Source of the DNA: Lachnospiraceae bacterium P6A3
GTDB taxonomy: Bacteria > Bacillota > Clostridia > Lachnospirales > Lachnospiraceae
Assembly (NCBI GenBank): GCA_000702085.1
Contig: KL370861.1
Location: forward strand, 436,911-500,910
DNA: 64,000 bases
Direction of reading: 5' to 3'
In this document: one piece after another, positions 1 through 64,000 of the stretch
How positions within the stretch are numbered: the stretch's first letter is position 1
Layout: each line of letters opens with the position of its first letter
The notes under the pieces: generated by a model
Told to the model about the DNA's origin: nothing
Databases searched by the model: none
What the model saw: only the letters and a program-made list of their open reading frames with translations
Translations under genes and position numbers: made by a program

Positions 1-1
1 T

Positions 2-1483
2 GATATGAGAGGAAGCGATGAAACCATCGTTTCGGTTATCGGGGACGGATCTCTTACCGGAGGAATGGCATACGAAGCTCTCAATAATGCCGGAAGACTC
101 GATTCGAATTTTATCATCATTCTTAACGACAACAACATGTCCATATCCGAGAATGTAGGCGGTGTTCCCAAGTATCTTAATTCCATCAGAACATCGACCG
201 GATACCTCGGACTTAAAGAGAGCGTATATAACAAGATCAAAGACAAGCCCTACGGTGACAATGTCGTAGGCAAGATCAGAAGGGCAAAGAACAGCTTTAA
301 ATCCCTTATGGTTCCTGCAGGAATGATGTTTGAGGAAATGGGAGTCGTATATCTGGGTCCTGTCGACGGACATAACATCTATGCCCTCAGAACCGCCATA
401 ACGGAGGCAAAGCGTTTTAAGAGAGCCGTACTTATACATGTCATAACCAAGAAGGGATATGGCTTCGAACCTGCCATCAAGCATCCCGCAAGATTCCACG
501 GCACGGAGCCTTTTGACGTTACAAACGGTGTGCCTCTTAATCACAGAACCGTTGCGGGCTGGACCGATATTTTCTCTACCGTAATGTGCAAACTCGGTGA
601 AAGAGATGACAAGGTTGTTGCGATAACCGCTGCCATGGCCGAAGGATGCGGTTTAAAACGATTCAGGAATAAATTCCCCGAAAGATTTTATGATGTGGGA
701 ATTGCCGAGCAGCATGCCGTTACTTTTGCTGCGGGACTTGCAAGAGGCGGATATAAGCCTATAGTTGCGGTTTATTCATCCTTCCTGCAAAGAGCATACG
801 ATCAGGTTCTCCATGATGTCTGCCTCCAGAATCTTCCGGTTGTTTTTGCCATAGACAGAGGCGGACTGGTAGGTGCCGACGGAGAAACTCATCAGGGTGT
901 GTTTGACCTTGCATATCTCACCCAGATACCCAATATGGTCGTAATGTCTCCCAAGAATAAATGGGAGCTTTCGGATATGCTTAAATTCGCGGTTTCTTAT
1001 AACGGCCCCATTGCGGTCAGATATCCCAGAGGAACCGCTTATGCAGGACTTCAGGAGAAGAGACAGCCCATAGAGCTCGGCAAGAGCGAATGGATATGCG
1101 AGGAAGACGGTATCTGCATTATGGCCATCGGAAACATGGTGGAGACTGCGCTTGAGGTAAAAGAGATCCTTGATAAATCTTCGCTTCATGTAAGCATTGT
1201 GAACGCAAGATTTGCGAAGCCTCTCGATGAAGAGATGATACTTGCCGCATGTAAGAATCATTCTCTTATTGTTACACTCGAAGATAATGTGGTATACGGC
1301 GGATTTGGCAGCGGAGTTCTGAAACTTCTTGCGGACCAAGGCATTCAGAAAGAAGTTATGTGCCTCGGAATCCCCGACAGATTTATTCATCAGGGAAGCA
1401 TAGACCAGCTCAGAAAAGAGATAGGCCTCGATCCCGAAAGCATTGCGGAAGCAATACAAAAAAAGCTTTCCATGGGACTTTGA
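2..1483 (+). CDS. dxs: 1-deoxy-D-xylulose-5-phosphate synthase, 5' truncated by window edge
   Basis: Makes 1-deoxy-D-xylulose 5-phosphate from pyruvate and glyceraldehyde 3-phosphate, the first step of the MEP isoprenoid pathway, using thiamine diphosphate in the cytoplasm. The visible part begins inside the thiamine diphosphate-binding motif (VIGDG ... LNDNN) and continues through the transketolase pyrimidine-binding domain (FYDVGIAEQHAV) and the C-terminal transketolase domain. About 490 residues are present against roughly 620 for the family, so some 130 N-terminal residues lie left of the window. The first in-frame ATG at position 5 is internal and not a true start. The stop codon is one base before the tlyA start, so the two are probably cotranscribed. 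Confidence 0.95.
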   Translation, partial: DMRGSDETIVSVIGDGSLTGGMAYEALNNAGRLDSNFIIILNDNNMSISENVGGVPKYLNSIRTSTGYLGLKESVYNKIKDKPYGDNVVGKIRRAKNSFKSLMVPAGMMFEEMGVVYLGPVDGHNIYALRTAITEAKRFKRAVLIHVITKKGYGFEPAIKHPARFHGTEPFDVTNGVPLNHRTVAGWTDIFSTVMCKLGERDDKVVAITAAMAEGCGLKRFRNKFPERFYDVGIAEQHAVTFAAGLARGGYKPIVAVYSSFLQRAYDQVLHDVCLQNLPVVFAIDRGGLVGADGETHQGVFDLAYLTQIPNMVVMSPKNKWELSDMLKFAVSYNGPIAVRYPRGTAYAGLQEKRQPIELGKSEWICEEDGICIMAIGNMVETALEVKEILDKSSLHVSIVNARFAKPLDEEMILAACKNHSLIVTLEDNVVYGGFGSGVLKLLADQGIQKEVMCLGIPDRFIHQGSIDQLRKEIGLDPESIAEAIQKKLSMGL

Positions 1484-1484
1484 T

Positions 1485-2372
1485 ATGAAAGAAAGACTTG
1501 ATGTTTTGCTTGTAAATAAAGGACTGGCTCCTTCCAGGGAAAAAGCCAAAGCACTTATCATGGCCGGTGAAGTATTTGTTGACGGAAACCGCGAGGATAA
1601 GGCGGGAGCAAGCTTTAATCCCGAAGGAATAAATATCGAAGTCAGATCCAAACAGCTTAAATATGTAAGCCGCGGCGGATTCAAACTTGAAAAAGCCATG
1701 GATGTCTGGGGAATAGATTTAAGCGGTAAGGTGTGCATGGACATAGGTTCATCTACCGGAGGTTTTACCGACTGCATGCTCCAGAACGGTGCTGTAAGGG
1801 TTTATTCCGTCGATGTGGGAAGAGGTCAGCTTGACTGGAAACTTCGAAACGACGAGAGAGTCGTGGTTATGGAACAGACCAATTTCAGGTTCCTGACTCC
1901 CGCGGACGTTCCCGAAAAGATTGATTTTGCCAGTGTGGATGTTTCTTTTATCTCTCTTGATAAGATCCTGATACCGGCCAGAAATCTCCTCTCGGATCAC
2001 GGAAGAATAGTTGCACTGATCAAGCCTCAGTTTGAAGCAGGAAAAGGCAAGGTCGGTAAAAACGGAGTCGTCAGGGAATTATCCGTTCATGAAGAAGTCA
2101 TTGAAAGAGCCGTAAGCTTTGCGGATTATGTCGGATTTAATATTCTCGGAATAGATTTCTCACCCATAAAGGGTCCTGAGGGCAATATCGAATATCTGAT
2201 GAGCCTTGAGAAGAAGGAAGACATATCCGAAGATATTTTAAAGCTTGAAGAAAAAGAAGCCATTGAGAGCTTTGAAGAAGCGGGAAAGCAGGGGCTTTGG
2301 ATCGCATCCGATGAAAGCTTTAAAGCTAAGATAAAAGAACTGGCAGGTAAATCTCATACGGAGCTTACATGA
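1485..2372 (+). CDS. tlyA: TlyA-family rRNA 2'-O-methyltransferase
   Basis: Predicted S-adenosylmethionine-dependent methyltransferase acting on rRNA, 295 residues. An S4 RNA-binding domain occupies about residues 1-60 (RLDVLLVNKGLAPSREKAK). It is followed by an FtsJ/RrmJ-type Rossmann domain with the SAM loop DIGSSTGGFTD and the later VDVSFISLDKI strand. The start at 1485 gives the standard family N-terminus. An in-frame start at 1443 would add 14 residues lying inside dxs and is unlikely. The gene sits one base after dxs and its stop overlaps the nadK start by 4 bases. The dxs-tlyA-nadK-argR-recN order is familiar in Firmicutes. TlyA is also called haemolysin A in older annotation; the methyltransferase role is better supported. 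Confidence 0.93.
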   Translation: MKERLDVLLVNKGLAPSREKAKALIMAGEVFVDGNREDKAGASFNPEGINIEVRSKQLKYVSRGGFKLEKAMDVWGIDLSGKVCMDIGSSTGGFTDCMLQNGAVRVYSVDVGRGQLDWKLRNDERVVVMEQTNFRFLTPADVPEKIDFASVDVSFISLDKILIPARNLLSDHGRIVALIKPQFEAGKGKVGKNGVVRELSVHEEVIERAVSFADYVGFNILGIDFSPIKGPEGNIEYLMSLEKKEDISEDILKLEEKEAIESFEEAGKQGLWIASDESFKAKIKELAGKSHTELT

Positions 2373-3226
2373 TGAAAAAAGTTCTTATTTACGCAAATAA
2401 ACACAAAGATCCCGATGGATCGACAGCTAAGAGAGTATCCGATTATCTCGATAAAAAAGGCGTTTCCTGGAGCATAATAATCTCGGATCTTGTAAGAACC
2501 GAGGACAAAGATGCGGACATGGGGCTTAAGCCGGGAGAATATGATTGCATAATCGTACTCGGCGGAGACGGAACCGTTCTCCAGGCAGCGAGAGAAACAA
2601 GGGAACTTGAGATTCCCATCGTTGGTGTCAATCTCGGAAGGCTCGGATTCTTAACCGAGATAGAAGTTGATAAGATCGAAGACAGCCTGGAGAGACTGAT
2701 CAAGGGTGATTATATTACCGAGAAGAGGATAATGCTTCGAGGTGAAGTGGTCAGGAAAAACGGAGAGATCATCACAAGCCGTTCACTCAACGATATCGTA
2801 ATAAGCAGATACGGCGGAATGAATCTTATTAAGCTTCCCGTATACGTAAACGGACAGTTCCTGAAAGATTATCTCGGAGACGGCATTATCGTCACCACAC
2901 CCACAGGATCCTCCGGATATAATCTTTCCGCAGGCGGTCCCATTGCAATACCCACATCGGATGTAATGATTATGACTTCCATCTGTTCACATTCTCTTAT
3001 CCAGGCTAGTATTATCCTGTCCGCTCAGGATAAGATCGAAATAAGAATACCTGAAGAGGATGAGCAATACAGACCTGCGGAGTGCTCCTTTGACGGAAGT
3101 ATAAGAGTGCTTCTTCAAAAGGGAGATATTGTAAGAATCAGAAAATCGGAGAAATTCACAGACTTTATCAGACTTAATAACCTTAGTTTCCTTGAAACCC
3201 TTCATAAGAAACTCGGAGATACCTGA
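2369..3226 (+). CDS. nadK: NAD kinase
   Basis: ATP- or polyphosphate-dependent NAD kinase that makes NADP from NAD, 285 residues, cytoplasmic. The diagnostic GGDGT motif is at about residues 66-70, followed by NLGRLGFLTE. The nucleotide-binding TPTGSSGYNLSAGGP segment is also present; many homologues have STAY at the SSGY position, so this is a mild variant. The start overlaps the tlyA stop (ATGATG; the second ATG three bases on is equally possible). The stop overlaps the argR start as TGATG. Translational coupling within the operon is therefore likely. Confidence 0.95.
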   Translation: MMKKVLIYANKHKDPDGSTAKRVSDYLDKKGVSWSIIISDLVRTEDKDADMGLKPGEYDCIIVLGGDGTVLQAARETRELEIPIVGVNLGRLGFLTEIEVDKIEDSLERLIKGDYITEKRIMLRGEVVRKNGEIITSRSLNDIVISRYGGMNLIKLPVYVNGQFLKDYLGDGIIVTTPTGSSGYNLSAGGPIAIPTSDVMIMTSICSHSLIQASIILSAQDKIEIRIPEEDEQYRPAECSFDGSIRVLLQKGDIVRIRKSEKFTDFIRLNNLSFLETLHKKLGDT

Positions 3227-3681
3227 TGCTGAAAAAGGAAGAAAGACAAAGAGCAATACTTGACCTTATCGAAAGCCGCGACATATCGACCCAGGAGGAA
3301 CTGTGCAAGCTTCTTGAAGAAGCCGGTTTTCCCGCAACGCAGGCAACCGTTTCAAGAGACATCCGTGAACTGTCTCTTTCCAAGATGCCCTCAGATCTGA
3401 CCGGTCAGAAGTACGTAAGGATCCGCATGTCGGAGAGTGACCTGGATGAGAAATATTCCAGAGTTCTCAGGGACGGATATGTTGCCATGGACAAAGCACA
3501 GGGACTTCTTGTGCTCAAAACGGTAGCGGGAATGGCTATGGCAGTTGCCGCATCCATCGATGCAATGCATCTTAAGGAAGTGTCGGGATGCATAGCCGGT
3601 GATGATACCATAATGATTGCCGTAAGAGATGCCGATTCCGTGGACGGCCTTATGGCAAGGATCAAAGATATAGTCGGATAA
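3226..3681 (+). CDS. argR: Arginine repressor ArgR/AhrC
   Basis: Arginine-responsive DNA-binding repressor, 151 residues, normally a hexamer that represses arginine biosynthesis and may activate catabolism. The N-terminal winged helix (about 1-70) has STQEELCKLLEEAGFPATQATVSRDI as its recognition region. The C-terminal half carries the oligomerisation and arginine-binding fold with the conserved GDDTIMIAVRD stretch. It overlaps nadK by one base and lies 55 bases before recN. In Firmicutes argR is very often next to recN, as here. No arginine biosynthetic gene occurs close by; carB at 40.3 kb could be a target, but I did not identify an ARG box. Confidence 0.93.
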   Translation: MLKKEERQRAILDLIESRDISTQEELCKLLEEAGFPATQATVSRDIRELSLSKMPSDLTGQKYVRIRMSESDLDEKYSRVLRDGYVAMDKAQGLLVLKTVAGMAMAVAASIDAMHLKEVSGCIAGDDTIMIAVRDADSVDGLMARIKDIVG

Positions 3682-3736
3682 TTTACATATACCTTATTCC
3701 ACCGCTTATTCATGATTGAAAAGGCGGATCAGTAAA

Positions 3737-5428
3737 ATGCTTAAAAATCTACATGTACAAAATCTCGCCCTTATCGAAGATGCCGATATCGAATTCTCCG
3801 AAGGGCTCAATATCCTGACCGGTGAGACCGGCGCGGGCAAATCACTTCTCATGGGCTCTGTAATGATGGCCATGGGTTCCAAATTTGATACCTCAATGAT
3901 CAGAAAGGGTGCGGAGCAGGCTCTGGTTGAGCTTGTTTTTGATGCTGTCCCCGAGAAAGCACTTGAGGTTCTTAAAGAACTTGATATCTATCCGGAAGAT
4001 GACGGAAGTGTCATAATTAAAAGAACCTGTTCCTCATCAAGAAGTTCATGCAAGATCAACGGATCGAATGTTGCGGTAAGAGAGATGAAAAAGCTTGCCC
4101 AGGCATTTATCGATGTGCATGGACAGAGGGATTATGAAACTCTTCTCAAAAAATCAGAGCTTTTGGGAATCCTCGATCTTTTTTCCGGTGATAAGATGCC
4201 GGAGCTGTTAAAAGAAATCGGTGAAAAGTATCATGTAATGACAGGACTCCGTGAAAAGCTTGAAGAGGAATTGTCGGACACGGGTTCATCTTCGAGAGAG
4301 GCTTCACTTGCGGAATTTGAAGTTTCCGAGATAGAAGATGCCACGCTTGTCCCGGGTGAAGATGAAGAACTTGAAGCATCATATCGCAAGCTGAATAATT
4401 TCAGGAAGATTGCGGAAGGTCTTGTCAGGGCTCATGCCATGATCGGATCCGACGAGGGGGAGAATGCATTTTCTCTTACTACCATGGCGCTTAAGGAGCT
4501 TTCACAGATTTCCGAATATGATGACGAAGTGAAGAACTTTGAAGAAGAACTCAGATCTGCGGAATCCATACTCGGGGATCTCAATATGTCTCTGGGTTCT
4601 TATATATCCTCAATGGAATTTGATGAAGAGGAATTTTCACGTGTCTCGGAAAGGCTCGATCTTATCAATAAGCTTAAGAGTAAATACGGTAAGACCATAG
4701 AAGATATTCTTGAATATGCCGAGAAGCGCAGGGAAACTCTTGAAAAGTTTGCCGATTATGATGCATATCTTGAAAAGCTGAAAGCGGATGTAAAGAAAGC
4801 GGAGGATGACTATTACAAGGCAGCATACAAAGCATCCGATATCAGGAAAAAGAACGCACCTGTTCTCGAGAAGCAGTTAACGGAAAGGCTTAAGGATCTG
4901 AATTTTAATTCCGTGGATCTTGAGATAAGACTTGAAGAGGTTAAGCCGGGACCTTCGGGCACCGACTCTGTTGATTTTTATATTTCATTTAATCCCGGAG
5001 AAGACAGGAAGCCTTTGGCGGAGGCTTCATCCGGCGGAGAACTTTCCAGAATGATGCTTGCCGTCAAGACGGTTATGGCGGGAAGAGAAGATACGGGTAC
5101 GCTTATTTTCGATGAGATCGATGCCGGTATCAGCGGTATTACCGCTTGGAAGGTCGCCGAATCTCTTTCGGGAGTATCAAGGCACCATCAGGTAATCTGT
5201 ATTACACATCTGCCTCAGATAGCCGCAATGGCAGATCATCATTTTGTAATAATCAAATCGTCGGATGCAACATCTACCACAACCGACATTAAGCTTACGG
5301 ATGAAGAAGGATCCGTTTCCGAGATAGCAAGACTCCTCGGTTCCGATTCTCTGTCCGAAAGCTCACTTTCCAACGCAAGAGATCTGAAGTCACAGGCAAA
5401 CGAATCAAAAAAGTCCTTAAATAAATAA
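3737..5428 (+). CDS. recN: DNA repair ATPase RecN
   Basis: SMC-like ATPase that holds DNA ends during double-strand break repair, 563 residues. Walker A (GETGAGKS) is at residues 29-36. The central part is rich in Glu and Lys and looks like the two coiled-coil arms. The C-terminal lobe carries the signature SSGGELSRMMLA and Walker B LIFDEIDAGISG. The ATG at 3737 has AAGGCGG upstream and gives the family N-terminus (MLKNLHVQNLALIEDADI). A TTG seven codons earlier is possible but less likely. The length is normal and there is no sign of decay. Confidence 0.94.
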   Translation: MLKNLHVQNLALIEDADIEFSEGLNILTGETGAGKSLLMGSVMMAMGSKFDTSMIRKGAEQALVELVFDAVPEKALEVLKELDIYPEDDGSVIIKRTCSSSRSSCKINGSNVAVREMKKLAQAFIDVHGQRDYETLLKKSELLGILDLFSGDKMPELLKEIGEKYHVMTGLREKLEEELSDTGSSSREASLAEFEVSEIEDATLVPGEDEELEASYRKLNNFRKIAEGLVRAHAMIGSDEGENAFSLTTMALKELSQISEYDDEVKNFEEELRSAESILGDLNMSLGSYISSMEFDEEEFSRVSERLDLINKLKSKYGKTIEDILEYAEKRRETLEKFADYDAYLEKLKADVKKAEDDYYKAAYKASDIRKKNAPVLEKQLTERLKDLNFNSVDLEIRLEEVKPGPSGTDSVDFYISFNPGEDRKPLAEASSGGELSRMMLAVKTVMAGREDTGTLIFDEIDAGISGITAWKVAESLSGVSRHHQVICITHLPQIAAMADHHFVIIKSSDATSTTTDIKLTDEEGSVSEIARLLGSDSLSESSLSNARDLKSQANESKKSLNK

Positions 5429-5510
5429 CCGGCTTTCAAATGACGTATATCACATCTATTCCGTCTTATTAAACGTAACGTCCCCATTGTCACCCGATAA
5501 GGAGGAGATT

Positions 5511-7166
5511 ATGAAGAAGAAATACCTTGCGATAATTCTTTCTTGTGTGCTTATGGCACCCTGCTTTTTGTCTTCATGCGGCAGACTTGCCGATGAGATC
5601 GTGGAAGAGGAAGAAGATGAAGATGAGGATGACGAAGAAGATGAAGAAGAGGAAGAGATTATCTATGTTGATGTGATAGATGAGGATGATCTTGAAGACC
5701 AGATAGACGTCATCGTAAAAAACAGAAGCGACTGGATCGTTACTTCGGACATCAGTGCCGCCGTGGATCACTTTGAATACTGTGTGACCGATCTTGATCA
5801 TAACGGCAGGGCTGAGGTTATATCCATCATCCGTTTTGAGTATGAAGGCCTTACGGAAGTTCATATCTACGAAGTGGATGAAAAGGGCAAGGGACTTAAA
5901 GAGGCCAGATGGAAATATAAAGGTCTTGAAGTGTCTTCGGATACCTGTCCTGATTTTTCGGGCGATTCATACGTCAGCACTTTCTATGATAAAAAAGAAA
6001 ATACCACCCATTTCCTGATGGATAATTCCTTTGACAACGGAAACGGTGAGTACGGGGTTACCTATTGCGACCTTTCCTATTCCGATGGAAAGATGGTCTG
6101 CTGGAACTACGGTGCGTTCATATACGGAGATGAAAAGGAATATCTCCTGGATGACGGAACCGAGATAGATAATTCCGAGGATTTCGTCGATTATCTGCTT
6201 GACTATCCCAAGAGACGCAATGAAAAAGAAGCAAATTTCGGATTGTACATCGATTATCCGCAAAATGATCTTAACGAATTTGATGATGATACTCTTGATG
6301 AAATACTGACAGCTTCTTACCTGGTCTATTCGGGAGAAATGAAGCCCTCTGTCTATGACGAAACATACAATGTTTTTGAACAGCCTCAGGCTTCGGATGA
6401 ATTACAGTATGAAGATCTGATCGGAAGATGGATCCTTTATTCCAGCGATGATGGATATAATGTGGAATATTATGATGAATCATCTGATTATTTTTCGCTG
6501 GTTTTTTACGAAGATTACGGCGCTCTGTTTACCGTATATTTTGACGGAGAGGTGTCCATCGAAAAAAGTCTTTCGGTTGATCTGTCCGGTTATTATCCCA
6601 TTATGGAAATATACGACCCGGAACATGAATATTTGGATGAAAGCATCGATCATATTCAGATCCTGGTAATGGGTCTCAGTGATGACGGTGAAGATCTGAA
6701 TGTTTATTACCTGATGTATGATGAAGACGGATATATCGACGATGGATATGATCTGGTTTTCAGGAAAGACAAGTATTACACTCCCTCGGATGAAGAATCC
6801 TTCGGAAGATATGTGGGAGATTGGGGACTTTATTCGAGTGAGCTTGAAGGCGATGTTACATATTATACGGAAGACGGATACAGATACGTTACATTGAGTG
6901 TTTACGACGATAACACTGTCTCCATGAAAGAGTACGAGAACGGAAGAATGTATCTGGAGATAAATGCAGACGTTGAATTCGATCCGGTGGGACCTCCTTA
7001 TTTCCGCTATTTTGATGAAGAAACACTGAATAATGTTGTAGCTTCGGAAACATATACTTTTGACGGCTTTGTCGATGATGAAGATACTCTTCAGGTATCA
7101 ATCGATTTCTATGACAAAGACGATGCATGGCTCGGATATACTGTTTTGACATTTGTGAGATTATAA
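5511..7166 (+). CDS. Acidic lipoprotein, first of three tandem paralogues
   Basis: Unrecognised 551-residue secreted lipoprotein. The start at 5511 follows a strong AAGGAGGAG ribosome site. The signal peptide MKKKYLAIILSCVLMAPCF ends in a lipobox (LSSC), then comes a run of Asp and Glu of about 30 residues. A DLDHNGRAEV motif near residue 97 resembles the calcium-type Asp-x-Asp-x-Asn-Gly loop of VCBS or FG-GAP repeats. The C-terminal half has two copies of a beta-rich unit that starts like VGDWGLYSSELEGDVTYYTE; the other copy starts IGRWILYSSDDG. The next two genes share all these elements but have a single C-terminal unit. Surface location is inferred; function is unknown. It is extremely acidic and rich in Tyr. 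Confidence 0.85.
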   Translation: MKKKYLAIILSCVLMAPCFLSSCGRLADEIVEEEEDEDEDDEEDEEEEEIIYVDVIDEDDLEDQIDVIVKNRSDWIVTSDISAAVDHFEYCVTDLDHNGRAEVISIIRFEYEGLTEVHIYEVDEKGKGLKEARWKYKGLEVSSDTCPDFSGDSYVSTFYDKKENTTHFLMDNSFDNGNGEYGVTYCDLSYSDGKMVCWNYGAFIYGDEKEYLLDDGTEIDNSEDFVDYLLDYPKRRNEKEANFGLYIDYPQNDLNEFDDDTLDEILTASYLVYSGEMKPSVYDETYNVFEQPQASDELQYEDLIGRWILYSSDDGYNVEYYDESSDYFSLVFYEDYGALFTVYFDGEVSIEKSLSVDLSGYYPIMEIYDPEHEYLDESIDHIQILVMGLSDDGEDLNVYYLMYDEDGYIDDGYDLVFRKDKYYTPSDEESFGRYVGDWGLYSSELEGDVTYYTEDGYRYVTLSVYDDNTVSMKEYENGRMYLEINADVEFDPVGPPYFRYFDEETLNNVVASETYTFDGFVDDEDTLQVSIDFYDKDDAWLGYTVLTFVRL

Positions 7167-7178
7167 GCGGTGATGATC

Positions 7179-8492
7179 ATGAGGAAAAAGCATTTTGCTC
7201 TTGTGCTTGCGGGTATTCTTTGCTCATCCGTATTCATGTCGGGATGCGGTAAGAATTCAGATGACGAAACTGTAGTCAGAGAAGACGCCGAAGATGAAGA
7301 AGAGGAAGATGAGGACGAAACGGATTCCGATGAACCAGCGGATGAAGATAAGCCTCAGGCGCCTGCGATAGTTAAAGAGATAGATGAAGATACTTTGGCA
7401 TCTCAGACGGAAGTTTTTCTGAAGGAACGTGATGAATGGGTGATACCTGCGGAAGAAGGTCTTCAGAGTGATGCTACTTATTATGCCGTGACTGACATGA
7501 ATTACAACGGCCGTGCGGAGCTTATCGTTGGTGACTGGTCCGGGGCGGTAAATGCCAGTTCCGTCAGGATATATGAGATTAATGAAGCCGGCGACGGATT
7601 CGATCTTTTGGATTGGTCCTTTACGGGATGCGATTCGGATAAAAAATCATGTCCCGAAGTTTCTTTGAGTGGTTTTGTAAGTGCGTATTACGACAAGAAA
7701 ACAGGTATATCTCATTACCTTTTTCAGGATTTTTTCCTGTATTCTTTTACCGACGGCGGAATAAGATGGTGTGATCTTTCCATAGAAGACGGCACTGTGG
7801 TCAGCAACGCTTATGCCATGTCATTGTCTCAGGGATCCGACGGAAATGAGAAGGATACTTATTACGGACCGGACGGGGAAATGTCGGAACAAGATTATAC
7901 GGTTTTAACGTATTCATATCCGAAGGGCTATACACTTAAAACCGTGAATTTCGGATTTTATTACGGAGAGGATATTTATTCACGTGACGGTAAGACGGTA
8001 CAATATATGGATGATGATGAACTCCTGGATGTTCTGAAGGATTCGTACCGTGTATTTGCGGGAAGATTGGATTACTCCGATTTTTATGACCGGTACATGG
8101 TTGTTAACGATATGGATCCTGAGGATCTTTTGGAGAATTCCGTAGGAAGCTGGGGACTGGCAATGACCGATACAGAAGGGGATATTACCGAATACGGCCC
8201 CGGTGATGATCTTTATATGACATTGGATGTATATGAAGATATGTCTGTACATGTGGTTGAAGAAGCGGGTACCGATGCGGAATATGCATTCGATATGAAT
8301 ATATTCGAGCATGGTGACGGATCGCTTATGGGCTCTTATATGCCTGCTGCTTCGGACGGAAGATTCTATGATGAGATAGTACTTTCAATCACGGAAGTTA
8401 ACGAAAACGGAATGCTGGTCGTTACCATGTCAGCATGGGCCGGAGAGACTTATCTGGGAGCGAGCATCTGGTATTTCGAAAGATTGGATTGA
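7179..8492 (+). CDS. Acidic lipoprotein, second of three tandem paralogues
   Basis: Unrecognised lipoprotein of about 437 residues, paralogous to both neighbours. The signal peptide MRKKHFALVLAGILCSSVF is followed by lipobox MSGC, then an Asp/Glu linker. A DMNYNGRAELIV motif and a single C-terminal unit starting VGSWGLAMTDTEGDIT follow. Two other in-frame ATG codons lie at 7173 and in the same cluster. 7179 was chosen because it gives a compact signal peptide, but ribosome-site evidence does not separate them. It follows the first paralogue by about a dozen bases and precedes the third by 14, so the three look like one transcript from duplication. Function unknown. Confidence 0.82.
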   Translation: MRKKHFALVLAGILCSSVFMSGCGKNSDDETVVREDAEDEEEEDEDETDSDEPADEDKPQAPAIVKEIDEDTLASQTEVFLKERDEWVIPAEEGLQSDATYYAVTDMNYNGRAELIVGDWSGAVNASSVRIYEINEAGDGFDLLDWSFTGCDSDKKSCPEVSLSGFVSAYYDKKTGISHYLFQDFFLYSFTDGGIRWCDLSIEDGTVVSNAYAMSLSQGSDGNEKDTYYGPDGEMSEQDYTVLTYSYPKGYTLKTVNFGFYYGEDIYSRDGKTVQYMDDDELLDVLKDSYRVFAGRLDYSDFYDRYMVVNDMDPEDLLENSVGSWGLAMTDTEGDITEYGPGDDLYMTLDVYEDMSVHVVEEAGTDAEYAFDMNIFEHGDGSLMGSYMPAASDGRFYDEIVLSITEVNENGMLVVTMSAWAGETYLGASIWYFERLD

Positions 8493-8506
8493 TGGGAGAG
8501 TCATTT

Positions 8507-9835
8507 ATGAAAAAGAAGTACTTGGCACTTTTACTGTCCTGTATGGTCGTCTGTCCCTGTTTTCTTACTTCATGCGGTAAATCCTCCGACGAGACTGTAG
8601 CGGAAGAAGATGATGAGGACGACGAAGAAGACGAAGATGAAGATGATGAAGACGATGATGATAAAGACGACAAAGAGGATTCGGAAGAAAATGTAAAACC
8701 CGAAGAATCCGTTATTGTAATGGAAATCCCGGATGATGACCTGTATGCCCAGATAGATGTTTTCCTGGATAACCGAGAGGATATATTTTTCCCGGAATCG
8801 GAAGATTACCTTTATACCAGCTGCGCAGTGTGTGATCTGGATTTCAACGGAAGGTGTGAGCTTGTTCTCTCTGGCGGAAGCTGGTACGGTGCAGAGCTTG
8901 AAAACCGTATTTATGAGATAAATGAAGCCGGGAACGGTTACTATATCCCGGAGTATGCTTTTCTGGGAATAGAATCGGAGCAGCGCATTGTACCTAAATT
9001 GTCAAATTGGAATTCTCTGGATGCATTTTATGATAAAAACGATGGAAGAGTCCATTATCTGATCCCGCAATCCATTTCTGAGTACTCCGATCTGAATGGA
9101 TTCTGCTATTGTGATGTTTCCCTGAAAGGCGGCGTTATTCAAAATGATATTTATGGTATGTACCAATACCATTATGATGACGGATATCAGGCTGTCTATT
9201 TCGGCCCTAATGGTGAAATGACCCAGGATGAATTTAATGAATATATCGATTCATATCCCGGAGATCATGTCGTAAAGAGTATGACTTTCGGTACATATGA
9301 AGGAACGGCTTATTACCCTCTCTCCGACGGAGATATAGAGACAATGGATTCGGAGGCACTCAGGGAAATCCTGGCCGATTCATATCGCGTATTTTCCGGA
9401 ACCATGACATACAGTGAATTCAGAAGGATCCATTCAACGCACAGTAACGATTACGACGACGCGGGAAACCTGCTTCGTGACAGTGTCGGAAGCTGGGGAC
9501 TGTACGTTACGGATACGGAGGGGGATGTAACTTATTACACTCCGGACAGTGAGTTCTATATGACCGTGGATATTTATGAGGACGGTTCATTTGATCTTTA
9601 CAGGTTCCTGAATACCGACCATGAAATGACCATAAGCGGTGTTCTGGAAGCGGATGAAAACGACGATCTGTCCTACACGTATACACCTGAATCAGATGAT
9701 GAAATGGGTGGGGCTGCATTGGAGATAACAGTTTCCGAAGTAAATATGGACGGCCGGCTGGTTATTTCTACGAGTTCTATGTACGGAAATGAATATATGG
9801 GAGGAAGTACCTGGTATTTTGACAGGATAGATTGA
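8507..9835 (+). CDS. Acidic lipoprotein, third of three tandem paralogues
   Basis: Unrecognised 442-residue lipoprotein. The start at 8507 has GGGAGAG upstream. The signal peptide MKKKYLALLLSCMVVCPCF and lipobox LTSC are close to those of the first paralogue. A very long Asp/Glu/Lys linker of about 40 residues comes next. The DLDFNGRCELVLSG motif and the C-terminal unit VGSWGLYVTDTEGDVTYYT match the second gene closely. The variable middle, more than the ends, separates the three proteins. Ends that stay conserved around a diverging middle suggest a common anchoring or binding role, but no function can be assigned. Confidence 0.83.
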   Translation: MKKKYLALLLSCMVVCPCFLTSCGKSSDETVAEEDDEDDEEDEDEDDEDDDDKDDKEDSEENVKPEESVIVMEIPDDDLYAQIDVFLDNREDIFFPESEDYLYTSCAVCDLDFNGRCELVLSGGSWYGAELENRIYEINEAGNGYYIPEYAFLGIESEQRIVPKLSNWNSLDAFYDKNDGRVHYLIPQSISEYSDLNGFCYCDVSLKGGVIQNDIYGMYQYHYDDGYQAVYFGPNGEMTQDEFNEYIDSYPGDHVVKSMTFGTYEGTAYYPLSDGDIETMDSEALREILADSYRVFSGTMTYSEFRRIHSTHSNDYDDAGNLLRDSVGSWGLYVTDTEGDVTYYTPDSEFYMTVDIYEDGSFDLYRFLNTDHEMTISGVLEADENDDLSYTYTPESDDEMGGAALEITVSEVNMDGRLVISTSSMYGNEYMGGSTWYFDRID

Positions 9836-9862
9836 CAAAACCGTTAATACATAGGATGAAAT

Positions 9863-9891
9863 TTGACTCAGGGTTTCGTCGGTGGTATTGT
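9863..9891 (+). promoter_or_regulatory. Sigma-A type promoter for the 9925 lipoprotein
   Basis: TTGACT, a 17-base spacer, then TATTGT, 34 bases before the start codon. The -35 matches 5 of 6 consensus bases and the -10 box 4 of 6. It suggests the fourth lipoprotein is transcribed apart from the three before it. Confidence 0.55.
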
Positions 9892-9924
9892 GTCTTTTGG
9901 TTTTGTATATAAAAGGAGGATAAT

Positions 9925-10761
9925 ATGAAAAAAGCAGCATTTAAAAAAGTTGTATCCCTTTCTCTTATGCTTACACTTCTTTCAGGCATTTGCGGATGTG
10001 GTGCAGCAAAGACTTTCCCCATCGAAGTATCCGAGACCAAAGTTGAGGTTGAGGTTGATGAGAAAGTAAAGGTCGAGATTGAGAATTACGACGACCTTAA
10101 GGACGTTGAAGTAGAAATCGATGACGAGGACATTGCTAAGGTTAAAGAAAGCAACGGAACCATCACCATCACCGGACTTGAGGACGGTAAGGCTAAGATC
10201 ACCATTACCGCTTCAAATTCAGACGAAGAAGTAACCATCAAGGTTACCGTAGTTGCTCCCGAAGAGCCTGAACCCGAACCTGAACCCGAGCCCGAACCCG
10301 AGCCCGAACCCGAACCCGAACCCGAGCCCGAGCCCGAACCTTCAACCACCGGATCTGTAGATGATTGGTACGGAACCTATTCCGGATACATCATGCTCAC
10401 CGGAACCGATGCATGGGAAGGCGAGGATTATTACTGGGACGATGTTGTTGCAAATATCGGCCATGTTGACGGCGGAGATTACTTCGAAGGCTTCTCAGAC
10501 ACCATGGATCTCTGGGGAGGAGAGTGGTCAAAGGATTCCAATTATCCCATCTTCACATTCTGGGTTGATCTTGAAGCAGATAAGATGACCGCTGACTGTG
10601 TAAACGATGCATGGATCCTTGATGATAATGACATCTCCGATGCAGCAAGCTACATGTGGTGGTATTCGTCAGAGCGTGATTATCTGATGTTCTCTTATGA
10701 TTATTATGATTCTGATTATAACGGCGGATTTGACGTATTTGTCTGCCTTTCCAAGGACTGA
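9925..10761 (+). CDS. Lipoprotein with Ig-like domain and Glu-Pro repeat
   Basis: Predicted 278-residue surface lipoprotein of unknown function. The signal peptide (about 1-25) ends in the lipobox GICGC. Residues 30-110 look like a bacterial Ig-like (Big_2) domain: alternating Val/Glu strands, then GTITITGLEDGKAKITITAS and VTIKVTVVAP. Thirteen Glu-Pro dipeptides form a rigid extended spacer. The C-terminal part (about 145-278) starts DDWYGTYSGYIML and is rich in Trp, Tyr and Asp; I do not recognise it. AAAGGAGG lies at the ribosome site. A promoter at 9863 and a terminator at 10784 mark it as a single-gene unit. The layout of anchor, Ig domain, spacer and head fits a cell-surface display protein. 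Confidence 0.85.
   Translation: MKKAAFKKVVSLSLMLTLLSGICGCGAAKTFPIEVSETKVEVEVDEKVKVEIENYDDLKDVEVEIDDEDIAKVKESNGTITITGLEDGKAKITITASNSDEEVTIKVTVVAPEEPEPEPEPEPEPEPEPEPEPEPEPEPSTTGSVDDWYGTYSGYIMLTGTDAWEGEDYYWDDVVANIGHVDGGDYFEGFSDTMDLWGGEWSKDSNYPIFTFWVDLEADKMTADCVNDAWILDDNDISDAASYMWWYSSERDYLMFSYDYYDSDYNGGFDVFVCLSKD
10264..10341 (+). repeat. Hexamer repeat encoding thirteen Glu-Pro dipeptides
   Basis: Thirteen in-frame copies of GARCCY (R = A or G, Y = C or T), mostly GAACCC or GAGCCC. A change in hexamer number would lengthen or shorten the spacer without breaking the frame. The codons alternate rather than being identical, which lowers the chance of slippage. Confidence 0.9.
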
Positions 10762-10783
10762 TAATTACCTGAAATAAGCTATT

Positions 10784-10817
10784 AAAAGGCGGATTCCGTG
10801 TGGAATCCGCCTTTTTT
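10784..10817 (+). terminator. Intrinsic terminator after the Ig-like lipoprotein
   Basis: Perfect inverted repeat with stem arms AAAAGGCGGATTCC and GGAATCCGCCTTTT around GTGT, ending in a T run. The flanking A and T runs could let it act in both directions. Confidence 0.88.
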
Positions 10818-10819
10818 AC

Positions 10820-10848
10820 TTGAAAAAAGCCTATCCTTGCGGTATATT
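10820..10848 (+). promoter_or_regulatory. Sigma-A type promoter for typA
   Basis: TTGAAA, 17 bases, TATATT, ending 24 bases before the typA ATG and directly after the preceding terminator. Confidence 0.6.
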
Positions 10849-10872
10849 ATTAAGGTTTTGAGAGGAGCAATT

Positions 10873-12705
10873 ATGATCACGAAGAGAGAAGACATAAGAA
10901 ATGTCGCAATAATCGCACATGTAGACCATGGCAAGACCACCCTGGTCGATGAGCTTTTGAAGCAGAGCGGTGTATTCAGAGAGAATCAGGAAGTGGCGGA
11001 GCGAGTAATGGACTCCGGAGATATCGAGCGTGAGCGCGGTATCACCATACTTTCCAAGAACACCGCAGTTACATATAAGAATACCAAGATCAACATCATC
11101 GACACCCCGGGACATGCGGATTTCGGCGGTGAGGTTGAGCGTGTTCTTAAAATGGTAAATGGCGTTATCCTCGTTGTTGATGCATTTGAGGGCGCAATGC
11201 CACAGACCAAGTTCGTTCTCAGAAAGGCACTTGAGCTTAAACTCCCCGTTATCGTATGTATCAACAAGATCGACCGTCCCGAGGCTCGTCCCAGAGAGGT
11301 TGTGGACGAAGTTCTCGAACTTTTCCTTGAGCTTGATGCGGATGATGCACAGCTTGACTGTCCTTTCGTATATGCATCCGCAAAGAGCGGTATTGCAAGC
11401 ATGGATCCCGATCAGCAGGGAACCAGCATGGCTCCTCTTTTTGATACCATTATTGATTACATTCCCGCTCCCGAGGGAGATCCCGAGGCAGGAACCCAGG
11501 TTCTTATTTCCACCATCGATTACAACGAGTACGTAGGACGTATCGGAATCGGTAAGGTAGAGAACGGATCCGTTAAGGTTAATCAGGAAGTTGTTATCTG
11601 TAACCATCATGATCCCGATAAGCTTATTAAGACCAAGATAAGCAAGCTTTATGAGTTCGACGGACTTAAGAAAGTCGAAGTAACGGAAGCTAAGATCGGA
11701 TCCATAGTTGCCATATCCGGTATTTCCGAGATACATATCGGTGACACTCTTTGCAGCCCCGATAATGTAAGCCCCATTCCTTTCCAGAAGATCTCGGAGC
11801 CTACCATTGCCATAGATTTCTGTGTTAACGATTCACCTCTTGCAGGTCAGGAGGGTAAGTACGTTACATCCAGACATTTAAGAGACAGACTTTTCAAAGA
11901 GCTTAATACAGACGTTTCACTCAGGGTCGAGGAGACCGAAGATACCGACAGATTCAAGGTATCCGGAAGGGGAGAGCTTCATCTTTCCGTTCTTATCGAG
12001 ACCATGAGAAGAGAAGGATATGAATTCGCGGTATCCAAGGCAGAGGTTCTTTACAAGACCGATGAAAACGGCAAGAAGACCGAGCCCATGGAAATTGCTT
12101 ATATCGATGTTCCCAATGACAACACCGGTGCCATCATCGAAAAGCTCGGCTCCAGAAAAGGTGAGCTTCGCAACATGAGCTCCATCAGCGGAGGCACCTA
12201 TACCAGACTAGAGTTCCTCATCCCTTCAAGAGGACTTATCGGATACAGAGGAGAGTTCCTCACCGATACCAAGGGTAACGGCGTCATCAATACCGAATTT
12301 GACGGATATGCACCTTACAAGGGAGATATCTCCTACAGAAAGCTTGGATCCCTCATTGCATTCGAAGCAGGCGAAGCTGTCACCTACGGACTTTTCAATG
12401 CTCAGGAAAGAGGAAATCTTTTCATCGGCCCCGGCGATAAGGTTTATGCCGGAATGGTTGTCGGCGAAACCGGCAAATCCGAGGATATCGAGGTTAATGT
12501 CTGCAAGAAGAAACAGATGACCAACACCAGATCGTCTTCCGCAGACGAAGCACTTCGTCTTACACCTCCCAAGGTTCTTTCCCTTGAGCAGGCACTCGAC
12601 TTCATCGAAACCGATGAACTCCTTGAGGTAACCCCTCAGACCCTCCGTATCAGAAAGAAGATCCTTGATTCAAGACTTCGTAAGAGAGCAAGCTTCAATA
12701 ACTAA
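10873..12705 (+). CDS. typA: Ribosome-associated translational GTPase TypA/BipA
   Basis: Translation-factor-like GTPase that binds the ribosome and supports 50S assembly and stress growth, 610 residues. G1 is AHVDHGKTT at about 15-23, then the switch region RERGITI, G3 DTPGHADF and G4 NKID. After the GTPase domain come the EF-G-like domains II, III and V and the TypA-specific C-terminus (KKKQMTNTRSSSADEALRL). The ATG at 10873 has GAGAGGAG seven bases upstream; a longer reading from 10798 runs back through the terminator and promoter and is rejected. Flanking promoter and terminator make this a single-gene transcript. Confidence 0.96.
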   Translation: MITKREDIRNVAIIAHVDHGKTTLVDELLKQSGVFRENQEVAERVMDSGDIERERGITILSKNTAVTYKNTKINIIDTPGHADFGGEVERVLKMVNGVILVVDAFEGAMPQTKFVLRKALELKLPVIVCINKIDRPEARPREVVDEVLELFLELDADDAQLDCPFVYASAKSGIASMDPDQQGTSMAPLFDTIIDYIPAPEGDPEAGTQVLISTIDYNEYVGRIGIGKVENGSVKVNQEVVICNHHDPDKLIKTKISKLYEFDGLKKVEVTEAKIGSIVAISGISEIHIGDTLCSPDNVSPIPFQKISEPTIAIDFCVNDSPLAGQEGKYVTSRHLRDRLFKELNTDVSLRVEETEDTDRFKVSGRGELHLSVLIETMRREGYEFAVSKAEVLYKTDENGKKTEPMEIAYIDVPNDNTGAIIEKLGSRKGELRNMSSISGGTYTRLEFLIPSRGLIGYRGEFLTDTKGNGVINTEFDGYAPYKGDISYRKLGSLIAFEAGEAVTYGLFNAQERGNLFIGPGDKVYAGMVVGETGKSEDIEVNVCKKKQMTNTRSSSADEALRLTPPKVLSLEQALDFIETDELLEVTPQTLRIRKKILDSRLRKRASFNN

Positions 12706-12710
12706 AACTC

Positions 12711-12747
12711 AGAGCCGGCAGGATTATCCCTGCCGGCTCTTTCTTTT
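12711..12747 (+). terminator. Intrinsic terminator after typA
   Basis: Twelve-base perfect stem AGAGCCGGCAGG / CCTGCCGGCTCT with a six-base loop, then a T-rich tract (TTCTTTT). Confidence 0.9.
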
Positions 12748-12768
12748 ACCGACCGCCTCTATCGGCTA

Positions 12769-12797
12769 TTGACACATGTATCGTGTAGTGTTAGTAT
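12769..12797 (+). promoter_or_regulatory. Promoter of the lysine-riboswitch dapA transcript
   Basis: Perfect -35 TTGACA, 17-base spacer, TAGTAT. It ends 21 bases before the aptamer, as expected for a riboswitch leader. Confidence 0.7.
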
Positions 12798-12818
12798 TTT
12801 TTTCAAGTTAATAAAAAC

Positions 12819-12983
12819 GGTAGAGGTTGCGCTGATCAAGAGTAGTAAGTCGGATGTGCCGTACACAGATGAGGACTTAAGAAAGGGTGAAGCGCCGAAG
12901 GAACGGTTTAAACGGAAGACCGGATCCTGGGCATACGATTAACAGTTGTATGACTGTCATCCTTAACAGGATGGGGAGCTATC
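12819..12983 (+). ncRNA. Lysine riboswitch (L box) aptamer upstream of dapA
   Basis: Lysine-binding leader RNA expected to switch off dapA when lysine is plentiful. L-box landmarks appear in order: GGTAGAGGTTGCG, ATCAAGAGTA, AGAAAGGGTGAAGCGCCGAAGG, CTGGGC, ACTGTCA and GGGGAGCTATC. The closing helix P1 is GGTAG at 12819-12823 with CTATC at 12979-12983. The element fills most of the roughly 380-base gap between typA and dapA, and a terminator follows at once. This order of landmarks matches the Bacillus subtilis lysC leader as I remember it. Only a covariance-model search is lacking. Confidence 0.92.
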
Positions 12984-13001
12984 AAATTATTTGTTGATAA
13001 C

Positions 13002-13037
13002 GGCTGACCGTATTTTATTACGTGTCAGTCTTTTTTT
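13002..13037 (+). terminator. Riboswitch-controlled terminator before dapA
   Basis: GGCTGAC-CGTA pairs with TACG-TGTCAGTC across a short A/T loop (one bulge, one G-U pair) and is followed by seven T. It lies 18 bases after the aptamer, consistent with transcriptional control by lysine. Confidence 0.82.
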
Positions 13038-13086
13038 ATAAAGACTGGCGGAACACGTAAACAAAATTCGAGAGGAGAACCACAAA

Positions 13087-14022
13087 ATGAGCAAACCTAT
13101 TTTCACCGGAGCTGCAGTTGCACTCGTAACACCCATGACCGCTGACGGAAGCGTTAATTTCGAAAAGCTCGACGAGCTTATCGAGTTCCAGATTTCCGGA
13201 GGAACCGATGCGATAGTAGCATGCGGAACCACGGGTGAAGCATCAACCCTTACACATGAGGAGCACTTGAATGTCATCAGACATACCGTTGAGAAGGTTG
13301 CAGGCCGCGTGCCCGTCATCGCAGGAACCGGCTCCAACAGCACAGAGACCGCAATCTACCTCAGCGTTGAAGCAGAGAAGGCTGGAGCCGACGCACTCCT
13401 TCTTGTAACTCCTTACTACAACAAAGCTACTCAGAAAGGACTTGTGGAGCATTTCGTAAAGACTGCGGAATCGGTTAAGATTCCAGTAATCCTCTACAAC
13501 GTTCCTTCAAGAACCGGATGCAATATCCTGCCCGCTACCGTTAAACAGATCAGAGAGCGTGCAAAGAACGTGGTAGCTATCAAAGAAGCAAGCGGAAACA
13601 TTTCCCAGGTTGCAACTCTTGCATCCATTATGGACGAGGATTTCGCAATCTATTCCGGAAATGACGATCAGATTGTTCCCCTCCTTGCACTGGGCGGACT
13701 CGGAGTTATCTCCGTTCTTTCAAACGTAGCACCTCGTCAGACACACGACATCGTAGCTTCATATCTTGAAGGAGATGTTAAGAAGAGCTGCAAGCTTCAG
13801 CTTGAGGCACTTGATCTTATCGGAAGCCTGTTCTGTGAAGTTAATCCCATTCCCGTTAAGACCGCACTCAATCTCATGGGAATGAATGCAGGACCTTTAA
13901 GACTTCCTCTTACCGAGATGGAAGAAGCAAACGCTTCAAGACTTAAGAAGTCCCTTGCGGATTACGGACTTAAGGTGGCAGAAGGCGCAGTTATCAAATT
14001 CAATGACCTTTCCAAAGACTGA
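13087..14022 (+). CDS. dapA: 4-hydroxy-tetrahydrodipicolinate synthase
   Basis: Condenses pyruvate with aspartate semialdehyde, the committed step to diaminopimelate and lysine; 311 residues, TIM barrel. Visible active-site residues are the GTTGE loop at 47-51, TPYYNK at 108-113, Tyr137 in YNVPSRTG and the Schiff-base Lys166 in IKEASG. GAGAGGAG lies upstream of the ATG. It is controlled by the lysine riboswitch before it and is followed 9 bases on by dapB, so both enter the lysine/cell-wall pathway from one transcript. Confidence 0.97.
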
Positions 14023-14031
14023 GGAGTATAT

Positions 14032-14805
14032 ATGACAAGAATAATCATGCACGGCTGCAACGGCCGTATGGGACAGATGATCACCGGCATCGTTAAAGAC
14101 CGTGATGATGCTGAGATCGTCGCAGGAATAGATGTAGCCGATACCATTACCACAAACACTTATCCCGTGTTTACCGACATTAATGCATGTGATGTGGAGG
14201 CAGATGTTGTTATAGATTTTTCCACCGCATCCGCTGTCGATAAGCTTATGGATTATTGCGAGGCAAAGAACCTTCCCCTTGTACTGTGCTCAACCGGACT
14301 TTCCGAAGAGCAGCTGTCCAAGGTTAAGACTCTTTCCGGTAAGATCGCCGTTCTTAAGAGTGCAAACATGAGCCTCGGAATCAACCTTCTCCAGAAGCTT
14401 CTTAAGGATGCTGCGGCAATCCTTGCTCCTTCGGGATTTGATATCGAGATAGTTGAAAAGCACCACAGAATGAAGCTTGATGCTCCCAGCGGAACCGCTC
14501 TTGCTCTTGCCGATTCCGTTAACGAAGCTCTCGGTAATGAATATGAGTATGTCTATGACAGATCAACCAGAAGAGAAAAGAGACCTGACAAGGAGATAGG
14601 CATCAGTGCGGTAAGAGGTGGTACAATAGTGGGTGACCACGATGTTATCTTTGCGGGAACCGATGAGGTTATCACTTTCTCTCACAGCGCATATTCCAGA
14701 GCAGTATTCGCAAAAGGCGCTGTAAGTGCTGCGGTATTCCTTGCGGGAAAACAGCCCGGATTTTATGATATGAGCAATGTTATCGAGGAGTCGCTTAACA
14801 AGTAA
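14032..14805 (+). CDS. dapB: 4-hydroxy-tetrahydrodipicolinate reductase
   Basis: NAD(P)H-dependent reductase acting on the DapA product, 257 residues. The nucleotide-binding loop GCNGRMGQ is at 8-15. The catalytic and substrate segment HHRMKLDAPSGTA begins at His144 and contains the general-acid His and Lys148. GAGGAG precedes the ATG. Its stop shares a base with the next gene start (TAATG), so hisA is likely translationally coupled to it. Confidence 0.96.
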   Translation: MTRIIMHGCNGRMGQMITGIVKDRDDAEIVAGIDVADTITTNTYPVFTDINACDVEADVVIDFSTASAVDKLMDYCEAKNLPLVLCSTGLSEEQLSKVKTLSGKIAVLKSANMSLGINLLQKLLKDAAAILAPSGFDIEIVEKHHRMKLDAPSGTALALADSVNEALGNEYEYVYDRSTRREKRPDKEIGISAVRGGTIVGDHDVIFAGTDEVITFSHSAYSRAVFAKGAVSAAVFLAGKQPGFYDMSNVIEESLNK

Positions 14806-15584
14806 TGAGATTTCGTCCCTGTATCGACATTCACAACGGAAAAGTAAAACAGATCGTAGGGTCATCACTGAAAGATGAAGGAAGCAGTGCATCCGAAAAT
14901 TTCGTATCGGAGAAGACTTCTGTTTACTATGCCGGCATGTTTCGTGAAAAAGGTCTCAGGGGCGGACACGCCATTATCCTAAATAAAAAAGGAACTCCCG
15001 AGTATGAAGCTTCGTATGACGAATGTATCAAAGCACTTAATGCTTATCCCGGCGGGCTTCAGGTAGGCGGAGGTATCACTCCCGAAAATGCGAAAGAGTT
15101 TCTTGATGCGGGAGCTTCACATGTAATAGTTACTTCTTATGTGTTTGCTGACGGTCTTATCAAAAAAGATAATCTTGAAAAGATAAGTAAAGCTGCGACA
15201 CCGGAAAGACTTGTTTTGGATCTGAGCTGCAAAAAATATGAAGATAAGTATTACATCATGACGGACAGATGGCAGAACAGGACAGGCACCGAACTGACCG
15301 CGGATCTTCTTAAAGATCTTTCCCGCTATTGTGACGAGTTTTTGATCCATGCGGTGGATTCCGAGGGGAAAGCAAACGGCCCCGAAGAAGGCGTGCTTGC
15401 CATTCTTAAGGACTTTACGCTTCGCCCGGTAACATATGCGGGAGGTATCGCATCTTATGACAATATCGTAAGCATCGGATCAAAGTGCGACGGAAGAGTT
15501 GATATTACCGTAGGATCCGCACTGGATATTTACGGCGGAAAACTTGATATGGATGAGATCATTAAGATCTGCGGACGGTATTGA
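14805..15584 (+). CDS. hisA: ProFAR isomerase, eukaryotic-type HisA
   Basis: Predicted phosphoribosylformimino-5-aminoimidazole carboxamide ribotide isomerase of histidine synthesis, 259 residues, TIM barrel. The N-terminus RFRPCIDIHNGKVKQIVGS and the later LQVGGGI, LDLSCK, HAVDSEGK and VTYAGGI segments resemble the eukaryotic HIS6 branch more than ordinary bacterial HisA. It overlaps the dapB stop by one base and so sits under the lysine riboswitch. That is odd for a histidine gene; no other his gene is in the window. A HisA/TrpF-like double role cannot be judged from sequence alone. A terminator follows. Confidence 0.87.
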   Translation: MRFRPCIDIHNGKVKQIVGSSLKDEGSSASENFVSEKTSVYYAGMFREKGLRGGHAIILNKKGTPEYEASYDECIKALNAYPGGLQVGGGITPENAKEFLDAGASHVIVTSYVFADGLIKKDNLEKISKAATPERLVLDLSCKKYEDKYYIMTDRWQNRTGTELTADLLKDLSRYCDEFLIHAVDSEGKANGPEEGVLAILKDFTLRPVTYAGGIASYDNIVSIGSKCDGRVDITVGSALDIYGGKLDMDEIIKICGRY

Positions 15585-15601
15585 ACAATTAATTTTTAAA
15601 T

Positions 15602-15632
15602 GAGCTTCGGATAACTTCCGGAGCTCTTTTTT
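15602..15632 (+). terminator. Intrinsic terminator after hisA
   Basis: GAGCTTCGG / CCGGAGCTC stem with one mismatch and a seven-base loop, followed by six T. Confidence 0.85.
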
Positions 15633-15715
15633 ATTGATTTTATGATATTATTGCATGCTTTTTTGCTTTATTTTGCTCATAAAACGCTAAATGTTACATC
15701 ATTGTTACGAAAAGT

Positions 15716-15744
15716 TTGCATAAATTTTTTTATAATGCTATAGT
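15716..15744 (+). promoter_or_regulatory. Promoter of the LytM-like/bactofilin pair
   Basis: TTGCAT, 17 bases, TATAGT, with an extended -10 (TGCTATAGT). It ends 33 bases before the start at 15778. Confidence 0.62.
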
Positions 15745-15777
15745 TACCCATTATCGGAACTATTTTTCGGAGGTTTG

Positions 15778-16602
15778 ATGGCTTCACGCTTTGTCTATGT
15801 GCTTAAAGATTCAAAGCACAGAAAAAAAATCAGACGCCAGATGATCGTGGCATCCGACGATGTAAACGAACGGATCAAGCCGGTCAGGATTCACAAAGGA
15901 CTTATTTACACGGGCACATTGTTATTGTGTACCGTTCTTGGTGTATCTGCAGGATATTTTGCCAATGAAGCCGGAATAATCAAGCGTTATACCGACGGCA
16001 TCAATATCAGAAACGAAAGAATTGCTTCTCTTGAAGCTGAGGTAACAAGGCTTAACGGTGTTATAGCTTCCAAAGATTCCGATATTCAGATCCTCTCACA
16101 GACCGTAAATACCAAGAGCGATGAACTCGAGGAACTTACCGGCAAACTGGAGAGCATGTACATTCCCACAGGATTCCCTTTAAGCGGCTCTGCCACCATG
16201 AGCAGTACTTTTGACGGTGACATTCCCGTTATCATTTTTACCGGCTCTGAAGGCGATTATTGCAAAGCAACCGCCGCAGGCACAGTCATAGAGATCAGAA
16301 CCAATCCTAAAAGCGATGATGACGGATCCATTGCTGAATATTATGTTGCGGGTGAAGCGGTAGACAGTTCCGAAAAAGAGGTAAGAGACCTCGGTTATTA
16401 CACTGTTATCACTATCGATCACGGCAACGGATATCTCACCATATATATGAACGACGGTGATCCGATGGTATCCGAAGGCGATACGGTATCTGCCGGCAAT
16501 ACTCTTTACAATCTGAAATCGGGCAATACCTCATTGGGCTACAAGATGATTTATGAAGGCAATTACATAAATCCGGATGAGGTTATGATAATAAGCGGTT
16601 GA
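15778..16602 (+). CDS. Membrane-anchored degenerate LytM (M23-like) protein
   Basis: Predicted envelope protein of 274 residues. A basic N-terminus (about 1-40) leads to one membrane segment (LIYTGTLLLCTVLGVSAGYF) and a coiled coil (about 75-120). A C-terminal M23/LytM-like beta domain contains VITIDHGNGYLTIYMN and a lipoyl-like GDTVSAGNTLYNL. The usual zinc ligands HxxxD and HxH are not visible; where active M23 enzymes end the strand in His, this has Asn. It is therefore probably not catalytic and may act as a scaffold or activator. CGGAGG lies before the ATG at 15778. The bactofilin 51 bases downstream is a known partner type for LytM proteins in cell shape. Confidence 0.82.
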   Translation: MASRFVYVLKDSKHRKKIRRQMIVASDDVNERIKPVRIHKGLIYTGTLLLCTVLGVSAGYFANEAGIIKRYTDGINIRNERIASLEAEVTRLNGVIASKDSDIQILSQTVNTKSDELEELTGKLESMYIPTGFPLSGSATMSSTFDGDIPVIIFTGSEGDYCKATAAGTVIEIRTNPKSDDDGSIAEYYVAGEAVDSSEKEVRDLGYYTVITIDHGNGYLTIYMNDGDPMVSEGDTVSAGNTLYNLKSGNTSLGYKMIYEGNYINPDEVMIISG

Positions 16603-16653
16603 TCTTCGGATCTTCCGTAAAAATGATTTAAAGATTTCCAAGGGAGTACAGTC

Positions 16654-17145
16654 ATGAAAAATCAAAAATTGAATATCAGTACGCTTATCGGTAAAGGCTC
16701 CGTCATGAACGGCGATTTTGCCGCACCGGGCAGCGTTCGTATCGACGGAAAGATAACCGGCAATGTTAACGTGGAGGGAACTCTCGTTATCGGAACCAGC
16801 GGTGTTATCAGAGGAAATGTTAAATGTGCCGGCATTGTTGTGGGCGGTGACATCGAAGGCAATATAATTGCTCCCGAAAGAGCAGAGCTGTCGTCCACTT
16901 CGAGGATAATCGGCGACATCCACACCGGTAATATCATTATCGATGAAAAGGCTCTTTTCCAGGGCAGGATCGTAATGAATGAAGACGGTGATCCCGTAAG
17001 GGAAAAAGAAACCTTATCCTACAAGACCAAGGAAAGAAAAGATTCCAAGAAGGCCGCATCCGAGGTGAAGGAAGCTCTGGAAGAAGCCAAAGAAAATGAG
17101 CCCGAACCGGTAGAAGAGAAAATAGTCGAGGCTGAAGAGAACTGA
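16654..17145 (+). CDS. Bactofilin (polymer-forming cytoskeletal protein)
   Basis: Predicted 163-residue bactofilin, which self-assembles without nucleotide into filaments on the membrane. The core (about 8-110) is a beta-helix built from short Gly/Ile/Val turns: GKGSVMNGDF, GSVRIDGKITGNV, GVIRGNVKCAGIVVGGDIEGNI, IIGDIHTGNIII. The C-terminal 50 residues are a charged Glu/Lys tail. AAGGGAG precedes the ATG. Pairing with a LytM-like membrane protein suggests the two place or restrain cell-wall synthesis. A strong terminator follows. Confidence 0.93.
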   Translation: MKNQKLNISTLIGKGSVMNGDFAAPGSVRIDGKITGNVNVEGTLVIGTSGVIRGNVKCAGIVVGGDIEGNIIAPERAELSSTSRIIGDIHTGNIIIDEKALFQGRIVMNEDGDPVREKETLSYKTKERKDSKKAASEVKEALEEAKENEPEPVEEKIVEAEEN

Positions 17146-17154
17146 ATGCAAAAT

Positions 17155-17191
17155 AAAAACTGTGGAAAGGATTTCTTTCCACAGTTTTTTT
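17155..17191. terminator. Bidirectional terminator between bactofilin and yerC
   Basis: AAAAACTGTGGAAAG / CTTTCCACAGTTTTTTT with a short loop. A on one side and T on the other serve the converging + and - genes alike. Confidence 0.9.
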
Positions 17192-17206
17192 ATATTATCC
17201 GTCTCT

Positions 17207-17506
17207 TTATTTGCCTTCTTTTTCCTTCATTCTGGCAAGGACTACATCGTATCCGTCATTGCCGTAAGTAAGGCTTCTGTTTACTCTGCTTATGGTAGCG
17301 GTTGAAGCACCGGTCTTTGCGGAAATTGCAAGATAGGTCTGGCCTTCTTTTAACATCTTGGCAACTTCAAATCTCTGGGACATACTGACCAGCTCGCCGA
17401 TGGTACACAGATCTTCGAAGAAAGAATAACATTCATCGAGGGTCTGAAGCTCGAGGATTCCTTTAAAAAGCTGATCTACCGATTCCGATTTCAACTTTTC
17501 GTTCAT
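17207..17506 (-). CDS. yerC: TrpR-like transcriptional regulator YerC
   Basis: Small DNA-binding protein of the TrpR/YerC-YecD family, 99 residues. The TrpR-type helix-turn-helix is visible as SQRFEVAKMLKEGQTYLAISAKTGASTATISRVNRSL. The ribosome site on the - strand is AAAGGAGAAC. It stands alone, convergent with bactofilin and divergent from the acyltransferase. A palindrome at 17538-17550, between the start codon and the probable promoter, could be its own operator. In other Firmicutes yerC is often next to pcrA or purine genes; here it is isolated. Confidence 0.92.
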   Translation of the reverse strand: MNEKLKSESVDQLFKGILELQTLDECYSFFEDLCTIGELVSMSQRFEVAKMLKEGQTYLAISAKTGASTATISRVNRSLTYGNDGYDVVLARMKEKEGK

Positions 17507-17532
17507 TGATCTGTTCTCCTTTATCCGTAAAT

Positions 17533-17550
17533 ATTCCGCATTCGGAATGC
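17533..17550. promoter_or_regulatory. Palindrome upstream of yerC, candidate operator
   Basis: GCATTCGGAATGC (17538-17550) is a perfect 13-base palindrome, overlapping ATTCCGCATTCGGAAT (17533-17548), also an inverted repeat. It lies about 30 bases before the yerC start. Binding by YerC is inference only. Confidence 0.4.
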
Positions 17551-17732
17551 ATTTTCTTTTAATTGCTTTTACAAGTTAAAATTTTAATACTTTAATGAGT
17601 GAAAGTAAAGAGGGCATAAGAAAGCAACGAAAGATTACAAAATTCATATAAAAATGTATGTTTTGGTTGGTGGATTCCGTAAACTCCCAGGAATAATATG
17701 ATGTTAACAATCATTGCAAAAGTGAGGTGTTT

Positions 17733-18830
17733 ATGAGAAAACATTACTTGGACAACATCAGATGGATCACGGTAGTCATAGTCCTGATATATCATGTCTT
17801 TTATATGTATAACGCGGCAGGCGTTACCGGAGGAATTGGAAATATTACAGGCTTGGAGGTTCAGTATTGGGATATTTATCAGTACGCGGTTTACCCCTGG
17901 TTCATGTTCCTGCTTTTTATCATATCCGGAATCAGCTCAAGGCTTTATCTTGAGAAACACACCGGAAAGCAGTTCATAAAGAGCAGGACAAATAAACTGC
18001 TTGTTCCTTCAACTATAGGACTGTTCGTTTTCTGGTTTATCCAGGGATATATAAACATGTCCTTCGGAGATGCGTTCAACACTTTGACCGGTGTTCCGAA
18101 GGTGGTTCAGTATTTCATCATGGCTTTGTCCGGCATCGGAGTTCTTTGGTACATTCAGATTCTTTGGGTGTTCTCACTTTGCCTTTTGCTTGTCAGAAAG
18201 ATTGATAAGGACAGACTTTGGAATCTCGGCAGGAAGACCGGTATCATTGCCATAGTCCTCATGGTCCTGCTTGCATACGGCGGTGCGCAGATACTTAATA
18301 CACCCATCATATGCGTATACCGTTTCGGATATTATGCGGTGGCATTTTTCCTGGGATATTTTGTTTTTTCCCATGATGAAGTAATTGAGGTATTGAAGAA
18401 ATATTTCTTTCTGCTTTTAGCCGCTGCTCTGATCCTTGGTTTTGCATTCTGCTATAAATACTTCGGTGAAAACTATGCGGATGCTCCCATAAACAGATAT
18501 CCTCTTTTTACTTCCTTCGGATGGTTTGCTTCCATGGCATTCCTTGGAGGCGGTGCAAAGTATCTTGATCGTACGAACAGCTTTGCAACCCGGATGACGA
18601 AAAGGAATTTCGGATTATATGTATTCCATTATCTGGGAATATCAATAGTCGCACTTTTTATAGGAACCCGCGGAACGGTTCATCCCGCACTTGTTTATCT
18701 GCTTTCACTTATATCGGGATTTGTAACTTCGTATGTACTGTATGAGGTAATATCGAGAATTCCTTTCTTCAGATGGGCGGTTCTCGGTATCACACGTAAT
18801 AAGAAGGAGAAAGAAAGTGTTCAAGGATAA
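17733..18830 (+). CDS. Acyltransferase 3 family membrane protein
   Basis: Integral membrane acyltransferase (Acyl_transf_3/OafA-like), 365 residues with about ten hydrophobic segments. The N-terminus RKHYLDNIRWITVVIVLIYH carries the family Arg and the His at the end of the first helix that is needed for catalysis in relatives. Such enzymes move acetyl or other acyl groups onto surface sugars, peptidoglycan or lipids; the substrate here is not evident. The ATG at 17733 follows AGTGAGG. Its last 14 bases overlap the XRE-AbrB gene, so the regulator is coupled to it. It may form one transcript with the regulator and the radical SAM genes. Confidence 0.88.
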   Translation: MRKHYLDNIRWITVVIVLIYHVFYMYNAAGVTGGIGNITGLEVQYWDIYQYAVYPWFMFLLFIISGISSRLYLEKHTGKQFIKSRTNKLLVPSTIGLFVFWFIQGYINMSFGDAFNTLTGVPKVVQYFIMALSGIGVLWYIQILWVFSLCLLLVRKIDKDRLWNLGRKTGIIAIVLMVLLAYGGAQILNTPIICVYRFGYYAVAFFLGYFVFSHDEVIEVLKKYFFLLLAAALILGFAFCYKYFGENYADAPINRYPLFTSFGWFASMAFLGGGAKYLDRTNSFATRMTKRNFGLYVFHYLGISIVALFIGTRGTVHPALVYLLSLISGFVTSYVLYEVISRIPFFRWAVLGITRNKKEKESVQG

Positions 18831-19248
18831 TATCACTAACCTCAGAAAACTCCATGATATGACTCAGGAAGATCTTGCGGAGAAGGTGGGGGTTACGAGG
18901 CAGGCAATAGCCAAATGGGAGTCCGGCGAAACCGTACCCGATCTTGATAAATGCAGATTGCTTGCAGCATGTTTCGGAGTATCCCTTGACGACCTTGCGA
19001 ACTTTGAACCGGAAGATAATCTGGGGCTCGAGGTTCCTCCGAAAGGAAAACATCTCTTCGGGCTCGTCACCGTCGGCGATAAGGGTCAGATAGTTATCCC
19101 TGCCAAGGCAAGAAAGCTGTTTGACATTAACCCCGGAGATTCTCTTGTGGTGCTGGGTGATGAAGGACAGGGGCTTGCCATTATCAAATCGGAGCACTTT
19201 TTAAATCTTGCGAACATGATCAGAAAAGTGACAGGAAAAAAAGGCTGA
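18817..19248 (+). CDS. XRE helix-turn-helix fused to AbrB/SpoVT domain
   Basis: Two-domain DNA-binding regulator of 143 residues. Residues 1-65 are an XRE helix-turn-helix (LRKLHDMTQEDLAEKVGVTRQAIAKWESG). Residues about 82-125 are an AbrB/MazE swapped-hairpin domain (VTVGDKGQIVIPAKARKLFDINPGDSLVVLGD). Either domain alone can bind DNA, so the protein may read two sites. The start is GTG at 18817 with AGAAGGAGA upstream, inside the end of the acyltransferase gene. Two radical SAM genes follow; it probably controls this group, but the target site is not identified. Confidence 0.9.
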   Translation: MFKDNITNLRKLHDMTQEDLAEKVGVTRQAIAKWESGETVPDLDKCRLLAACFGVSLDDLANFEPEDNLGLEVPPKGKHLFGLVTVGDKGQIVIPAKARKLFDINPGDSLVVLGDEGQGLAIIKSEHFLNLANMIRKVTGKKG

Positions 19249-19312
19249 TCCTTCAGGTTTGGTTTTCTTATGTGGGGATGATAAAATACTTAGAAAAAAG
19301 GAAATTATCCCC

Positions 19313-20215
19313 ATGAAAATGTCGTCATTTATGCCGCTTGCCCGCTTCGGCGTCCGAACGGTTTTATTTCATAAAAAAGATCCCATACTCGGAACAGTAA
19401 TAGTGACCGATAAGTGCAACTTAAAATGCAAGCACTGCTCGGTAAACAATATAACTGCCGTCATCCATCCTTATGACCGGATAAAAGGAGAGATGCAGCA
19501 GCTTTTTGACATGGGTATCCGTATTCTTTTTTTCTGCGGAGGAGAGACATTTCTGTGGGCGGACAGCGGTAAGACCATAAGGGATCTTGTGGTGGAAGCA
19601 AAGGAAATGGGATTCCTTATAGTTAATGTGGTTACAAACGGAACTCACCCCATCGATCTTCCGGAAGCGGACCTTATACTTTTGAGCCTTGACGGAGACA
19701 GGGAGCGTCATAACGAAGTCCGCGGTGATACCTACGATACCATCATGGAAAACATAGCCAATGCCACTTCCGACAATATCTGTTTTTACATGGCGGTTAA
19801 TCAGATCAATAAAAATGCCATAGAGCATGTATGTCGTACTGCAAGAGATACGAAGAATGTAAGAGCGGTTTCTTTTAACTTCCATACGCCTTACCCCGAT
19901 ACGAGGCAGCTGGCGCTCAGCAAAGAAGAAAAGGCCGAGTGCTGTAAGACCATAGAAAAGATGATGGATGAGGGATGCCCCGTATTTAACTTAAAGAGTG
20001 CATTTCCTTACATTGTTAACAATAGTTTTCCCACTCCCTGTCATCAGTGCGTTGTTATCGAAAACGGTAAGATCTCGACCTGCGGAAGATGCATCGAGGT
20101 CCCCGGGCTTTGCGATGAATGCGGATATTTCTTTGTTGCGGAATACACACTTTTGTTCAGCGGAAATGTGAAGATCATATTTGAAATGCTTCGCACTTAT
20201 CTGAAATACGTTTGA
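19313..20215 (+). CDS. Radical SAM protein with C-terminal Cys-rich region
   Basis: Predicted radical SAM enzyme, 300 residues. The 4Fe-4S/SAM motif CNLKCKHC supplies Cys35, Cys39 and Cys42; the Gly-rich FFCGGETFLW is the SAM-binding GGE motif. Near the C-terminus six Cys occur in C-x2-C pairs (CHQC, CGRC, CDEC), resembling a short SPASM/twitch region that holds another cluster. That architecture is common in peptide- and cofactor-modifying enzymes, but no precursor peptide is seen nearby. The start at 19313 was chosen by family length. The next radical SAM gene begins 1 base after its stop. Confidence 0.87.
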   Translation: MKMSSFMPLARFGVRTVLFHKKDPILGTVIVTDKCNLKCKHCSVNNITAVIHPYDRIKGEMQQLFDMGIRILFFCGGETFLWADSGKTIRDLVVEAKEMGFLIVNVVTNGTHPIDLPEADLILLSLDGDRERHNEVRGDTYDTIMENIANATSDNICFYMAVNQINKNAIEHVCRTARDTKNVRAVSFNFHTPYPDTRQLALSKEEKAECCKTIEKMMDEGCPVFNLKSAFPYIVNNSFPTPCHQCVVIENGKISTCGRCIEVPGLCDECGYFFVAEYTLLFSGNVKIIFEMLRTYLKYV

Positions 20216-20216
20216 T

Positions 20217-21470
20217 ATGAGTTTTAAAACCACACTTACAAGAATGTGGCTTACAAGGTCATTTAAGCCCTTTCTTTTTACAAATGAATATGACGAGGAA
20301 TTGAAATTCGAAGATCTTGATAATCTCGGTCTGTATGTACATATCCCCTTTTGCGAGAGGATATGTAATTTCTGTCCCTACTGCAAAGTGAAATTTGAAG
20401 AGGAGCTCTGTAACAGGTACATAGATGCTCTTATCAAAGAGATTCATTCGGTAGGGAACCGTTACCCGGGTAAAAAGACAACCACAAGCCTGTATTTCGG
20501 AGGCGGTACTCCTGCACTTGCAGTGGGCCGTCTCGGTGAGATCATAAGCGCACTTGAAGAGCACTTTATCATAACCGAAGGAATAGGCGTTGAGCTACAT
20601 CCTTCAAACGTCACTCCGGACATGCTACGCATACTTAAAGCTGCGGGTGTGACCAAGATCAGTATCGGGATTCAGTCTTTCGGAGAAAGATTCAGCAGGA
20701 TCCTGGGCAGAAACAATACAGATCCCGAAGTGCTGAAAAAGGCCCTTGATGAGGTTTCCTTTGAAACCGTATCCATGGATTTCATATTCGCACTTCCCGG
20801 CCAGACATTTGAGGACATAAAGTCTGATATAGATACCGCTTTTAATTGCGGTGCCAATCATGTGGCAATCTATCCCTTTATCGATTTTACCTTTACATCC
20901 AGTAAGGTTAAGGCCATGCCTAAGAGGGAAAAGAGAGCTCTTCTTGATAAGATCACCGCATATTGTACCGGAAAGGGGTATCCCAGAAATTCCATCTGGA
21001 CGTTTTCGAGTAAGGAAGAGGCAAGGTATTCTTCCATGACAAGGGATAATTTCCTGGGATTCGGATGCTCTGCCACAACGCTTTTAAGAGACAGATTTAA
21101 GATAAATACTTTCTCGGTGGAAGAGTATTGCAAACGCGTAGAAAGCGGCAGGCTTCCCACTTCCCTTACCATTAAATTCACTACCAGGCAGAGAATGGTC
21201 TATTACCTGTTTTGGACCGCTTATTCCACCAAAGTAGATCCCAAGGCATTTGAGGAATTTTTCGGAGTGCCTCTTAAGAAAAAGTACGGTTTGGAATTTA
21301 AACTTGCCGAGCTGGCAGGTTTTCTGACCCGGAAGGACGGTATATATACAATGACCCCCAAAGGGGCGTTCTACTACCATTATTACGAGAATTTCTATAC
21401 CCTCGCATACATAGACAAAATGTGGGGAATCATGAGAAAAGAAGCCTTTCCGGAAAAGATTATACTTTAA
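20217..21470 (+). CDS. HemN/HemW-like radical SAM protein
   Basis: Radical SAM protein of the coproporphyrinogen III oxidase-like superfamily, 417 residues. Cysteines 46, 50, 53 and 56 lie in CERICNFCPYC; the CX3CX2C core is standard and the fourth Cys is extra. The motifs YFGGGTPAL, ISIGIQSFGERFSRILGR, MDFIFALPGQT and the C-terminal HemN-type winged region (FFGVPLKKKYG) are present. True HemN, HemW haem chaperone or a HutW-like methylase are all possible; no haem gene is near. It starts one base after the first radical SAM stop, so the two are likely made together and may act in one pathway. Confidence 0.85.
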   Translation: MSFKTTLTRMWLTRSFKPFLFTNEYDEELKFEDLDNLGLYVHIPFCERICNFCPYCKVKFEEELCNRYIDALIKEIHSVGNRYPGKKTTTSLYFGGGTPALAVGRLGEIISALEEHFIITEGIGVELHPSNVTPDMLRILKAAGVTKISIGIQSFGERFSRILGRNNTDPEVLKKALDEVSFETVSMDFIFALPGQTFEDIKSDIDTAFNCGANHVAIYPFIDFTFTSSKVKAMPKREKRALLDKITAYCTGKGYPRNSIWTFSSKEEARYSSMTRDNFLGFGCSATTLLRDRFKINTFSVEEYCKRVESGRLPTSLTIKFTTRQRMVYYLFWTAYSTKVDPKAFEEFFGVPLKKKYGLEFKLAELAGFLTRKDGIYTMTPKGAFYYHYYENFYTLAYIDKMWGIMRKEAFPEKIIL

Positions 21471-21491
21471 AACGTTTTCTCCCTTTTTTAC

Positions 21492-21520
21492 GTGCCAACC
21501 GGAAGATTTTCGTGTATAAT
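21492..21520 (+). promoter_or_regulatory. Candidate promoter of the GGDEF-STAS-NRPS operon
   Basis: GTGCCA, 17 bases, perfect TATAAT. It lies 31 bases before the GGDEF start. The -10 is strong, the -35 matches 4 of 6. Confidence 0.5.
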
Positions 21521-21551
21521 TATAACGGTTATTGTAACCAAGGGGGGACAT

Positions 21552-22772
21552 ATGAATTACGAGAAAATCATTAATGATTTTGTAAAGGAAGGTGCCGGGG
21601 AATTTATTATCACCGACAGGCAGGGCACTGTGCTGTTCAGAAACAGGGTAGAGGGTTTTACCGATGAACAGTGGATGGCCTGGGCTGCGTTCAATATCGA
21701 TACGCAGACCATAGACCATGAAGAGGATTGGGAAATATCCGACAGAAGCGGAGGCAATTACTACAATGCCAAATCCCTTCCCGTATCCTGCGACGGAGAA
21801 GAGGTTATCCTGCACCACGTTTACAATACCAGTCAGTACGCAACTCTTTTGCGTGACGTTTCAGGCTATCTTAAGGATTGGAGAGATCTGAGTGCATTCC
21901 AGACTGCGATGCTGGAGAAGCTCTCGGGTAACTATGAATCCTGTCTGCCCGTTGTTCTCAAATATTTCAAAGTATCAAGCGCGGTTATGTATATCGGTCG
22001 TGACAGGAAGATGGAGAGACATCTTCTGAGTAAGGGCACGAAGACCATCGAATCCACCCGTATCGACAGGGAGGATGTTTTTGATACGCCCAAAGGCGAA
22101 TTCAGAAAGCTTCCCGGTATGGGCGACGAAGCATATCTTTGCTATATCTGTGACAGCGCGATACACGGAACGGATTACGCGTTATATCTGTATTCCGAAG
22201 AACTTGAGAGCGATGATGATTTCAGCATGCACTACAACGTTATCAAGCTCTTTATTGAAAACGGACTCCTGAGAGAACAGATCACATACGAAAGTGAGCA
22301 CGATAAACTCACATCCCTTTACAACAAAGGAAAATACATGTCCATGCTTTCCGATTTTATGCCCAAGAAAAATCGTGTGGCAATTTACAACATGGACGTT
22401 AATTACCTCAAGAGAACAAATGATACCCTCGGACACGAAGCAGGAGACGCCCTCCTTGTCAAAGCGGGAAAGAGTCTCCTTGCTGTCGAAAGAGACAATG
22501 TCAGAGGCTTCAGAATGGGCGGAGACGAATTTATGCTCCTTGGCTGGGACCTTGAGGAAGATGAAGCAATCGCTGTCAAGAAAGAGTGGGAAGAAGCACT
22601 TAAGAAGCTTAATGAGAATGACAGCGGTGTAGAATGTATCATTGCATGCGGACTCGCTTACGGTAAGGGAGACTTCGATCTGAAGGAACTCCTTAAGAAA
22701 GCGGATGATCTGATGTATGAAAACAAAGTAGCTATTAAATTGTCCCGGGGCGAAGATCCTAATTCCCGGTAA
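21552..22772 (+). CDS. Diguanylate cyclase (GGDEF), soluble
   Basis: Predicted cyclic-di-GMP synthase of 406 residues with no membrane segment. The C-terminal GGDEF domain (about 255-400) has the conserved DxxxLKxxND entry (NMDVNYLKRTNDTLGHEAGD) and an intact GGDEF at 323-327. The product-inhibition I-site is missing: Arg is there, but the Asp position is Val (RDNV). Activity should therefore not be limited by this type of feedback. The first 250 residues are an unrecognised, PAS-like sensory region (GEFIITDRQGTVLFRNRVEGF). AAGGGGGG is the ribosome site. It leads the operon with STAS, NRPS, phosphatases and kinase downstream (24 bases to STAS). Confidence 0.9.
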   Translation: MNYEKIINDFVKEGAGEFIITDRQGTVLFRNRVEGFTDEQWMAWAAFNIDTQTIDHEEDWEISDRSGGNYYNAKSLPVSCDGEEVILHHVYNTSQYATLLRDVSGYLKDWRDLSAFQTAMLEKLSGNYESCLPVVLKYFKVSSAVMYIGRDRKMERHLLSKGTKTIESTRIDREDVFDTPKGEFRKLPGMGDEAYLCYICDSAIHGTDYALYLYSEELESDDDFSMHYNVIKLFIENGLLREQITYESEHDKLTSLYNKGKYMSMLSDFMPKKNRVAIYNMDVNYLKRTNDTLGHEAGDALLVKAGKSLLAVERDNVRGFRMGGDEFMLLGWDLEEDEAIAVKKEWEEALKKLNENDSGVECIIACGLAYGKGDFDLKELLKKADDLMYENKVAIKLSRGEDPNSR

Positions 22773-22795
22773 CAAAAAGAACGGAGGAGAATAAC

Positions 22796-23095
22796 ATGAC
22801 CATTAACAAGAACCAGGACGGAAGCAAACTTGAAATAGCACTCGAGGGAAGACTCGATACTATGACCGCACCTGCACTCGAGGAGGAAGTAAAGTCTTCC
22901 ATCGAGGGAATCAAGGAACTTGTATTTGATCTTAAGGATCTTGTATACGTTTCATCCGCAGGACTTCGTGTTCTTCTGTCTGCCCAGAAAACAATGAACA
23001 AGCAGGGCAGCATGACCATTAAGAATGCAAATGAAGAAGTTATGGAGATTTTTGAGGTAACCGGATTTATAGACATTCTTAACATCGAAGAATAA
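22796..23095 (+). CDS. STAS-domain anti-sigma factor antagonist (SpoIIAA/RsbV-like)
   Basis: Single STAS domain of 99 residues. The phosphorylation-site segment VYVSSAGLRVL (about 51-60) corresponds to the site where kinases of the SpoIIAB/RsbW type phosphorylate SpoIIAA/RsbV; I cannot decide by eye which Ser is used. GGAGGAGAA precedes the ATG. In the established family scheme the unphosphorylated protein binds the kinase and frees its partner, and a SpoIIE-type phosphatase resets it. All three partner types occur in this operon (kinase 28825, phosphatases 27350 and 29229), which strongly supports this role. Confidence 0.93.
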   Translation: MTINKNQDGSKLEIALEGRLDTMTAPALEEEVKSSIEGIKELVFDLKDLVYVSSAGLRVLLSAQKTMNKQGSMTIKNANEEVMEIFEVTGFIDILNIEE

Positions 23096-23111
23096 GGCTT
23101 GGTTTAATCTT

Positions 23112-26100
23112 ATGGGTGGAGATTTAATACGGCTTAACCCTTCCAGGGAAGCCATTGAGATGAATGATCTGGCTTTTCCGGATTCGCCTATCAATACGGT
23201 CGGATTCAGGCTGGATCTTCCCGAAACGGATGCATCCGTTCTTAAAGATGCATTCGAGAGGGTAGCTGACAAAACCGTTTTGCTTCATCTTGAACTGATG
23301 AAGAAAGACGGTGTGCGTTATCTGCACGATACCGGAAAACCGGTATCGGGTGCAGTGCTCGGCAGTATAACTGCCGACGATGCGGATGAAGAATGGGAAA
23401 AAGACACACAGAGTTCTCTGCCGGAGGCCGGATGGAAAGCAAAAGTTTGGTCTGTAAAATCCGGCGGAAGTTCTCTTTTTTTCCTGGTACATCATCTGCT
23501 TCTGGACGGCTACACCTGCATGCAGCTGGCCCAGCTTGTGCTTGATGAAGTAAACGGTGTACAGACCGATTTATCCGATATCGATTACACTCGTCTTCCC
23601 GAAGATGATGAGAATTCGGACGGTTTTTCACCGGAAGAACAGAAAAATTTTTGGATGCATTATTTTGACGGAGTTCAAAATGAGGCAACCGTAATGCGCG
23701 GAGATCCTTCGGGATGTGAAAGACTCCGCCTTACGTATACTGTGCCCTCAGAGCTTCTGGATAAGATAAATGCCTTTGAAGAAGAAAAGGGACTTAAAGA
23801 CTCCGCAGTGTTTGGCGCCGCTCTTTCCTTGTGGCTTGCAAGGAGCGGGCAGACTCAGGACGGAGTTTTTCTTATGCCCAGACTTAACCGTGAAAATCCC
23901 CGCCAGCTTTCCGCAATGGATTGTATGACAATGGTGGTTCCCGTCAGAAACACCATCAGAGAAGAGGACAGCTTTACGGAAGTCTGCAGACAGTCCATGC
24001 GTCAGGCAAGAGAGGCGTCCCGTCATAAACATTACGGTATCAAGAACATAACCGGCGATCTTCATGCTTCCGGAATCTTAAGCGGCATGATCTCCGAATA
24101 TGTACTTAACTGCATACATGCGGGAAGACTCAGAAGCAATGTTCCTTTCAGCATATATGAAAACATGAGCGGCGGTATGAGTAATCATCTTACCATCGCC
24201 GTTCAGCGTATCGCGGGCGGCATTAATATGATCTATGACGCGCGTGTCGGAATATATGACGAAGAAAAGACGAAAGATTTCAACGATGCGCTTCTGTATA
24301 TTATCGAGCAGGGCGTAAGCGGAGAGATAACCGTCGGAAATATCGATATTGTAGCGGATGCCGAGAAGGAAAAGCTGCTGGGTGTCAAAGGAAAAGAGAT
24401 ACCTGTAAGCGATACCGATTCCATTGCCGATCTTTTCAGAAAGTCGGTTGAAAAGTTCACGGATCGCCCGGCACTGTATGCGGGTGATGAATCCTATACA
24501 TATACGGAACTGGACAAAATATCAAGCCGTATAGCCAATGCACTTCTGGCAAAAGGCGTAAAGCAGGGGGAGCCTGTTCTTTATAAACTGAAAAGAGATC
24601 ACAGACTGATCCCCGCACTTCTCGGAATCATTAAGTCAGGTGCGGCCTTTATTCCTCTCGATCCCAATTATCCGGAAAAGAGGATAAGCTATATCACCAA
24701 GGATTCCGGTGCTTCGAGGATGATAGTGAGCACGGATACCGTCGGAAGCGATGAGGGTATAGAGTATCTGGATATCGATGAACTTATCTCTTATGAAGAC
24801 GACAAGGATCCCGCTCTTTCCATACCGCAGGACAGCCTTGCATATTCGATCTATACCTCGGGAACAACGGGTAATCCCAAAGGTGTTCTTCTGACACACA
24901 AAGGTATCGAAAATATTACCGCACCCGATAACAATCCTTTCAACCGTGAAGTCGTAAAAAACGGAAAAGGTATTGTTGCCATCGGATCGGTATGTTTTGA
25001 TATTTCACTTTTTGAATTTTTTGTTCCGCTTTTCAACGGATGCTTCATCGAACTTGCACCGGAAGATGCCATGGCGGATCCCAGGGCACTTGCCGTGCTT
25101 ATTCTGAAGCATAACGCAAATCTGATTCACTGTACTCCTTCAAGACTTGCAGCGTATCTGAGAGAAGAATCCTTCAGCGATGCACTTAAGAGTGTGGATG
25201 CGGTTTTATCTGCGGGAGAGGTTCTTCCGGGAAGTCTTATCAAAGAGCTCAGGGATGTATACGATGTTCACATTTATAACGGATACGGACCGACGGAGAC
25301 AACGATAGGTGCCACCATCACCGAAGAAGGAGATGAGCTCTCCATAGGAAAGCCCATAGCAAATACCGGAATTCTTATCCTGGATGATAAAGGAAGACTG
25401 ATACCCTTCGGTGCTCTCGGAGAGATATGCATATACGGAAACGGTGTCGGATTGGGTTATCACAATCTCAGTGAAGAGACCGGGAAGCGTTTCAAGGAAT
25501 ATTTCGGAAAAAGAGTTTACCGCACGGGTGATCTGGGAAGATTCTTTGATGACGGCAGGATTGAGTATCACGGCAGAAACGATTTTCAGGTTAAGCTCAG
25601 AGGACTCAGGATCGAGCTGGCAGAGATTGAAAACTGCATGATGTCATATCAGGGTATCAACGCCGCATGTACGCAGGTCAGAAATATGTACGGCAGAGAT
25701 ACGCTTATCGGGTTTTATACCAAGGCTCCCGGAAGCGAGATTGACGACGGTGCATTAAGGGAATATATGAGCGGTCGTCTTGCAAGCTATATGGTTCCCG
25801 ATATCTTAAAGCAGATAGATGAAATGCCCACCACCCCCGGAGGAAAGCTTGACCTTAAAAAACTTCAGCAGATTCCGGTTGAATATGTATCCGCATACAG
25901 GGCTCCCGAGAATGAGTATCAGAGAATTATCTGTGAAGTATTTGCCAAGGTACTGGGAATCGAGAGAGTCAGCATCGGAGACAGCTTCTTCGAGATAGGA
26001 GGAGATTCTCTTCATACCGCGGAACTCATTCATAATCTCACGGAGATGATACCGGGACTTAAGCTTGAATTCGGTGATATTTTCAAATATCCCGTTCCCG

Positions 26101-27353
26101 AAACACTTGCCCAGTTTATATACAGGCAGTTTGCTGAATTATCCGATTCGGAAGAAAGCGTAATAGATAAGCTTGATTATACGGGCATAGATCCCTTGCT
26201 TTCCAAAAACGTTCTTCCTTCTAAGGGAACGGATAAAAAGAGAAGACACGGCAATATTCTTCTCACAGGTGCAACGGGTTTCCTGGGACTTCACGTTCTC
26301 ATGGAGCTTCTGAAAGAACCGGAGAGCTTCGACAATATTTATTGTCTCATAAGACCCACAAAGAGACTTGACCCGCCCAAGCGTCTTAAGAACCTTCTGT
26401 TTTATTTTGAAAACACCGAATGCGAAGAGATGCTGGGAACCAGAATATTTGCCGTATCGGGAAATATCGAGAACAAGAAGATATTTGATGAAGAGATCCC
26501 GGTAAAGTTCGATACGGTAATCAACTGTGCAGCGGATGTCGCACATTTCGCATATGATGACAAGCTGGATAAAGTCAATACCGAGGGAGTACGGAATCTC
26601 CTGAAAATATGCGAGAAGAATGAAGCACGGTTCGTACAGGTCTCAACCATATCGGTATCGGGATTCTACAAGAGCGATTCCAAACCGCTCAGCTTTGACG
26701 AAAGGAATCTCTACGTAGGTCAGACCATCAACAATCAGTACATACTGTCCAAGTACATGGCCGAATATGAATGTCTTAAGGCAATGGCTGACGGTAAGGT
26801 TGACGTAAAGATCATGCGAGTCGGAAATCTTCAGGGAAGACTTTCCGACGGAGAGTTCCAGGTCAATAAGAATAAAAATGCATTTACAAGAAGGCTTGTG
26901 TCTTATGTAAATATCCGGAAGGTTCCCGTAAGCGTTTATGACAGCCTTGTGAATTTCTCACCCGTTGATGAAGTTGCACATATGATCTGTAACCTGTCGA
27001 GACTGCCGATGGACTATACGGTTTTCCATGTTTCACCGGATAAAGAGATTCCCATGAAGCTGTTATTTGATTCTCTGAAGAAGCTGGGATATGAGATTGC
27101 CGTTGTTCCGGATGAAGAGTTCGAAAGCTATGTCCTGGAACTGAAAAACGATAAGGAAGGCCGCGTGATGCTGGAAGGACTGCTTGCAGACAGCCCGGAT
27201 ACGGATTACAGATTCACGAACGTATCACAGAGCTTCACCGACGGTATTATAAAAGATGCCGGTCTTATCTGGGGGGATATCACAGAGGGCTATCTTTCCA
27301 AGTATCTGCAAGTACTCGATGAATTCGGTATATTTGAGGGAGGGAATGTATGA
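23112..27353 (+). CDS. One-module NRPS: condensation-adenylation-PCP-thioester reductase
   Basis: Predicted 1413-residue single-module peptide synthetase. The condensation domain (about 1-430) has active-site HHLLLDG at His127-Gly133 and RHKHYG later. The adenylation domain (about 435-925) has YTSGTTGNPKG at 581-591, GYGPTETT, YRTGDL at 803-808 and the closing GGKLD Lys. The carrier domain has IGGDSLH with phosphopantetheine Ser966. The terminal reductase (about 1045-1413) has TGATGFLG at 1052-1059 and YxxxK (Tyr1210, Lys1214). Such a line should acylate one amino acid and release it as aldehyde or alcohol. A hand-read specificity code is D-I-F-S-L-A-G-I-G-K, with no assignment. An alternative start at 23160 has a better ribosome site. 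The stop overlaps the next gene (ATGA). Confidence 0.93.
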   Translation: MGGDLIRLNPSREAIEMNDLAFPDSPINTVGFRLDLPETDASVLKDAFERVADKTVLLHLELMKKDGVRYLHDTGKPVSGAVLGSITADDADEEWEKDTQSSLPEAGWKAKVWSVKSGGSSLFFLVHHLLLDGYTCMQLAQLVLDEVNGVQTDLSDIDYTRLPEDDENSDGFSPEEQKNFWMHYFDGVQNEATVMRGDPSGCERLRLTYTVPSELLDKINAFEEEKGLKDSAVFGAALSLWLARSGQTQDGVFLMPRLNRENPRQLSAMDCMTMVVPVRNTIREEDSFTEVCRQSMRQAREASRHKHYGIKNITGDLHASGILSGMISEYVLNCIHAGRLRSNVPFSIYENMSGGMSNHLTIAVQRIAGGINMIYDARVGIYDEEKTKDFNDALLYIIEQGVSGEITVGNIDIVADAEKEKLLGVKGKEIPVSDTDSIADLFRKSVEKFTDRPALYAGDESYTYTELDKISSRIANALLAKGVKQGEPVLYKLKRDHRLIPALLGIIKSGAAFIPLDPNYPEKRISYITKDSGASRMIVSTDTVGSDEGIEYLDIDELISYEDDKDPALSIPQDSLAYSIYTSGTTGNPKGVLLTHKGIENITAPDNNPFNREVVKNGKGIVAIGSVCFDISLFEFFVPLFNGCFIELAPEDAMADPRALAVLILKHNANLIHCTPSRLAAYLREESFSDALKSVDAVLSAGEVLPGSLIKELRDVYDVHIYNGYGPTETTIGATITEEGDELSIGKPIANTGILILDDKGRLIPFGALGEICIYGNGVGLGYHNLSEETGKRFKEYFGKRVYRTGDLGRFFDDGRIEYHGRNDFQVKLRGLRIELAEIENCMMSYQGINAACTQVRNMYGRDTLIGFYTKAPGSEIDDGALREYMSGRLASYMVPDILKQIDEMPTTPGGKLDLKKLQQIPVEYVSAYRAPENEYQRIICEVFAKVLGIERVSIGDSFFEIGGDSLHTAELIHNLTEMIPGLKLEFGDIFKYPVPETLAQFIYRQFAELSDSEESVIDKLDYTGIDPLLSKNVLPSKGTDKKRRHGNILLTGATGFLGLHVLMELLKEPESFDNIYCLIRPTKRLDPPKRLKNLLFYFENTECEEMLGTRIFAVSGNIENKKIFDEEIPVKFDTVINCAADVAHFAYDDKLDKVNTEGVRNLLKICEKNEARFVQVSTISVSGFYKSDSKPLSFDERNLYVGQTINNQYILSKYMAEYECLKAMADGKVDVKIMRVGNLQGRLSDGEFQVNKNKNAFTRRLVSYVNIRKVPVSVYDSLVNFSPVDEVAHMICNLSRLPMDYTVFHVSPDKEIPMKLLFDSLKKLGYEIAVVPDEEFESYVLELKNDKEGRVMLEGLLADSPDTDYRFTNVSQSFTDGIIKDAGLIWGDITEGYLSKYLQVLDEFGIFEGGNV

Positions 27354-28822
27354 GTTCTTCAGTAATTTTGCTATGGAGTGTTTCAGCCGTAATATCTTTT
27401 GTGTTTTCAATGATAATGGCAGATGCCACACTGAAGCCCAAGTATCCTAAAGGCAAGATGGTATTCTGGTGGCTTGTGGGTCTCGTATCGGATTTCGTGC
27501 TCGTGTTCGTAAGCTACACCATCAATCCTTTTGTTGATGTAATGAATGCGATCGGACAGTGTATCATCCTGGTTATCTGTCTTATCCTGCTTTACTCCGA
27601 TTCACTTGAGAATAAAGCGTTTATCGGTATGACAATGTCACTTGCCGCAAGCGTAGCGATATTCCTTTTCTGCGGCACCACCGATCAGATCGTCGGAGCA
27701 AGACTCAATCTTTTTGACGAAACCTTCGGACCTTATACCATAAACAATATTCTGTTCTTCTCTGGAATCAAGATTGTCGTTCTTGCGATCATCGCCGTTT
27801 TGTACGTGCTGTTCCTCAGGAAGGCGTTTAAAGACATGCTTCGCCTTGCGGAAGGACAGATGAAGAAGTATATTGTTGCACCCGCATTCTCGGTAGTCGG
27901 TTTCTATATCATCAACATAGTTTCAAACTCTACCGGAATCTATCCCACAAATGCATATTTCGTTCCTCTTTATCTGACCGTATGTACCATATTTGTGGTT
28001 GAGTATATTCAGATATTCTCATCAGTAAGATGGACTGCCGAAGCCAAGAAGGCAGAGCAGGAGAAGGAACGTATCGGTGCGGAGCTTAATGTCGCTACAC
28101 AGATTCAGGCAGACATGCTTCCCAGAATCTTCCCCGCATTCCCCGAGAGAAACGAGTTCGACCTTTACGCTCTCATGAATCCTGCCAAGGAAGTCGGAGG
28201 AGATTTTTATGACTTCTTCCTGATCGATGACGATCATATCGGTCTTGTAATGGCGGATGTCTCCGGAAAAGGAGTTCCCGCCGCACTGTTCATGGTCATT
28301 GCAAAGACCCTTATCAAAAACAGAGCTCAGATGGGCGGATCACCTTCGGAAGTTCTGGCATATGCAAACGATCAGCTCGGAGAAGGAAATGAAGCGGAGC
28401 TTTTCGTTACCGTATGGTTTGCTATAATAGAGATATCAACCGGAAAAGGCGTTGCGGCGAATGCAGGACATGAGCATCCCGCAATCTGCAGGAAAAACGG
28501 AAAGTTCGAGCTGGTTAAATATCGTCATTCACCTGCTGTTGCGACCATTTCCGGAATTGATTTCAAAGAGCATGAGTTTAAGCTTGAGCCCGGTGACAGC
28601 CTCTATGTATATACCGACGGCGTTACCGAAGCTACCAGAAGTGATAACGTTCTTTTCGGAATCGACAGAATGCTGGATGCACTTAACAAGAATCCCGGTG
28701 CGTCACCCGAAGAGATGCTTAAGACCGTACGCTCTGATATTGATGAATTTGTCGGAAGCGCTCCTCAGTTCGATGATATAACCATGTTGGGATTCAAATA
28801 CATGGGGGCGGGAAAGGAGTGA
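27350..28822 (+). CDS. Membrane SpoIIE-type PP2C phosphatase (first)
   Basis: Predicted membrane-bound serine phosphatase, 490 residues. About the first 225 residues are hydrophobic with roughly seven membrane helices and form a sensor of unrecognised type. A short coiled linker (KKAEQEKERIGAELNVATQIQADMLP) leads to the PP2C/SpoIIE domain (about 255-488). Metal-binding motifs are intact: GGDFYDFF, MADVSGKGVPAALFM, AGHEHP, YTDGVTEAT and FDDITML. The domain is almost identical to that of the second phosphatase at 29229, so both probably act on the same STAS protein while sensing different inputs. It overlaps NRPS by 4 bases and the next gene follows at once. Confidence 0.93.
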   Translation: MSSSVILLWSVSAVISFVFSMIMADATLKPKYPKGKMVFWWLVGLVSDFVLVFVSYTINPFVDVMNAIGQCIILVICLILLYSDSLENKAFIGMTMSLAASVAIFLFCGTTDQIVGARLNLFDETFGPYTINNILFFSGIKIVVLAIIAVLYVLFLRKAFKDMLRLAEGQMKKYIVAPAFSVVGFYIINIVSNSTGIYPTNAYFVPLYLTVCTIFVVEYIQIFSSVRWTAEAKKAEQEKERIGAELNVATQIQADMLPRIFPAFPERNEFDLYALMNPAKEVGGDFYDFFLIDDDHIGLVMADVSGKGVPAALFMVIAKTLIKNRAQMGGSPSEVLAYANDQLGEGNEAELFVTVWFAIIEISTGKGVAANAGHEHPAICRKNGKFELVKYRHSPAVATISGIDFKEHEFKLEPGDSLYVYTDGVTEATRSDNVLFGIDRMLDALNKNPGASPEEMLKTVRSDIDEFVGSAPQFDDITMLGFKYMGAGKE

Positions 28823-28824
28823 CA

Positions 28825-29232
28825 ATGAGAGAACTTAACATTGAAGCTTTGATAGAAAATCTGGATCAGGTGCTTGCGTTTGTCGATGAAGAGATCGACA
28901 AGCTTGAGTGCTCTGTCAAGATACGCACCCAGATTGATATTGCGGTTGAGGAACTCTTCGTAAATATCGCTCATTATGCGTACAACCCCGAGACGGGACC
29001 CGCAACCGTGAGAGTGGAAGTCGAGAAGGATCCTCCGGCTATATCCATTACATTTATCGATCACGGTATACCTTACGATCCCCTTGCTAAGGCGGATCCC
29101 GATATTACGCTTTCCGCGGATGAAAGAGAGATCGGAGGCCTCGGAATATTCATGGTCAAGAAGAGCATGGACAGCATAGACTATGAGTATAAAGACGGCC
29201 AGAATATTTTGCATATCAGAAAGTTAATATGA
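28825..29232 (+). CDS. Anti-sigma-type serine kinase (RsbW/SpoIIAB-like HATPase)
   Basis: GHKL-fold serine kinase of about 135 residues. The N box EELFVNIAHYAY supplies the catalytic Glu and Mg-binding Asn, G1 is DHGIPYDP and G2 is IGGLGIFMVKKSMD. RsbW-family proteins hold a sigma factor and phosphorylate their STAS antagonist; here the STAS gene is in the same operon. ATG 28825 follows GGAAAGGAGTG; a GTG at 28819 inside that site is less likely. No sigma factor gene is visible in the 64 kb, so the second binding partner is unknown. The stop overlaps the start of the next phosphatase (ATGA). Confidence 0.92.
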   Translation: MRELNIEALIENLDQVLAFVDEEIDKLECSVKIRTQIDIAVEELFVNIAHYAYNPETGPATVRVEVEKDPPAISITFIDHGIPYDPLAKADPDITLSADEREIGGLGIFMVKKSMDSIDYEYKDGQNILHIRKLI

Positions 29233-30893
29233 AGAACAAAAGATTTAATGTAACAGGACTGGCCGGCAGGCTGATTCTGGGACTGGCGCTTTTCGTCGCA
29301 CTTGTCACCGTCGGTTCTATCATCGTCGGTGTAAATACATATAAAGCATCCACATACAGACATTATAATGATGTCGCTTATCAGGTTGCGCGTTCCGTCG
29401 AACTTCTTCTTGATAAGGATAAACTCAAGGAGTGGAGCAACCTGGCATATGAGTTCAATACCACCGGAGAAGGCGGCACTGAGATAGCTTCCGCAAAAGC
29501 TTCGGATGAGTACAAGAACTGTTTTGATGCATTTACGAATCTTCGCCGCGGAATGGATGTAACCGATATATTCATCGGTGTTGTAAACGGCGACGAGATC
29601 TATTACATTCTGGATACCGATCCCGCCGAAGAAAGAAGATTCGGACTCGGCGACAAAAGCGGCATTGAAGAATATCTCAGTGAGGGACTCCGTGCCATCT
29701 GGGATATGGGATTGCCTTACTACAACGGATATTTCATTCATGAGACATTGTACGGATCCAGCATAACCGCTGTATATCCCGTGGTTTATGAGGGAAAGAC
29801 CATCGCATTTATTGCTGTTGAATCCCCCATGAGAACACTTCAGTCGGATGTGAGCAGTTACATTTTTACCGTTCTGATAATCGTATGTATCATATCGGTA
29901 ATCTTATTTGTACTGACCGCATTTATTCTGGTTAATTCACTTATTAAGCCCATCAAGACCATATCTCACGAAGCGGCATATTTTGTCGAGAATGAAAACG
30001 AGATATCGGAAAATCTCAAGAAGATCAAAAATCATGATGAGATACAGGTTCTTGCGGAGAGCGTTCTTCGCATGGAGATCGGTATCAATGAATACATCTC
30101 CAATCTGACCAAGGTCACTGCGGAGAAGGAACGTATCGGAGCGGAACTTAATGTCGCGACCAAGATCCAGGCCGATATGCTTCCCGGTGAATTTCCGGCA
30201 TTCCCCGAAAGACAGGATTTTGATCTGTATGCTTCAATGAATCCCGCAAGAGAAGTGGGCGGAGATTTCTATGATTTCTTCCTGATCGACGATGATCATA
30301 TCGGTCTTGTTATTGCAGATGTATCCGGCAAGGGAGTTCCCGCAGCTCTTTTCATGGTCATTGCAAAGACTCTTATCAAAAACAGGGCACTTATGGGAGG
30401 ATCACCTTCCGAAGTACTTGCATATGCCAATGAACAGCTGGTAGAGGGAAACGAGGCGGAGCTTTTCGTTACCGTTTGGTTTGCGATAATAGAGCTTTCC
30501 ACCGGAAAAGGAGTTGTCGCAAATGCAGGACATGAACATCCCGCGCTTCGCAGAAAAGACGGAAAATTCGAACTGATCAAATACCGTCATTCACCTGCGG
30601 TTGCAACCATGCCCGGAATGAATTTCAAAGAGCATGAGTTTAAACTTGAACCCGGTGACAGTCTCTATGTATATACGGACGGCGTTACTGAAGCTACCAG
30701 AAGCGATAATGAACTGTTCGGAACGGACAGAATGCTGGAATCGCTCAATAAGGATCCGGATGCGGATCCTAAGACGATGCTTGAAAATGTTCGTGCGGAT
30801 ATCGACGGATTTGTCGGCGACGCACCGCAGTTTGATGATATTACGATGCTCGGATTTAAATATATGGGATCAGAAAAATCTCCAATTGCTTAA
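29229..30893 (+). CDS. Membrane SpoIIE-type PP2C phosphatase with extracellular sensor (second)
   Basis: Predicted 554-residue receptor phosphatase. A first membrane helix (about 10-35) and a second (about 215-240) enclose an external domain of roughly 180 residues. HAMP-like linker SLIKPIKTISHEAAYFVEN follows, then the same PP2C catalytic domain as the 27350 gene (GGDFYDFFLIDDDHIGLVIADVSG, YTDGVTEATR, FDDITML). So it reads an external signal, unlike the first phosphatase with its polytopic sensor. It ends the operon: its stop lies 24 bases inside the convergent transporter gene on the - strand, with no visible terminator. Confidence 0.93.
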   Translation: MKNKRFNVTGLAGRLILGLALFVALVTVGSIIVGVNTYKASTYRHYNDVAYQVARSVELLLDKDKLKEWSNLAYEFNTTGEGGTEIASAKASDEYKNCFDAFTNLRRGMDVTDIFIGVVNGDEIYYILDTDPAEERRFGLGDKSGIEEYLSEGLRAIWDMGLPYYNGYFIHETLYGSSITAVYPVVYEGKTIAFIAVESPMRTLQSDVSSYIFTVLIIVCIISVILFVLTAFILVNSLIKPIKTISHEAAYFVENENEISENLKKIKNHDEIQVLAESVLRMEIGINEYISNLTKVTAEKERIGAELNVATKIQADMLPGEFPAFPERQDFDLYASMNPAREVGGDFYDFFLIDDDHIGLVIADVSGKGVPAALFMVIAKTLIKNRALMGGSPSEVLAYANEQLVEGNEAELFVTVWFAIIELSTGKGVVANAGHEHPALRRKDGKFELIKYRHSPAVATMPGMNFKEHEFKLEPGDSLYVYTDGVTEATRSDNELFGTDRMLESLNKDPDADPKTMLENVRADIDGFVGDAPQFDDITMLGFKYMGSEKSPIA

Positions 30894-32012
30894 GAGATAT
30901 CCGGGGATTACCACGATAATAAAGAATATCCAGCTTGTAATGGTGAAAACTTTGATGAAGTTTTTTCCGCGTCCGGGATATTCTCTTACGTAGATCCTGT
31001 AGTTGATGACGGAAGCAAGTGAACCGATTAGGGAACAGAGTCCCGCGGTATCCGCTCCGTAGATGAGTCCAGAAAAGCTTTCCGAAAAGGGATAGAGAAC
31101 TATCGAAGCGGGAACGTTTGAGATTACCTGACTGAGCAGTATGACCGAAATGTATTCCCTGCCTGCCACGGTTTTTTGCAGGAAAGCTTCGATGGAAGGA
31201 TTTGCGGTAATCGAAGAAGAGAATACGAAAAAGCAGAAGAAGGTTACGAGAAGAACATAGTCCACGCTTTTCAGCAGTTTTCTGTTTACAATAAGTACCG
31301 CAACTATGACGATGCATACCGCCGCGGGCCAGAGATTTGTTCTCGATACTATAACAATAAGGATCATGATAAACAGAGCAAGATAAGTTATACGTCTTGC
31401 TCTGTATTCTTTTTTCCAGGGAGTCAGATTCAGTTTGAATTCGATCTTCTTGCCTTTCTCACGTCTGAAATAAACCAATACGAAAATGATAAGAAGAATT
31501 CCTGAACTTACGCATAAGGGCGACATGTGAAGGATGAACCTTCCCGCACTTACTCCGGATTTATTAAACAGAAAAAGGTTCTGGGGACTGCCGAAGGGCA
31601 TCAGAAGAGAGCCTCTTATGGCCGCAATGTTTTCCATGGATATAATTGGGAGTATGCATTCTTCCCTGCCTACGCTTCTGAACAGCAAAATGGTGAGTGG
31701 GACAAAGATTATCAGCGATACATCATTGGTAACGAACATGGATGTAAAGAATACCCCGAATATAAGGAAGAGCGAAAGGGATGCCATGGTCGAAAAACCG
31801 GAGCTGTATTTTACGAGAGGTCTGAAGAGGTCTTCCTGTTTGAAGCCTTCAAGCACCGTAAGCATCATGAACAGTATGCCCAGTGTGTGCCAGTCGATGG
31901 CGGCAAGAAGTTCTTTTCCGGGCGGTGTTATAAAAAGTGAAACGACTGCCGCAAGTATGGATACGGGCAGCATGGGGTCTTTTTTTATTTTAGCGATAAG
32001 ATTATTAAACAT
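30870..32012 (-). CDS. Ion transporter superfamily permease (SLC13/ArsB-like)
   Basis: Polytopic membrane protein of 380 residues with about ten hydrophobic segments. Motifs typical of the ion transporter superfamily appear: DWHTLGILFMMLTVLEGFKQ, a re-entrant loop FVTNDVSLIIFVPL with its Asn-Asp, and a second loop SQVISNVPASIVLYPFSE. The twin loops resemble anion or sodium-coupled symporters such as citrate, arsenite or CitMHS carriers; the substrate is not predictable. It is transcribed against the operon that ends at 30893 and overlaps its stop by 24 bases. An RNA overlap between the two transcripts is possible. Confidence 0.85.
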   Translation of the reverse strand: MFNNLIAKIKKDPMLPVSILAAVVSLFITPPGKELLAAIDWHTLGILFMMLTVLEGFKQEDLFRPLVKYSSGFSTMASLSLFLIFGVFFTSMFVTNDVSLIIFVPLTILLFRSVGREECILPIISMENIAAIRGSLLMPFGSPQNLFLFNKSGVSAGRFILHMSPLCVSSGILLIIFVLVYFRREKGKKIEFKLNLTPWKKEYRARRITYLALFIMILIVIVSRTNLWPAAVCIVIVAVLIVNRKLLKSVDYVLLVTFFCFFVFSSSITANPSIEAFLQKTVAGREYISVILLSQVISNVPASIVLYPFSESFSGLIYGADTAGLCSLIGSLASVINYRIYVREYPGRGKNFIKVFTITSWIFFIIVVIPGYLLSNWRFF

Positions 32013-32081
32013 GGTTTACTCCAAAAAAATCGTAGTCAATTGTATCACATAGTTTTCGGAAGCTGTATAGGGAATGAAAAC

Positions 32082-32110
32082 TTGCCATATAGTATTCAAA
32101 ACTATATAAT
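32082..32110 (+). promoter_or_regulatory. Promoter of the DUF1836 gene with a dyad inside
   Basis: TTGCCA, 17 bases, perfect TATAAT. The spacer and -10 are crossed by the inverted repeat ATATAGT-N7-ACTATAT (32087-32107), a plausible operator. Promoter calls on both boxes are good. Confidence 0.65.
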
Positions 32111-32175
32111 GTATATTGTTCCATGCATTACAAATTTTTATGGAGTCTGAGGGCTTATGCCCCGTAGTCATACAG

Positions 32176-32796
32176 ATGAGCGAAGAAAAATTTACAGAAA
32201 CAGTAGAACGTGCCATAGATAATCTCAGGACTATCAATACCATTTCACCGGACGAATTTCCGGCAATGGATCTTTATATGGATCAGCTTACTACCTTTAT
32301 GGACAGAAAGCTTTCGGGGCTTGTAAGAAAGCCTTCCAAGGACAAGGTTCTTACCAAGACAATGATCAACAATTATGCCAAGAACCATCTGATCCAGCCC
32401 CCTGTTAAGAAGAAATATTCCAAGGAGCATATGCTTGAGCTCCTGTTTATATTCTATTTCAAGTCTTTCCTTTCCATCGGTGATATCCAGACCCTTCTTT
32501 CACCTCTTGCGGAGGAGCTTGACGGAAAAGGCTATACCGCCGAAAGGCTTTATGCCCAGATGATCCAGGCAGGAAAGGGAGCCAGAGGAAAGCTTAAAAA
32601 GGACCTTGATGAGAAGGTTGAGAAGGTGGACCGTGCATTTGACGATGCTCCGGAGGACGAAAGAGAGTATCTCAAGAAATTCAGCTTCATCTGCCAGCTG
32701 GGATATGATATTTATCTGAAGAAGACCATTATCGAGCATATGATAGACGATATGGCGGAAGAGCAGTTTTTAAGGGAAACACCCGACGATAAATAA
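32176..32796 (+). CDS. DUF1836 domain-containing protein
   Basis: Predicted 206-residue cytoplasmic protein of the DUF1836 family, often described as DNA-binding or regulatory. Visible features include a leading helix-rich region, then KPSKDKVLTKTMINNYAKNHLIQPP, which reads like a MerR-like winged helix recognition segment (TxxMINNYxK), and further helices rich in Leu and Lys. The start is uncertain: ATG 32176 is used, but ATG 32140 would add 12 residues. The promoter at 32082 contains an inverted repeat, which hints at self-control. A bidirectional terminator follows. Confidence 0.75.
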   Translation: MSEEKFTETVERAIDNLRTINTISPDEFPAMDLYMDQLTTFMDRKLSGLVRKPSKDKVLTKTMINNYAKNHLIQPPVKKKYSKEHMLELLFIFYFKSFLSIGDIQTLLSPLAEELDGKGYTAERLYAQMIQAGKGARGKLKKDLDEKVEKVDRAFDDAPEDEREYLKKFSFICQLGYDIYLKKTIIEHMIDDMAEEQFLRETPDDK

Positions 32797-32800
32797 CAGG

Positions 32801-32833
32801 AAAAAAGACATCTCAGAAGCGGGATGTCTTTTT
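32801..32833. terminator. Bidirectional terminator between DUF1836 and the response regulator
   Basis: AAAAAAGACATC / GATGTCTTTTT around a ten-base loop. The hairpin touches the stop codon of the - strand gene, and its A and T tails serve both directions. Confidence 0.85.
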
Positions 32834-33593
32834 ATTTGCTGTATTTTTTTGAAACAAAGAATTGCTTGAGGGTTTTGATGAGATCTTCCTTGTTTATGGT
32901 TTTCAGAAGATATCCGGCAGGCCTTAAGCTCATGACCTTCATAATGCTTTCCTTATCATTTTTGCCGGTAAGGAACATTACGGGGATTCCCGATATCTCG
33001 GGATCGGATTTCATCATCTCATATACTTTCGGGCCGTTTGTTATAGGCATCTCATAGTCCAGCAAAAGAAGGTCTATGGAATTGTTCGACATATGATTTA
33101 TGGCCTGAAGTGCCGAGGATGCGATGGTTACGTTAAAATCGTATTTGAGCCATTCTCTTATGATCTTAAGGTAGGTGGCGTCGTCATCCACGACGAGTAT
33201 GTTCTTTTTCTGGGTGAAATCGTCCGAAGTGTATTTGTTCATATCACTTATAAGCCTTGCCATATCCAGCGGCCTGGCCATTGTGTCGCACAGCGAAGCC
33301 TGGGGAACGGTCCTGCATATATACTGGAATTCATCGGGACCGCCGATGAGGTACAAAAGCATGTTTTCTTCTATGCACAGATCTTTCAGGTAAGACAGTG
33401 CAGAGGATACAAGGTCTATCGTCTCCACGCCGTCCGTATAAAAAAGTATGAGGGAACAATCATCCTTGAATTTACGGATGGAATTAACGTTTACCGGCTC
33501 TTCGAGCACATTAAAGCCCGCTTTGATCAGTCCGCCGGTAATGGCACTCGTCATGAAATTTTTCTCTTTTCGGATGAAAAGTATCGATGACAT
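32832..33593 (-). CDS. Two-receiver response regulator without output domain
   Basis: Predicted signalling protein of 253 residues. Residues 131-250 are a full receiver: acidic pair VDDD at 135-138, phosphoacceptor Asp179 in LLLDYEMP, FLTGKND and the Lys of GYLLKTI. Residues 1-120 look like a second, degraded receiver: an ILFIRKE first strand, LILFYTDG in the phosphoacceptor position and ARPLD in place of KP. No DNA-binding or enzymatic domain follows, so it should work by protein contact. No histidine kinase is adjacent. The gene is divergent from the SPFH gene at 33802. Confidence 0.88.
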   Translation of the reverse strand: MSSILFIRKEKNFMTSAITGGLIKAGFNVLEEPVNVNSIRKFKDDCSLILFYTDGVETIDLVSSALSYLKDLCIEENMLLYLIGGPDEFQYICRTVPQASLCDTMARPLDMARLISDMNKYTSDDFTQKKNILVVDDDATYLKIIREWLKYDFNVTIASSALQAINHMSNNSIDLLLLDYEMPITNGPKVYEMMKSDPEISGIPVMFLTGKNDKESIMKVMSLRPAGYLLKTINKEDLIKTLKQFFVSKKYSK

Positions 33594-33723
33594 CAGCGTT
33601 ACCTCATTTCGATGATTATATATTGTATATGGTTTGTCTGCTCCATGAAAGTGACAGAATTATTAAATGTTTGTAAAGCAGTGCCGATAGTGGAAAAAAG
33701 CACCTGCAGAGACCTTGATTTTC

Positions 33724-33752
33724 TTGCAAGAAAGGCGATTTTTAGGTATAAT
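33724..33752 (+). promoter_or_regulatory. Sigma-A promoter of the SPFH-Tim44-pcrA group
   Basis: TTGCAA, 17 bases, perfect TATAAT. It ends 49 bases before the SPFH start, with AGGAGGG near the ATG. Confidence 0.7.
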
Positions 33753-33801
33753 TTTATCGCTGTGAATTTTATGGCAATCTATCTACAGGAGGGATACTAA
33801 A

Positions 33802-35163
33802 ATGGGACTTATCAGTGCCGCAATGTCAGCAGCAGGCGGAACCCTTGCCGATCAGTGGCTTGAGTTTTTCTACTGCGATTCAATGTCAAATGACGTGCTT
33901 CTCACCAAAGGACAGATGAGAACAAACGGTTCCAGAAACAGCAATACCAAGGGAAATGATAACATCATTTCAAACGGATCCAAGATCGCGGTTAACGAGG
34001 GTCAGTGTATGATCATCGTTGATCAGGGCGCGGTTGTTGATTTCTGTGCAGAGCCCGGAGAATTCATCTATGACACCTCAAGCGAGCCTTCGCTTTTCTA
34101 TGGAAAACTCGGAGAGAATCTTCTCAACACCTTCAAGACCATAGGTAAGAGAATCGCAATGGGTGGCAACACCGGAAAGGATCAGAGAGTATATTTCATC
34201 AATACCAAGGAGATCCTTCAGAACAAGTGGGGCACTCCCCAGACTGTTCCTTTTAAGATCGTTGATCCCGACCTCGGAATGAAGCTTACCGTTAACATCA
34301 AGGCTAACGGCGAATACTCCTTCAAGATCGTCGATCCCCTTCTTTTCTATAAGCATGTTTCCGGCAACGTTACCGGTGACTACACCAAGGAAAATCTTGC
34401 TTCCATCATGAAGTCAGAGCTTTGCAGCGCACTTCAGCCTGCATTCGCCAAGATTTCCGCACAGCGTATCGAGTACGATCAGCTCGTAGGACATACCACC
34501 GAGCTTTGCAACATCCTTAACGAGGAGCTTTCCTCTCAGTGGGGAGACCTCAGAGGTATCAACATCGCTTCCATCTCCATCAATTCCGTTAAGGCCAATG
34601 AGGAAGATGAGAAGAGACTTAAGGATGCTCAGGAGAGAGCAGTCTACAGAGATCCCAACATGGGCGCTGCAGCTATGACTCTCGGAACCGTAAACGCTAT
34701 GGAAGCAGCTGCAAAGAACACTTCCACCGGCCCCATGATGGCATTCGCAGGAATGAACATGGCAGGCATGATGGGCGGACAGCAGGCAGCAGGTATGTAT
34801 CAGATGGGCCAGGCTCAGCAGATGTACCAGCAGCCCCAGATGCAGCAGCCTCAGATGCAGCCCGCAGGTGCCGTAGCAGGCGGCGTAGTAGCAGGATGGA
34901 CCTGCTCATGCGGAACCGCAGGCAACACCGGCAAGTTCTGCTCTAACTGCGGATCACCCAAGCCTTCGGATGCAGGCTGGACCTGTTCATGCGGAACCGT
35001 AAACCAGGGTAACTTCTGTAACAACTGCGGAGCAAAGAGACCCGCAGGCGTACCTCTTTACAAGTGCGATAAGTGCGGATTCGAGCCCGAGGATCCCGCA
35101 AATCCTCCCAAGTTCTGCCCTCAGTGCGGTGACCCCTTCAACGACGCTGACATCAAGCAGTAA
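33802..35163 (+). CDS. SPFH-domain protein with three C-terminal zinc ribbons
   Basis: 453-residue protein of the SPFH/YdjI-like class (annotated by some as virion core-like). The SPFH domain spans about 1-290 and includes LTKGQMRTNGSRNSN, VDQGAVVDFCAEPGEF and the ISAQRIEYDQL segment. A Met/Gln/Ala-rich stretch (about 305-365) follows. Three Cys4 zinc ribbons end the protein: WTCSCG...FCSNCG, WTCSCG...FCNNCG and YKCDKCG...FCPQCG. SPFH proteins scaffold membrane patches; the zinc ribbons may bind partners. The AGGAGGG ribosome site precedes the ATG. The next gene, 60 bases on after a terminator, also ends in a zinc ribbon. Confidence 0.88.
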   Translation: MGLISAAMSAAGGTLADQWLEFFYCDSMSNDVLLTKGQMRTNGSRNSNTKGNDNIISNGSKIAVNEGQCMIIVDQGAVVDFCAEPGEFIYDTSSEPSLFYGKLGENLLNTFKTIGKRIAMGGNTGKDQRVYFINTKEILQNKWGTPQTVPFKIVDPDLGMKLTVNIKANGEYSFKIVDPLLFYKHVSGNVTGDYTKENLASIMKSELCSALQPAFAKISAQRIEYDQLVGHTTELCNILNEELSSQWGDLRGINIASISINSVKANEEDEKRLKDAQERAVYRDPNMGAAAMTLGTVNAMEAAAKNTSTGPMMAFAGMNMAGMMGGQQAAGMYQMGQAQQMYQQPQMQQPQMQPAGAVAGGVVAGWTCSCGTAGNTGKFCSNCGSPKPSDAGWTCSCGTVNQGNFCNNCGAKRPAGVPLYKCDKCGFEPEDPANPPKFCPQCGDPFNDADIKQ

Positions 35164-35180
35164 TAAAGTTTAAGCGATTA

Positions 35181-35211
35181 AGCCCGTCTCCGTTATGGGG
35201 ACGGGCTTTTT
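35181..35211 (+). terminator. Terminator between the SPFH gene and the Tim44-like gene
   Basis: Stem AGCCCGTC / GACGGGCT, ten-base loop region, five T. It should reduce read-through into the next gene, yet the two are only 60 bases apart. Confidence 0.75.
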
Positions 35212-35223
35212 GAAAGGAAGACT

Positions 35224-35994
35224 ATGGCGTTTATACCCTTAATATCTTCGGTTATATTTCTGGTGCTTTTTCTCGCGGCCGTAATAGCGGGATTGGTTAT
35301 ATATTTTAAAATCAAGGCAAAAACCCGTCAGATATCCAAGGATCTCTTCGGCAATGAAAACCTGATCCAGTCTCTCAAAAAGAATGAGCAGGAGTATCTT
35401 CAGACGCCCAGATCCGTATCCGACGGTTCATCCATATATGCGCCCAAGCTTGCCAGGGATTTCCCCGAATTCAATGTCGGCGAAATGACTGCCAGGGCCG
35501 AAAACTGTCTTAAGGAATACCTTATGGCAATCGATACGAGAGACGCTTCCAAGCTTCAGGACGGAAACGAAGAACTCAAGGAAGCTCTTTTCCTCAGATT
35601 AAACGATCTGAATCTTCGCGATATAAAAGAGCATTACGAAGGTATCAAGATTCATAATACCGTTCTTAATACCTACAACAAATTCCCCGGAAGATGCGTT
35701 GTCAGATTCCAGTCTTCGCTTCAGTACACCTTCTGGGCGGAGGATGCTAACGGTAAAGTTATCAGAGGCAGGAAGGATGTTCTGGATCAGACCAGATATT
35801 CCATCGACTGCTGCTATATTCAGGATTCAGATAAAGTTGAGAATATCGCTGCTGCGGGTCATGCCCTTAATTGTCCCAATTGCGGCGGTGCTATTACGAA
35901 TCTCGGTATTAAAACCTGTCCTTATTGCGGATCCGTCGTAACCGAGTTCAACATTAAGGTCTGGAATTTCTGTGCGATTAAGGAGAGCGTTTAA
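35224..35994 (+). CDS. Membrane-anchored Tim44-like protein with zinc ribbon
   Basis: Predicted 256-residue protein: one N-terminal membrane helix (about 4-28), a Tim44-like domain (about 80-200, helices with EEALFLRLNDLNLRDIKEHYEGIKIHNTVLN), and a terminal CPNCGG...CPYCGS zinc ribbon. Tim44-like folds bind hydrophobic ligands or peptides, but no function is known here. It begins 12 bases after a terminator, and its stop overlaps the pcrA start (TAATG), which ties it to the helicase in translation. Both this protein and the SPFH protein before it end in zinc ribbons and may share a partner. Confidence 0.78.
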   Translation: MAFIPLISSVIFLVLFLAAVIAGLVIYFKIKAKTRQISKDLFGNENLIQSLKKNEQEYLQTPRSVSDGSSIYAPKLARDFPEFNVGEMTARAENCLKEYLMAIDTRDASKLQDGNEELKEALFLRLNDLNLRDIKEHYEGIKIHNTVLNTYNKFPGRCVVRFQSSLQYTFWAEDANGKVIRGRKDVLDQTRYSIDCCYIQDSDKVENIAAAGHALNCPNCGGAITNLGIKTCPYCGSVVTEFNIKVWNFCAIKESV

Positions 35995-38279
35995 TGGGTC
36001 TTACCGATGGATTGAATCCTATGCAGAGTGCTGCTGTTACCGCTCCCGACGGTCCTCTCCTTATACTTGCGGGTGCCGGATCCGGTAAGACACGTACTCT
36101 TACATACAGGATCGCTTATCTTATTTCCGAGAGGAAAGTAAATCCATATAATATCCTTGCCGTTACCTTTACCAATAAGGCTGCGGGAGAGATGAGAGAA
36201 AGGGTGGAGAATCTTATCGGGCCTGATGCAAGGTCCATGCAGGTTTCTACCTTTCATTCGGCATGCATGAGGATCTTAAGATCCAATATATCATTACTCG
36301 GATATGACGACAGATTTACCGTTTACGATACAGACGATCAGAAGAGTGTCATGAAGAACGTCTGCAAGCGTCTGGGTATAGACACCAAGAGATATAAAGA
36401 AAGAACCATACTCTCCGAGATATCATCCGCGAAGAATGAACTGATGGGTGTTTCGGAATATGAGAGATATGTTTTAAATGATTTCACCAAGACGGTTTAT
36501 GTCAGGTGTTACAACGAATATCAGGAGACTCTTAAAAAGAACGGGGCCGTCGATTTTGATGACATCATCATGCTGACGGTAAAACTCTTCAGGGAATTTC
36601 CCGAAGTCCTGGACAGATACAGGGAAAGATTTAAATACATTCTTGTGGATGAGTATCAGGACACCAATACCGCACAGTTCGAACTTATAAGACTGCTTGC
36701 CGATAAATACAGAAACCTTTGCGTTGTCGGTGATGACGATCAGTCCATTTACAGATTCCGCGGGGCAAACATCAGAAACATCCTGGATTTTGAGGAGCAT
36801 TATCCCGAAGCGACGGTAATAAAGCTCGAACAAAATTATCGTTCCACACAGTACATACTCGATGCTGCAAACTCCGTAATAAGCAATAATACAGGGCGTA
36901 AGGACAAGAAGCTCTGGACCGAGGAAAAAGGCGGCAAGAAACCTGTTTTCACGCAGTTTGATACCGCGTTTGAGGAAGCCGAGTATATTGTTTCCGACAT
37001 AAAGCACCGTAAGAAGATGGGAACTTCGGATTACGGAAGCTTTGCCGTATTGTACAGAACCAACGCACAGTCGCGAATCATCGAAGAAAGACTCATCATG
37101 GCGGGAATCCCGTACAATGTGGTGGGCGGAGTAAACTTCTACTCGAGAGCGGAGATAAAGGACATCCTTGCTTATCTGAAAGTGATAGATCTGGGAATTG
37201 ACGACCTCTCCGTAAGAAGAATAGTAAACGTTCCCAAGAGAGCGATAGGAAATGCAACTCTCGAAAAGGTTCAGGATTATGCGGAAAGCAGGGATCTTTC
37301 TCTTTTTACCGCAATGGTACAGGCAGATGATATTCCCGGTCTGGGAAAGACCGCAGCCAAGCTGAATGCCTTCACCGACCTTATAGGAGTGCTCAGAGGC
37401 TACAGAGATAACGGAAGCATTGCGGAACTCATAGCCAAGATTCTGGAGCTGACGGATTACGAGGAATATCTCAAAGACCTCGATGAAGAAAAAGCGGACG
37501 ACCGTATCGGAAACGTCAACGAACTGGTAAGTAAAGCGGTAGCATTTTCGGAAAACAGACCGGAAGCAACACTTTCGGATTTCCTGGAAGAGGTTGCACT
37601 TGTGAGTGATCTCGATTCCACGGACCTGTCCGATCAGAGAGTTCTTCTTATGACGCTTCATTCCGCAAAGGGACTCGAGTTCCCCATTGTATACCTGACG
37701 GGAATGGAGGACGGACTCTTTCCGGGTTATCTGGCCGTCTCATCGGGAGATCCCGAGGATATTGAAGAGGAGAGACGTCTTGCCTATGTGGGAATGACAA
37801 GGGCTGAGAAAGAGCTCATCATGACATGCGCCAAGGCCAGAATGATGAGAGGCGAGACACAGTTTAATCCCGTGAGCAGGTTTGTTACCGAGATCCCTTC
37901 GGAGTATGTTGAAGGGTATATTCCCAGGAAAAGAAAGTCGTATGATGATTACGACGAGGGATATTCCCGTAAAACATACAATTATTCTACGATAGAGAAG
38001 AACTCCGCAAGACGCCCGGATGAGAAGGTGACTCCGGTAAAAGCGGTTTATTCCAAAGAATCCTTTGCGGCCCTCGGTATTAAAAAGGGCATCGGTTCTG
38101 CTTCTGCTCCCGCTGAGGTTGATTACGGTATAGGAGACAGAGTAAGACATTTCAAATTCGGAGCCGGAACGGTTACGAATATTGTCAAAGAGCCCAGGGA
38201 TTACAAGGTCACCGTGGACTTTGATGCACACGGTACCAAGGTGATGTATGCTTCCTTTGCAAAACTTGTTAAGGAATGA
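35994..38279 (+). CDS. pcrA: ATP-dependent DNA helicase PcrA/UvrD
   Basis: Superfamily 1A 3'-5' DNA helicase for repair and removal of stalled complexes, 761 residues. Helicase motifs are in order: AGAGSGKT (I), VTFTNKAA (Ia), VDEYQDTN (II), GDDDQSIYRFRGA (III), QNYRST (IV), LHSAKGLEF (V), AYVGMTRA (VI). The C-terminal 100 residues hold a Tyr/Lys-rich tail and a Tudor-like module (VRHFKFGAGTVTNI), the part that contacts RNA polymerase in relatives. The start codon shares a base with the stop of the Tim44-like gene. Confidence 0.96.
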   Translation: MGLTDGLNPMQSAAVTAPDGPLLILAGAGSGKTRTLTYRIAYLISERKVNPYNILAVTFTNKAAGEMRERVENLIGPDARSMQVSTFHSACMRILRSNISLLGYDDRFTVYDTDDQKSVMKNVCKRLGIDTKRYKERTILSEISSAKNELMGVSEYERYVLNDFTKTVYVRCYNEYQETLKKNGAVDFDDIIMLTVKLFREFPEVLDRYRERFKYILVDEYQDTNTAQFELIRLLADKYRNLCVVGDDDQSIYRFRGANIRNILDFEEHYPEATVIKLEQNYRSTQYILDAANSVISNNTGRKDKKLWTEEKGGKKPVFTQFDTAFEEAEYIVSDIKHRKKMGTSDYGSFAVLYRTNAQSRIIEERLIMAGIPYNVVGGVNFYSRAEIKDILAYLKVIDLGIDDLSVRRIVNVPKRAIGNATLEKVQDYAESRDLSLFTAMVQADDIPGLGKTAAKLNAFTDLIGVLRGYRDNGSIAELIAKILELTDYEEYLKDLDEEKADDRIGNVNELVSKAVAFSENRPEATLSDFLEEVALVSDLDSTDLSDQRVLLMTLHSAKGLEFPIVYLTGMEDGLFPGYLAVSSGDPEDIEEERRLAYVGMTRAEKELIMTCAKARMMRGETQFNPVSRFVTEIPSEYVEGYIPRKRKSYDDYDEGYSRKTYNYSTIEKNSARRPDEKVTPVKAVYSKESFAALGIKKGIGSASAPAEVDYGIGDRVRHFKFGAGTVTNIVKEPRDYKVTVDFDAHGTKVMYASFAKLVKE

Positions 38280-38304
38280 TAAAATAAGTTGATTAACCTC
38301 AGAA

Positions 38305-38333
38305 TTGCGAAAAAATAAAGCAATCCGTAAATA
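38305..38333 (+). promoter_or_regulatory. Candidate promoter of the small acidic membrane protein
   Basis: TTGCGA, 17 bases, TAAATA, 30 bases before the ATG at 38364. It is moderate in both boxes. Confidence 0.45.
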
Positions 38334-38363
38334 AAAGACTGTATATGTGGAAAGGCGGTACAT

Positions 38364-38714
38364 ATGAGTTGTAAAGGCAATTGCAAAAAAGCGGATCTTA
38401 AGAATAAGCTCGGAATTGATATCGATCAGCTCAAGGATTTCGGCGGATCACAGGCTGCCAGAGTTGCCGAACTTGCAGCAGCTGCAGGACTCGGTAATCT
38501 GATCGCAAGACCTTCCGACGAAGAGGAAGATGAGAAGAAGTCTCATGCAGGACTTGTTATCCTCGCAATCATCGGAATCATCGCCATCGGTTGCCTTGTA
38601 GGATATGTTATTTATCGTCACTTCTGTCCCGATTATCTCGAGGATTTCGACGACGAGTTCGAAGATGACGAATTCGAAGACGATGACTTCTTCGCTGACG
38701 AAGCAGACAGCTGA
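38364..38714 (+). CDS. Small membrane protein with acidic tail
   Basis: Unrecognised 116-residue protein. The N-terminal half is Ala-rich and helical (SCKGNCKKADLKNK at the front with two Cys). One clear membrane helix lies at about 65-87 (AGLVILAIIGIIAIGCLVGYVIYRH in outline). The final 28 residues are almost all Asp, Glu and Phe. The topology is not certain: the charged, hydrophilic N-half would be inside by the positive-inside rule. GAAAGGCGG precedes the ATG. It lies two bases before the methyltransferase gene, but a functional link is not evident. Confidence 0.75.
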   Translation: MSCKGNCKKADLKNKLGIDIDQLKDFGGSQAARVAELAAAAGLGNLIARPSDEEEDEKKSHAGLVILAIIGIIAIGCLVGYVIYRHFCPDYLEDFDDEFEDDEFEDDDFFADEADS

Positions 38715-38716
38715 TC

Positions 38717-40120
38717 ATGAAAAGAGGCCAGATCGTCGAGGGATTTGCCATAAGCTGTGATTACCCCTGTAAAGCACGTGTACAGTGTGAAGAGGGGATT
38801 GTTGCAGTTAAGAATGCACTTCCCGGACAGAAGGTCCTTGTACGTATAGGCAGGAGCAGAGACGGCAAAGCGGACGGCTCGCTCGTTGAAGTTTTATGCC
38901 GCAGCACACTTGAAACCGGCAGGATATGCGCACACTTCGGAAATTGCGGAGGCTGCGCATATCTTTCTATGTCCGAAGAAGATGAGGTACGCCTTAAAGG
39001 CGAGCAGATGCAAAAACTCTTCTCGGGAAGGGTTTCGGAAAGCGAGCGTAAATACGGCAAGGCTCCCGAGTGGGACGGTATAAAACAGTCCCCCAGGGTT
39101 TACGGATACAGAAATAAAATGGAGTTCTCTTTCGGAGACGAGACAAAGGGCGGAGATCTCAATGTCGGTCTTCATAAAAGGGGAGCGTTCCATGACATTA
39201 TAGATACCTCGGATTGTCTGATAGTGGATGAGGATTACAGGACCATCCTTACTCTTACGAGAGATTATTTCCGGGAAAACAAAACGCCCTTTTATCACAA
39301 GACTGCTCACAGCGGTTACTTAAGAAATCTTATGGTAAGAAAAGCCGCACATACCGGGCAGATACTGGTATGTCTTGTGACAGCTTCCTCCGATAAGTGG
39401 GGCGAAGACGATAAGGCGTTACTGGACGGATATGTTAAGACACTGACAGGTGCCTCATATACAGGCGAGGTTTCCGGAATAATCCATATAATCTGTGATG
39501 CTTTATCGGATGCCATCGTTCCGGATAAAACGGAAGTCATCTACGGCGAAGATCATATAAATGACAGACTTCTCGGATTGGATTTTAAAATAGGACCGTA
39601 TTCTTTTTTCCAGACGAATTCGTACAGTGCAGAGGTGCTCTACGGAATGGTCAGAGATTACGTTGAAAAATGCGGAGGCGCCGAAGGCAAAACGGTTTAC
39701 GACCTGTACTGCGGAACAGGAACCATTGCTCAGATCGCTGCACCGTCCGCGAGCAGGGTTTACGGTGTGGAGATAATACCCGAAGCCGTGGAAGCAGCCG
39801 CAAAGAATGCCGAGAGAAACGGTATAAATAATTGTAAGTTCATATGCGGCGACGTGCTTAAGGTTTTGGACGATCTTACGGATAAGCCGGATATCATAAT
39901 ACTGGATCCGCCCAGAGACGGAATCCATCCCAAAGCACTTCCCAAGATCATAGATTACGGCGTTGATAACATCATATACATATCCTGTAAGCCCACTTCT
40001 CTGGAAAGGGATCTGGAGATGCTTCTGGACAGGGGATATATGATAGAACGATACGGCTGTGTAAATCAGTTCCCATGGACAAAAGAGGTTGAAACGGTGA
40101 TGCATCTCAGGAAAGCGTGA
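38717..40120 (+). CDS. 23S rRNA (uracil-5-)-methyltransferase RlmD/RumA-like
   Basis: SAM-dependent 5-methyluridine methyltransferase, 467 residues. An N-terminal TRAM-like region (QCEEGIVAVKNALPGQ) is followed by a 4Fe-4S site CAHFGNCGGC, the FFQTNSYSAEVLY segment, the SAM motif DLYCGTGTIAQ and the catalytic DPPRDG...ISCKPTSLERDL end. The Cys of ISCKP is the nucleophile in the family. Whether it is RlmD, RlmC or TrmA-like cannot be settled by sight, so no symbol is given. It starts two bases after the small acidic protein gene. A TIR-domain stub begins two bases after its stop. Confidence 0.88.
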   Translation: MKRGQIVEGFAISCDYPCKARVQCEEGIVAVKNALPGQKVLVRIGRSRDGKADGSLVEVLCRSTLETGRICAHFGNCGGCAYLSMSEEDEVRLKGEQMQKLFSGRVSESERKYGKAPEWDGIKQSPRVYGYRNKMEFSFGDETKGGDLNVGLHKRGAFHDIIDTSDCLIVDEDYRTILTLTRDYFRENKTPFYHKTAHSGYLRNLMVRKAAHTGQILVCLVTASSDKWGEDDKALLDGYVKTLTGASYTGEVSGIIHIICDALSDAIVPDKTEVIYGEDHINDRLLGLDFKIGPYSFFQTNSYSAEVLYGMVRDYVEKCGGAEGKTVYDLYCGTGTIAQIAAPSASRVYGVEIIPEAVEAAAKNAERNGINNCKFICGDVLKVLDDLTDKPDIIILDPPRDGIHPKALPKIIDYGVDNIIYISCKPTSLERDLEMLLDRGYMIERYGCVNQFPWTKEVETVMHLRKA

Positions 40121-40122
40121 TC

Positions 40123-40191
40123 ATGGAACAGACGGATAAAAAAGCAGTTCACTACAACGCATTTATAAGTTATCGTCACACTGAGATTTAA
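40123..40191 (+). pseudogene. 22-codon stub resembling the start of a TIR-domain protein
   Basis: A short reading frame encodes 22 residues that include VHYNAFISYRH. The segment with AFISYRH is the typical first box of TIR-domain proteins with an Asp/Asn-Ala-Phe-Ile-Ser-Tyr pattern. A stop follows at once, and I see no continuation in any frame before carB. It is best read as the remnant of a larger deleted gene, possibly an immune or NAD-consuming effector. A functional micropeptide is less likely. The stub follows the methyltransferase stop by two bases. Confidence 0.55.
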
Positions 40192-40227
40192 TAGCAAAAA
40201 ATGATGTATTTACGGGTCTTTGAGATG

Positions 40228-40256
40228 TTGATATATATCCCGAAAACCCCTATAAT
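40228..40256 (+). promoter_or_regulatory. Sigma-A promoter of carB
   Basis: TTGATA, 17 bases, perfect TATAAT. It leaves a leader of about 75 bases with a short CCGG hairpin (CCGGGTAACCGG) near 40303-40314. I could not match the leader to a known riboswitch. Confidence 0.72.
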
Positions 40257-40337
40257 ATCTGCTGGTTTAAGACAGTTGGTTAAATGGTATAAAGCAGTAA
40301 ATCCGGGTAACCGGGAGATTCAGAAAGGAAGATTTTC

Positions 40338-43300
40338 ATGAAAAGAACAGACATCCATCGAATCCTCATTATCGGATCGGGCCCGATCATCATCGGTCAG
40401 GCATGCGAATTCGACTATTCAGGAACCCAGGCCTGCAAGGCACTGAGAAAGCTCGGATACGAGATAATACTCGTAAACTCCAATCCCGCTACGATAATGA
40501 CAGATACCGAAACTGCGGATGTCACTTATATCGAGCCTCTTAATGTTAAGAGACTTACCCAGATCATCGAAAAGGAGCGTCCCGATGCCCTTCTTCCCAA
40601 CCTGGGCGGACAGTCCGGACTTAACCTTTGCTCGGAGCTTGCTCAGGCAGGCGTACTTGATAAGTACAACGTTAAGGTTATCGGTGTTCAGGTAGATGCC
40701 ATCGAAAGAGGCGAGGACAGAATTGAGTTCAAGAATACCATGGACGAGCTTGGAATCGAGATGGCCCGTTCTCAGGTTGCGTACAGTGTTGATGAGGCTG
40801 TAGAGATCGCATCACGTCTCGGCTATCCCGTAGTATTAAGACCTGCTTATACCATGGGCGGTTCAGGCGGCGGACTTGTTTATAACGTAGAAGAGCTTAA
40901 GACAGTCTGTGCAAGAGGCCTTCAGGCTTCTATGGTTCACCAGGTACTCGTAGAAGAATCGGTTATCGGATGGGAGGAGCTCGAGCTCGAGGTAGTAAGA
41001 GATTCAACCGGTAAGATGATCACCGTATGCTTCATCGAAAATATCGATCCCATGGGCGTTCATACCGGAGATTCCTTCTGCTCCGCACCCATGCTTACCA
41101 TTTCACAGGAAGTACAGGACAGACTTCAGAAATATGCGTACAGCATAGTAGACAAGGTACAGGTTATCGGCGGATGTAACTGCCAGTTTGCGCACGATCC
41201 CAAGACCGACCGTATCATCGTAATCGAGATCAACCCCAGAACTTCAAGATCCTCGGCTCTTGCATCAAAGGCTACCGGATTCCCCATCGCGCTTGTTTCC
41301 GCAATGCTTGCATGCGGACTTGATCTTAAGGATATCGAGTGCGGCAAGTACGGTACTCTTGATAAGTATGTTCCCGACGGAGATTACATCGTAATCAAAT
41401 TTGCAAGATGGGCATTCGAAAAGTTCAAGGGTGTTGACGATCATCTCGGAACTCAGATGAGAGCCGTAGGTGAAGTCATGAGTATCGGTAAGACTTACAA
41501 GGAAGCTTTCCAGAAGGCTATCAGATCTCTTGAAAAGAGCAGATACGGACTGGGCTTTGTTAAGAACTTCCACGACATGACTCTTGATGAGCTCAGGAAA
41601 GAACTCGTTAATCCTACTTCGGAGAGACAGTTCATCATGTACGAGGCTCTTCGTAAGGGAGCAAGTATCGATGAGCTTCACGAAATGACCAAGATCAAGA
41701 AGTATTTCATCGAGCAGATGAAGGAACTTGTTGATGAAGAGGAAGCTATCATCGCATCAACAAACGGCAAGGTTCCCGCAGCTGATGTACTCACCAAGGC
41801 CAAGAAAGACGGATTCTCGGATAAGTATCTTGCCCGGATCTGCAAGGTAAGTGAAGAGGAGATCAGAAACGCACGTGAGGCAGCAGGCGTAGTCGAAGGA
41901 TGGGAAGGCGTTCACGTAAGCGGAACCAAGGACAGCGCATATTATTATTCAAGCTACAACATCGAAGATAAGAGCGTAGCTTCTGATAATTCCAAGAAGG
42001 TCATGATCCTCGGCGGCGGTCCCAACCGTATCGGACAGGGTATCGAGTTTGACTATTGCTGCGTACATGCCGCATTTGCACTTAAGAAACTCGGCTATGA
42101 GACCGTTATCGTTAACTGCAATCCCGAGACGGTTTCAACCGACTACGATACATCCGACAAGCTTTATTTCGAGCCTCTTACTCTTGAAGATGTTCTCAGC
42201 ATCTACAGAAAAGAAAAGCCCGTCGGAGTCATTGCACAGTTCGGTGGACAGACTCCTCTTAACCTTGCCGCAGATCTTAAGAAGTATGGCGTTAACATAC
42301 TCGGAACCACTCCCGAGACCATCGACATGGCAGAGGACAGAGATCTGTTCCGCGATATGATGGACAGACTCGAGATTCCCATGGCAGAATCAGGCATGGC
42401 ATCCGATGTGGACGGAGCCAAGGAAATCGCTCACCGTATCGGTTATCCCGTTATGGTTCGTCCTTCATATGTCCTCGGCGGAAGAGGAATGGAAGTCGTA
42501 CATGACGATGAGCAGATGGATGTCTATATGAAAGAGGCTGTAGGCGTAACTCCCGACAGACCCATCCTTATCGATAGATTCCTTCACAATGCTACCGAGT
42601 GTGAGGCAGACGCGATCAGCGACGGCGAGAACGTATTTGTTCCCGCAGTTATGGAGCATATCGAACTTGCAGGTATCCACTCCGGAGACTCCGCATGTAT
42701 CCTTCCTTCCAAGCACCTTACCGAGAAACAGGTTGCTACCATCAAGGAATACACCAGAAAGATCGCTAAGGAGATGCATGTCGTAGGTCTTATGAACATG
42801 CAGTATGCAATAGAGGATGACGTTGTATATGTACTCGAGGCAAATCCCAGAGCATCACGTACCGTTCCTCTTGTTTCAAAGGTTTGTGACATCAACATGG
42901 TCAAGCTTGCTACCGAGATCATGATGAGCTCCATTACAGGTGAGGCTTCACCCGTACCCGGACTTAAGGACAGAACAATTCCTTACTACGGAGTCAAGGA
43001 AGCGGTATTCCCCTTCAATATGTTCCCCGAAGTAGACCCTGTCCTCGGACCCGAAATGAGATCCACCGGAGAAGTTCTCGGACTTTCCGACAATGTAGGA
43101 AAGGCATTCTTCAAGGCAGAAGAAGCTACCAAGACAGAGCTTCCTCTTTCCGGAACCGTGCTTATAAGTGTTAATCACGATGATAAGCCTTACCTTCTTC
43201 CCATTGCACAGAGCTTTGCGGATGACGGATTCAAGATTCTTGCAACCGGCTCTACTTATGAGAAGATAGTGGAAGCGGGAATCAAGGCTGAGCGTATCAA

Positions 43301-43556
43301 CAAGATCTTTGAAGGAAGACCCAATATCGTTGATGCCATCAAGAACGGCGAGATCGATCTGATCATAGATACTCCTTCCACCAAGAAGGATGATGTAAGC
43401 GACTCTTACATCCGTCAGAATGCCATCAAGCATCACGTTCCTTACATCACTACCATCGCCGGAGCAAGAGCTACCGCCGAGGGAATCAAGGCAGAGCTTT
43501 CCGGAGAGGGCGTACATGTACGTTCACTTCAGGAATATCACTCAATGATCAAATAA
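40338..43556 (+). CDS. carB: Carbamoyl-phosphate synthase large subunit
   Basis: Ammonia-handling large subunit that makes carbamoyl phosphate for pyrimidines and arginine, 1072 residues, full length. Two tandem ATP-grasp halves are visible: MGGSGGGLVYN and IEINPRTSRSSALASKATG in the first, VLGGRGMEVVHD and LEANPRASRTVPLVSKV in the second, each preceded by GSGPIIIGQ or GGGPNRIGQGIEFDY. The C-terminal MGS-like domain carries the allosteric region. AAAGGAAG is the ribosome site. The small glutaminase subunit carA is not adjacent and not in this window. A dedicated promoter and a downstream terminator make it monocistronic. Confidence 0.97.
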   Translation: MKRTDIHRILIIGSGPIIIGQACEFDYSGTQACKALRKLGYEIILVNSNPATIMTDTETADVTYIEPLNVKRLTQIIEKERPDALLPNLGGQSGLNLCSELAQAGVLDKYNVKVIGVQVDAIERGEDRIEFKNTMDELGIEMARSQVAYSVDEAVEIASRLGYPVVLRPAYTMGGSGGGLVYNVEELKTVCARGLQASMVHQVLVEESVIGWEELELEVVRDSTGKMITVCFIENIDPMGVHTGDSFCSAPMLTISQEVQDRLQKYAYSIVDKVQVIGGCNCQFAHDPKTDRIIVIEINPRTSRSSALASKATGFPIALVSAMLACGLDLKDIECGKYGTLDKYVPDGDYIVIKFARWAFEKFKGVDDHLGTQMRAVGEVMSIGKTYKEAFQKAIRSLEKSRYGLGFVKNFHDMTLDELRKELVNPTSERQFIMYEALRKGASIDELHEMTKIKKYFIEQMKELVDEEEAIIASTNGKVPAADVLTKAKKDGFSDKYLARICKVSEEEIRNAREAAGVVEGWEGVHVSGTKDSAYYYSSYNIEDKSVASDNSKKVMILGGGPNRIGQGIEFDYCCVHAAFALKKLGYETVIVNCNPETVSTDYDTSDKLYFEPLTLEDVLSIYRKEKPVGVIAQFGGQTPLNLAADLKKYGVNILGTTPETIDMAEDRDLFRDMMDRLEIPMAESGMASDVDGAKEIAHRIGYPVMVRPSYVLGGRGMEVVHDDEQMDVYMKEAVGVTPDRPILIDRFLHNATECEADAISDGENVFVPAVMEHIELAGIHSGDSACILPSKHLTEKQVATIKEYTRKIAKEMHVVGLMNMQYAIEDDVVYVLEANPRASRTVPLVSKVCDINMVKLATEIMMSSITGEASPVPGLKDRTIPYYGVKEAVFPFNMFPEVDPVLGPEMRSTGEVLGLSDNVGKAFFKAEEATKTELPLSGTVLISVNHDDKPYLLPIAQSFADDGFKILATGSTYEKIVEAGIKAERINKIFEGRPNIVDAIKNGEIDLIIDTPSTKKDDVSDSYIRQNAIKHHVPYITTIAGARATAEGIKAELSGEGVHVRSLQEYHSMIK

Positions 43557-43596
43557 TCATAGAGCTTTGAGATGCATCAATAAGTATTAGTATTAC

Positions 43597-43632
43597 GTAC
43601 CGGTATCTCTGTTTTCGGATACCGGTACTTTT
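43597..43632 (+). terminator. Intrinsic terminator after carB
   Basis: Eleven-base perfect stem GTACCGGTATC / GATACCGGTAC with a ten-base loop and a short T run. Confidence 0.88.
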
Positions 43633-43649
43633 ATTGAAGGAGGCTGCAC

Positions 43650-45068
43650 ATGGATGAAAAAGAAATAATCTCATCAAATACATCCGAAGAAAGAGATTAT
43701 GAGCAGGAGATCATAGAACTGCTCCGAAGCGGTCTTCCCGATTCCGAAATATCCGAAAAACTGTCCGACTATCATGACAATGATATTGCGGGTGCCGTCG
43801 AAGAACTGGACGAAGAGCAGCGAAATCATATCTTTGATATCATCGGTGAAGAAAGAGCTGCGGAGATCCTGGCTTACGTAGAGGATTCTCATGAGATCCT
43901 TGCGGAAATGCCCGCCGAGGAAGCTGCTAAGTTCCTCGAGAACATGGATACCGACGATGCTATCGATATTCTCGAAAACATGGATGAGGAGACCGCAGAG
44001 AACCTGGTCGAACTCATGGAAGCCGAGGCCGGAGAAGACATAAGACTCATTCAGTCTTATGACGAAGATGAGATCGGTAGCCGAATGACTACCAATTTCG
44101 TTGTGATCAGAAACGATCTTAATATCCGTTCCGCAATGAAGGAACTGGTAAAGCAGGCCGGCGAGAATGACAACATCATGACCATCTATGTAGTGGATGA
44201 GAAGGATGCTTTCTACGGCGCCATCGATCTGAAGGATCTGATAGTTGCAAGAGATACTGCGGATCTGTCGGATCTGATAATCACATCCTATCCTTATCTG
44301 ACAGACCATGAAATTGTTTCGGACTGCATCGAAAGAATCAAGAGCTACGCGGAAGACTCCATCCCCGTACTTAATGAAGAAGGCCATATCCTCGGCGTCA
44401 TCACATCCCAGGATATCGTAGAGGCCGTAGATGATGAGCTCGGTGAGGACTATGCAAAGCTGGCAGGTCTCTCCGAAGAAGAAGACTTAAACGAGAAAAC
44501 ATCCGTATCCATCAGGAAGCGTATCCCCTGGCTTATCGCACTCCTTTTACTGGGAATGCTGACATCGACTCTTGTAGGTGCGTTCGAAGGGGTTATCGCG
44601 GCAATTCCCGTTGTTATTGCGTTCCAGTCGCTTATCCTTTCCATGTCGGGTAATGTGGGAACTCAGTCACTGGCTGTTACCATCAGAGTTATCGCTGACG
44701 AAGAACTTACCATGGCGGATAAGGTAAGACTTGTTTTCAAGGAGAGCAAGGTAGGTTTCGGAAACGGACTTATCCTCGGATTTATATCTGTTTTGGTTGT
44801 CGGATTATATATTCACTTTGCAAAGGGTGAGCCTCTGAACTATTCCGTAACAGTATCCGTTTGCGTTGGATTTGCCATGCTGGTTGCAATGCTTGTGGCA
44901 TCCATAACCGGAACCATCATCCCTTTGTTTTTCAACAAAATAAAAGTGGACCCTGCCGCAGCATCGGGTCCCTTTATCTCAACGCTTAATGATATTTTGG
45001 GAGTAGCACTTTATTACGGTCTTTGCTGGTTCCTTCTCATCAAGGTATTCAGTCTCGGAGGACTGTAA
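43650..45068 (+). CDS. mgtE: Magnesium transporter MgtE
   Basis: Mg2+ channel/transporter of 472 residues. The N-terminal MgtE_N superhelix (about 15-130) contains the repeated helical motifs EEAAKFLENMDTDDAIDILENMD. Two CBS domains follow (about 140-260), then five membrane helices (about 285-470) with the pore motif SLILSMSGNVGTQSLAVTIR. In the family, Mg2+ bound between the N and CBS domains closes the pore. GAAGGAGG precedes the ATG. It lies 17 bases after a terminator; no Mg2+ riboswitch is visible in the gap. Confidence 0.95.
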   Translation: MDEKEIISSNTSEERDYEQEIIELLRSGLPDSEISEKLSDYHDNDIAGAVEELDEEQRNHIFDIIGEERAAEILAYVEDSHEILAEMPAEEAAKFLENMDTDDAIDILENMDEETAENLVELMEAEAGEDIRLIQSYDEDEIGSRMTTNFVVIRNDLNIRSAMKELVKQAGENDNIMTIYVVDEKDAFYGAIDLKDLIVARDTADLSDLIITSYPYLTDHEIVSDCIERIKSYAEDSIPVLNEEGHILGVITSQDIVEAVDDELGEDYAKLAGLSEEEDLNEKTSVSIRKRIPWLIALLLLGMLTSTLVGAFEGVIAAIPVVIAFQSLILSMSGNVGTQSLAVTIRVIADEELTMADKVRLVFKESKVGFGNGLILGFISVLVVGLYIHFAKGEPLNYSVTVSVCVGFAMLVAMLVASITGTIIPLFFNKIKVDPAAASGPFISTLNDILGVALYYGLCWFLLIKVFSLGGL

Positions 45069-45069
45069 A

Positions 45070-45447
45070 TCACTGAACGAAGGGTTTTATTTTCTCCGAA
45101 GTGCGATCCTTTTCAAGTGAGTCGTAGTATCTGTACAGAGTCTGGGTTCCGTTTTCGAGAATGTAATAATGTCTGATATACGGAACAAGAAGTATCAGAA
45201 GAAGCACCATAAGTGCGATAAGAGGCATGTAACCCGTGATGCATATTCCCATCAGAGTCATTACGGTCATGAGAGCGAAGGTCATGGTTACGATCAGATG
45301 AATAAATCTTTCATGCTGGAAGAATCCTATCTGGATCAGAGCCTGACTTCTCAAAACGGCCAGTTCTTCCGGTGAAAATGCTCCGCCTTCCGCTTTTTCC
45401 GAGATATCTTTAAGGTATGCCATGTAATTAAGTAAACGTTTTTCCAT
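45070..45447 (-). CDS. Small membrane protein, two helices
   Basis: Unrecognised membrane protein of about 125 residues. The N-terminal amphipathic helix (MEKRLLNYMAYLKDISEKA) and Ser/Pro/Glu segment are followed by two hydrophobic helices (about 55-95, with TFALMTVMTLMGICITGY and ALMVLLLILLVPY) and a charged C-terminus. ATG 45447 was chosen because GAGGTAAGG lies upstream. It is convergent with mgtE (one base between stops) and divergent from yqeG. I find no family assignment; conservation beyond close relatives is unknown. Confidence 0.65.
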   Translation of the reverse strand: MEKRLLNYMAYLKDISEKAEGGAFSPEELAVLRSQALIQIGFFQHERFIHLIVTMTFALMTVMTLMGICITGYMPLIALMVLLLILLVPYIRHYYILENGTQTLYRYYDSLEKDRTSEKIKPFVQ

Positions 45448-45519
45448 TTTCCTTACCTCGCATGGTATCATTATATCACTTTCGTATGTTAATAACCCAT
45501 CGGATGAAAGGCATCGGAA

Positions 45520-46026
45520 TTGTTAGAGAAACTGTATCCCACAAAAGAAAACGACTCGGCATATACGATCCCGTATGAAAGTCTTTATGCCCTCGGAAAA
45601 AGAGGGATCATTTATGATATAGACAATACGCTTGTCATGCATGGGGCGCCTGCCGATGACAGGAGTAAGGAGCTTTTTGAAAAGCTCAGATATATCGGTT
45701 TTAAAACGGTTCTCTTATCCAATAACAAAGAAAAAAGAGTAAAACCCTTTGCCGATGAAGTGGGTTCCGAATACGTATATAAAGCCGGTAAGCCTTCAAA
45801 GAAGGGCTATGAAGATGCGATGAAGATCATGGGCACTAAGCCCGAAACAACTATCTTTATCGGAGACCAGCTCTTTACCGATATTTGGGGAGCTAACCGG
45901 GCAGGGATTGAGACTATCCTCACCAAACCCATAGATAAAAAAGAAGAGATTCAGATCATTTTAAAAAGAAAACTGGAGTGGTTTGTGCTCAGGGCTTATC
46001 ACAGAAAGAACGGTAATAAAAAATGA
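45520..46026 (+). CDS. HAD phosphatase, YqeG family
   Basis: HAD-superfamily phosphatase of 168 residues, YqeG-like. HAD motif I is DIDNT (Asp33 and Asp35), motif II is the Ser of LLSNN, the Lys of KAGKPSKKGY is motif III and motif IV is GDQLFTDIWG. The substrate is unknown in this family. The start is TTG at 45520 with AAAGG upstream; no ATG exists in frame at a fitting place. It heads the chain of shikimate genes and overlaps aroE by four bases. In other clostridia yqeG also neighbours aroE. Confidence 0.88.
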   Translation: MLEKLYPTKENDSAYTIPYESLYALGKRGIIYDIDNTLVMHGAPADDRSKELFEKLRYIGFKTVLLSNNKEKRVKPFADEVGSEYVYKAGKPSKKGYEDAMKIMGTKPETTIFIGDQLFTDIWGANRAGIETILTKPIDKKEEIQIILKRKLEWFVLRAYHRKNGNKK

Positions 46027-46883
46027 GACCTATAGACGGAACAACTTACATATGCGGGCTTATAGGAAATCCGGTGGCTCATACCAAATCTCCCGCCATA
46101 CATAATTTCCTTGCCGAAAGAACCGGTACCAATCTGGCTTACGGAGCATTCCCCGTAGATACGGGAAGACTTGATAAGGCGATTCCCGGAGCGTTTGCCC
46201 TTGGAATAAAGGGACTTAACGTAACCGTTCCCTATAAGGAAGAAGTGATCCCTTTGCTTGCGGATATAGATCCTCTTGCCGAAAAGATCGGTGCGGTAAA
46301 TACACTTGTAAGAACGGAAAACGGATACAAAGGATTCAACACGGATATGCCCGGCCTTCTCAGAGCACTTGAAAGAGACGGCGTAGATGTTAAGGGCGAA
46401 GATGTGATAATTCTGGGAGCCGGCGGTGTAGCAAGAGCGGCTGCCATGATGCTTGAAAACGCAGGTGCTTCGTCAGCCACCATCATCAACAGAAATACGG
46501 ACAGAGCAGAGGAACTTTCGGGAAGCATTAATGATATCTGCGGACGAAGCTTTGCCCATCCGCTCCCCATCTCGGGATATGAAAGACTTCCCTGGGATGC
46601 AAAATACATAGTTATACAGGCAACCAGTGTGGGAATGCATCCCGATACCGACAAAGCGGTTATAGAAGATCCGGAGTTTTACAAGAGAGTCAAGGTGGGA
46701 TACGATCTGATCTTTAATCCTCCGGAAACAAAATTTATGAAACTTTGCAGACAGGCCGGTGCCGAAAGCTATAACGGATCTAAGATGCTTCTTTATCAGG
46801 GAATCATAGCATATGAGTATTGGACGGGACTTTCCGTAAGTGATGCTCTGGCCGATGAATGCTATGCGGAAGTTTTCAAATGA
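46023..46883 (+). CDS. aroE: Shikimate dehydrogenase
   Basis: NADPH-dependent dehydrogenase converting 3-dehydroshikimate to shikimate, 286 residues. The shikimate-binding segment NPVAHTKSPAIHN, the catalytic Lys of NVTVPYKE and Asp of NTDMPG, and the Rossmann loop GAGGVARA are all visible. The start overlaps the yqeG stop and its stop overlaps the aroK start (ATGA both times), typical of coupled translation. Confidence 0.95.
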   Translation: MRPIDGTTYICGLIGNPVAHTKSPAIHNFLAERTGTNLAYGAFPVDTGRLDKAIPGAFALGIKGLNVTVPYKEEVIPLLADIDPLAEKIGAVNTLVRTENGYKGFNTDMPGLLRALERDGVDVKGEDVIILGAGGVARAAAMMLENAGASSATIINRNTDRAEELSGSINDICGRSFAHPLPISGYERLPWDAKYIVIQATSVGMHPDTDKAVIEDPEFYKRVKVGYDLIFNPPETKFMKLCRQAGAESYNGSKMLLYQGIIAYEYWTGLSVSDALADECYAEVFK

Positions 46884-47494
46884 GTAATACGAAACATAAG
46901 AAAAACAGTGAATATGGGAAAGGACCGCATCTTGTTCTGATCGGATTTATGGGAAGCGGAAAGACTTCCATAGGCCGCAGCCTTTCGTATAAGCTGAAAA
47001 GAGCTTTCTACGATACCGATAAGATGATCGAAGAAAGCGAAGGTATTACCGTTTCCGAAATATTTGCGACAAAGGGCGAGAAGTATTTCAGGGAGCATGA
47101 GACTCAGACCCTAAGAGAAATCAGGGAGGACAGGATTCCGAGGATCTACTCATTGGGCGGCGGAACTCCCGTAAGCCTTCAGAATCAGCCTCTCATCAAG
47201 ACAATAGGTACGGTCGTATATTTAAGACTCAGTCCGGAAGATGTGTGGGAGAGACTTAAAGGCGATACCACAAGGCCCCTGCTTCAGTGCGACGATCCTC
47301 TTGCCAAAATAAAGAGCCTTATGAAACTCAGGGCTCCCGCATATGAAAGATGTGCCGATATCATTATCGATAACGGAGGCAAGGACAGGGACGATGTTGT
47401 CGCTGAGATTCTGTCGGAACTTGAAAAACGCGGATGGAAGATACCGCCGGAAAGCTATCTGGCCGCATCAAAGAATGATAATACGGAGAATTAA
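46880..47494 (+). CDS. aroK: Shikimate kinase
   Basis: ATP-dependent kinase forming shikimate 3-phosphate, 204 residues. After a short basic N-tail the Walker A loop GFMGSGKTSIGR is at about 24-35. The shikimate-binding YDTDKMIEE, the GGGTP motif and the lid with TTRPLL are seen. The N-tail of about 17 residues is longer than in small shikimate kinases. ATG 46880 overlaps the aroE stop by four bases. Confidence 0.93.
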   Translation: MSNTKHKKNSEYGKGPHLVLIGFMGSGKTSIGRSLSYKLKRAFYDTDKMIEESEGITVSEIFATKGEKYFREHETQTLREIREDRIPRIYSLGGGTPVSLQNQPLIKTIGTVVYLRLSPEDVWERLKGDTTRPLLQCDDPLAKIKSLMKLRAPAYERCADIIIDNGGKDRDDVVAEILSELEKRGWKIPPESYLAASKNDNTEN

Positions 47495-47497
47495 TAT

Positions 47498-47935
47498 ATG
47501 AAGATCCTTGTTATAAACGGTCCCAATCTCAATTTTCTCGGGATCAGGGAAAAGAATATTTACGGAAATCAGGACTACGACTATCTCATTAAGATGATAG
47601 AAGAGCATGCGTCGGAAAAGGGCATTGAGGCAGAGTGCTTCCAGTCAAATCATGAGGGAGCCATCATTGATAAGCTTCAGGAGGCATATTTCGACGGAAC
47701 GGACGGTATTGTGATCAATCCGGGTGCATATACTCATTACAGTTATGCAATCCACGATGCATTAAAAAGCCTTGAAAAGCCCATAAAAGTCGAGGTTCAC
47801 ATATCGGATATCTCTTCAAGGGAAGAATTCCGTAAAATATCCGTAACGGCCCCCGCCTGCGACCTCCAGATCTACGGAAAAGGGCTTGCCGGCTACATAG
47901 AAGCAATGGATTATATAGCAGATGCCCAAAAATAG
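47498..47935 (+). CDS. aroQ: 3-dehydroquinate dehydratase, type II
   Basis: Type II dehydroquinase of 145 residues, normally a dodecamer, making 3-dehydroshikimate. Family motifs NGPNLNFLGIREKNIYG (catalytic Tyr after Asn-Ile), QSNHEGAIID, NPGAYTHYSYAIHDAL and EVHISDISSREEFRK are complete. It is the last of four shikimate-group genes and lies 3 bases after aroK. efp downstream appears to have its own promoter. Confidence 0.96.
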   Translation: MKILVINGPNLNFLGIREKNIYGNQDYDYLIKMIEEHASEKGIEAECFQSNHEGAIIDKLQEAYFDGTDGIVINPGAYTHYSYAIHDALKSLEKPIKVEVHISDISSREEFRKISVTAPACDLQIYGKGLAGYIEAMDYIADAQK

Positions 47936-47936
47936 G

Positions 47937-47965
47937 TTGAAATCCCGATTTTTTTAATGTAATAT
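47937..47965 (+). promoter_or_regulatory. Sigma-A type promoter for efp
   Basis: TTGAAA, 17 bases, TAATAT. The -35 overlaps the aroQ end by no more than a couple of bases; the -10 ends 45 bases before the efp ATG. Confidence 0.62.
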
Positions 47966-48010
47966 ATTCGAGGATTATTTTTGGTTGGCAAAGTTATTAG
48001 GAGGTTTTTT

Positions 48011-48568
48011 ATGATTTCTGCAGGTGACTTCAGAAACGGTATTACTATCGAGCTTGATAATTCAGTTTATCAGATCATCGATTTCCAGCATGTTAAGCCC
48101 GGAAAAGGAGCGGCATTCGTCCGCACCAAGCTTAAGGACATCAAGAACGGCGGCGTTGTAGAGCGTACTTTCCGCCCCACCGAGAAATGCCCTCAGGCTC
48201 ATATAGACAGAAAGGATATGCAGTATCTCTATAAGGATGGCGATCTTTATTCCTTCATGGATACCGAGACCTACGATCAGGTACAGCTTTCCGCTGACCT
48301 TGTAGGTGATGCTCTTAAGTTCGTCAAAGAGAACGAGATCTGCAAAGTTTGCTCACACAACGGAAATGCGTTCTCAATCGAGCCCCCTCTTTTTGTAGAG
48401 CTTGATATCACCGAGACCGAGCCCGGCTTCAAGGGTGACACCGCTACCGGCGCATCCAAGCCCGCTACCGTTGAGACAGGCGCAATGGTTCAGGTTCCTC
48501 TCTTCGTTAACACCGGAGACAAGATCAAGATCGATACCAGAACCGGCGAGTATCTCTCAAGAGTATAA
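48011..48568 (+). CDS. efp: Elongation factor P
   Basis: Translation factor that relieves ribosome stalling at proline runs, 185 residues, three beta-barrel domains. The modification-site loop is VKPGKGAAF with Lys32 at its tip, the position post-translationally modified in this family. C-terminal [13 protein letters not shown] is standard. ATG 48011 has TAGGAGG upstream; an in-frame start at 47981 would add ten residues and is rejected. The polyproline-like Glu-Pro lipoprotein at 9925 is the sort of protein that might need it, which is only a guess. Confidence 0.97.
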
Positions 48569-48595
48569 TTTCAGTCCTTTCATAGCAATGTGATT

Positions 48596-48630
48596 AACAG
48601 CCATGCGACAAACGTGTGGCTGTTTTCTTT
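48596..48630 (+). terminator. Intrinsic terminator after efp
   Basis: AACAGCCA / TGGCTGTT stem with a 13-base loop and a T-rich tail. Confidence 0.72.
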
Positions 48631-48661
48631 TACCCGTAAACCGTGTTATGAAAGGAAAAAT

Positions 48662-49558
48662 ATGACTATTAAAGAATACTCGGGAAATATGAAGCAGGCA
48701 GTTGAGATGCTGCTTGGCGAAGGACATGAAGTGGAGGAAGCTCTGATCGACAAAAACAACGGGGTCAGGCTGGATGCTTTGGTGATAAGAACTCCGGATA
48801 TGAATATTGCTCCTACGATTTACCTGAAATCGTATTACGAGAGCTATGAGGACGGAGAGTCCATTCAGGAATGCGCCGGAAGACTTGTGGAGGATTACCG
48901 GAAATCCCTTCCGGAAGACTGCTTCGATGTTTCTTTTTACGAGGATTATTCTCTCGTGAAAGAGGGATTGTCTTATAAACTGATCTCTGCGGAAAGGAAC
49001 AGTGAATTATTAACTACGGTACCTTATGTTCCTTTCCTCGATCTTGCTATCGTGTTTTATTATGCATTTGAAAAGAGAGGACTTCCGGACGGAACCATCC
49101 TTATCAGGAACAAGCATATGGAAATGTGGGGAGTATCCACGCAGCAGCTTATGAAGGATGCCCGGGAAAATGCTCCGAAGTCCGTTCCGGCCGTTTGCAG
49201 GGATATGTGCAGCGTGCTTGAAAGGATTTATCCGGGCAAATCGGAAGAGATATTTCCCGAGAACGAACCCATGCTGCCTATGTATGTGGTGTCCAATTCG
49301 AGGATGATCAACGGAGCTTCGGCAATTTTATACCCCGATATTCTTCACAACCTGTCAGAAACACTGAAGTCGGATCTGTATATAATCCCCAGTTCGGTCC
49401 ATGAAGTGATAGTTTTTGCCCGTAATATGGCTGATGACGAAAAGTCATTAAGGGACATGATCCGCTCGGTTAACAAAACTCAGCTGGAACCCCAGGATGT
49501 TCTGTCGGATTCCTTATATTTTTATGACAGAAAAGACGAAAAAATATCCATAGCATAG
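48662..49558 (+). CDS. DUF5688 family protein
   Basis: Predicted 298-residue cytoplasmic protein of the DUF5688 family, known mainly from Lachnospiraceae. Early landmarks are NNGVRLDALVIRTPDMNIAPTIYLKSYYE, then ALERKGLPDGTILIRN-like text and a C-terminal Tyr/Asp-rich segment. No membrane helix or signal peptide is visible. GAAAGGAAAAAT precedes ATG 48662; a start at 48590 is rejected because it reads through the terminator. Function unknown. It stands alone between efp and tRNA-Arg. Confidence 0.78.
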   Translation: MTIKEYSGNMKQAVEMLLGEGHEVEEALIDKNNGVRLDALVIRTPDMNIAPTIYLKSYYESYEDGESIQECAGRLVEDYRKSLPEDCFDVSFYEDYSLVKEGLSYKLISAERNSELLTTVPYVPFLDLAIVFYYAFEKRGLPDGTILIRNKHMEMWGVSTQQLMKDARENAPKSVPAVCRDMCSVLERIYPGKSEEIFPENEPMLPMYVVSNSRMINGASAILYPDILHNLSETLKSDLYIIPSSVHEVIVFARNMADDEKSLRDMIRSVNKTQLEPQDVLSDSLYFYDRKDEKISIA

Positions 49559-49615
49559 GTAACGAAAGTTATAAAGAATCCGGTGTATATAAGTGTTTTG
49601 TCGCAGGCGCTAAAC

Positions 49616-49644
49616 TTTACACTACGGGGTATTTATGGTAAAAT
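49616..49644 (+). promoter_or_regulatory. Promoter of tRNA-Arg and the SH3 gene
   Basis: TTTACA, 17 bases, TAAAAT, 59 bases before the tRNA. The only visible promoter for the tRNA, and no terminator separates the tRNA from the protein gene. Confidence 0.55.
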
Positions 49645-49703
49645 CGCATGGTTGTAATAAATATGTAACAATTGTCCGAAAACGTTGTTACGCCATAAAA
49701 CAT

Positions 49704-49775
49704 GCAGCCGTAGTCTAATGGATAGAACGAAGGCCTCCGACGCCTTTAATGCAGGTTCGATTCCTGTCGGCTGCA
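49704..49775 (+). tRNA. tRNA-Arg (anticodon CCG)
   Basis: Cloverleaf by eye: acceptor GCAGCCG pairs with CGGCTGC, anticodon stem AAGGC/GCCTT around loop CTCCGAC with anticodon CCG at 49737-49739, T arm GCAGG-TTCGATT-CCTGT. The discriminator base is A and the 3' CCA is not encoded. The D stem is less perfect than usual. It would read CGG codons. A protein gene starts within 2 to 14 bases of its end. Confidence 0.9.
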
Positions 49776-49788
49776 TATGGAGAATTTG

Positions 49789-50979
49789 ATGAACAAGGAT
49801 ATTTACAGTACGATAGTCCCGTTCGTTAAGAAGAATATAAAGTTTACGGCTCCGGTCTTTTTGTTTGTAGTCGCTGCTATCGTAACCTTTGTGGCTCTTT
49901 CGGCCAGAAGCAGAAGAGAGCAGATACCGGATCCGGTTGCCGTAACCTCGGAACCTGCGGATGTTACCAATAATGAAGAAGTCCCTCTTGAGATTCCTCT
50001 TGCACTTACGGAGAATACCAACGGAGAGATAACCGACTTTTTTGTTGAGTATTATCTGTGCCTTTCCAATGGTGATGTTGATAAGCTTGATATTCTTAAC
50101 GATACGATCGAGATGAAAGACAAGCTTGTTAAGGCTGAACAGAGCAGGTATCTGGATTACGCTCTTATAAATCTCTATACCATGCCCGGCTATGATGAAA
50201 CTTCACTTATTGTATTTGCGGTAACCGATGTCGTTTTCAATGAGTATCCCGACAATCCTTTACCTTCTTATGACGGTTTCTATCTTAAGCACAATGCGGA
50301 CGGAAGCTATACGATCATTAATTCCGAACTTAACCAGGAAGAGAATGATTATATTGCCGGAGCACTTGCCTGCGAGGATGTGGTGGAACTCGGAAACCGT
50401 ATAACAACGGATTATAACGATATGATCACGGCTCATCCCGAACTTCTGACTTATATGAAGGAACTGGATTCTGTTGTAAGTATTGAGGCAGGAGAGAAGC
50501 TTGCCGCACTTAATGCGGGTGAAGAAATTGAAATGCCCGAAATCGAGCAGCCCGTAGCGGACGGCACCGAAGATGAGATCAAGACCGCTACAGCCAATGC
50601 GACCGTTAATGTAAGAGTCAGCGATTCAATGAATGCCGACACCATGGGTCAGCTCCGCGGAGGAGAGACGGTAGAGATCCTTGAGACCAAGGGCAACGGC
50701 TGGTCCAGAATAGCTTTTGACGGTAAGGAAGGATATGTTAAATCGGAGTATCTGACTCTTGATATCGACATTGACAGTGTGGTTACCATCGGAACCGTAA
50801 CGGCTATTGAGACTCTTAATATAAGAGCTACCGCAAGCACAGAGGGAATGATCATGGGATCATTCGCTAAGGGTACCACCGCCAGACTCGTATCCGAAAA
50901 CGACGGATGGTGCGAAGTAGTTTATAACGGAAAAGTCGTATATCTCAGTTCCGAGTATCTTGAGATAGAACTTGACTGA
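49789..50979 (+). CDS. Membrane-anchored protein with two SH3 domains
   Basis: Predicted 396-residue envelope protein. A basic N-terminus leads to one membrane helix (about 20-42, APVFLFVVAAIVTFVAL). The next 220 residues are an acidic, NTF2-like region (TDFFVEYYLCLSNGDVDKLDIL). Two bacterial SH3 (SH3b) modules end the protein: ATVNVRVSDSMNADTMGQLRGG and ETLNIRATASTEGMIMGSF, each ending in a WSRI/WCEV strand. Such modules bind peptidoglycan or peptides. ATG 49789 has TGGAG upstream, overlapping an earlier in-frame ATG at 49777. It directly follows tRNA-Arg and probably shares its promoter. Confidence 0.85.
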   Translation: MNKDIYSTIVPFVKKNIKFTAPVFLFVVAAIVTFVALSARSRREQIPDPVAVTSEPADVTNNEEVPLEIPLALTENTNGEITDFFVEYYLCLSNGDVDKLDILNDTIEMKDKLVKAEQSRYLDYALINLYTMPGYDETSLIVFAVTDVVFNEYPDNPLPSYDGFYLKHNADGSYTIINSELNQEENDYIAGALACEDVVELGNRITTDYNDMITAHPELLTYMKELDSVVSIEAGEKLAALNAGEEIEMPEIEQPVADGTEDEIKTATANATVNVRVSDSMNADTMGQLRGGETVEILETKGNGWSRIAFDGKEGYVKSEYLTLDIDIDSVVTIGTVTAIETLNIRATASTEGMIMGSFAKGTTARLVSENDGWCEVVYNGKVVYLSSEYLEIELD

Positions 50980-50987
50980 ATCTGATT

Positions 50988-51020
50988 TCGGATCCGGATA
51001 AACCCGGATCCGATTTTTTT
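50988..51020 (+). terminator. Intrinsic terminator after the SH3 gene
   Basis: Perfect ten-base stem TCGGATCCGG / CCGGATCCGA with a six-base loop and seven T. Confidence 0.9.
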
Positions 51021-51052
51021 GTAAAAAAATTTTGTATACATGTATTTTTGTA

Positions 51053-51081
51053 TTTACTTTATTGCTTTAATGTATTATATT
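51053..51081 (+). promoter_or_regulatory. Promoter of gdhA
   Basis: TTTACT, 17 bases, TATATT, in an AT-rich leader 67 bases before the ATG. Confidence 0.5.
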
Positions 51082-51099
51082 ATTTAAGGTTTTTGGTAA

Positions 51100-52494
<1,395 letters not shown>

Positions 52495-52518
52495 TCCCTT
52501 CTTCACATAACACCTCTA

Positions 52519-52553
52519 AGTCCCGCAGGCTGATAACCTGCGGGACTTTTTTT
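52519..52553 (+). terminator. Intrinsic terminator after gdhA
   Basis: AGTCCCGCAGG / CCTGCGGGACT, seven-base loop, seven T. Confidence 0.92.
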
Positions 52554-52601
52554 ATCCTGTTGCGGGTCGGCTATGGGGAGTATGTGAAAAAATATCTTTT
52601 G

Positions 52602-52610
52602 TGGTATAAT
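52602..52610 (+). promoter_or_regulatory. Extended -10 promoter of the EAL gene
   Basis: TGGTATAAT, an extended -10 box with perfect TATAAT at 52605-52610, 62 bases before the start. I found no convincing -35. Confidence 0.5.
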
Positions 52611-52671
52611 AAATGAGTTATTCTATGCGCATTTTTCGTTTGTTTAGTAGTGTAAAAACCGGGGGACAAGA

Positions 52672-55632
52672 ATGGAAAAATACGTATTTGATAAAAAAGC
52701 AAAAGCACTTCTTGAGAGCAGCTGTGTTCCTTTTGCAATTTTCCAGTTTCTGGATAACAGGGTTGTTACTCATGTAGTGACAGACGGTTTCTGTGACATC
52801 ATGGGTGTTGACAGAGAAACCGTCTATGACAGTATGGAAAATCATCTTTATGATTCCGATCATCCTGATGATGTAGCCAGGCTCGGAAATGCTGTAATTG
52901 AATTTGCAACCGGAAAAAGAGATTTTAATATCCTCTACCGAACTAAGACTCCTGACGGCTACCATATCATCCATGCAAGAGGAAAACATGTAAATGCCCC
53001 TACCGGAGAGCAGCTTGCCGTCGTATGGTATTCGGATGAAGGTCTGTATACCGATGACAGAAAGCCATTTTTCGACCAGGCTATGGAGCATATGCTCCTG
53101 AATAACGGAAGTATTCAGGAAGTAGGTTATGATAACATGACCGGTCTGCCCAATATGAACTATTTCCTTAAGCTGGCCGAAAAGACCAGGGATGATATCC
53201 TCGCAAGCGGAGAAACTCCCATTCTTCTGTATTTTGATTTTAATGACATGAAGAATTACAATCTCCGCTATGGTTTTGAAGAAGGAGATAAACTCATAGT
53301 CGGTCTTTCGAGGATTCTTTCCTCACATTATTCCAACATCAACTGTTCTAGACTGTCCGGTGATCATTTTGTTGCAGTTACAAACAATAAAAATCTTGAG
53401 CAGGAGTTGTACGAGGTATTCGAAGAATGTAAGAGCTTAAATGGCGGACGATCTCTGTTTGTAAGAGTAGGAATTTATAAAAAAGAAGGGGAGACCATTC
53501 CGATAGGTATTGCCTGTGACAGAGCAAAGCTTGCATGTGATCACCGCAGGAATATTGCCGAATCTTCATTTACATATTTTAGTGAAGATCTTCTTAAAGC
53601 CTCTCAGCTTCGCCATTATATTATCGAGAACCTCGATAGGGCGATACAGGAAAAATGGATCCAGGTATATTATCAGCCGATCGTACGCTCCGTTAATGAA
53701 AGAGTCAGTGACGAAGAAGCACTTGCAAGGTGGATAGATCCGATTAAGGGATTCATGTCCCCTGCTGATTTTATTCCCGTCCTTGAAGATGCAAAGCTTT
53801 TGTATAAGCTTGATCTTTATGTACTTGAGCAGATACTTGAAAGAATGAAGCTTTTCGAGGAGAAAGGCTTCTTCATAGTTCCGTGTTCGATCAATATCTC
53901 ACGTAATGACTTTGACAAGATTGACGTTGTTGAAGAAATCAGAAGACGCGTTGATGATTCCGGAGTCGGCCGTGACAAGATCACGATCGAGATAACGGAA
54001 AGTGCTGTCGGAGAAGATATAGATTATCTGAGTAAACAGGTGGACCGGCTTAAAAGCCTCGGTTTTTCTGTATGGATGGATGACTATGGCACGGGCTATT
54101 CTTCACCCGATATCTTACAGCAGATAAGATTTGACACTCTCAAACTCGACATGACTTTCATGAGAAGTTTTGATAAGACTTATAAGAGCCGTATCATCAT
54201 AAGCGAATTGATAAACATGGCTCTTAATCTCAACATGGAAGTTGTAGTTGAAGGTGTGGAAACCGAGGAACAGGTCCGGTTTTTGAAAGAAGCCGGAGCC
54301 ACCAAGATGCAGGGTTATTACTTCTGCAAACCTGTGACTGTTGATGCAATCCTCGAGAGATATGAGAAAGGAATGCAGATAGGATTCGAGAATCCTATGG
54401 AGTCCGACTATTTTGCAGCCGTCGGACGCTTTAATCTGTACAATTTCTCCGCGTTTTCCGGCAGTGATATTCAGAGCGATTATTTTAATACCATCCCGAT
54501 AGCTATTTTTGAAGTCAGGGATAGTGATGTTACGATCATCAGATGCAACCATTCATATCATAAGGCTGCCCGAAAATTCTTTGGCGTAGATGATATACAC
54601 GCCAGTGTGCCTTTTGATGCATTTAACCTTGAACAAAAGGTTAATTTCCTTGATTTTCTGCTGGGGTGTGCGGAAGACGGCGGACAGATCATAGAAGAGC
54701 TTCCTATCAATAAGGATTATAAGGCAAATATGCTTTTCAGAAGAGTTGCTGTCAATTCCGTTACCGAAGTAAAAGCGGTAGCTCTTATGCTGCTTGATAT
54801 CAGGGAAAAGAAGAAGGGTATAGAGGCTCTTTCTTTTGGAAGCGTGGCAAAGGCTCTTTCATCGGATTATATACATTTATATTTTGTGGATCTTGATACG
54901 GAGGAATATACCGAATATTTGCCCGACCGTGACAGGTACGATATGTCTCTTGAACGCAGAGGCAATCATTTCTTTAAAAACATCAGAAAAGACGCACTTA
55001 AAGTTCTGTATAAAGATGATCGGGAAAGGTTTAGTGCCGCATTTAACAGGAAAACTATCCTTAAGAGCATAGAAAATGAAGGCGGTTTCTCCACCATATA
55101 CAGAATTCTTCAGAACGGTGAACCGCTGTATGTAAATCTGAAGGCTGTACTTACCGAAGATAAGAAGTATCTGATCATCGGTGTCAACGATGTGGATGCT
55201 CAGGTCAGGGAGCATCAGGAAATGATGCGTGCCGAGGAAGAGATGACTATCTTCTCCAGGATCAGAGCATTATCAGGTTCATTCATTGCCTTTTATACGG
55301 TTGATCTTGATACGGAAGATTATTATCTGTACGATGCCGCACAGGATTTTGCCGCTTTGGTATCAGGAAATTTCGGATCGGATTTTTTTGCCACTGCACT
55401 CAGAGATTCCGAACCGGTTATTGATCCGAAAGATTTTGAACATTTCCGTGCCAATTTCAACAAGGCTGCCATATTGGATGCAATCGATAAAACAGGTCTG
55501 TATTCGATAAAGTATCATTTGAAAATTGGTGACAAGTACTGTGAGGCCTGCATGAAGGTGGCAAAACTGGTTGAAGACGGCTCGGATAAACTGATCATCG
55601 GAGTTGAAAAGATTGGCGAAAGTATTGAATGA
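52672..55632 (+). CDS. c-di-GMP phosphodiesterase (EAL) with degenerate GGDEF and PAS domains
   Basis: Predicted 986-residue soluble signalling protein. Domains in order: PAS-like (about 10-125); GGDEF (about 155-310) with SGDHF at 229-233, so the synthase site is lost; EAL (about 315-570) with EALARW at 349-354 and DDYGTGYS at 470-477, so the phosphodiesterase looks intact; PAS-like at about 605-710; then two repeat units starting near 730 and 860, each with a Tyr-x-Val-Asp-Leu-Asp-Thr-Glu sequence. A GTP-binding role for the degenerate GGDEF is known in some relatives. It opposes the GGDEF enzyme at 21552. GGGGG precedes the ATG. Confidence 0.92.
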   Translation: MEKYVFDKKAKALLESSCVPFAIFQFLDNRVVTHVVTDGFCDIMGVDRETVYDSMENHLYDSDHPDDVARLGNAVIEFATGKRDFNILYRTKTPDGYHIIHARGKHVNAPTGEQLAVVWYSDEGLYTDDRKPFFDQAMEHMLLNNGSIQEVGYDNMTGLPNMNYFLKLAEKTRDDILASGETPILLYFDFNDMKNYNLRYGFEEGDKLIVGLSRILSSHYSNINCSRLSGDHFVAVTNNKNLEQELYEVFEECKSLNGGRSLFVRVGIYKKEGETIPIGIACDRAKLACDHRRNIAESSFTYFSEDLLKASQLRHYIIENLDRAIQEKWIQVYYQPIVRSVNERVSDEEALARWIDPIKGFMSPADFIPVLEDAKLLYKLDLYVLEQILERMKLFEEKGFFIVPCSINISRNDFDKIDVVEEIRRRVDDSGVGRDKITIEITESAVGEDIDYLSKQVDRLKSLGFSVWMDDYGTGYSSPDILQQIRFDTLKLDMTFMRSFDKTYKSRIIISELINMALNLNMEVVVEGVETEEQVRFLKEAGATKMQGYYFCKPVTVDAILERYEKGMQIGFENPMESDYFAAVGRFNLYNFSAFSGSDIQSDYFNTIPIAIFEVRDSDVTIIRCNHSYHKAARKFFGVDDIHASVPFDAFNLEQKVNFLDFLLGCAEDGGQIIEELPINKDYKANMLFRRVAVNSVTEVKAVALMLLDIREKKKGIEALSFGSVAKALSSDYIHLYFVDLDTEEYTEYLPDRDRYDMSLERRGNHFFKNIRKDALKVLYKDDRERFSAAFNRKTILKSIENEGGFSTIYRILQNGEPLYVNLKAVLTEDKKYLIIGVNDVDAQVREHQEMMRAEEEMTIFSRIRALSGSFIAFYTVDLDTEDYYLYDAAQDFAALVSGNFGSDFFATALRDSEPVIDPKDFEHFRANFNKAAILDAIDKTGLYSIKYHLKIGDKYCEACMKVAKLVEDGSDKLIIGVEKIGESIE

Positions 55633-56107
55633 TAAAAGCATAACCGCATATGTGGACGGAAGTTTTAACGTCGAAACAGGTGTGTATTCTTTTGGTTGCG
55701 TGTTCCTTCCCGAAGACGGAACAGTAAGAGTATTGTGCGGAAGCGGTAATGACCCTGAAAATGCCAGGCAGAGAAATGTGACCGGTGAGATGCTCGGCGC
55801 CATGAACGCTGTTTTATGCGCAATCAAAAGCGGCTACAAAGCCATAGACATCTACTATGACTATGCAGGGATAGAAAGCTGGGTTACCGGTGCATGGAAG
55901 AGCAAGAATGACCTTACCAGGTCATATGCCATGGCCATGAAAGGCTGGATGAGTCATATCGATATAAGATTTCACAAAGTCGAAGCTCATACCGGTGTCA
56001 AATATAATGAGATTGCGGATAAGATGGCCAAGAGAGGAGCCTTGAACGTAGGCATACCCGAAACAAGGCGCATCGAGGATATGGAAATATGGACTCAGGA
56101 AAAGTAA
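55625..56107 (+). CDS. RNase HI-like (viroplasmin-type) protein
   Basis: Predicted 160-residue RNase H fold. The catalytic Asp of AYVDGS, the Glu of TGEMLGAMNAV, the Asp of IYYDYAG and the terminal His and Asp of KVEAHTGVKYNEIADKMA all appear in RNase HI order, so activity is plausible. The start is TTG 55625 after GGCGAAAG, overlapping the end of the EAL gene by 8 bases; TTG at 55604 is an alternative. Its end overlaps the pseudouridine synthase start by 19 bases. Such proteins cut RNA in RNA-DNA hybrids; this is a short form without the N-terminal hybrid-binding domain. Confidence 0.85.
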   Translation: MNDKSITAYVDGSFNVETGVYSFGCVFLPEDGTVRVLCGSGNDPENARQRNVTGEMLGAMNAVLCAIKSGYKAIDIYYDYAGIESWVTGAWKSKNDLTRSYAMAMKGWMSHIDIRFHKVEAHTGVKYNEIADKMAKRGALNVGIPETRRIEDMEIWTQEK

Positions 56108-56796
56108 GACTCAATAAATTCCTTGCGGAATCCGGTGTGTGCTCGAGACGTGAAGCAGACAGACTTATCGAGGCAGGCAAGGTTATAATAAACGATCATG
56201 TGGCCCGGATAGGAGAAGCCGTAGAACCCGGCGACAGGGTTGAGTACGAAGGCAGGGTCCTTAAGGGAATGACTAAGACGGTTGTTCTTGCATTCAATAA
56301 GCCTAAAGGTGTTACCACATCCGAGAAGGACGATCACGCAGACAGACTGGTTAATGACTATATCGATTATCCCGTGAGAGTTACATATGCGGGAAGGCTC
56401 GATAAAGATTCGGAAGGACTCATACTTCTTACCAATGACGGAAATCTCATCGATCATATGATGAGAGGCGCAAATCTTCACGAGAAGGAATACATAGTCA
56501 CCGTAGATAAAGAGATTACCGAAGAACTGGCGGAGAAACTGAGAAAGGGTATCTATCTGCCCGAACTCAAAGTAAAAACAAGACCCTGCAAGGTTGTGAT
56601 CAAAGATAAAGTCACTATGTCCGTGACCCTCACCCAGGGACTTAACCGCCAGATCAGACGAATGTGCGAACAGGTGGGACTTAAAGTTAAAAAGCTTAAG
56701 AGGGTCAGGGTTATGAATGTGACTCTCGGAGGTCTTAAGCCCGGGGAGTACAGAGAACTTACCGCGGACGAAATAAAAGGATTGTGGAAGAAATAA
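56089..56796 (+). CDS. RluF/RsuA-family pseudouridine synthase
   Basis: rRNA pseudouridine synthase of 235 residues. An N-terminal S4 domain (RLNKFLAESGVCSRREADRLI) is followed by the RsuA-type catalytic domain with GRLDKDSEGL at 102-111, catalytic Asp105. The NKPKGV and LTQGLNRQIRRMC motifs are the RluF/RluB branch signatures. Choice between RluF and RluB is not safe by eye. It overlaps the RNase H-like gene by 19 bases and ends where ligA begins, so all three may be cotranscribed. Confidence 0.9.
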   Translation: MDSGKVRLNKFLAESGVCSRREADRLIEAGKVIINDHVARIGEAVEPGDRVEYEGRVLKGMTKTVVLAFNKPKGVTTSEKDDHADRLVNDYIDYPVRVTYAGRLDKDSEGLILLTNDGNLIDHMMRGANLHEKEYIVTVDKEITEELAEKLRKGIYLPELKVKTRPCKVVIKDKVTMSVTLTQGLNRQIRRMCEQVGLKVKKLKRVRVMNVTLGGLKPGEYRELTADEIKGLWKK

Positions 56797-58767
56797 ATGA
56801 CAGATGAAAATAAGATAAACAGGATAAAGGAGCTTAATGTCATCCTGAAGAAAGCGTCCGAGGATTATTATGCCAAGGATGAATCACCTCTTTCCGACAG
56901 AGAATACGATGCTCTTTACGATGAACTGGTAAAACTTGAAGAAGAGACTGGAATGATCCTTGCGGGAAGTCCCACGCAGACAGTGGGATATGAGGCGGTT
57001 GATGAACTTCCCAAAGAAAAACATCCTTCTCCCATGCTTTCTCTGGGTAAGACCAAATCAAGAGAAGAACTCGCCTCATGGCTGGGAGATCACGAAGGTA
57101 TGCTCAGCTGGAAGCTTGACGGACTTACCGTTGTTCTCACATATGAAAACGGTGCACTCACTAAGGCAGTGACCAGAGGAAACGGAGAGATTGGCGAGGT
57201 TATCACCCCCAATGCCAAGGTATTTGAGAATGTTCCTTTAAAAATCTCTTTTACCGGACAGCTGGTTATAAGAGGCGAAGCAGTAATATCATACCCGGAT
57301 TTTGAGAAGATAAACGCATCCATCTCAAACGATGCGGAAAAATATAAGAACCCCAGAAATCTGTGCAGCGGATCCGTAAGACAGCTTGATGCAGGCATAA
57401 CCGCAAAGAGACATGTAAGGTTCGTAGCGTTTAATCTGGTATCCGCCGACGGAGCCGATGAGAAGATTCTGGCAAGCGCAAACGGAAGACTTTCTTTCCT
57501 GGAATCATTGGGATTCGAGGCTGTTCAGAGGATGCCCGTAACTGCCGCAAATGTGGCGGATGCCGTTGCCGATTACGAGAAGAGAATTGCGGATTACGAG
57601 ATTCCTTCCGACGGACTCGTGCTTACCTATGAGGATGTTAATTACGGCGCCTCCCTGGGAAGAACCGCAAAATCTCCCAGACACTCAATTGCATTCAAGT
57701 GGGCTGATGAGACTGCTGAAACTACTCTTAAAGAAATAGAGTGGAGTGCTTCAAGAACAGGGCTTATCAATCCCGTTGCCATATTCGATCCCGTTGAGCT
57801 GGAAGGAACCACTGTATCCAGAGCATCGGTCCACAACATAAGCATCGTAAGAGAATTAAAGCTTGGTATCGGTGATCGTGTAACTGTTTATAAGGCCAAC
57901 ATGATCATCCCTCAGATTGCCGAAAATCTCACAAAGAGCGGCAAACTTACCATTCCCGATAGGTGCCCCGTATGCGGTGCTCCCACCGAAATCAGGGCTC
58001 TTAACGAGGCGGAGAGTCTGTATTGTACCAATCCTGACTGTGCCGCAAAACAGATCAAGACATTCTCACAGTTTGTAAGCAGGGATGCTCTCAACGTGGA
58101 TGGCCTTTCCGAGATGACTCTTGAAAAGCTCATTGACATGGGATTTATAAAAGAGTTTGACGATCTCTTTCATCTGGACAGATACAAAGAGAAGATCGTT
58201 AACATGGAAGGCTTCGGCGAAAAGTCATATGCAAATCTTATCGATTCCGTAAAGACCGCATCAAAGACTACACTTCCGAGATTTTTGTTCGGCCTGGGCA
58301 TTCCCGGAATAGGTGTGGCAAATGCCAAGGTTCTTGCTAAGGCCTTCGATCATGACATGGAGAAAATACGTAAAGCATCTGCCGGAGAACTCTCTGAAGT
58401 TGAGGGTATAGGAGATGTCATGGCTTCCGACATTACGGCTTATTTTGCCGATGCGGAGAACAACCGTAAGATCGACGCTGTACTTGCGGATCTGGAGATT
58501 GAGATTCCCGTCAACACATCCGAGCAGAATATGGCGGGACTTACATTTGTTATCACCGGAAGTCTTAATAACTTCGAGAACAGAAATGCACTTAAAGCAA
58601 TAATAGAAGATAGAGGAGGTAAGGTTGCGGGTTCCGTTTCTTCCAAGACCACAGCACTTATAAATAATGATGCCACTTCGAATTCTTCGAAAAACAAAAC
58701 AGCCAAGAGCCTCGGAGTAACTATTCTGACCGAGGAAGATTTTATTAATACTTATCTTAAGGAGTGA
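56797..58767 (+). CDS. ligA: NAD-dependent DNA ligase
   Basis: DNA ligase of 656 residues joining nicks in replication and repair. The adenylation site is Lys106 in WKLDGL. The zinc finger CPVCG...CTNPDC, four helix-hairpin-helix motifs (MEGFGEKSYANL, LGIPGIGVANAK, VEGIGDVMAS) and the C-terminal BRCT domain (MAGLTFVITGSLNNFENR) follow in standard order. Its ATG follows the pseudouridine synthase stop directly. metA begins 6 bases after its stop. Confidence 0.96.
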   Translation: MTDENKINRIKELNVILKKASEDYYAKDESPLSDREYDALYDELVKLEEETGMILAGSPTQTVGYEAVDELPKEKHPSPMLSLGKTKSREELASWLGDHEGMLSWKLDGLTVVLTYENGALTKAVTRGNGEIGEVITPNAKVFENVPLKISFTGQLVIRGEAVISYPDFEKINASISNDAEKYKNPRNLCSGSVRQLDAGITAKRHVRFVAFNLVSADGADEKILASANGRLSFLESLGFEAVQRMPVTAANVADAVADYEKRIADYEIPSDGLVLTYEDVNYGASLGRTAKSPRHSIAFKWADETAETTLKEIEWSASRTGLINPVAIFDPVELEGTTVSRASVHNISIVRELKLGIGDRVTVYKANMIIPQIAENLTKSGKLTIPDRCPVCGAPTEIRALNEAESLYCTNPDCAAKQIKTFSQFVSRDALNVDGLSEMTLEKLIDMGFIKEFDDLFHLDRYKEKIVNMEGFGEKSYANLIDSVKTASKTTLPRFLFGLGIPGIGVANAKVLAKAFDHDMEKIRKASAGELSEVEGIGDVMASDITAYFADAENNRKIDAVLADLEIEIPVNTSEQNMAGLTFVITGSLNNFENRNALKAIIEDRGGKVAGSVSSKTTALINNDATSNSSKNKTAKSLGVTILTEEDFINTYLKE

Positions 58768-58773
58768 TCTGAA

Positions 58774-59694
58774 ATGCCTATTAAGGTACAGAGTGATCTG
58801 CCCGCAAGGCAGATTCTTGAAACGGAAAACATATTCGTGATGGATGAAAACCGCGCGATGCATCAGGATATAAGACCTTTAAAAGTTCTTATTCTTAATA
58901 ACATGCCGGTTAAGCAGGATACGGAGCTTCAGCTTTTAAGAGCTCTTTCCAATACACCGCTTCAGGTTGATGTAACTTTTATGATGACAGAAACCCACGT
59001 GTCCAAGAATACATCATCATCACATTTGAACAAGTTCTACGTTACTTTTGACGAGATCAAGGATCAGAAGTTTGACGGAATGATCATAACAGGTGCACCC
59101 GTTGAAGACATATCATTCGAAGAGGTGGATTACTGGGAAGAAACCGTTAAGATACTTGACTGGGCGGACACACATGTCACCAGTATTTTCCATATATGCT
59201 GGGGAGCACAGGCCGGATTTTATCATTACTACGGTATCAATAAGAGGCAGCTTCCCGCCAAGCTTTTCGGGGTATTCAAGCACAGAGTGCTTAACAGAAA
59301 AATCCCTCTTGTAAGAGGATTCGATGATGTGTTCCTGGCTCCTCACTCCAGACATACCGATACTCCTTCCGAGCTTCTTAAAGCCTGTCCCGAGCTTACT
59401 ATCCTTGCGGAGTCGGATGAAGCGGGAGTATATCTGGCAATGGCGGAGAACGGACATAAGATATTCGTAACCGGTCATTCCGAATACGATCGCATGACTC
59501 TCAAAAATGAGTATGACAGAGATAAGGGAATCAGAGATGATGTCAATGTTCCCGTTAATTATTTTCCGAACGATGATCCGAATGAGAGACCGCTGCTTAC
59601 ATGGAGATCTCATTCCATCAATCTCTACAGCAATTGGCTGAATTATTATGTATATCAGATGACGCCTTATGATGTCGGAGCAATCGGAAAGTAA
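58774..59694 (+). CDS. metA: Homoserine O-acetyltransferase, MetA family
   Basis: MetA-type acyltransferase starting methionine synthesis, 306 residues. Catalytic Cys142 (ICWGAQAG) with His235 and Glu237 (TGHSEYD) form the known triad. Residue 111 is Glu in TGAPVED; in published family work Glu there selects acetyl-CoA and Gly selects succinyl-CoA. It is therefore predicted to be an acetyltransferase despite the succinyltransferase name in many databases. It sits 6 bases after ligA. No other methionine gene is near. Confidence 0.95.
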   Translation: MPIKVQSDLPARQILETENIFVMDENRAMHQDIRPLKVLILNNMPVKQDTELQLLRALSNTPLQVDVTFMMTETHVSKNTSSSHLNKFYVTFDEIKDQKFDGMIITGAPVEDISFEEVDYWEETVKILDWADTHVTSIFHICWGAQAGFYHYYGINKRQLPAKLFGVFKHRVLNRKIPLVRGFDDVFLAPHSRHTDTPSELLKACPELTILAESDEAGVYLAMAENGHKIFVTGHSEYDRMTLKNEYDRDKGIRDDVNVPVNYFPNDDPNERPLLTWRSHSINLYSNWLNYYVYQMTPYDVGAIGK

Positions 59695-59725
59695 TCTGTA
59701 AAATTCTTACTAGGGAGGTTTTTAC

Positions 59726-61741
59726 ATGGAAAAAAAGAGAAGTTCACTAAAAAAGATCCTTTTGTTCAGAGTTCTTGTTGCTGTAGTAGTCATTATCATA
59801 ATCATCACCGAATACAACATGTATGCTCAGTCCAATCAGATCAAAAGTCTGTCGGTCTCACTGCTTTCCAGAGACTCCGTTGCATATGCGAAGGAGATAG
59901 GAAGCTGGTGGGGACTTATCGAGAGCAGGGTTGAGATGAGTTCCGAGATCTGGAGGAGTTCACCTCTCATGAGTTATGAGCAGACAAGAGAACTGCTTGT
60001 GGGACTTACAAATACCGATCCCGACTCTCAGGACATATATATGGCCATCGGATCTTCCGGAAAATTCTTTGACGGATCCGGATGGGAGCCTGACGATAGT
60101 TTTGTTTTCACCGACAGACCCTGGTATAAGGGTGCAATCAGTGCCGGAGGAGAAGTGTATTCTTCGGATCCTTATGTTGATGCATCAACAGGCAAAACCT
60201 GTATCGCTTGCTCGATAATGGTAAGGGACGGAGTAGTCCTCAGCAGCGATATAACCTTTGACAAAATTCAGGAAAAAATGGATTCTTTTGAATCCAGTTC
60301 CGATGATGTAAAGATATATTTGATCAATCCGGTTACGGGAGACATCCTTCTCAGCAATGATCCGTCCGTTGTAGGATCTACGTTAAGTGATTCTTCCGAC
60401 AGCATTGTTAAGGGACTTGCTTCCATATATTCCTCACTTGATACTTCCGCTACATACAGTGAGGATAAGGTTCAGATCATTAAGACTGATGCCGGTAAGA
60501 TGATGTATGTAGCCACTGAAATTGATGGAACTTCCTGGGTTGTTGCAAGTGCGACACCTTACAGCTTTGTTATGGACCCGACTTTTTCATCTCTTAATGT
60601 CGGTCTTGTCATAACTCTTATCTGCCTTGCGGTTCTTGCGGCCTTCCTTTATTTTGTAATCCGTAAATATCTGGATCCCGTTTCCAATGTTTCGGGCAAG
60701 ATCGGTGACCTTACAAGCGGTGACTTCACAACCGATATCGTTCCCGAAGGAAATAACGAGATCACAACACTTAGCGAGCAACTTAACGATTATATCGACC
60801 GTATGAAAGGAATGCTTACTCACCTTACGGATATCACGGGTGATATGGGCGAGAGTGCAAGCCAGTGTGCCGAGATTTCGGGGGGCTTGAGTGAATCCAA
60901 TGCATCTCAGACCGAATCCATAGAGAAACTTAATGATTATCTGAACGGACTTGACCAGTCAATAGATGATGTGGCAAAAGCAGCTACGGAACTTGCCAAT
61001 GTATCCAGTTCACTTGCTGCCAATTCCGAGGAAGTCAGATCACTTTGCGAAGAGACAGTTAAGGCTTCCGAGAGCGGACGCAATGAGATGAAGGATATGA
61101 CCGATGCGGTTACGGTCCTTAACAAAACCATTGAAGAGCTTACCGGCATTATCCGTATGACCGCCGATACGGTTGATGAGATCAAGGGCATAACCCTTAC
61201 AATCGGAGATATTTCATCACAGACCAACCTTCTGTCACTTAATGCTTCAATCGAGGCTGCCAGAGCCGGAGAAGCCGGAAGAGGATTCGCAGTCGTCGCA
61301 AGTGAAGTCGGAGCACTGGCTAACCAGTCATCCTCAGCTGCTGCGCATATAAGCACCCTGGTTGAAACCATTACCGAAAATATCGCCAATATCAATGAAA
61401 AGGCCGATGACTGTATCAAGGATATGGAGAAGTGTCTTGCGGGAGTAAGCCGCTCCAACGAATCCTTCGATTCGATCTATTCTGATATCACCAAAGCGAC
61501 CGATGCCATCGCCGATATAGCTGACGGAATCGGCAAGATCAATGATGTGGCATCCACAAATGCCGCAGCAACCGAAGAGCAGGCAGCTACCGTCACCCAG
61601 ATTCTTGAGCTTTCCGATACCATCGTTAAAGACAGCGGTAAGCTTTCCGAAGAGACCGACAGCCTGTCGGAAGTATCCGAAAAACTCAGCGGATACTCCG
61701 CTACGATCAGTGATGATCTCAAGAATTTCAAGCTTAATTGA
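59726..61741 (+). CDS. Methyl-accepting chemotaxis protein
   Basis: Chemoreceptor of 671 residues. One N-terminal membrane helix (about 12-28), a double-Cache ligand domain (about 33-285, with [18 protein letters not shown] and [10 protein letters not shown]), a second helix (about 293-316) and HAMP lead to the cytoplasmic signalling domain with the hairpin tip [20 protein letters not shown]. No CheR-binding pentapeptide is evident at the C-terminus. The presence of DRPWYKGA-type Cache suggests amino acid or carboxylate ligands, by analogy only. GGGAGG precedes the ATG. It shows that the organism is probably motile. Confidence 0.94.
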
Positions 61742-61757
61742 TAGCGTTAACTATAAC

Positions 61758-61794
61758 AAAAAGCCTCTTTATCACATGATAAAGAGGCTTTTTT
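61758..61794 (+). terminator. Intrinsic terminator after the chemoreceptor
   Basis: AAGCCTCTTTATC / GATAAAGAGGCTT perfect stem with a short loop, flanked by A and T runs. Confidence 0.9.
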
Positions 61795-61853
61795 AATGGT
61801 ATTTTAAAGGTATTTTAATGTTATTTAACTATATTTATGGTACGATAAACCAT

Positions 61854-63044
61854 ATGAAAAAGGGATTCTGGACATTCAGGTATACACTCATCAATATGAC
61901 GTATTTCGTCGCATTCTGTACCATTCATGCGATGGCTGCGGTGTATCTTCTTGCTAACGGTTTTACCAATACCGAAGTGGGAGTTCTTCTTGCGGTTGCA
62001 AATATCACATCCGCTTTAGCCCAGCCCTTTATCGCCGGAATTATCGATAAACCCGGACCTCTTACCAACAGAAGATTTATCCTCATATCCGTGACGGTCA
62101 TTATGATCGGATCGGTTCTGCTCAGATTCCTCAGTTCGAACAAAGCTATAGTATTTGTCATTTATGCGCTGATTTACATGATTCAGTTTGCATATCAGCC
62201 CGTAATGACCGCGCTTTGTTTTGAGTACAGGAAAGCGGGCTGTAATATTTTCTACGGAATTGCGAGAGGATTGGGGTCCGCAAGCTTTGCGGTTACGTCT
62301 GCTTTTATCGGCGGCGCTGTGGAAAAAAGCGGAGTGGATTTATTGCTCGCCGTAAATATCATATCCATGATTCTTTCCGCCATAGTGGTCTTTACATTTA
62401 AAAAACCCGAAACTTCCGGAGATGAGACTGTAAGCTCGGATGAACCGCAGGGTAAGGCGCATAACAATATCATTGACTTTGCTAAGACTTATCCGGCATT
62501 CTCGGTATTCCTTATCGGAACGGTTTGTTTTTACTTCGCCCATAATATGATCAATGATTTCATGATTCAGATAATCAGAAGTCTGGGCGGTGCGGAGACA
62601 GAGCTGGGATATTCCAATTTCCTGCAGGCAATTCTGGAATTGCCCGTCATGGCGGTCATCGGTTTTTTCCTGAAGAAGATATCATCGGATAAGATGCTTG
62701 TTTTTTCCGGAACCGCTTTTTTCGTAAAAATACTGATACTTATGTTTGTGACTAATATGGCAGGAATGTATGTGAGCCAGTCATTCCAGCTTTTTGCTTA
62801 TGCGGTGTTTATTCCCGCTGCGGCATATTATGTAAGTAAGACTATGGATGAGCTTGATCAGGTAAAAGGTCAGGCCTATGTAACCAGCGCAATAACGGTT
62901 GGGGGTGTTTTTTCGAATCTGATAAGCGGAGTCATACTCGATAACCTCGGCATCAAGGCGATGCTTGGTACGGGGTGCGTTGTATGTGCCGCAGGTGTAA
63001 TTATCGGATTTATTGCAATGAACAGATTACCTCATCATGCGTAA
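61854..63044 (+). CDS. MFS transporter
   Basis: Major facilitator superfamily permease of 396 residues with about 12 hydrophobic segments and a charged central loop (about 195-215, PETSGDETVSSDEPQG). It resembles the nucleoside/oligosaccharide symporter-like branch (YFVAFCTIHAMAAVYLLANGF and GVLLAVANITSALAQP) but the substrate is unknown. The start at 61854 has no obvious ribosome site; an in-frame start at 61818 is the alternative. It lies 60 bases after a terminator and 30 bases before the degV gene, with which it is probably cotranscribed. Confidence 0.85.
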   Translation: MKKGFWTFRYTLINMTYFVAFCTIHAMAAVYLLANGFTNTEVGVLLAVANITSALAQPFIAGIIDKPGPLTNRRFILISVTVIMIGSVLLRFLSSNKAIVFVIYALIYMIQFAYQPVMTALCFEYRKAGCNIFYGIARGLGSASFAVTSAFIGGAVEKSGVDLLLAVNIISMILSAIVVFTFKKPETSGDETVSSDEPQGKAHNNIIDFAKTYPAFSVFLIGTVCFYFAHNMINDFMIQIIRSLGGAETELGYSNFLQAILELPVMAVIGFFLKKISSDKMLVFSGTAFFVKILILMFVTNMAGMYVSQSFQLFAYAVFIPAAAYYVSKTMDELDQVKGQAYVTSAITVGGVFSNLISGVILDNLGIKAMLGTGCVVCAAGVIIGFIAMNRLPHHA

Positions 63045-63074
63045 ATAATCAGAGGTCCGGAACGGAGGTTTAAA

Positions 63075-63905
63075 ATGGCAATCAGGATTATAGGTGACAG
63101 CTGCTGTGATTTCACGAAGCTGGAACTCAGAAAGGGTATTCATGTAAGCGTACCGATGTCGGTATCGATAGGCGGTATCGAATATCGTGATGACGGAAGA
63201 AGAACTCAGGAAGAATGGATCAAAATGATCAAGGAAGATCCCGGATATCCCAAGTCCGCATGTCCTTCTCCGGATGATTTTTATAATGCGTTTGATGAAA
63301 AATGCGATAATTATGTTGTTACTTTATCGTCCAAACTCAGCGGTGTTTATAACGCAGCCATGGTAGCCAAAGAGATGTTTGAGGATGAACACGATGGTGT
63401 GAAGATCCACATTTTCGACTCGAAAAGTGCCGCTGCCGGTGAACATCTTATTTCCGATAAAATCATGGAATGCCATGAAGCCGGAAAATCCTTTGAAGAG
63501 ACCGTCAAAGAGGTCGAGGCTTTCAGAGATGATATGTTTACAATCTTCGTACTTGACGACCTCGAGACCTTTAAGAGAAACGGAAGATTAAGAGGAGTGA
63601 AAGCACTGGTTGCCACAGCACTCAATGTCAAGCCTGTTTTATACGGCGATGACGGAGAAATCAAGCAGCTTGATCAGGCAATCGGAATGCCGAATGCCGT
63701 TAACAGAATGCTTTATCATATCGAGAAGAAAAAAATCGATCCTTCCAGAAAAGTCAGGATCACCCAGTGTGAAAGCAAGGAATTATGTCTTAAGATAGCC
63801 AAGATCCTTACCGAGAGATTCGGTTTTACGGACGTTAAGATATTGAATGCCGGCGGAATATCCACTTCCTACGAAAATCCCGGCGGAGTGGTAATAGCTA
63901 TGTAA
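63075..63905 (+). CDS. DegV family protein
   Basis: Fatty-acid-binding DegV-fold protein of 276 residues. Landmarks are IIGDSCCDFTK at the N-terminus, SACPSPDDFYNAF, the LSSKLSGVYNAA fatty-acid contact segment, LDDLETFKRNGRLRG and LNVKPVLYGDDGEI. Relatives bind fatty acids and serve a fatty-acid kinase (FakB); no FakA is near. GGAACGGAGG precedes the ATG. A terminator follows. Confidence 0.93.
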   Translation: MAIRIIGDSCCDFTKLELRKGIHVSVPMSVSIGGIEYRDDGRRTQEEWIKMIKEDPGYPKSACPSPDDFYNAFDEKCDNYVVTLSSKLSGVYNAAMVAKEMFEDEHDGVKIHIFDSKSAAAGEHLISDKIMECHEAGKSFEETVKEVEAFRDDMFTIFVLDDLETFKRNGRLRGVKALVATALNVKPVLYGDDGEIKQLDQAIGMPNAVNRMLYHIEKKKIDPSRKVRITQCESKELCLKIAKILTERFGFTDVKILNAGGISTSYENPGGVVIAM

Positions 63906-63925
63906 ATCACATATTGTCAAAAAGT

Positions 63926-63973
63926 GCATTGATACCGCTAATGTGTGACAAAAGTGGTATCAATGCTTTTTTT
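63926..63973 (+). terminator. Intrinsic terminator after degV
   Basis: Fourteen-base stem GCATTGATACCGCT / AGTGGTATCAATGC (one G-U pair), 13-base loop, seven T. Confidence 0.88.
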
Positions 63974-64000
63974 GTCCATAAAAAAGCATGAAAAATGTTA

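Follow-up and report, generated by a model that had tools for sequence, protein, structure and literature searches.

The broad association of nonribosomal peptide synthetases (NRPSs) with partner switching is not new. A 2010 paper on the rumen methanogen Methanobrevibacter ruminantium described an NRPS with two serine phosphatases at its flanks, together with an anti-sigma factor antagonist and a MatE exporter (PMC2812497). Strain M1 carries NRPS clusters at mru0066-0071 and mru0512-0516, and a third cluster comprises a PPTase, an acyltransferase, a phosphatase, an antagonist and a kinase; mru0068 is assigned a thioester reductase domain in the Figure S8 legend and a thioesterase in the text (PMC2812497). 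Like the locus in our window (the full 64,000-nucleotide stretch analysed here, from Lachnospiraceae bacterium P6A3), these clusters combine an NRPS with serine phosphatases and an anti-sigma factor antagonist, but they are archaeal and have two modules (PMC2812497). The sequence-only reading of the window, which knew of no described system with its layout, was thus only partly right; the passages on the methanogen clusters mention no GGDEF protein, that is no diguanylate cyclase (DGC), and no cassette exchange or sensor pairing (PMC2812497).

On the signalling side, STAS or STAS-like control of DGCs is established in other systems (PMC8457831, PMC5085249). SiaABCD of Pseudomonas aeruginosa shares with the window a SpoIIE-type phosphatase, a kinase, a STAS-like partner and a DGC; it differs in that SiaC is a DUF1987 protein rather than a PF01740 STAS, in having one phosphatase and, as described there, in a four-gene set without a biosynthetic gene (PMC8457831). 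STAS proteins also control DGCs in HsbA-HsbD of P. aeruginosa (PMC5085249) and BgrV-BgrR of Sinorhizobium meliloti (PMC8457831), whereas such control in the window is our proposal. In the RsbU-RsbV-RsbW and SpoIIE-SpoIIAA-SpoIIAB switches, the phosphatase, kinase and STAS proteins come from the families seen in the window and have matching catalytic residues; the window differs in lacking a sigma gene, in having two phosphatases and in placing a DGC and an NRPS in the operon. To our knowledge, HsbA-HsbD and BgrV-BgrR use other sensors and have no NRPS. Similar to AusA and other reductase-ended NRPSs, the window's NRPS ends in PCP-reductase; AusA has two modules, unlike the single module with an N-terminal C domain found here.

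The window holds six co-directional genes at 21552-30893 with gaps of 23 and 16 bases followed by three 4-base overlaps, and the ORF coordinates and Pfam matches bear out the order, tight spacing and domains read earlier from the letters alone (Table 1). An extended -10 element, TCGTGTATAATTA, lies 5' of the GGDEF gene. Genus member G314 carries the entire operon too (84-97% protein identity), and because of this full recurrence and the identity of TCGTGTATAATTA across shell loci, we regard the operon as more than a chance arrangement.

Table 1. Features of the six-gene operon and its promoter, in window coordinates.
Feature	Coordinates	Strand	Evidence
Extended -10 promoter element TCGTGTATAATTA	21510..21522	+	Consensus match; identical in 9/9 shell loci
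Diguanylate cyclase (DGC), GGDEF, 406 aa, shell gene 1	21552..22772	+	Pfam E 9e-22
STAS-only protein, anti-sigma-antagonist type	22796..23095	+	Pfam E 6e-16; NCBIfam TIGR00377 above cut-off
NRPS, single module C-A-PCP-reductase, 1413 aa	23112..27353	+	Pfam and motifs
Condensation domain, HHLLLDG	23433..24380	+	Pfam Condensation E 9e-20, aa 108-423
Adenylation domain	24435..25463	+	Pfam AMP-binding E 2e-74, aa 442-784
Peptidyl carrier domain, GGDSL, Ser966	25926..26120	+	Pfam PP-binding E 2e-9, aa 939-1003
Thioester reductase domain	26262..27338	+	Pfam NAD_binding_4 E 6e-35
SpoIIE1, seven hydrophobic segments and PP2C/SpoIIE phosphatase	27350..28822	+	Pfam SpoIIE E 7e-46
RsbW-like kinase, HATPase_c_2	28819..29232	+	Pfam E 8e-22
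SpoIIE2, PP2C/SpoIIE phosphatase, native to shell	29229..30893	+	Pfam SpoIIE E 2e-47

All catalytic motifs that we checked across the operon proteins are intact. The STAS protein has the SSAG motif with a phosphorylatable serine, Ser54, the presumed phospho-acceptor, invariant in 18 of 18 aligned rows. The kinase is of RsbW/SpoIIAB type with N-box and G-boxes (EELFVN, IDHG and GGLGI; E45, N49, D81, G107 and G109 invariant in 11/11 aligned), and the SpoIIE/RsbU-type PP2C phosphatases keep their metal Asp residues (GGDFYD, ADVSGKG, YTDGV and FDDITM). These features agree with the membrane-sensed phosphorylation switch proposed from the letters. As in SiaABCD and HsbA-HsbD, a DGC is encoded with the phosphatase, kinase and STAS-like partner, and its RMGGDEF is unbroken in 9/9 shell loci. 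In PDB fold searches SiaA ranks first for both phosphatase models, and it is also the top NCBIfam match of both phosphatases, at 58-60 bits against a cut-off of 700; with SiaD at 69 against 290, the operon falls outside SiaABCD proper as set by the NCBIfam equivalogs.

The NRPS is a reductase-ended synthetase, with C, A, PCP and thioester reductase domains on one chain and intact motifs, including the adenylation core motifs and the reductase GATGFLG and YxxxK; its condensation match begins at profile position 119. A motif check places Ser966 in the carrier GGDSL, as claimed earlier. The best PCP-reductase sequence matches in PDB are 6vtj and AusA (4f6l); AusA is also the top NCBIfam match, far under its cut-off, and TIGR01746 scores 150.7 bits, under the 213 cut-off. 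At positions that we take from GrsA numbering, the adenylation pocket reads D-I-F-H-L-A-G-I-G-K, which fits no substrate code known to us. The product is probably an N-acylated amino aldehyde or alcohol.

Five NRPS orthologues, which together span three or more genera and comprise the window's own plus four with 45-89% identity, share all ten pocket residues. STAS and a many-helix SpoIIE of the SpoIIE1 type lie beside the NRPS in 5/5, also outside the genus. G258 and G114 have no DGC adjoining the NRPS, so a STAS-NRPS-SpoIIE-RsbW arrangement exists without DGC as well. The sequence-only reading had named an NRPS without the signalling genes in relatives as evidence against it; none occurs among the five orthologues within reach of their contigs, and of the 88 more distant reductase-ended loci, 61 have none of the three switch genes within 5 kb. 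The converse, a shell without NRPS, occurs in 7/9 loci at the operon's site. Among 88 clostridial NRPS reductase domains placed in a tree, 27 rows are partner-switch-linked, and all but one of these cluster in a single group of 38 (26/38 inside versus 1/50 outside). Taken singly, neither STAS (13/88 reductase-ended loci versus 1/39) nor SpoIIE (12/88 versus 1/39) differed at 0.05 from a non-reductase control of 39 regions that was hand-picked from a list of candidates, left out stand-alone C-domain frames and at least two longer frames (G135:C74, 908 aa; G080:C23, 749 aa) and includes two overlapping region pairs (L135/L136 and L145/L146).

We compared nine genus-member loci at one site with upstream neighbours common to all. 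The GGDEF and STAS genes adjoin in 9/9 behind one conserved promoter element. The shell is filled with the NRPS in two loci, with ATP-grasp/MATE/GH3 genes in five and with nothing in two sister species, which keep DGC-STAS-RsbW-SpoIIE2. Because the site is empty, NRPS-filled or otherwise filled, the NRPS and SpoIIE1 have the appearance of a cassette that can be exchanged within a c-di-GMP partner switch; the direction of exchange is an inference. The GH3-type cassette also carries biosynthetic enzymes. In G311 and G312, SpoIIE2 starts directly 3' of RsbW, ruling out that an absent payload means an absent SpoIIE.

The alignment of SpoIIE1 to the G258 and G114 proteins is end to end and takes in the sensor (sensor identity 42% and 37%), while the G056 phosphatase aligns only from residue 238. 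Against five GH3-locus SpoIIEs, its sensor is 24-31% identical with a different topology, versus 89-91% for the phosphatase domain. By these alignments, SpoIIE1 is a mosaic of a foreign sensor and a phosphatase domain of the shell's native type. SpoIIE2 comprises a hydrophobic segment, ~170 aa, one or more further hydrophobic segments, a linker and the phosphatase; because both the window and G314 retain it beside SpoIIE1, there is no one-to-one match between sensor and payload. The two SpoIIE structure models are weak (mean pLDDT 66.9 and 59.1), and the best 50 rows per model search held phosphatases and no sensor-naming fold match, with one WalK-YYCH model at rank 47 for SpoIIE2.

Building on the anatomy, empty and filled sites, co-inheritance and mosaic SpoIIE1 that sequence comparison establishes, we propose, at a probability of roughly 0.45, that the operon is a c-di-GMP partner switch with an exchangeable small-molecule cassette in its STAS-RsbW junction. 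The core shell would be the DGC, STAS, RsbW kinase and SpoIIE2, with the two-gene cassette of NRPS and SpoIIE1 inserted at that junction. RsbW would phosphorylate STAS at Ser54, and SpoIIE1 and SpoIIE2 would both dephosphorylate it, each reading a different membrane signal. By analogy with SiaABCD, HsbA-HsbD and BgrV-BgrR, the STAS phosphorylation state would set the activity of the neighbouring DGC, the putative output. The likeliest input to the SpoIIE1 sensor is a signal connected with the NRPS product, and the switch may govern, or be governed by, the NRPS or its product; NRPS and shell could also share the operon without mutual signalling. The insertion of a synthetase and its own membrane sensor into a four-gene signalling operon that is empty or differently filled in sister species suggests an exchangeable chemical-signalling module. 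If this holds, Clostridia of gut and rumen type would have a natural plug-in socket that joins c-di-GMP to the synthesis of small molecules: the product would alter STAS phosphorylation via SpoIIE1, and the sister species' GH3 cassette would act comparably. Within the scope of our literature searches, what is new is the DGC, the exchange of cassettes, the pairing of a sensor with the synthetase, the exporter fused to an RsbW-like domain and the clade survey.

Classic sigma control, in which RsbW holds an unlinked sigma factor until dephosphorylated STAS frees it to transcribe the operon or other genes, is a serious contender, if somewhat unlikely. STAS and RsbW are both members of anti-sigma families, the genome has seven Sigma70_r2 matches (one below cut-off) that are possible alternative targets, and this view is close to the 2010 proposal of environment sensing and regulated NRPS expression in the methanogen (PMC2812497). 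However, Pfam finds no sigma factor gene among the six operon genes and four scanned neighbours, whereas a STAS-kinase-sigma triple in G114 has its sigma gene adjacent; RsbW scores far under the NCBIfam RsbW and SpoIIAB cut-offs; and the conserved promoter resembles an ordinary extended -10 site. A sporulation origin is unsupported for this genome. Own-genome searches, with the STAS search run without PF13466 (STAS_2), found one RsbW-type kinase, one STAS-only protein and two full SpoIIE domains, all of them in the operon; the other kinase match is a 512-aa frame and the other STAS match a 583-aa frame. An anti-phage defence reading gains no support from a PADLOC model search (E 0.001), which matched 0/6 operon proteins.

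Two further readings disagree on whether the NRPS communicates with the switch. A synthase-receptor module of a new type, which we consider distinctly unlikely, would export the acyl-amino aldehyde or alcohol to be read by the co-inherited, many-helix SpoIIE1, coupling cell-to-cell signalling to c-di-GMP; the SpoIIE1 phosphatase domain matches the host switch and hence would act on the host STAS, and in sister species other synthases would occupy that site. Improbable in our judgement is an NRPS that is a co-transcribed passenger with no functional link. The empty and alternatively filled shells would then be accounted for by recombination at a conserved site, and the 61 loci without nearby switch genes fit this view. 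Against it stand the STAS and SpoIIE accompanying all five orthologues, those outside the genus included, the concentration of partner-switch genes in one reductase group and the biosynthetic enzymes of the second cassette type.

Relatives in the reductase-tree group of 38 often carry a MATE exporter with a fused RsbW-like domain, and these fusions suggest that partner switching and export are directly linked, a connection for which our literature search returned no precedent. Local profiles place a MATE-HATPase fusion no more than 5 kb from the NRPS in 20/88 loci; the HATPase domain is above the Pfam cut-off in five (L049, L050, L052, L053 and L061) and the N-box is kept in 15/20 aligned. Export gating, in which the switch would act on the product's exporter and STAS or its kinase would control whether it is open, is nevertheless very doubtful here: the window's operon has no MATE gene, no own-genome match to the fusion profile appeared among the eight scored of twelve candidates, the HATPase falls below the Pfam cut-off in L048 and is not found by Pfam in L055 or the G116 protein, and neither the N-box Asn nor the DNG Asp is present in the three aligned GH3-type fusions. 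For seven long MATE tails without a HATPase match, profile comparison gave no support for a reading as degenerate kinases (probability 0.5%). Within 1.5-kb flanks, 30 fusion loci held an NRPS-domain piece in 13 cases, a GH3 piece in one and neither in 16, ruling out the fusion as an exclusive NRPS hallmark and counting against export gating. The fusion profile matched 68/397 family genomes; as counted from the listing, 59 have a match that begins at profile position 20 or earlier, at the MATE end, and the other nine resemble plain HATPase proteins.

The operon is real, conserved and not ordinary. All six genes proposed in the sequence-only reading, namely a GGDEF gene (DGC), STAS, a C-A-PCP-reductase NRPS, the phosphatase SpoIIE1, an RsbW-like kinase and a second phosphatase, SpoIIE2, are present in that layout by ORF calls and Pfam, with gaps of 23 and 16 bases followed by three 4-base overlaps. 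Among the motifs checked, those of the NRPS (condensation HHLLLDG, adenylation cores, carrier Ser966, reductase GATGFLG and YxxxK) are intact, as are GGDEF, the STAS SSAG and the kinase EELFVN, IDHG and GGLGI; each SpoIIE protein also retains the four phosphatase motifs looked for. The extended -10 element TCGTGTATAATTA does not vary among the window, four relatives and four loci that belong to a second group.

Coordinates of features in the window and in two other loci
Feature	Location	Remark
Two radical-SAM genes	window:19301-21470	end 81 bases upstream of operon
Extended -10 element TCGTGTATAATTA	window:21510-21522	upstream of GGDEF gene
GGDEF gene start	window:21552	preceded by GGGGGG stretch
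SpoIIE1 phosphatase domain	window:28061-28819	
SpoIIE2 phosphatase domain	window:30123-30890	
CitMHS-type transporter gene, overlap	window:30870-30893	convergent; overlaps SpoIIE2 end by 24 bases
MATE-RsbW fusion adjoining NRPS	L170:11386-17808 (G135)	NRPS without detected reductase
RsbW, 734-aa Acyl_transf_3 protein, SpoIIE	L188:75-4344 (G327)	consecutive

Across 31 genomes of the genus, an RsbW search found matches in 16, ten of which (the window included) showed 88-99% identity. The site between STAS and RsbW was readable in nine of these ten; the contig of the tenth, G313, breaks off beyond RsbW and a portion of SpoIIE. In the window and its relative G314, NRPS-SpoIIE1 separates STAS from RsbW, and SpoIIE2 follows RsbW. 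In five genomes (G116, G323, G307, G303 and G310) STAS is instead followed by ATP-grasp, MATE-type and GH3 genes, after which comes a phosphatase of SpoIIE2 type paired with RsbW; Pfam names for this cassette come from G116 (PF14397, PF01554, PF03321), and the other four loci were named by similarity to it. In G311 and G312 the STAS-RsbW junction is empty and SpoIIE2, seen from its first bases only, starts directly after RsbW. We consider this the same site on the basis of upstream neighbours common to all nine loci and, downstream, a transporter in common where seen (window, G314, G116). The DGC of G323, which carries the GH3 cassette, shares 94-95% identity with the DGCs of the window and G314; that of G312, with its empty site, shares 90%. 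Radical-SAM pairs accompany the shell (DGC, STAS, RsbW, SpoIIE2) in the window, G314, G323, G311 and G312, and none was seen before the DGC in G116, G303, G307 or G310.

The full NRPS occurs in only 2 of the 31 genus genomes, the window and G314 (89% identity), the latter having all six operon genes and the radical-SAM pair. A 5.2-kb contig of RUI456 (JAIKXN010000185) holds the STAS end, an NRPS of 75% identity and SpoIIE1 up to residue 267. Outside the genus, G258 (NRPS 47%) has STAS, NRPS and a SpoIIE fused to a kinase domain, then a MATE gene, and G114 (NRPS 45%, with a stop codon near its end) has STAS-NRPS-SpoIIE-RsbW; no GGDEF gene adjoins the NRPS locus in either. The A-domain pocket D-I-F-H-L-A-G-I-G-K, at positions that we take to be those of GrsA, is identical at all ten residues across the five orthologues and differs in single-module NRPSs of G079, G143 and G251. 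A crude hydropathy scan counts seven hydrophobic segments in each of four SpoIIE1-type sensors (window, G314, G258, G114), against six for RUI456, where the sequence is a fragment. In the same genus, a 3.2-kb contig of G320 (L034) that shows no context carries a further fragment of a reductase-ended NRPS (35% identity); an RsbW search of that genome gave no match at E 1e-8.

The two halves of SpoIIE1 have different affinities. Its sensor is 94% identical to that of G314, 72% to RUI456, 42% to G258 and 37% to G114, versus 24-31%, with another topology, for the five SpoIIEs of GH3 loci. The phosphatase domain of SpoIIE1 shares 89-91% identity with its counterparts in the GH3 loci and 85% with that of SpoIIE2. 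By tblastn, SpoIIE1 aligned end to end with G258 and G114, and with a G056 phosphatase from residue 238 only. Within the window, the two phosphatase domains share 81% DNA identity and the sensors 22% aligned identity; the SpoIIE2 sensor has 66-79% identity with the sensors of G314 SpoIIE2 and the GH3 group. The contrast between sensor and phosphatase-domain identities marks SpoIIE1 as a mosaic of an NRPS-lineage sensor and a host-type phosphatase domain. On the simplest reading, both phosphatases act on one STAS, where two different membrane signals converge.

We also surveyed reductase-ended NRPSs more widely. The carrier-reductase profile A1 matched at least 42 of 397 family genomes (E 1e-50) and at least 40 of 391 class genomes (1e-60), at most four candidates being scored per genome. 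The 88 loci comprised all 47 listed non-own family loci, G314 and 40 of 41 listed non-own class loci (G605 omitted). Within 5 kb, a kinase domain was found in 25, STAS in 13, SpoIIE in 12, any of these in 27 and none in 61. In 39 picked NRPS regions with no reductase detected, the counts were one kinase, one STAS (a doubtful match), one SpoIIE and three with any; the difference was significant for kinase (25/88 versus 1/39, Fisher p 6e-4) and gave 0.06 each for STAS and SpoIIE alone. A reductase-domain tree of 88 rows (87 loci and the window; L091, which has a fusion, was excluded as short) contained a single supported group with 38 members (100/99): 26 rows with partner-switch genes, seven with a long MATE only and five without. 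Outside it, 1 of 50 rows had a partner switch (L087; Fisher 4e-12 for 26/38 versus 1/50, which overstates independence as rows are related). The partner-switch label requires 8 changes across the tree, compared with a mean of 23.3 after shuffling, and the window, G314, G258 and G114 fell together in a supported subgroup.

Local profiles showed MATE fused to an RsbW-like domain in 20 of the 88 loci. In Pfam searches of seven such loci, HATPase_c_2 was above cut-off in L049, L050, L052, L053 and L061, under it in L048 and unmatched in L055. When the 397 family genomes were searched with a fusion profile, 68 gave a match, single genomes as many as eight; in 59, counted from the listing, the match extends into the MATE end. 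All 30 loci viewed had the fusion by local profiles, and their 1.5-kb flanks held an NRPS-domain piece in 13, GH3 in one and neither in 16. MATE transporters that end in an RsbW-like domain at the C terminus (L189-L218) are a widespread, often multi-copy family in the searched family genomes. Alignment of 20 fusions shows the N-box in 15; the three GH3-type fusions have neither it nor the DNG Asp, and their RsbW-like domains may be binding rather than kinase domains. In the G116 fusion protein, Pfam found no HATPase domain and the local profile does match (L197).

The window's own genome (2.98 Mb, nine contigs) was searched with Pfam domains. PF13581 matched a single RsbW-type kinase, that of the operon, and a 512-aa frame elsewhere; PF07228 found two full SpoIIE domains, both in the operon, and a partial match in a 266-aa frame; PF01740 found the operon STAS and one 583-aa frame. 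Sigma70_r2 gave seven matches (one under cut-off), none within the operon. The operon is therefore the sole partner switch of its kind found by these searches, in which no sporulation set was seen. PF00668 matched the operon NRPS and a 443-aa frame elsewhere; no upstream module is known, so the acyl donor used by the N-terminal C domain probably comes from outside the NRPS.

A partner switch controlling the DGC is the best supported candidate mechanism, because DGC and STAS are adjacent in all nine shell loci, the empty shell consists of four components, and precedents have been published: SiaC-SiaD and BgrV-BgrR (PMC8457831) and HsbA-HsbD (PMC5085249). Both SpoIIE structure models have SiaA as their best PDB fold match, and SiaA also heads the NCBIfam matches of both phosphatases, there far under cut-off. 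Counted against DGC control are G258 and G114, with no adjacent DGC, and the 61 of 88 wider loci with no switch genes nearby. Since its sensor is co-inherited with the NRPS, SpoIIE1 is suggested to read something tied to the NRPS product. A c-di-GMP enzyme of Streptomyces that doubles as an anti-sigma antagonist is the subject of a 2026 report (PMC13232838).

The sequence-only reading knew of no described system with this layout. For the broad association of NRPS and switch this does not hold, because a 2010 paper (PMC2812497) reports that in a methanogen an NRPS is accompanied by two serine phosphatases, an anti-sigma antagonist and MatE; it proposes sensing, regulation and export for that cluster. 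The exchangeable-cassette architecture was not found in the literature searched, its general kind having been sketched in 2010. Searches by titles and abstract openings, spanning few subscription journals, turned up no further paper in which an NRPS accompanies a DGC partner switch, and none on cassette exchange in such a switch or on a MATE-RsbW fusion.

In three genomes of the genus (G301, G306 and G321; loci L182, L184 and L185), STAS and an ATPase (ABC_tran in L184) adjoin contractile-injection-type genes (Baseplate_J and Tail_P2_I in L184; GPW_gp25 and Phage_base_V in L182), with RsbW beside them in L182 and L185; this is a further partner switch, around which no sigma gene is visible. 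The row in L188 resembles the mru0512-0516 cluster of acyltransferase, phosphatase and kinase described in PMC2812497.
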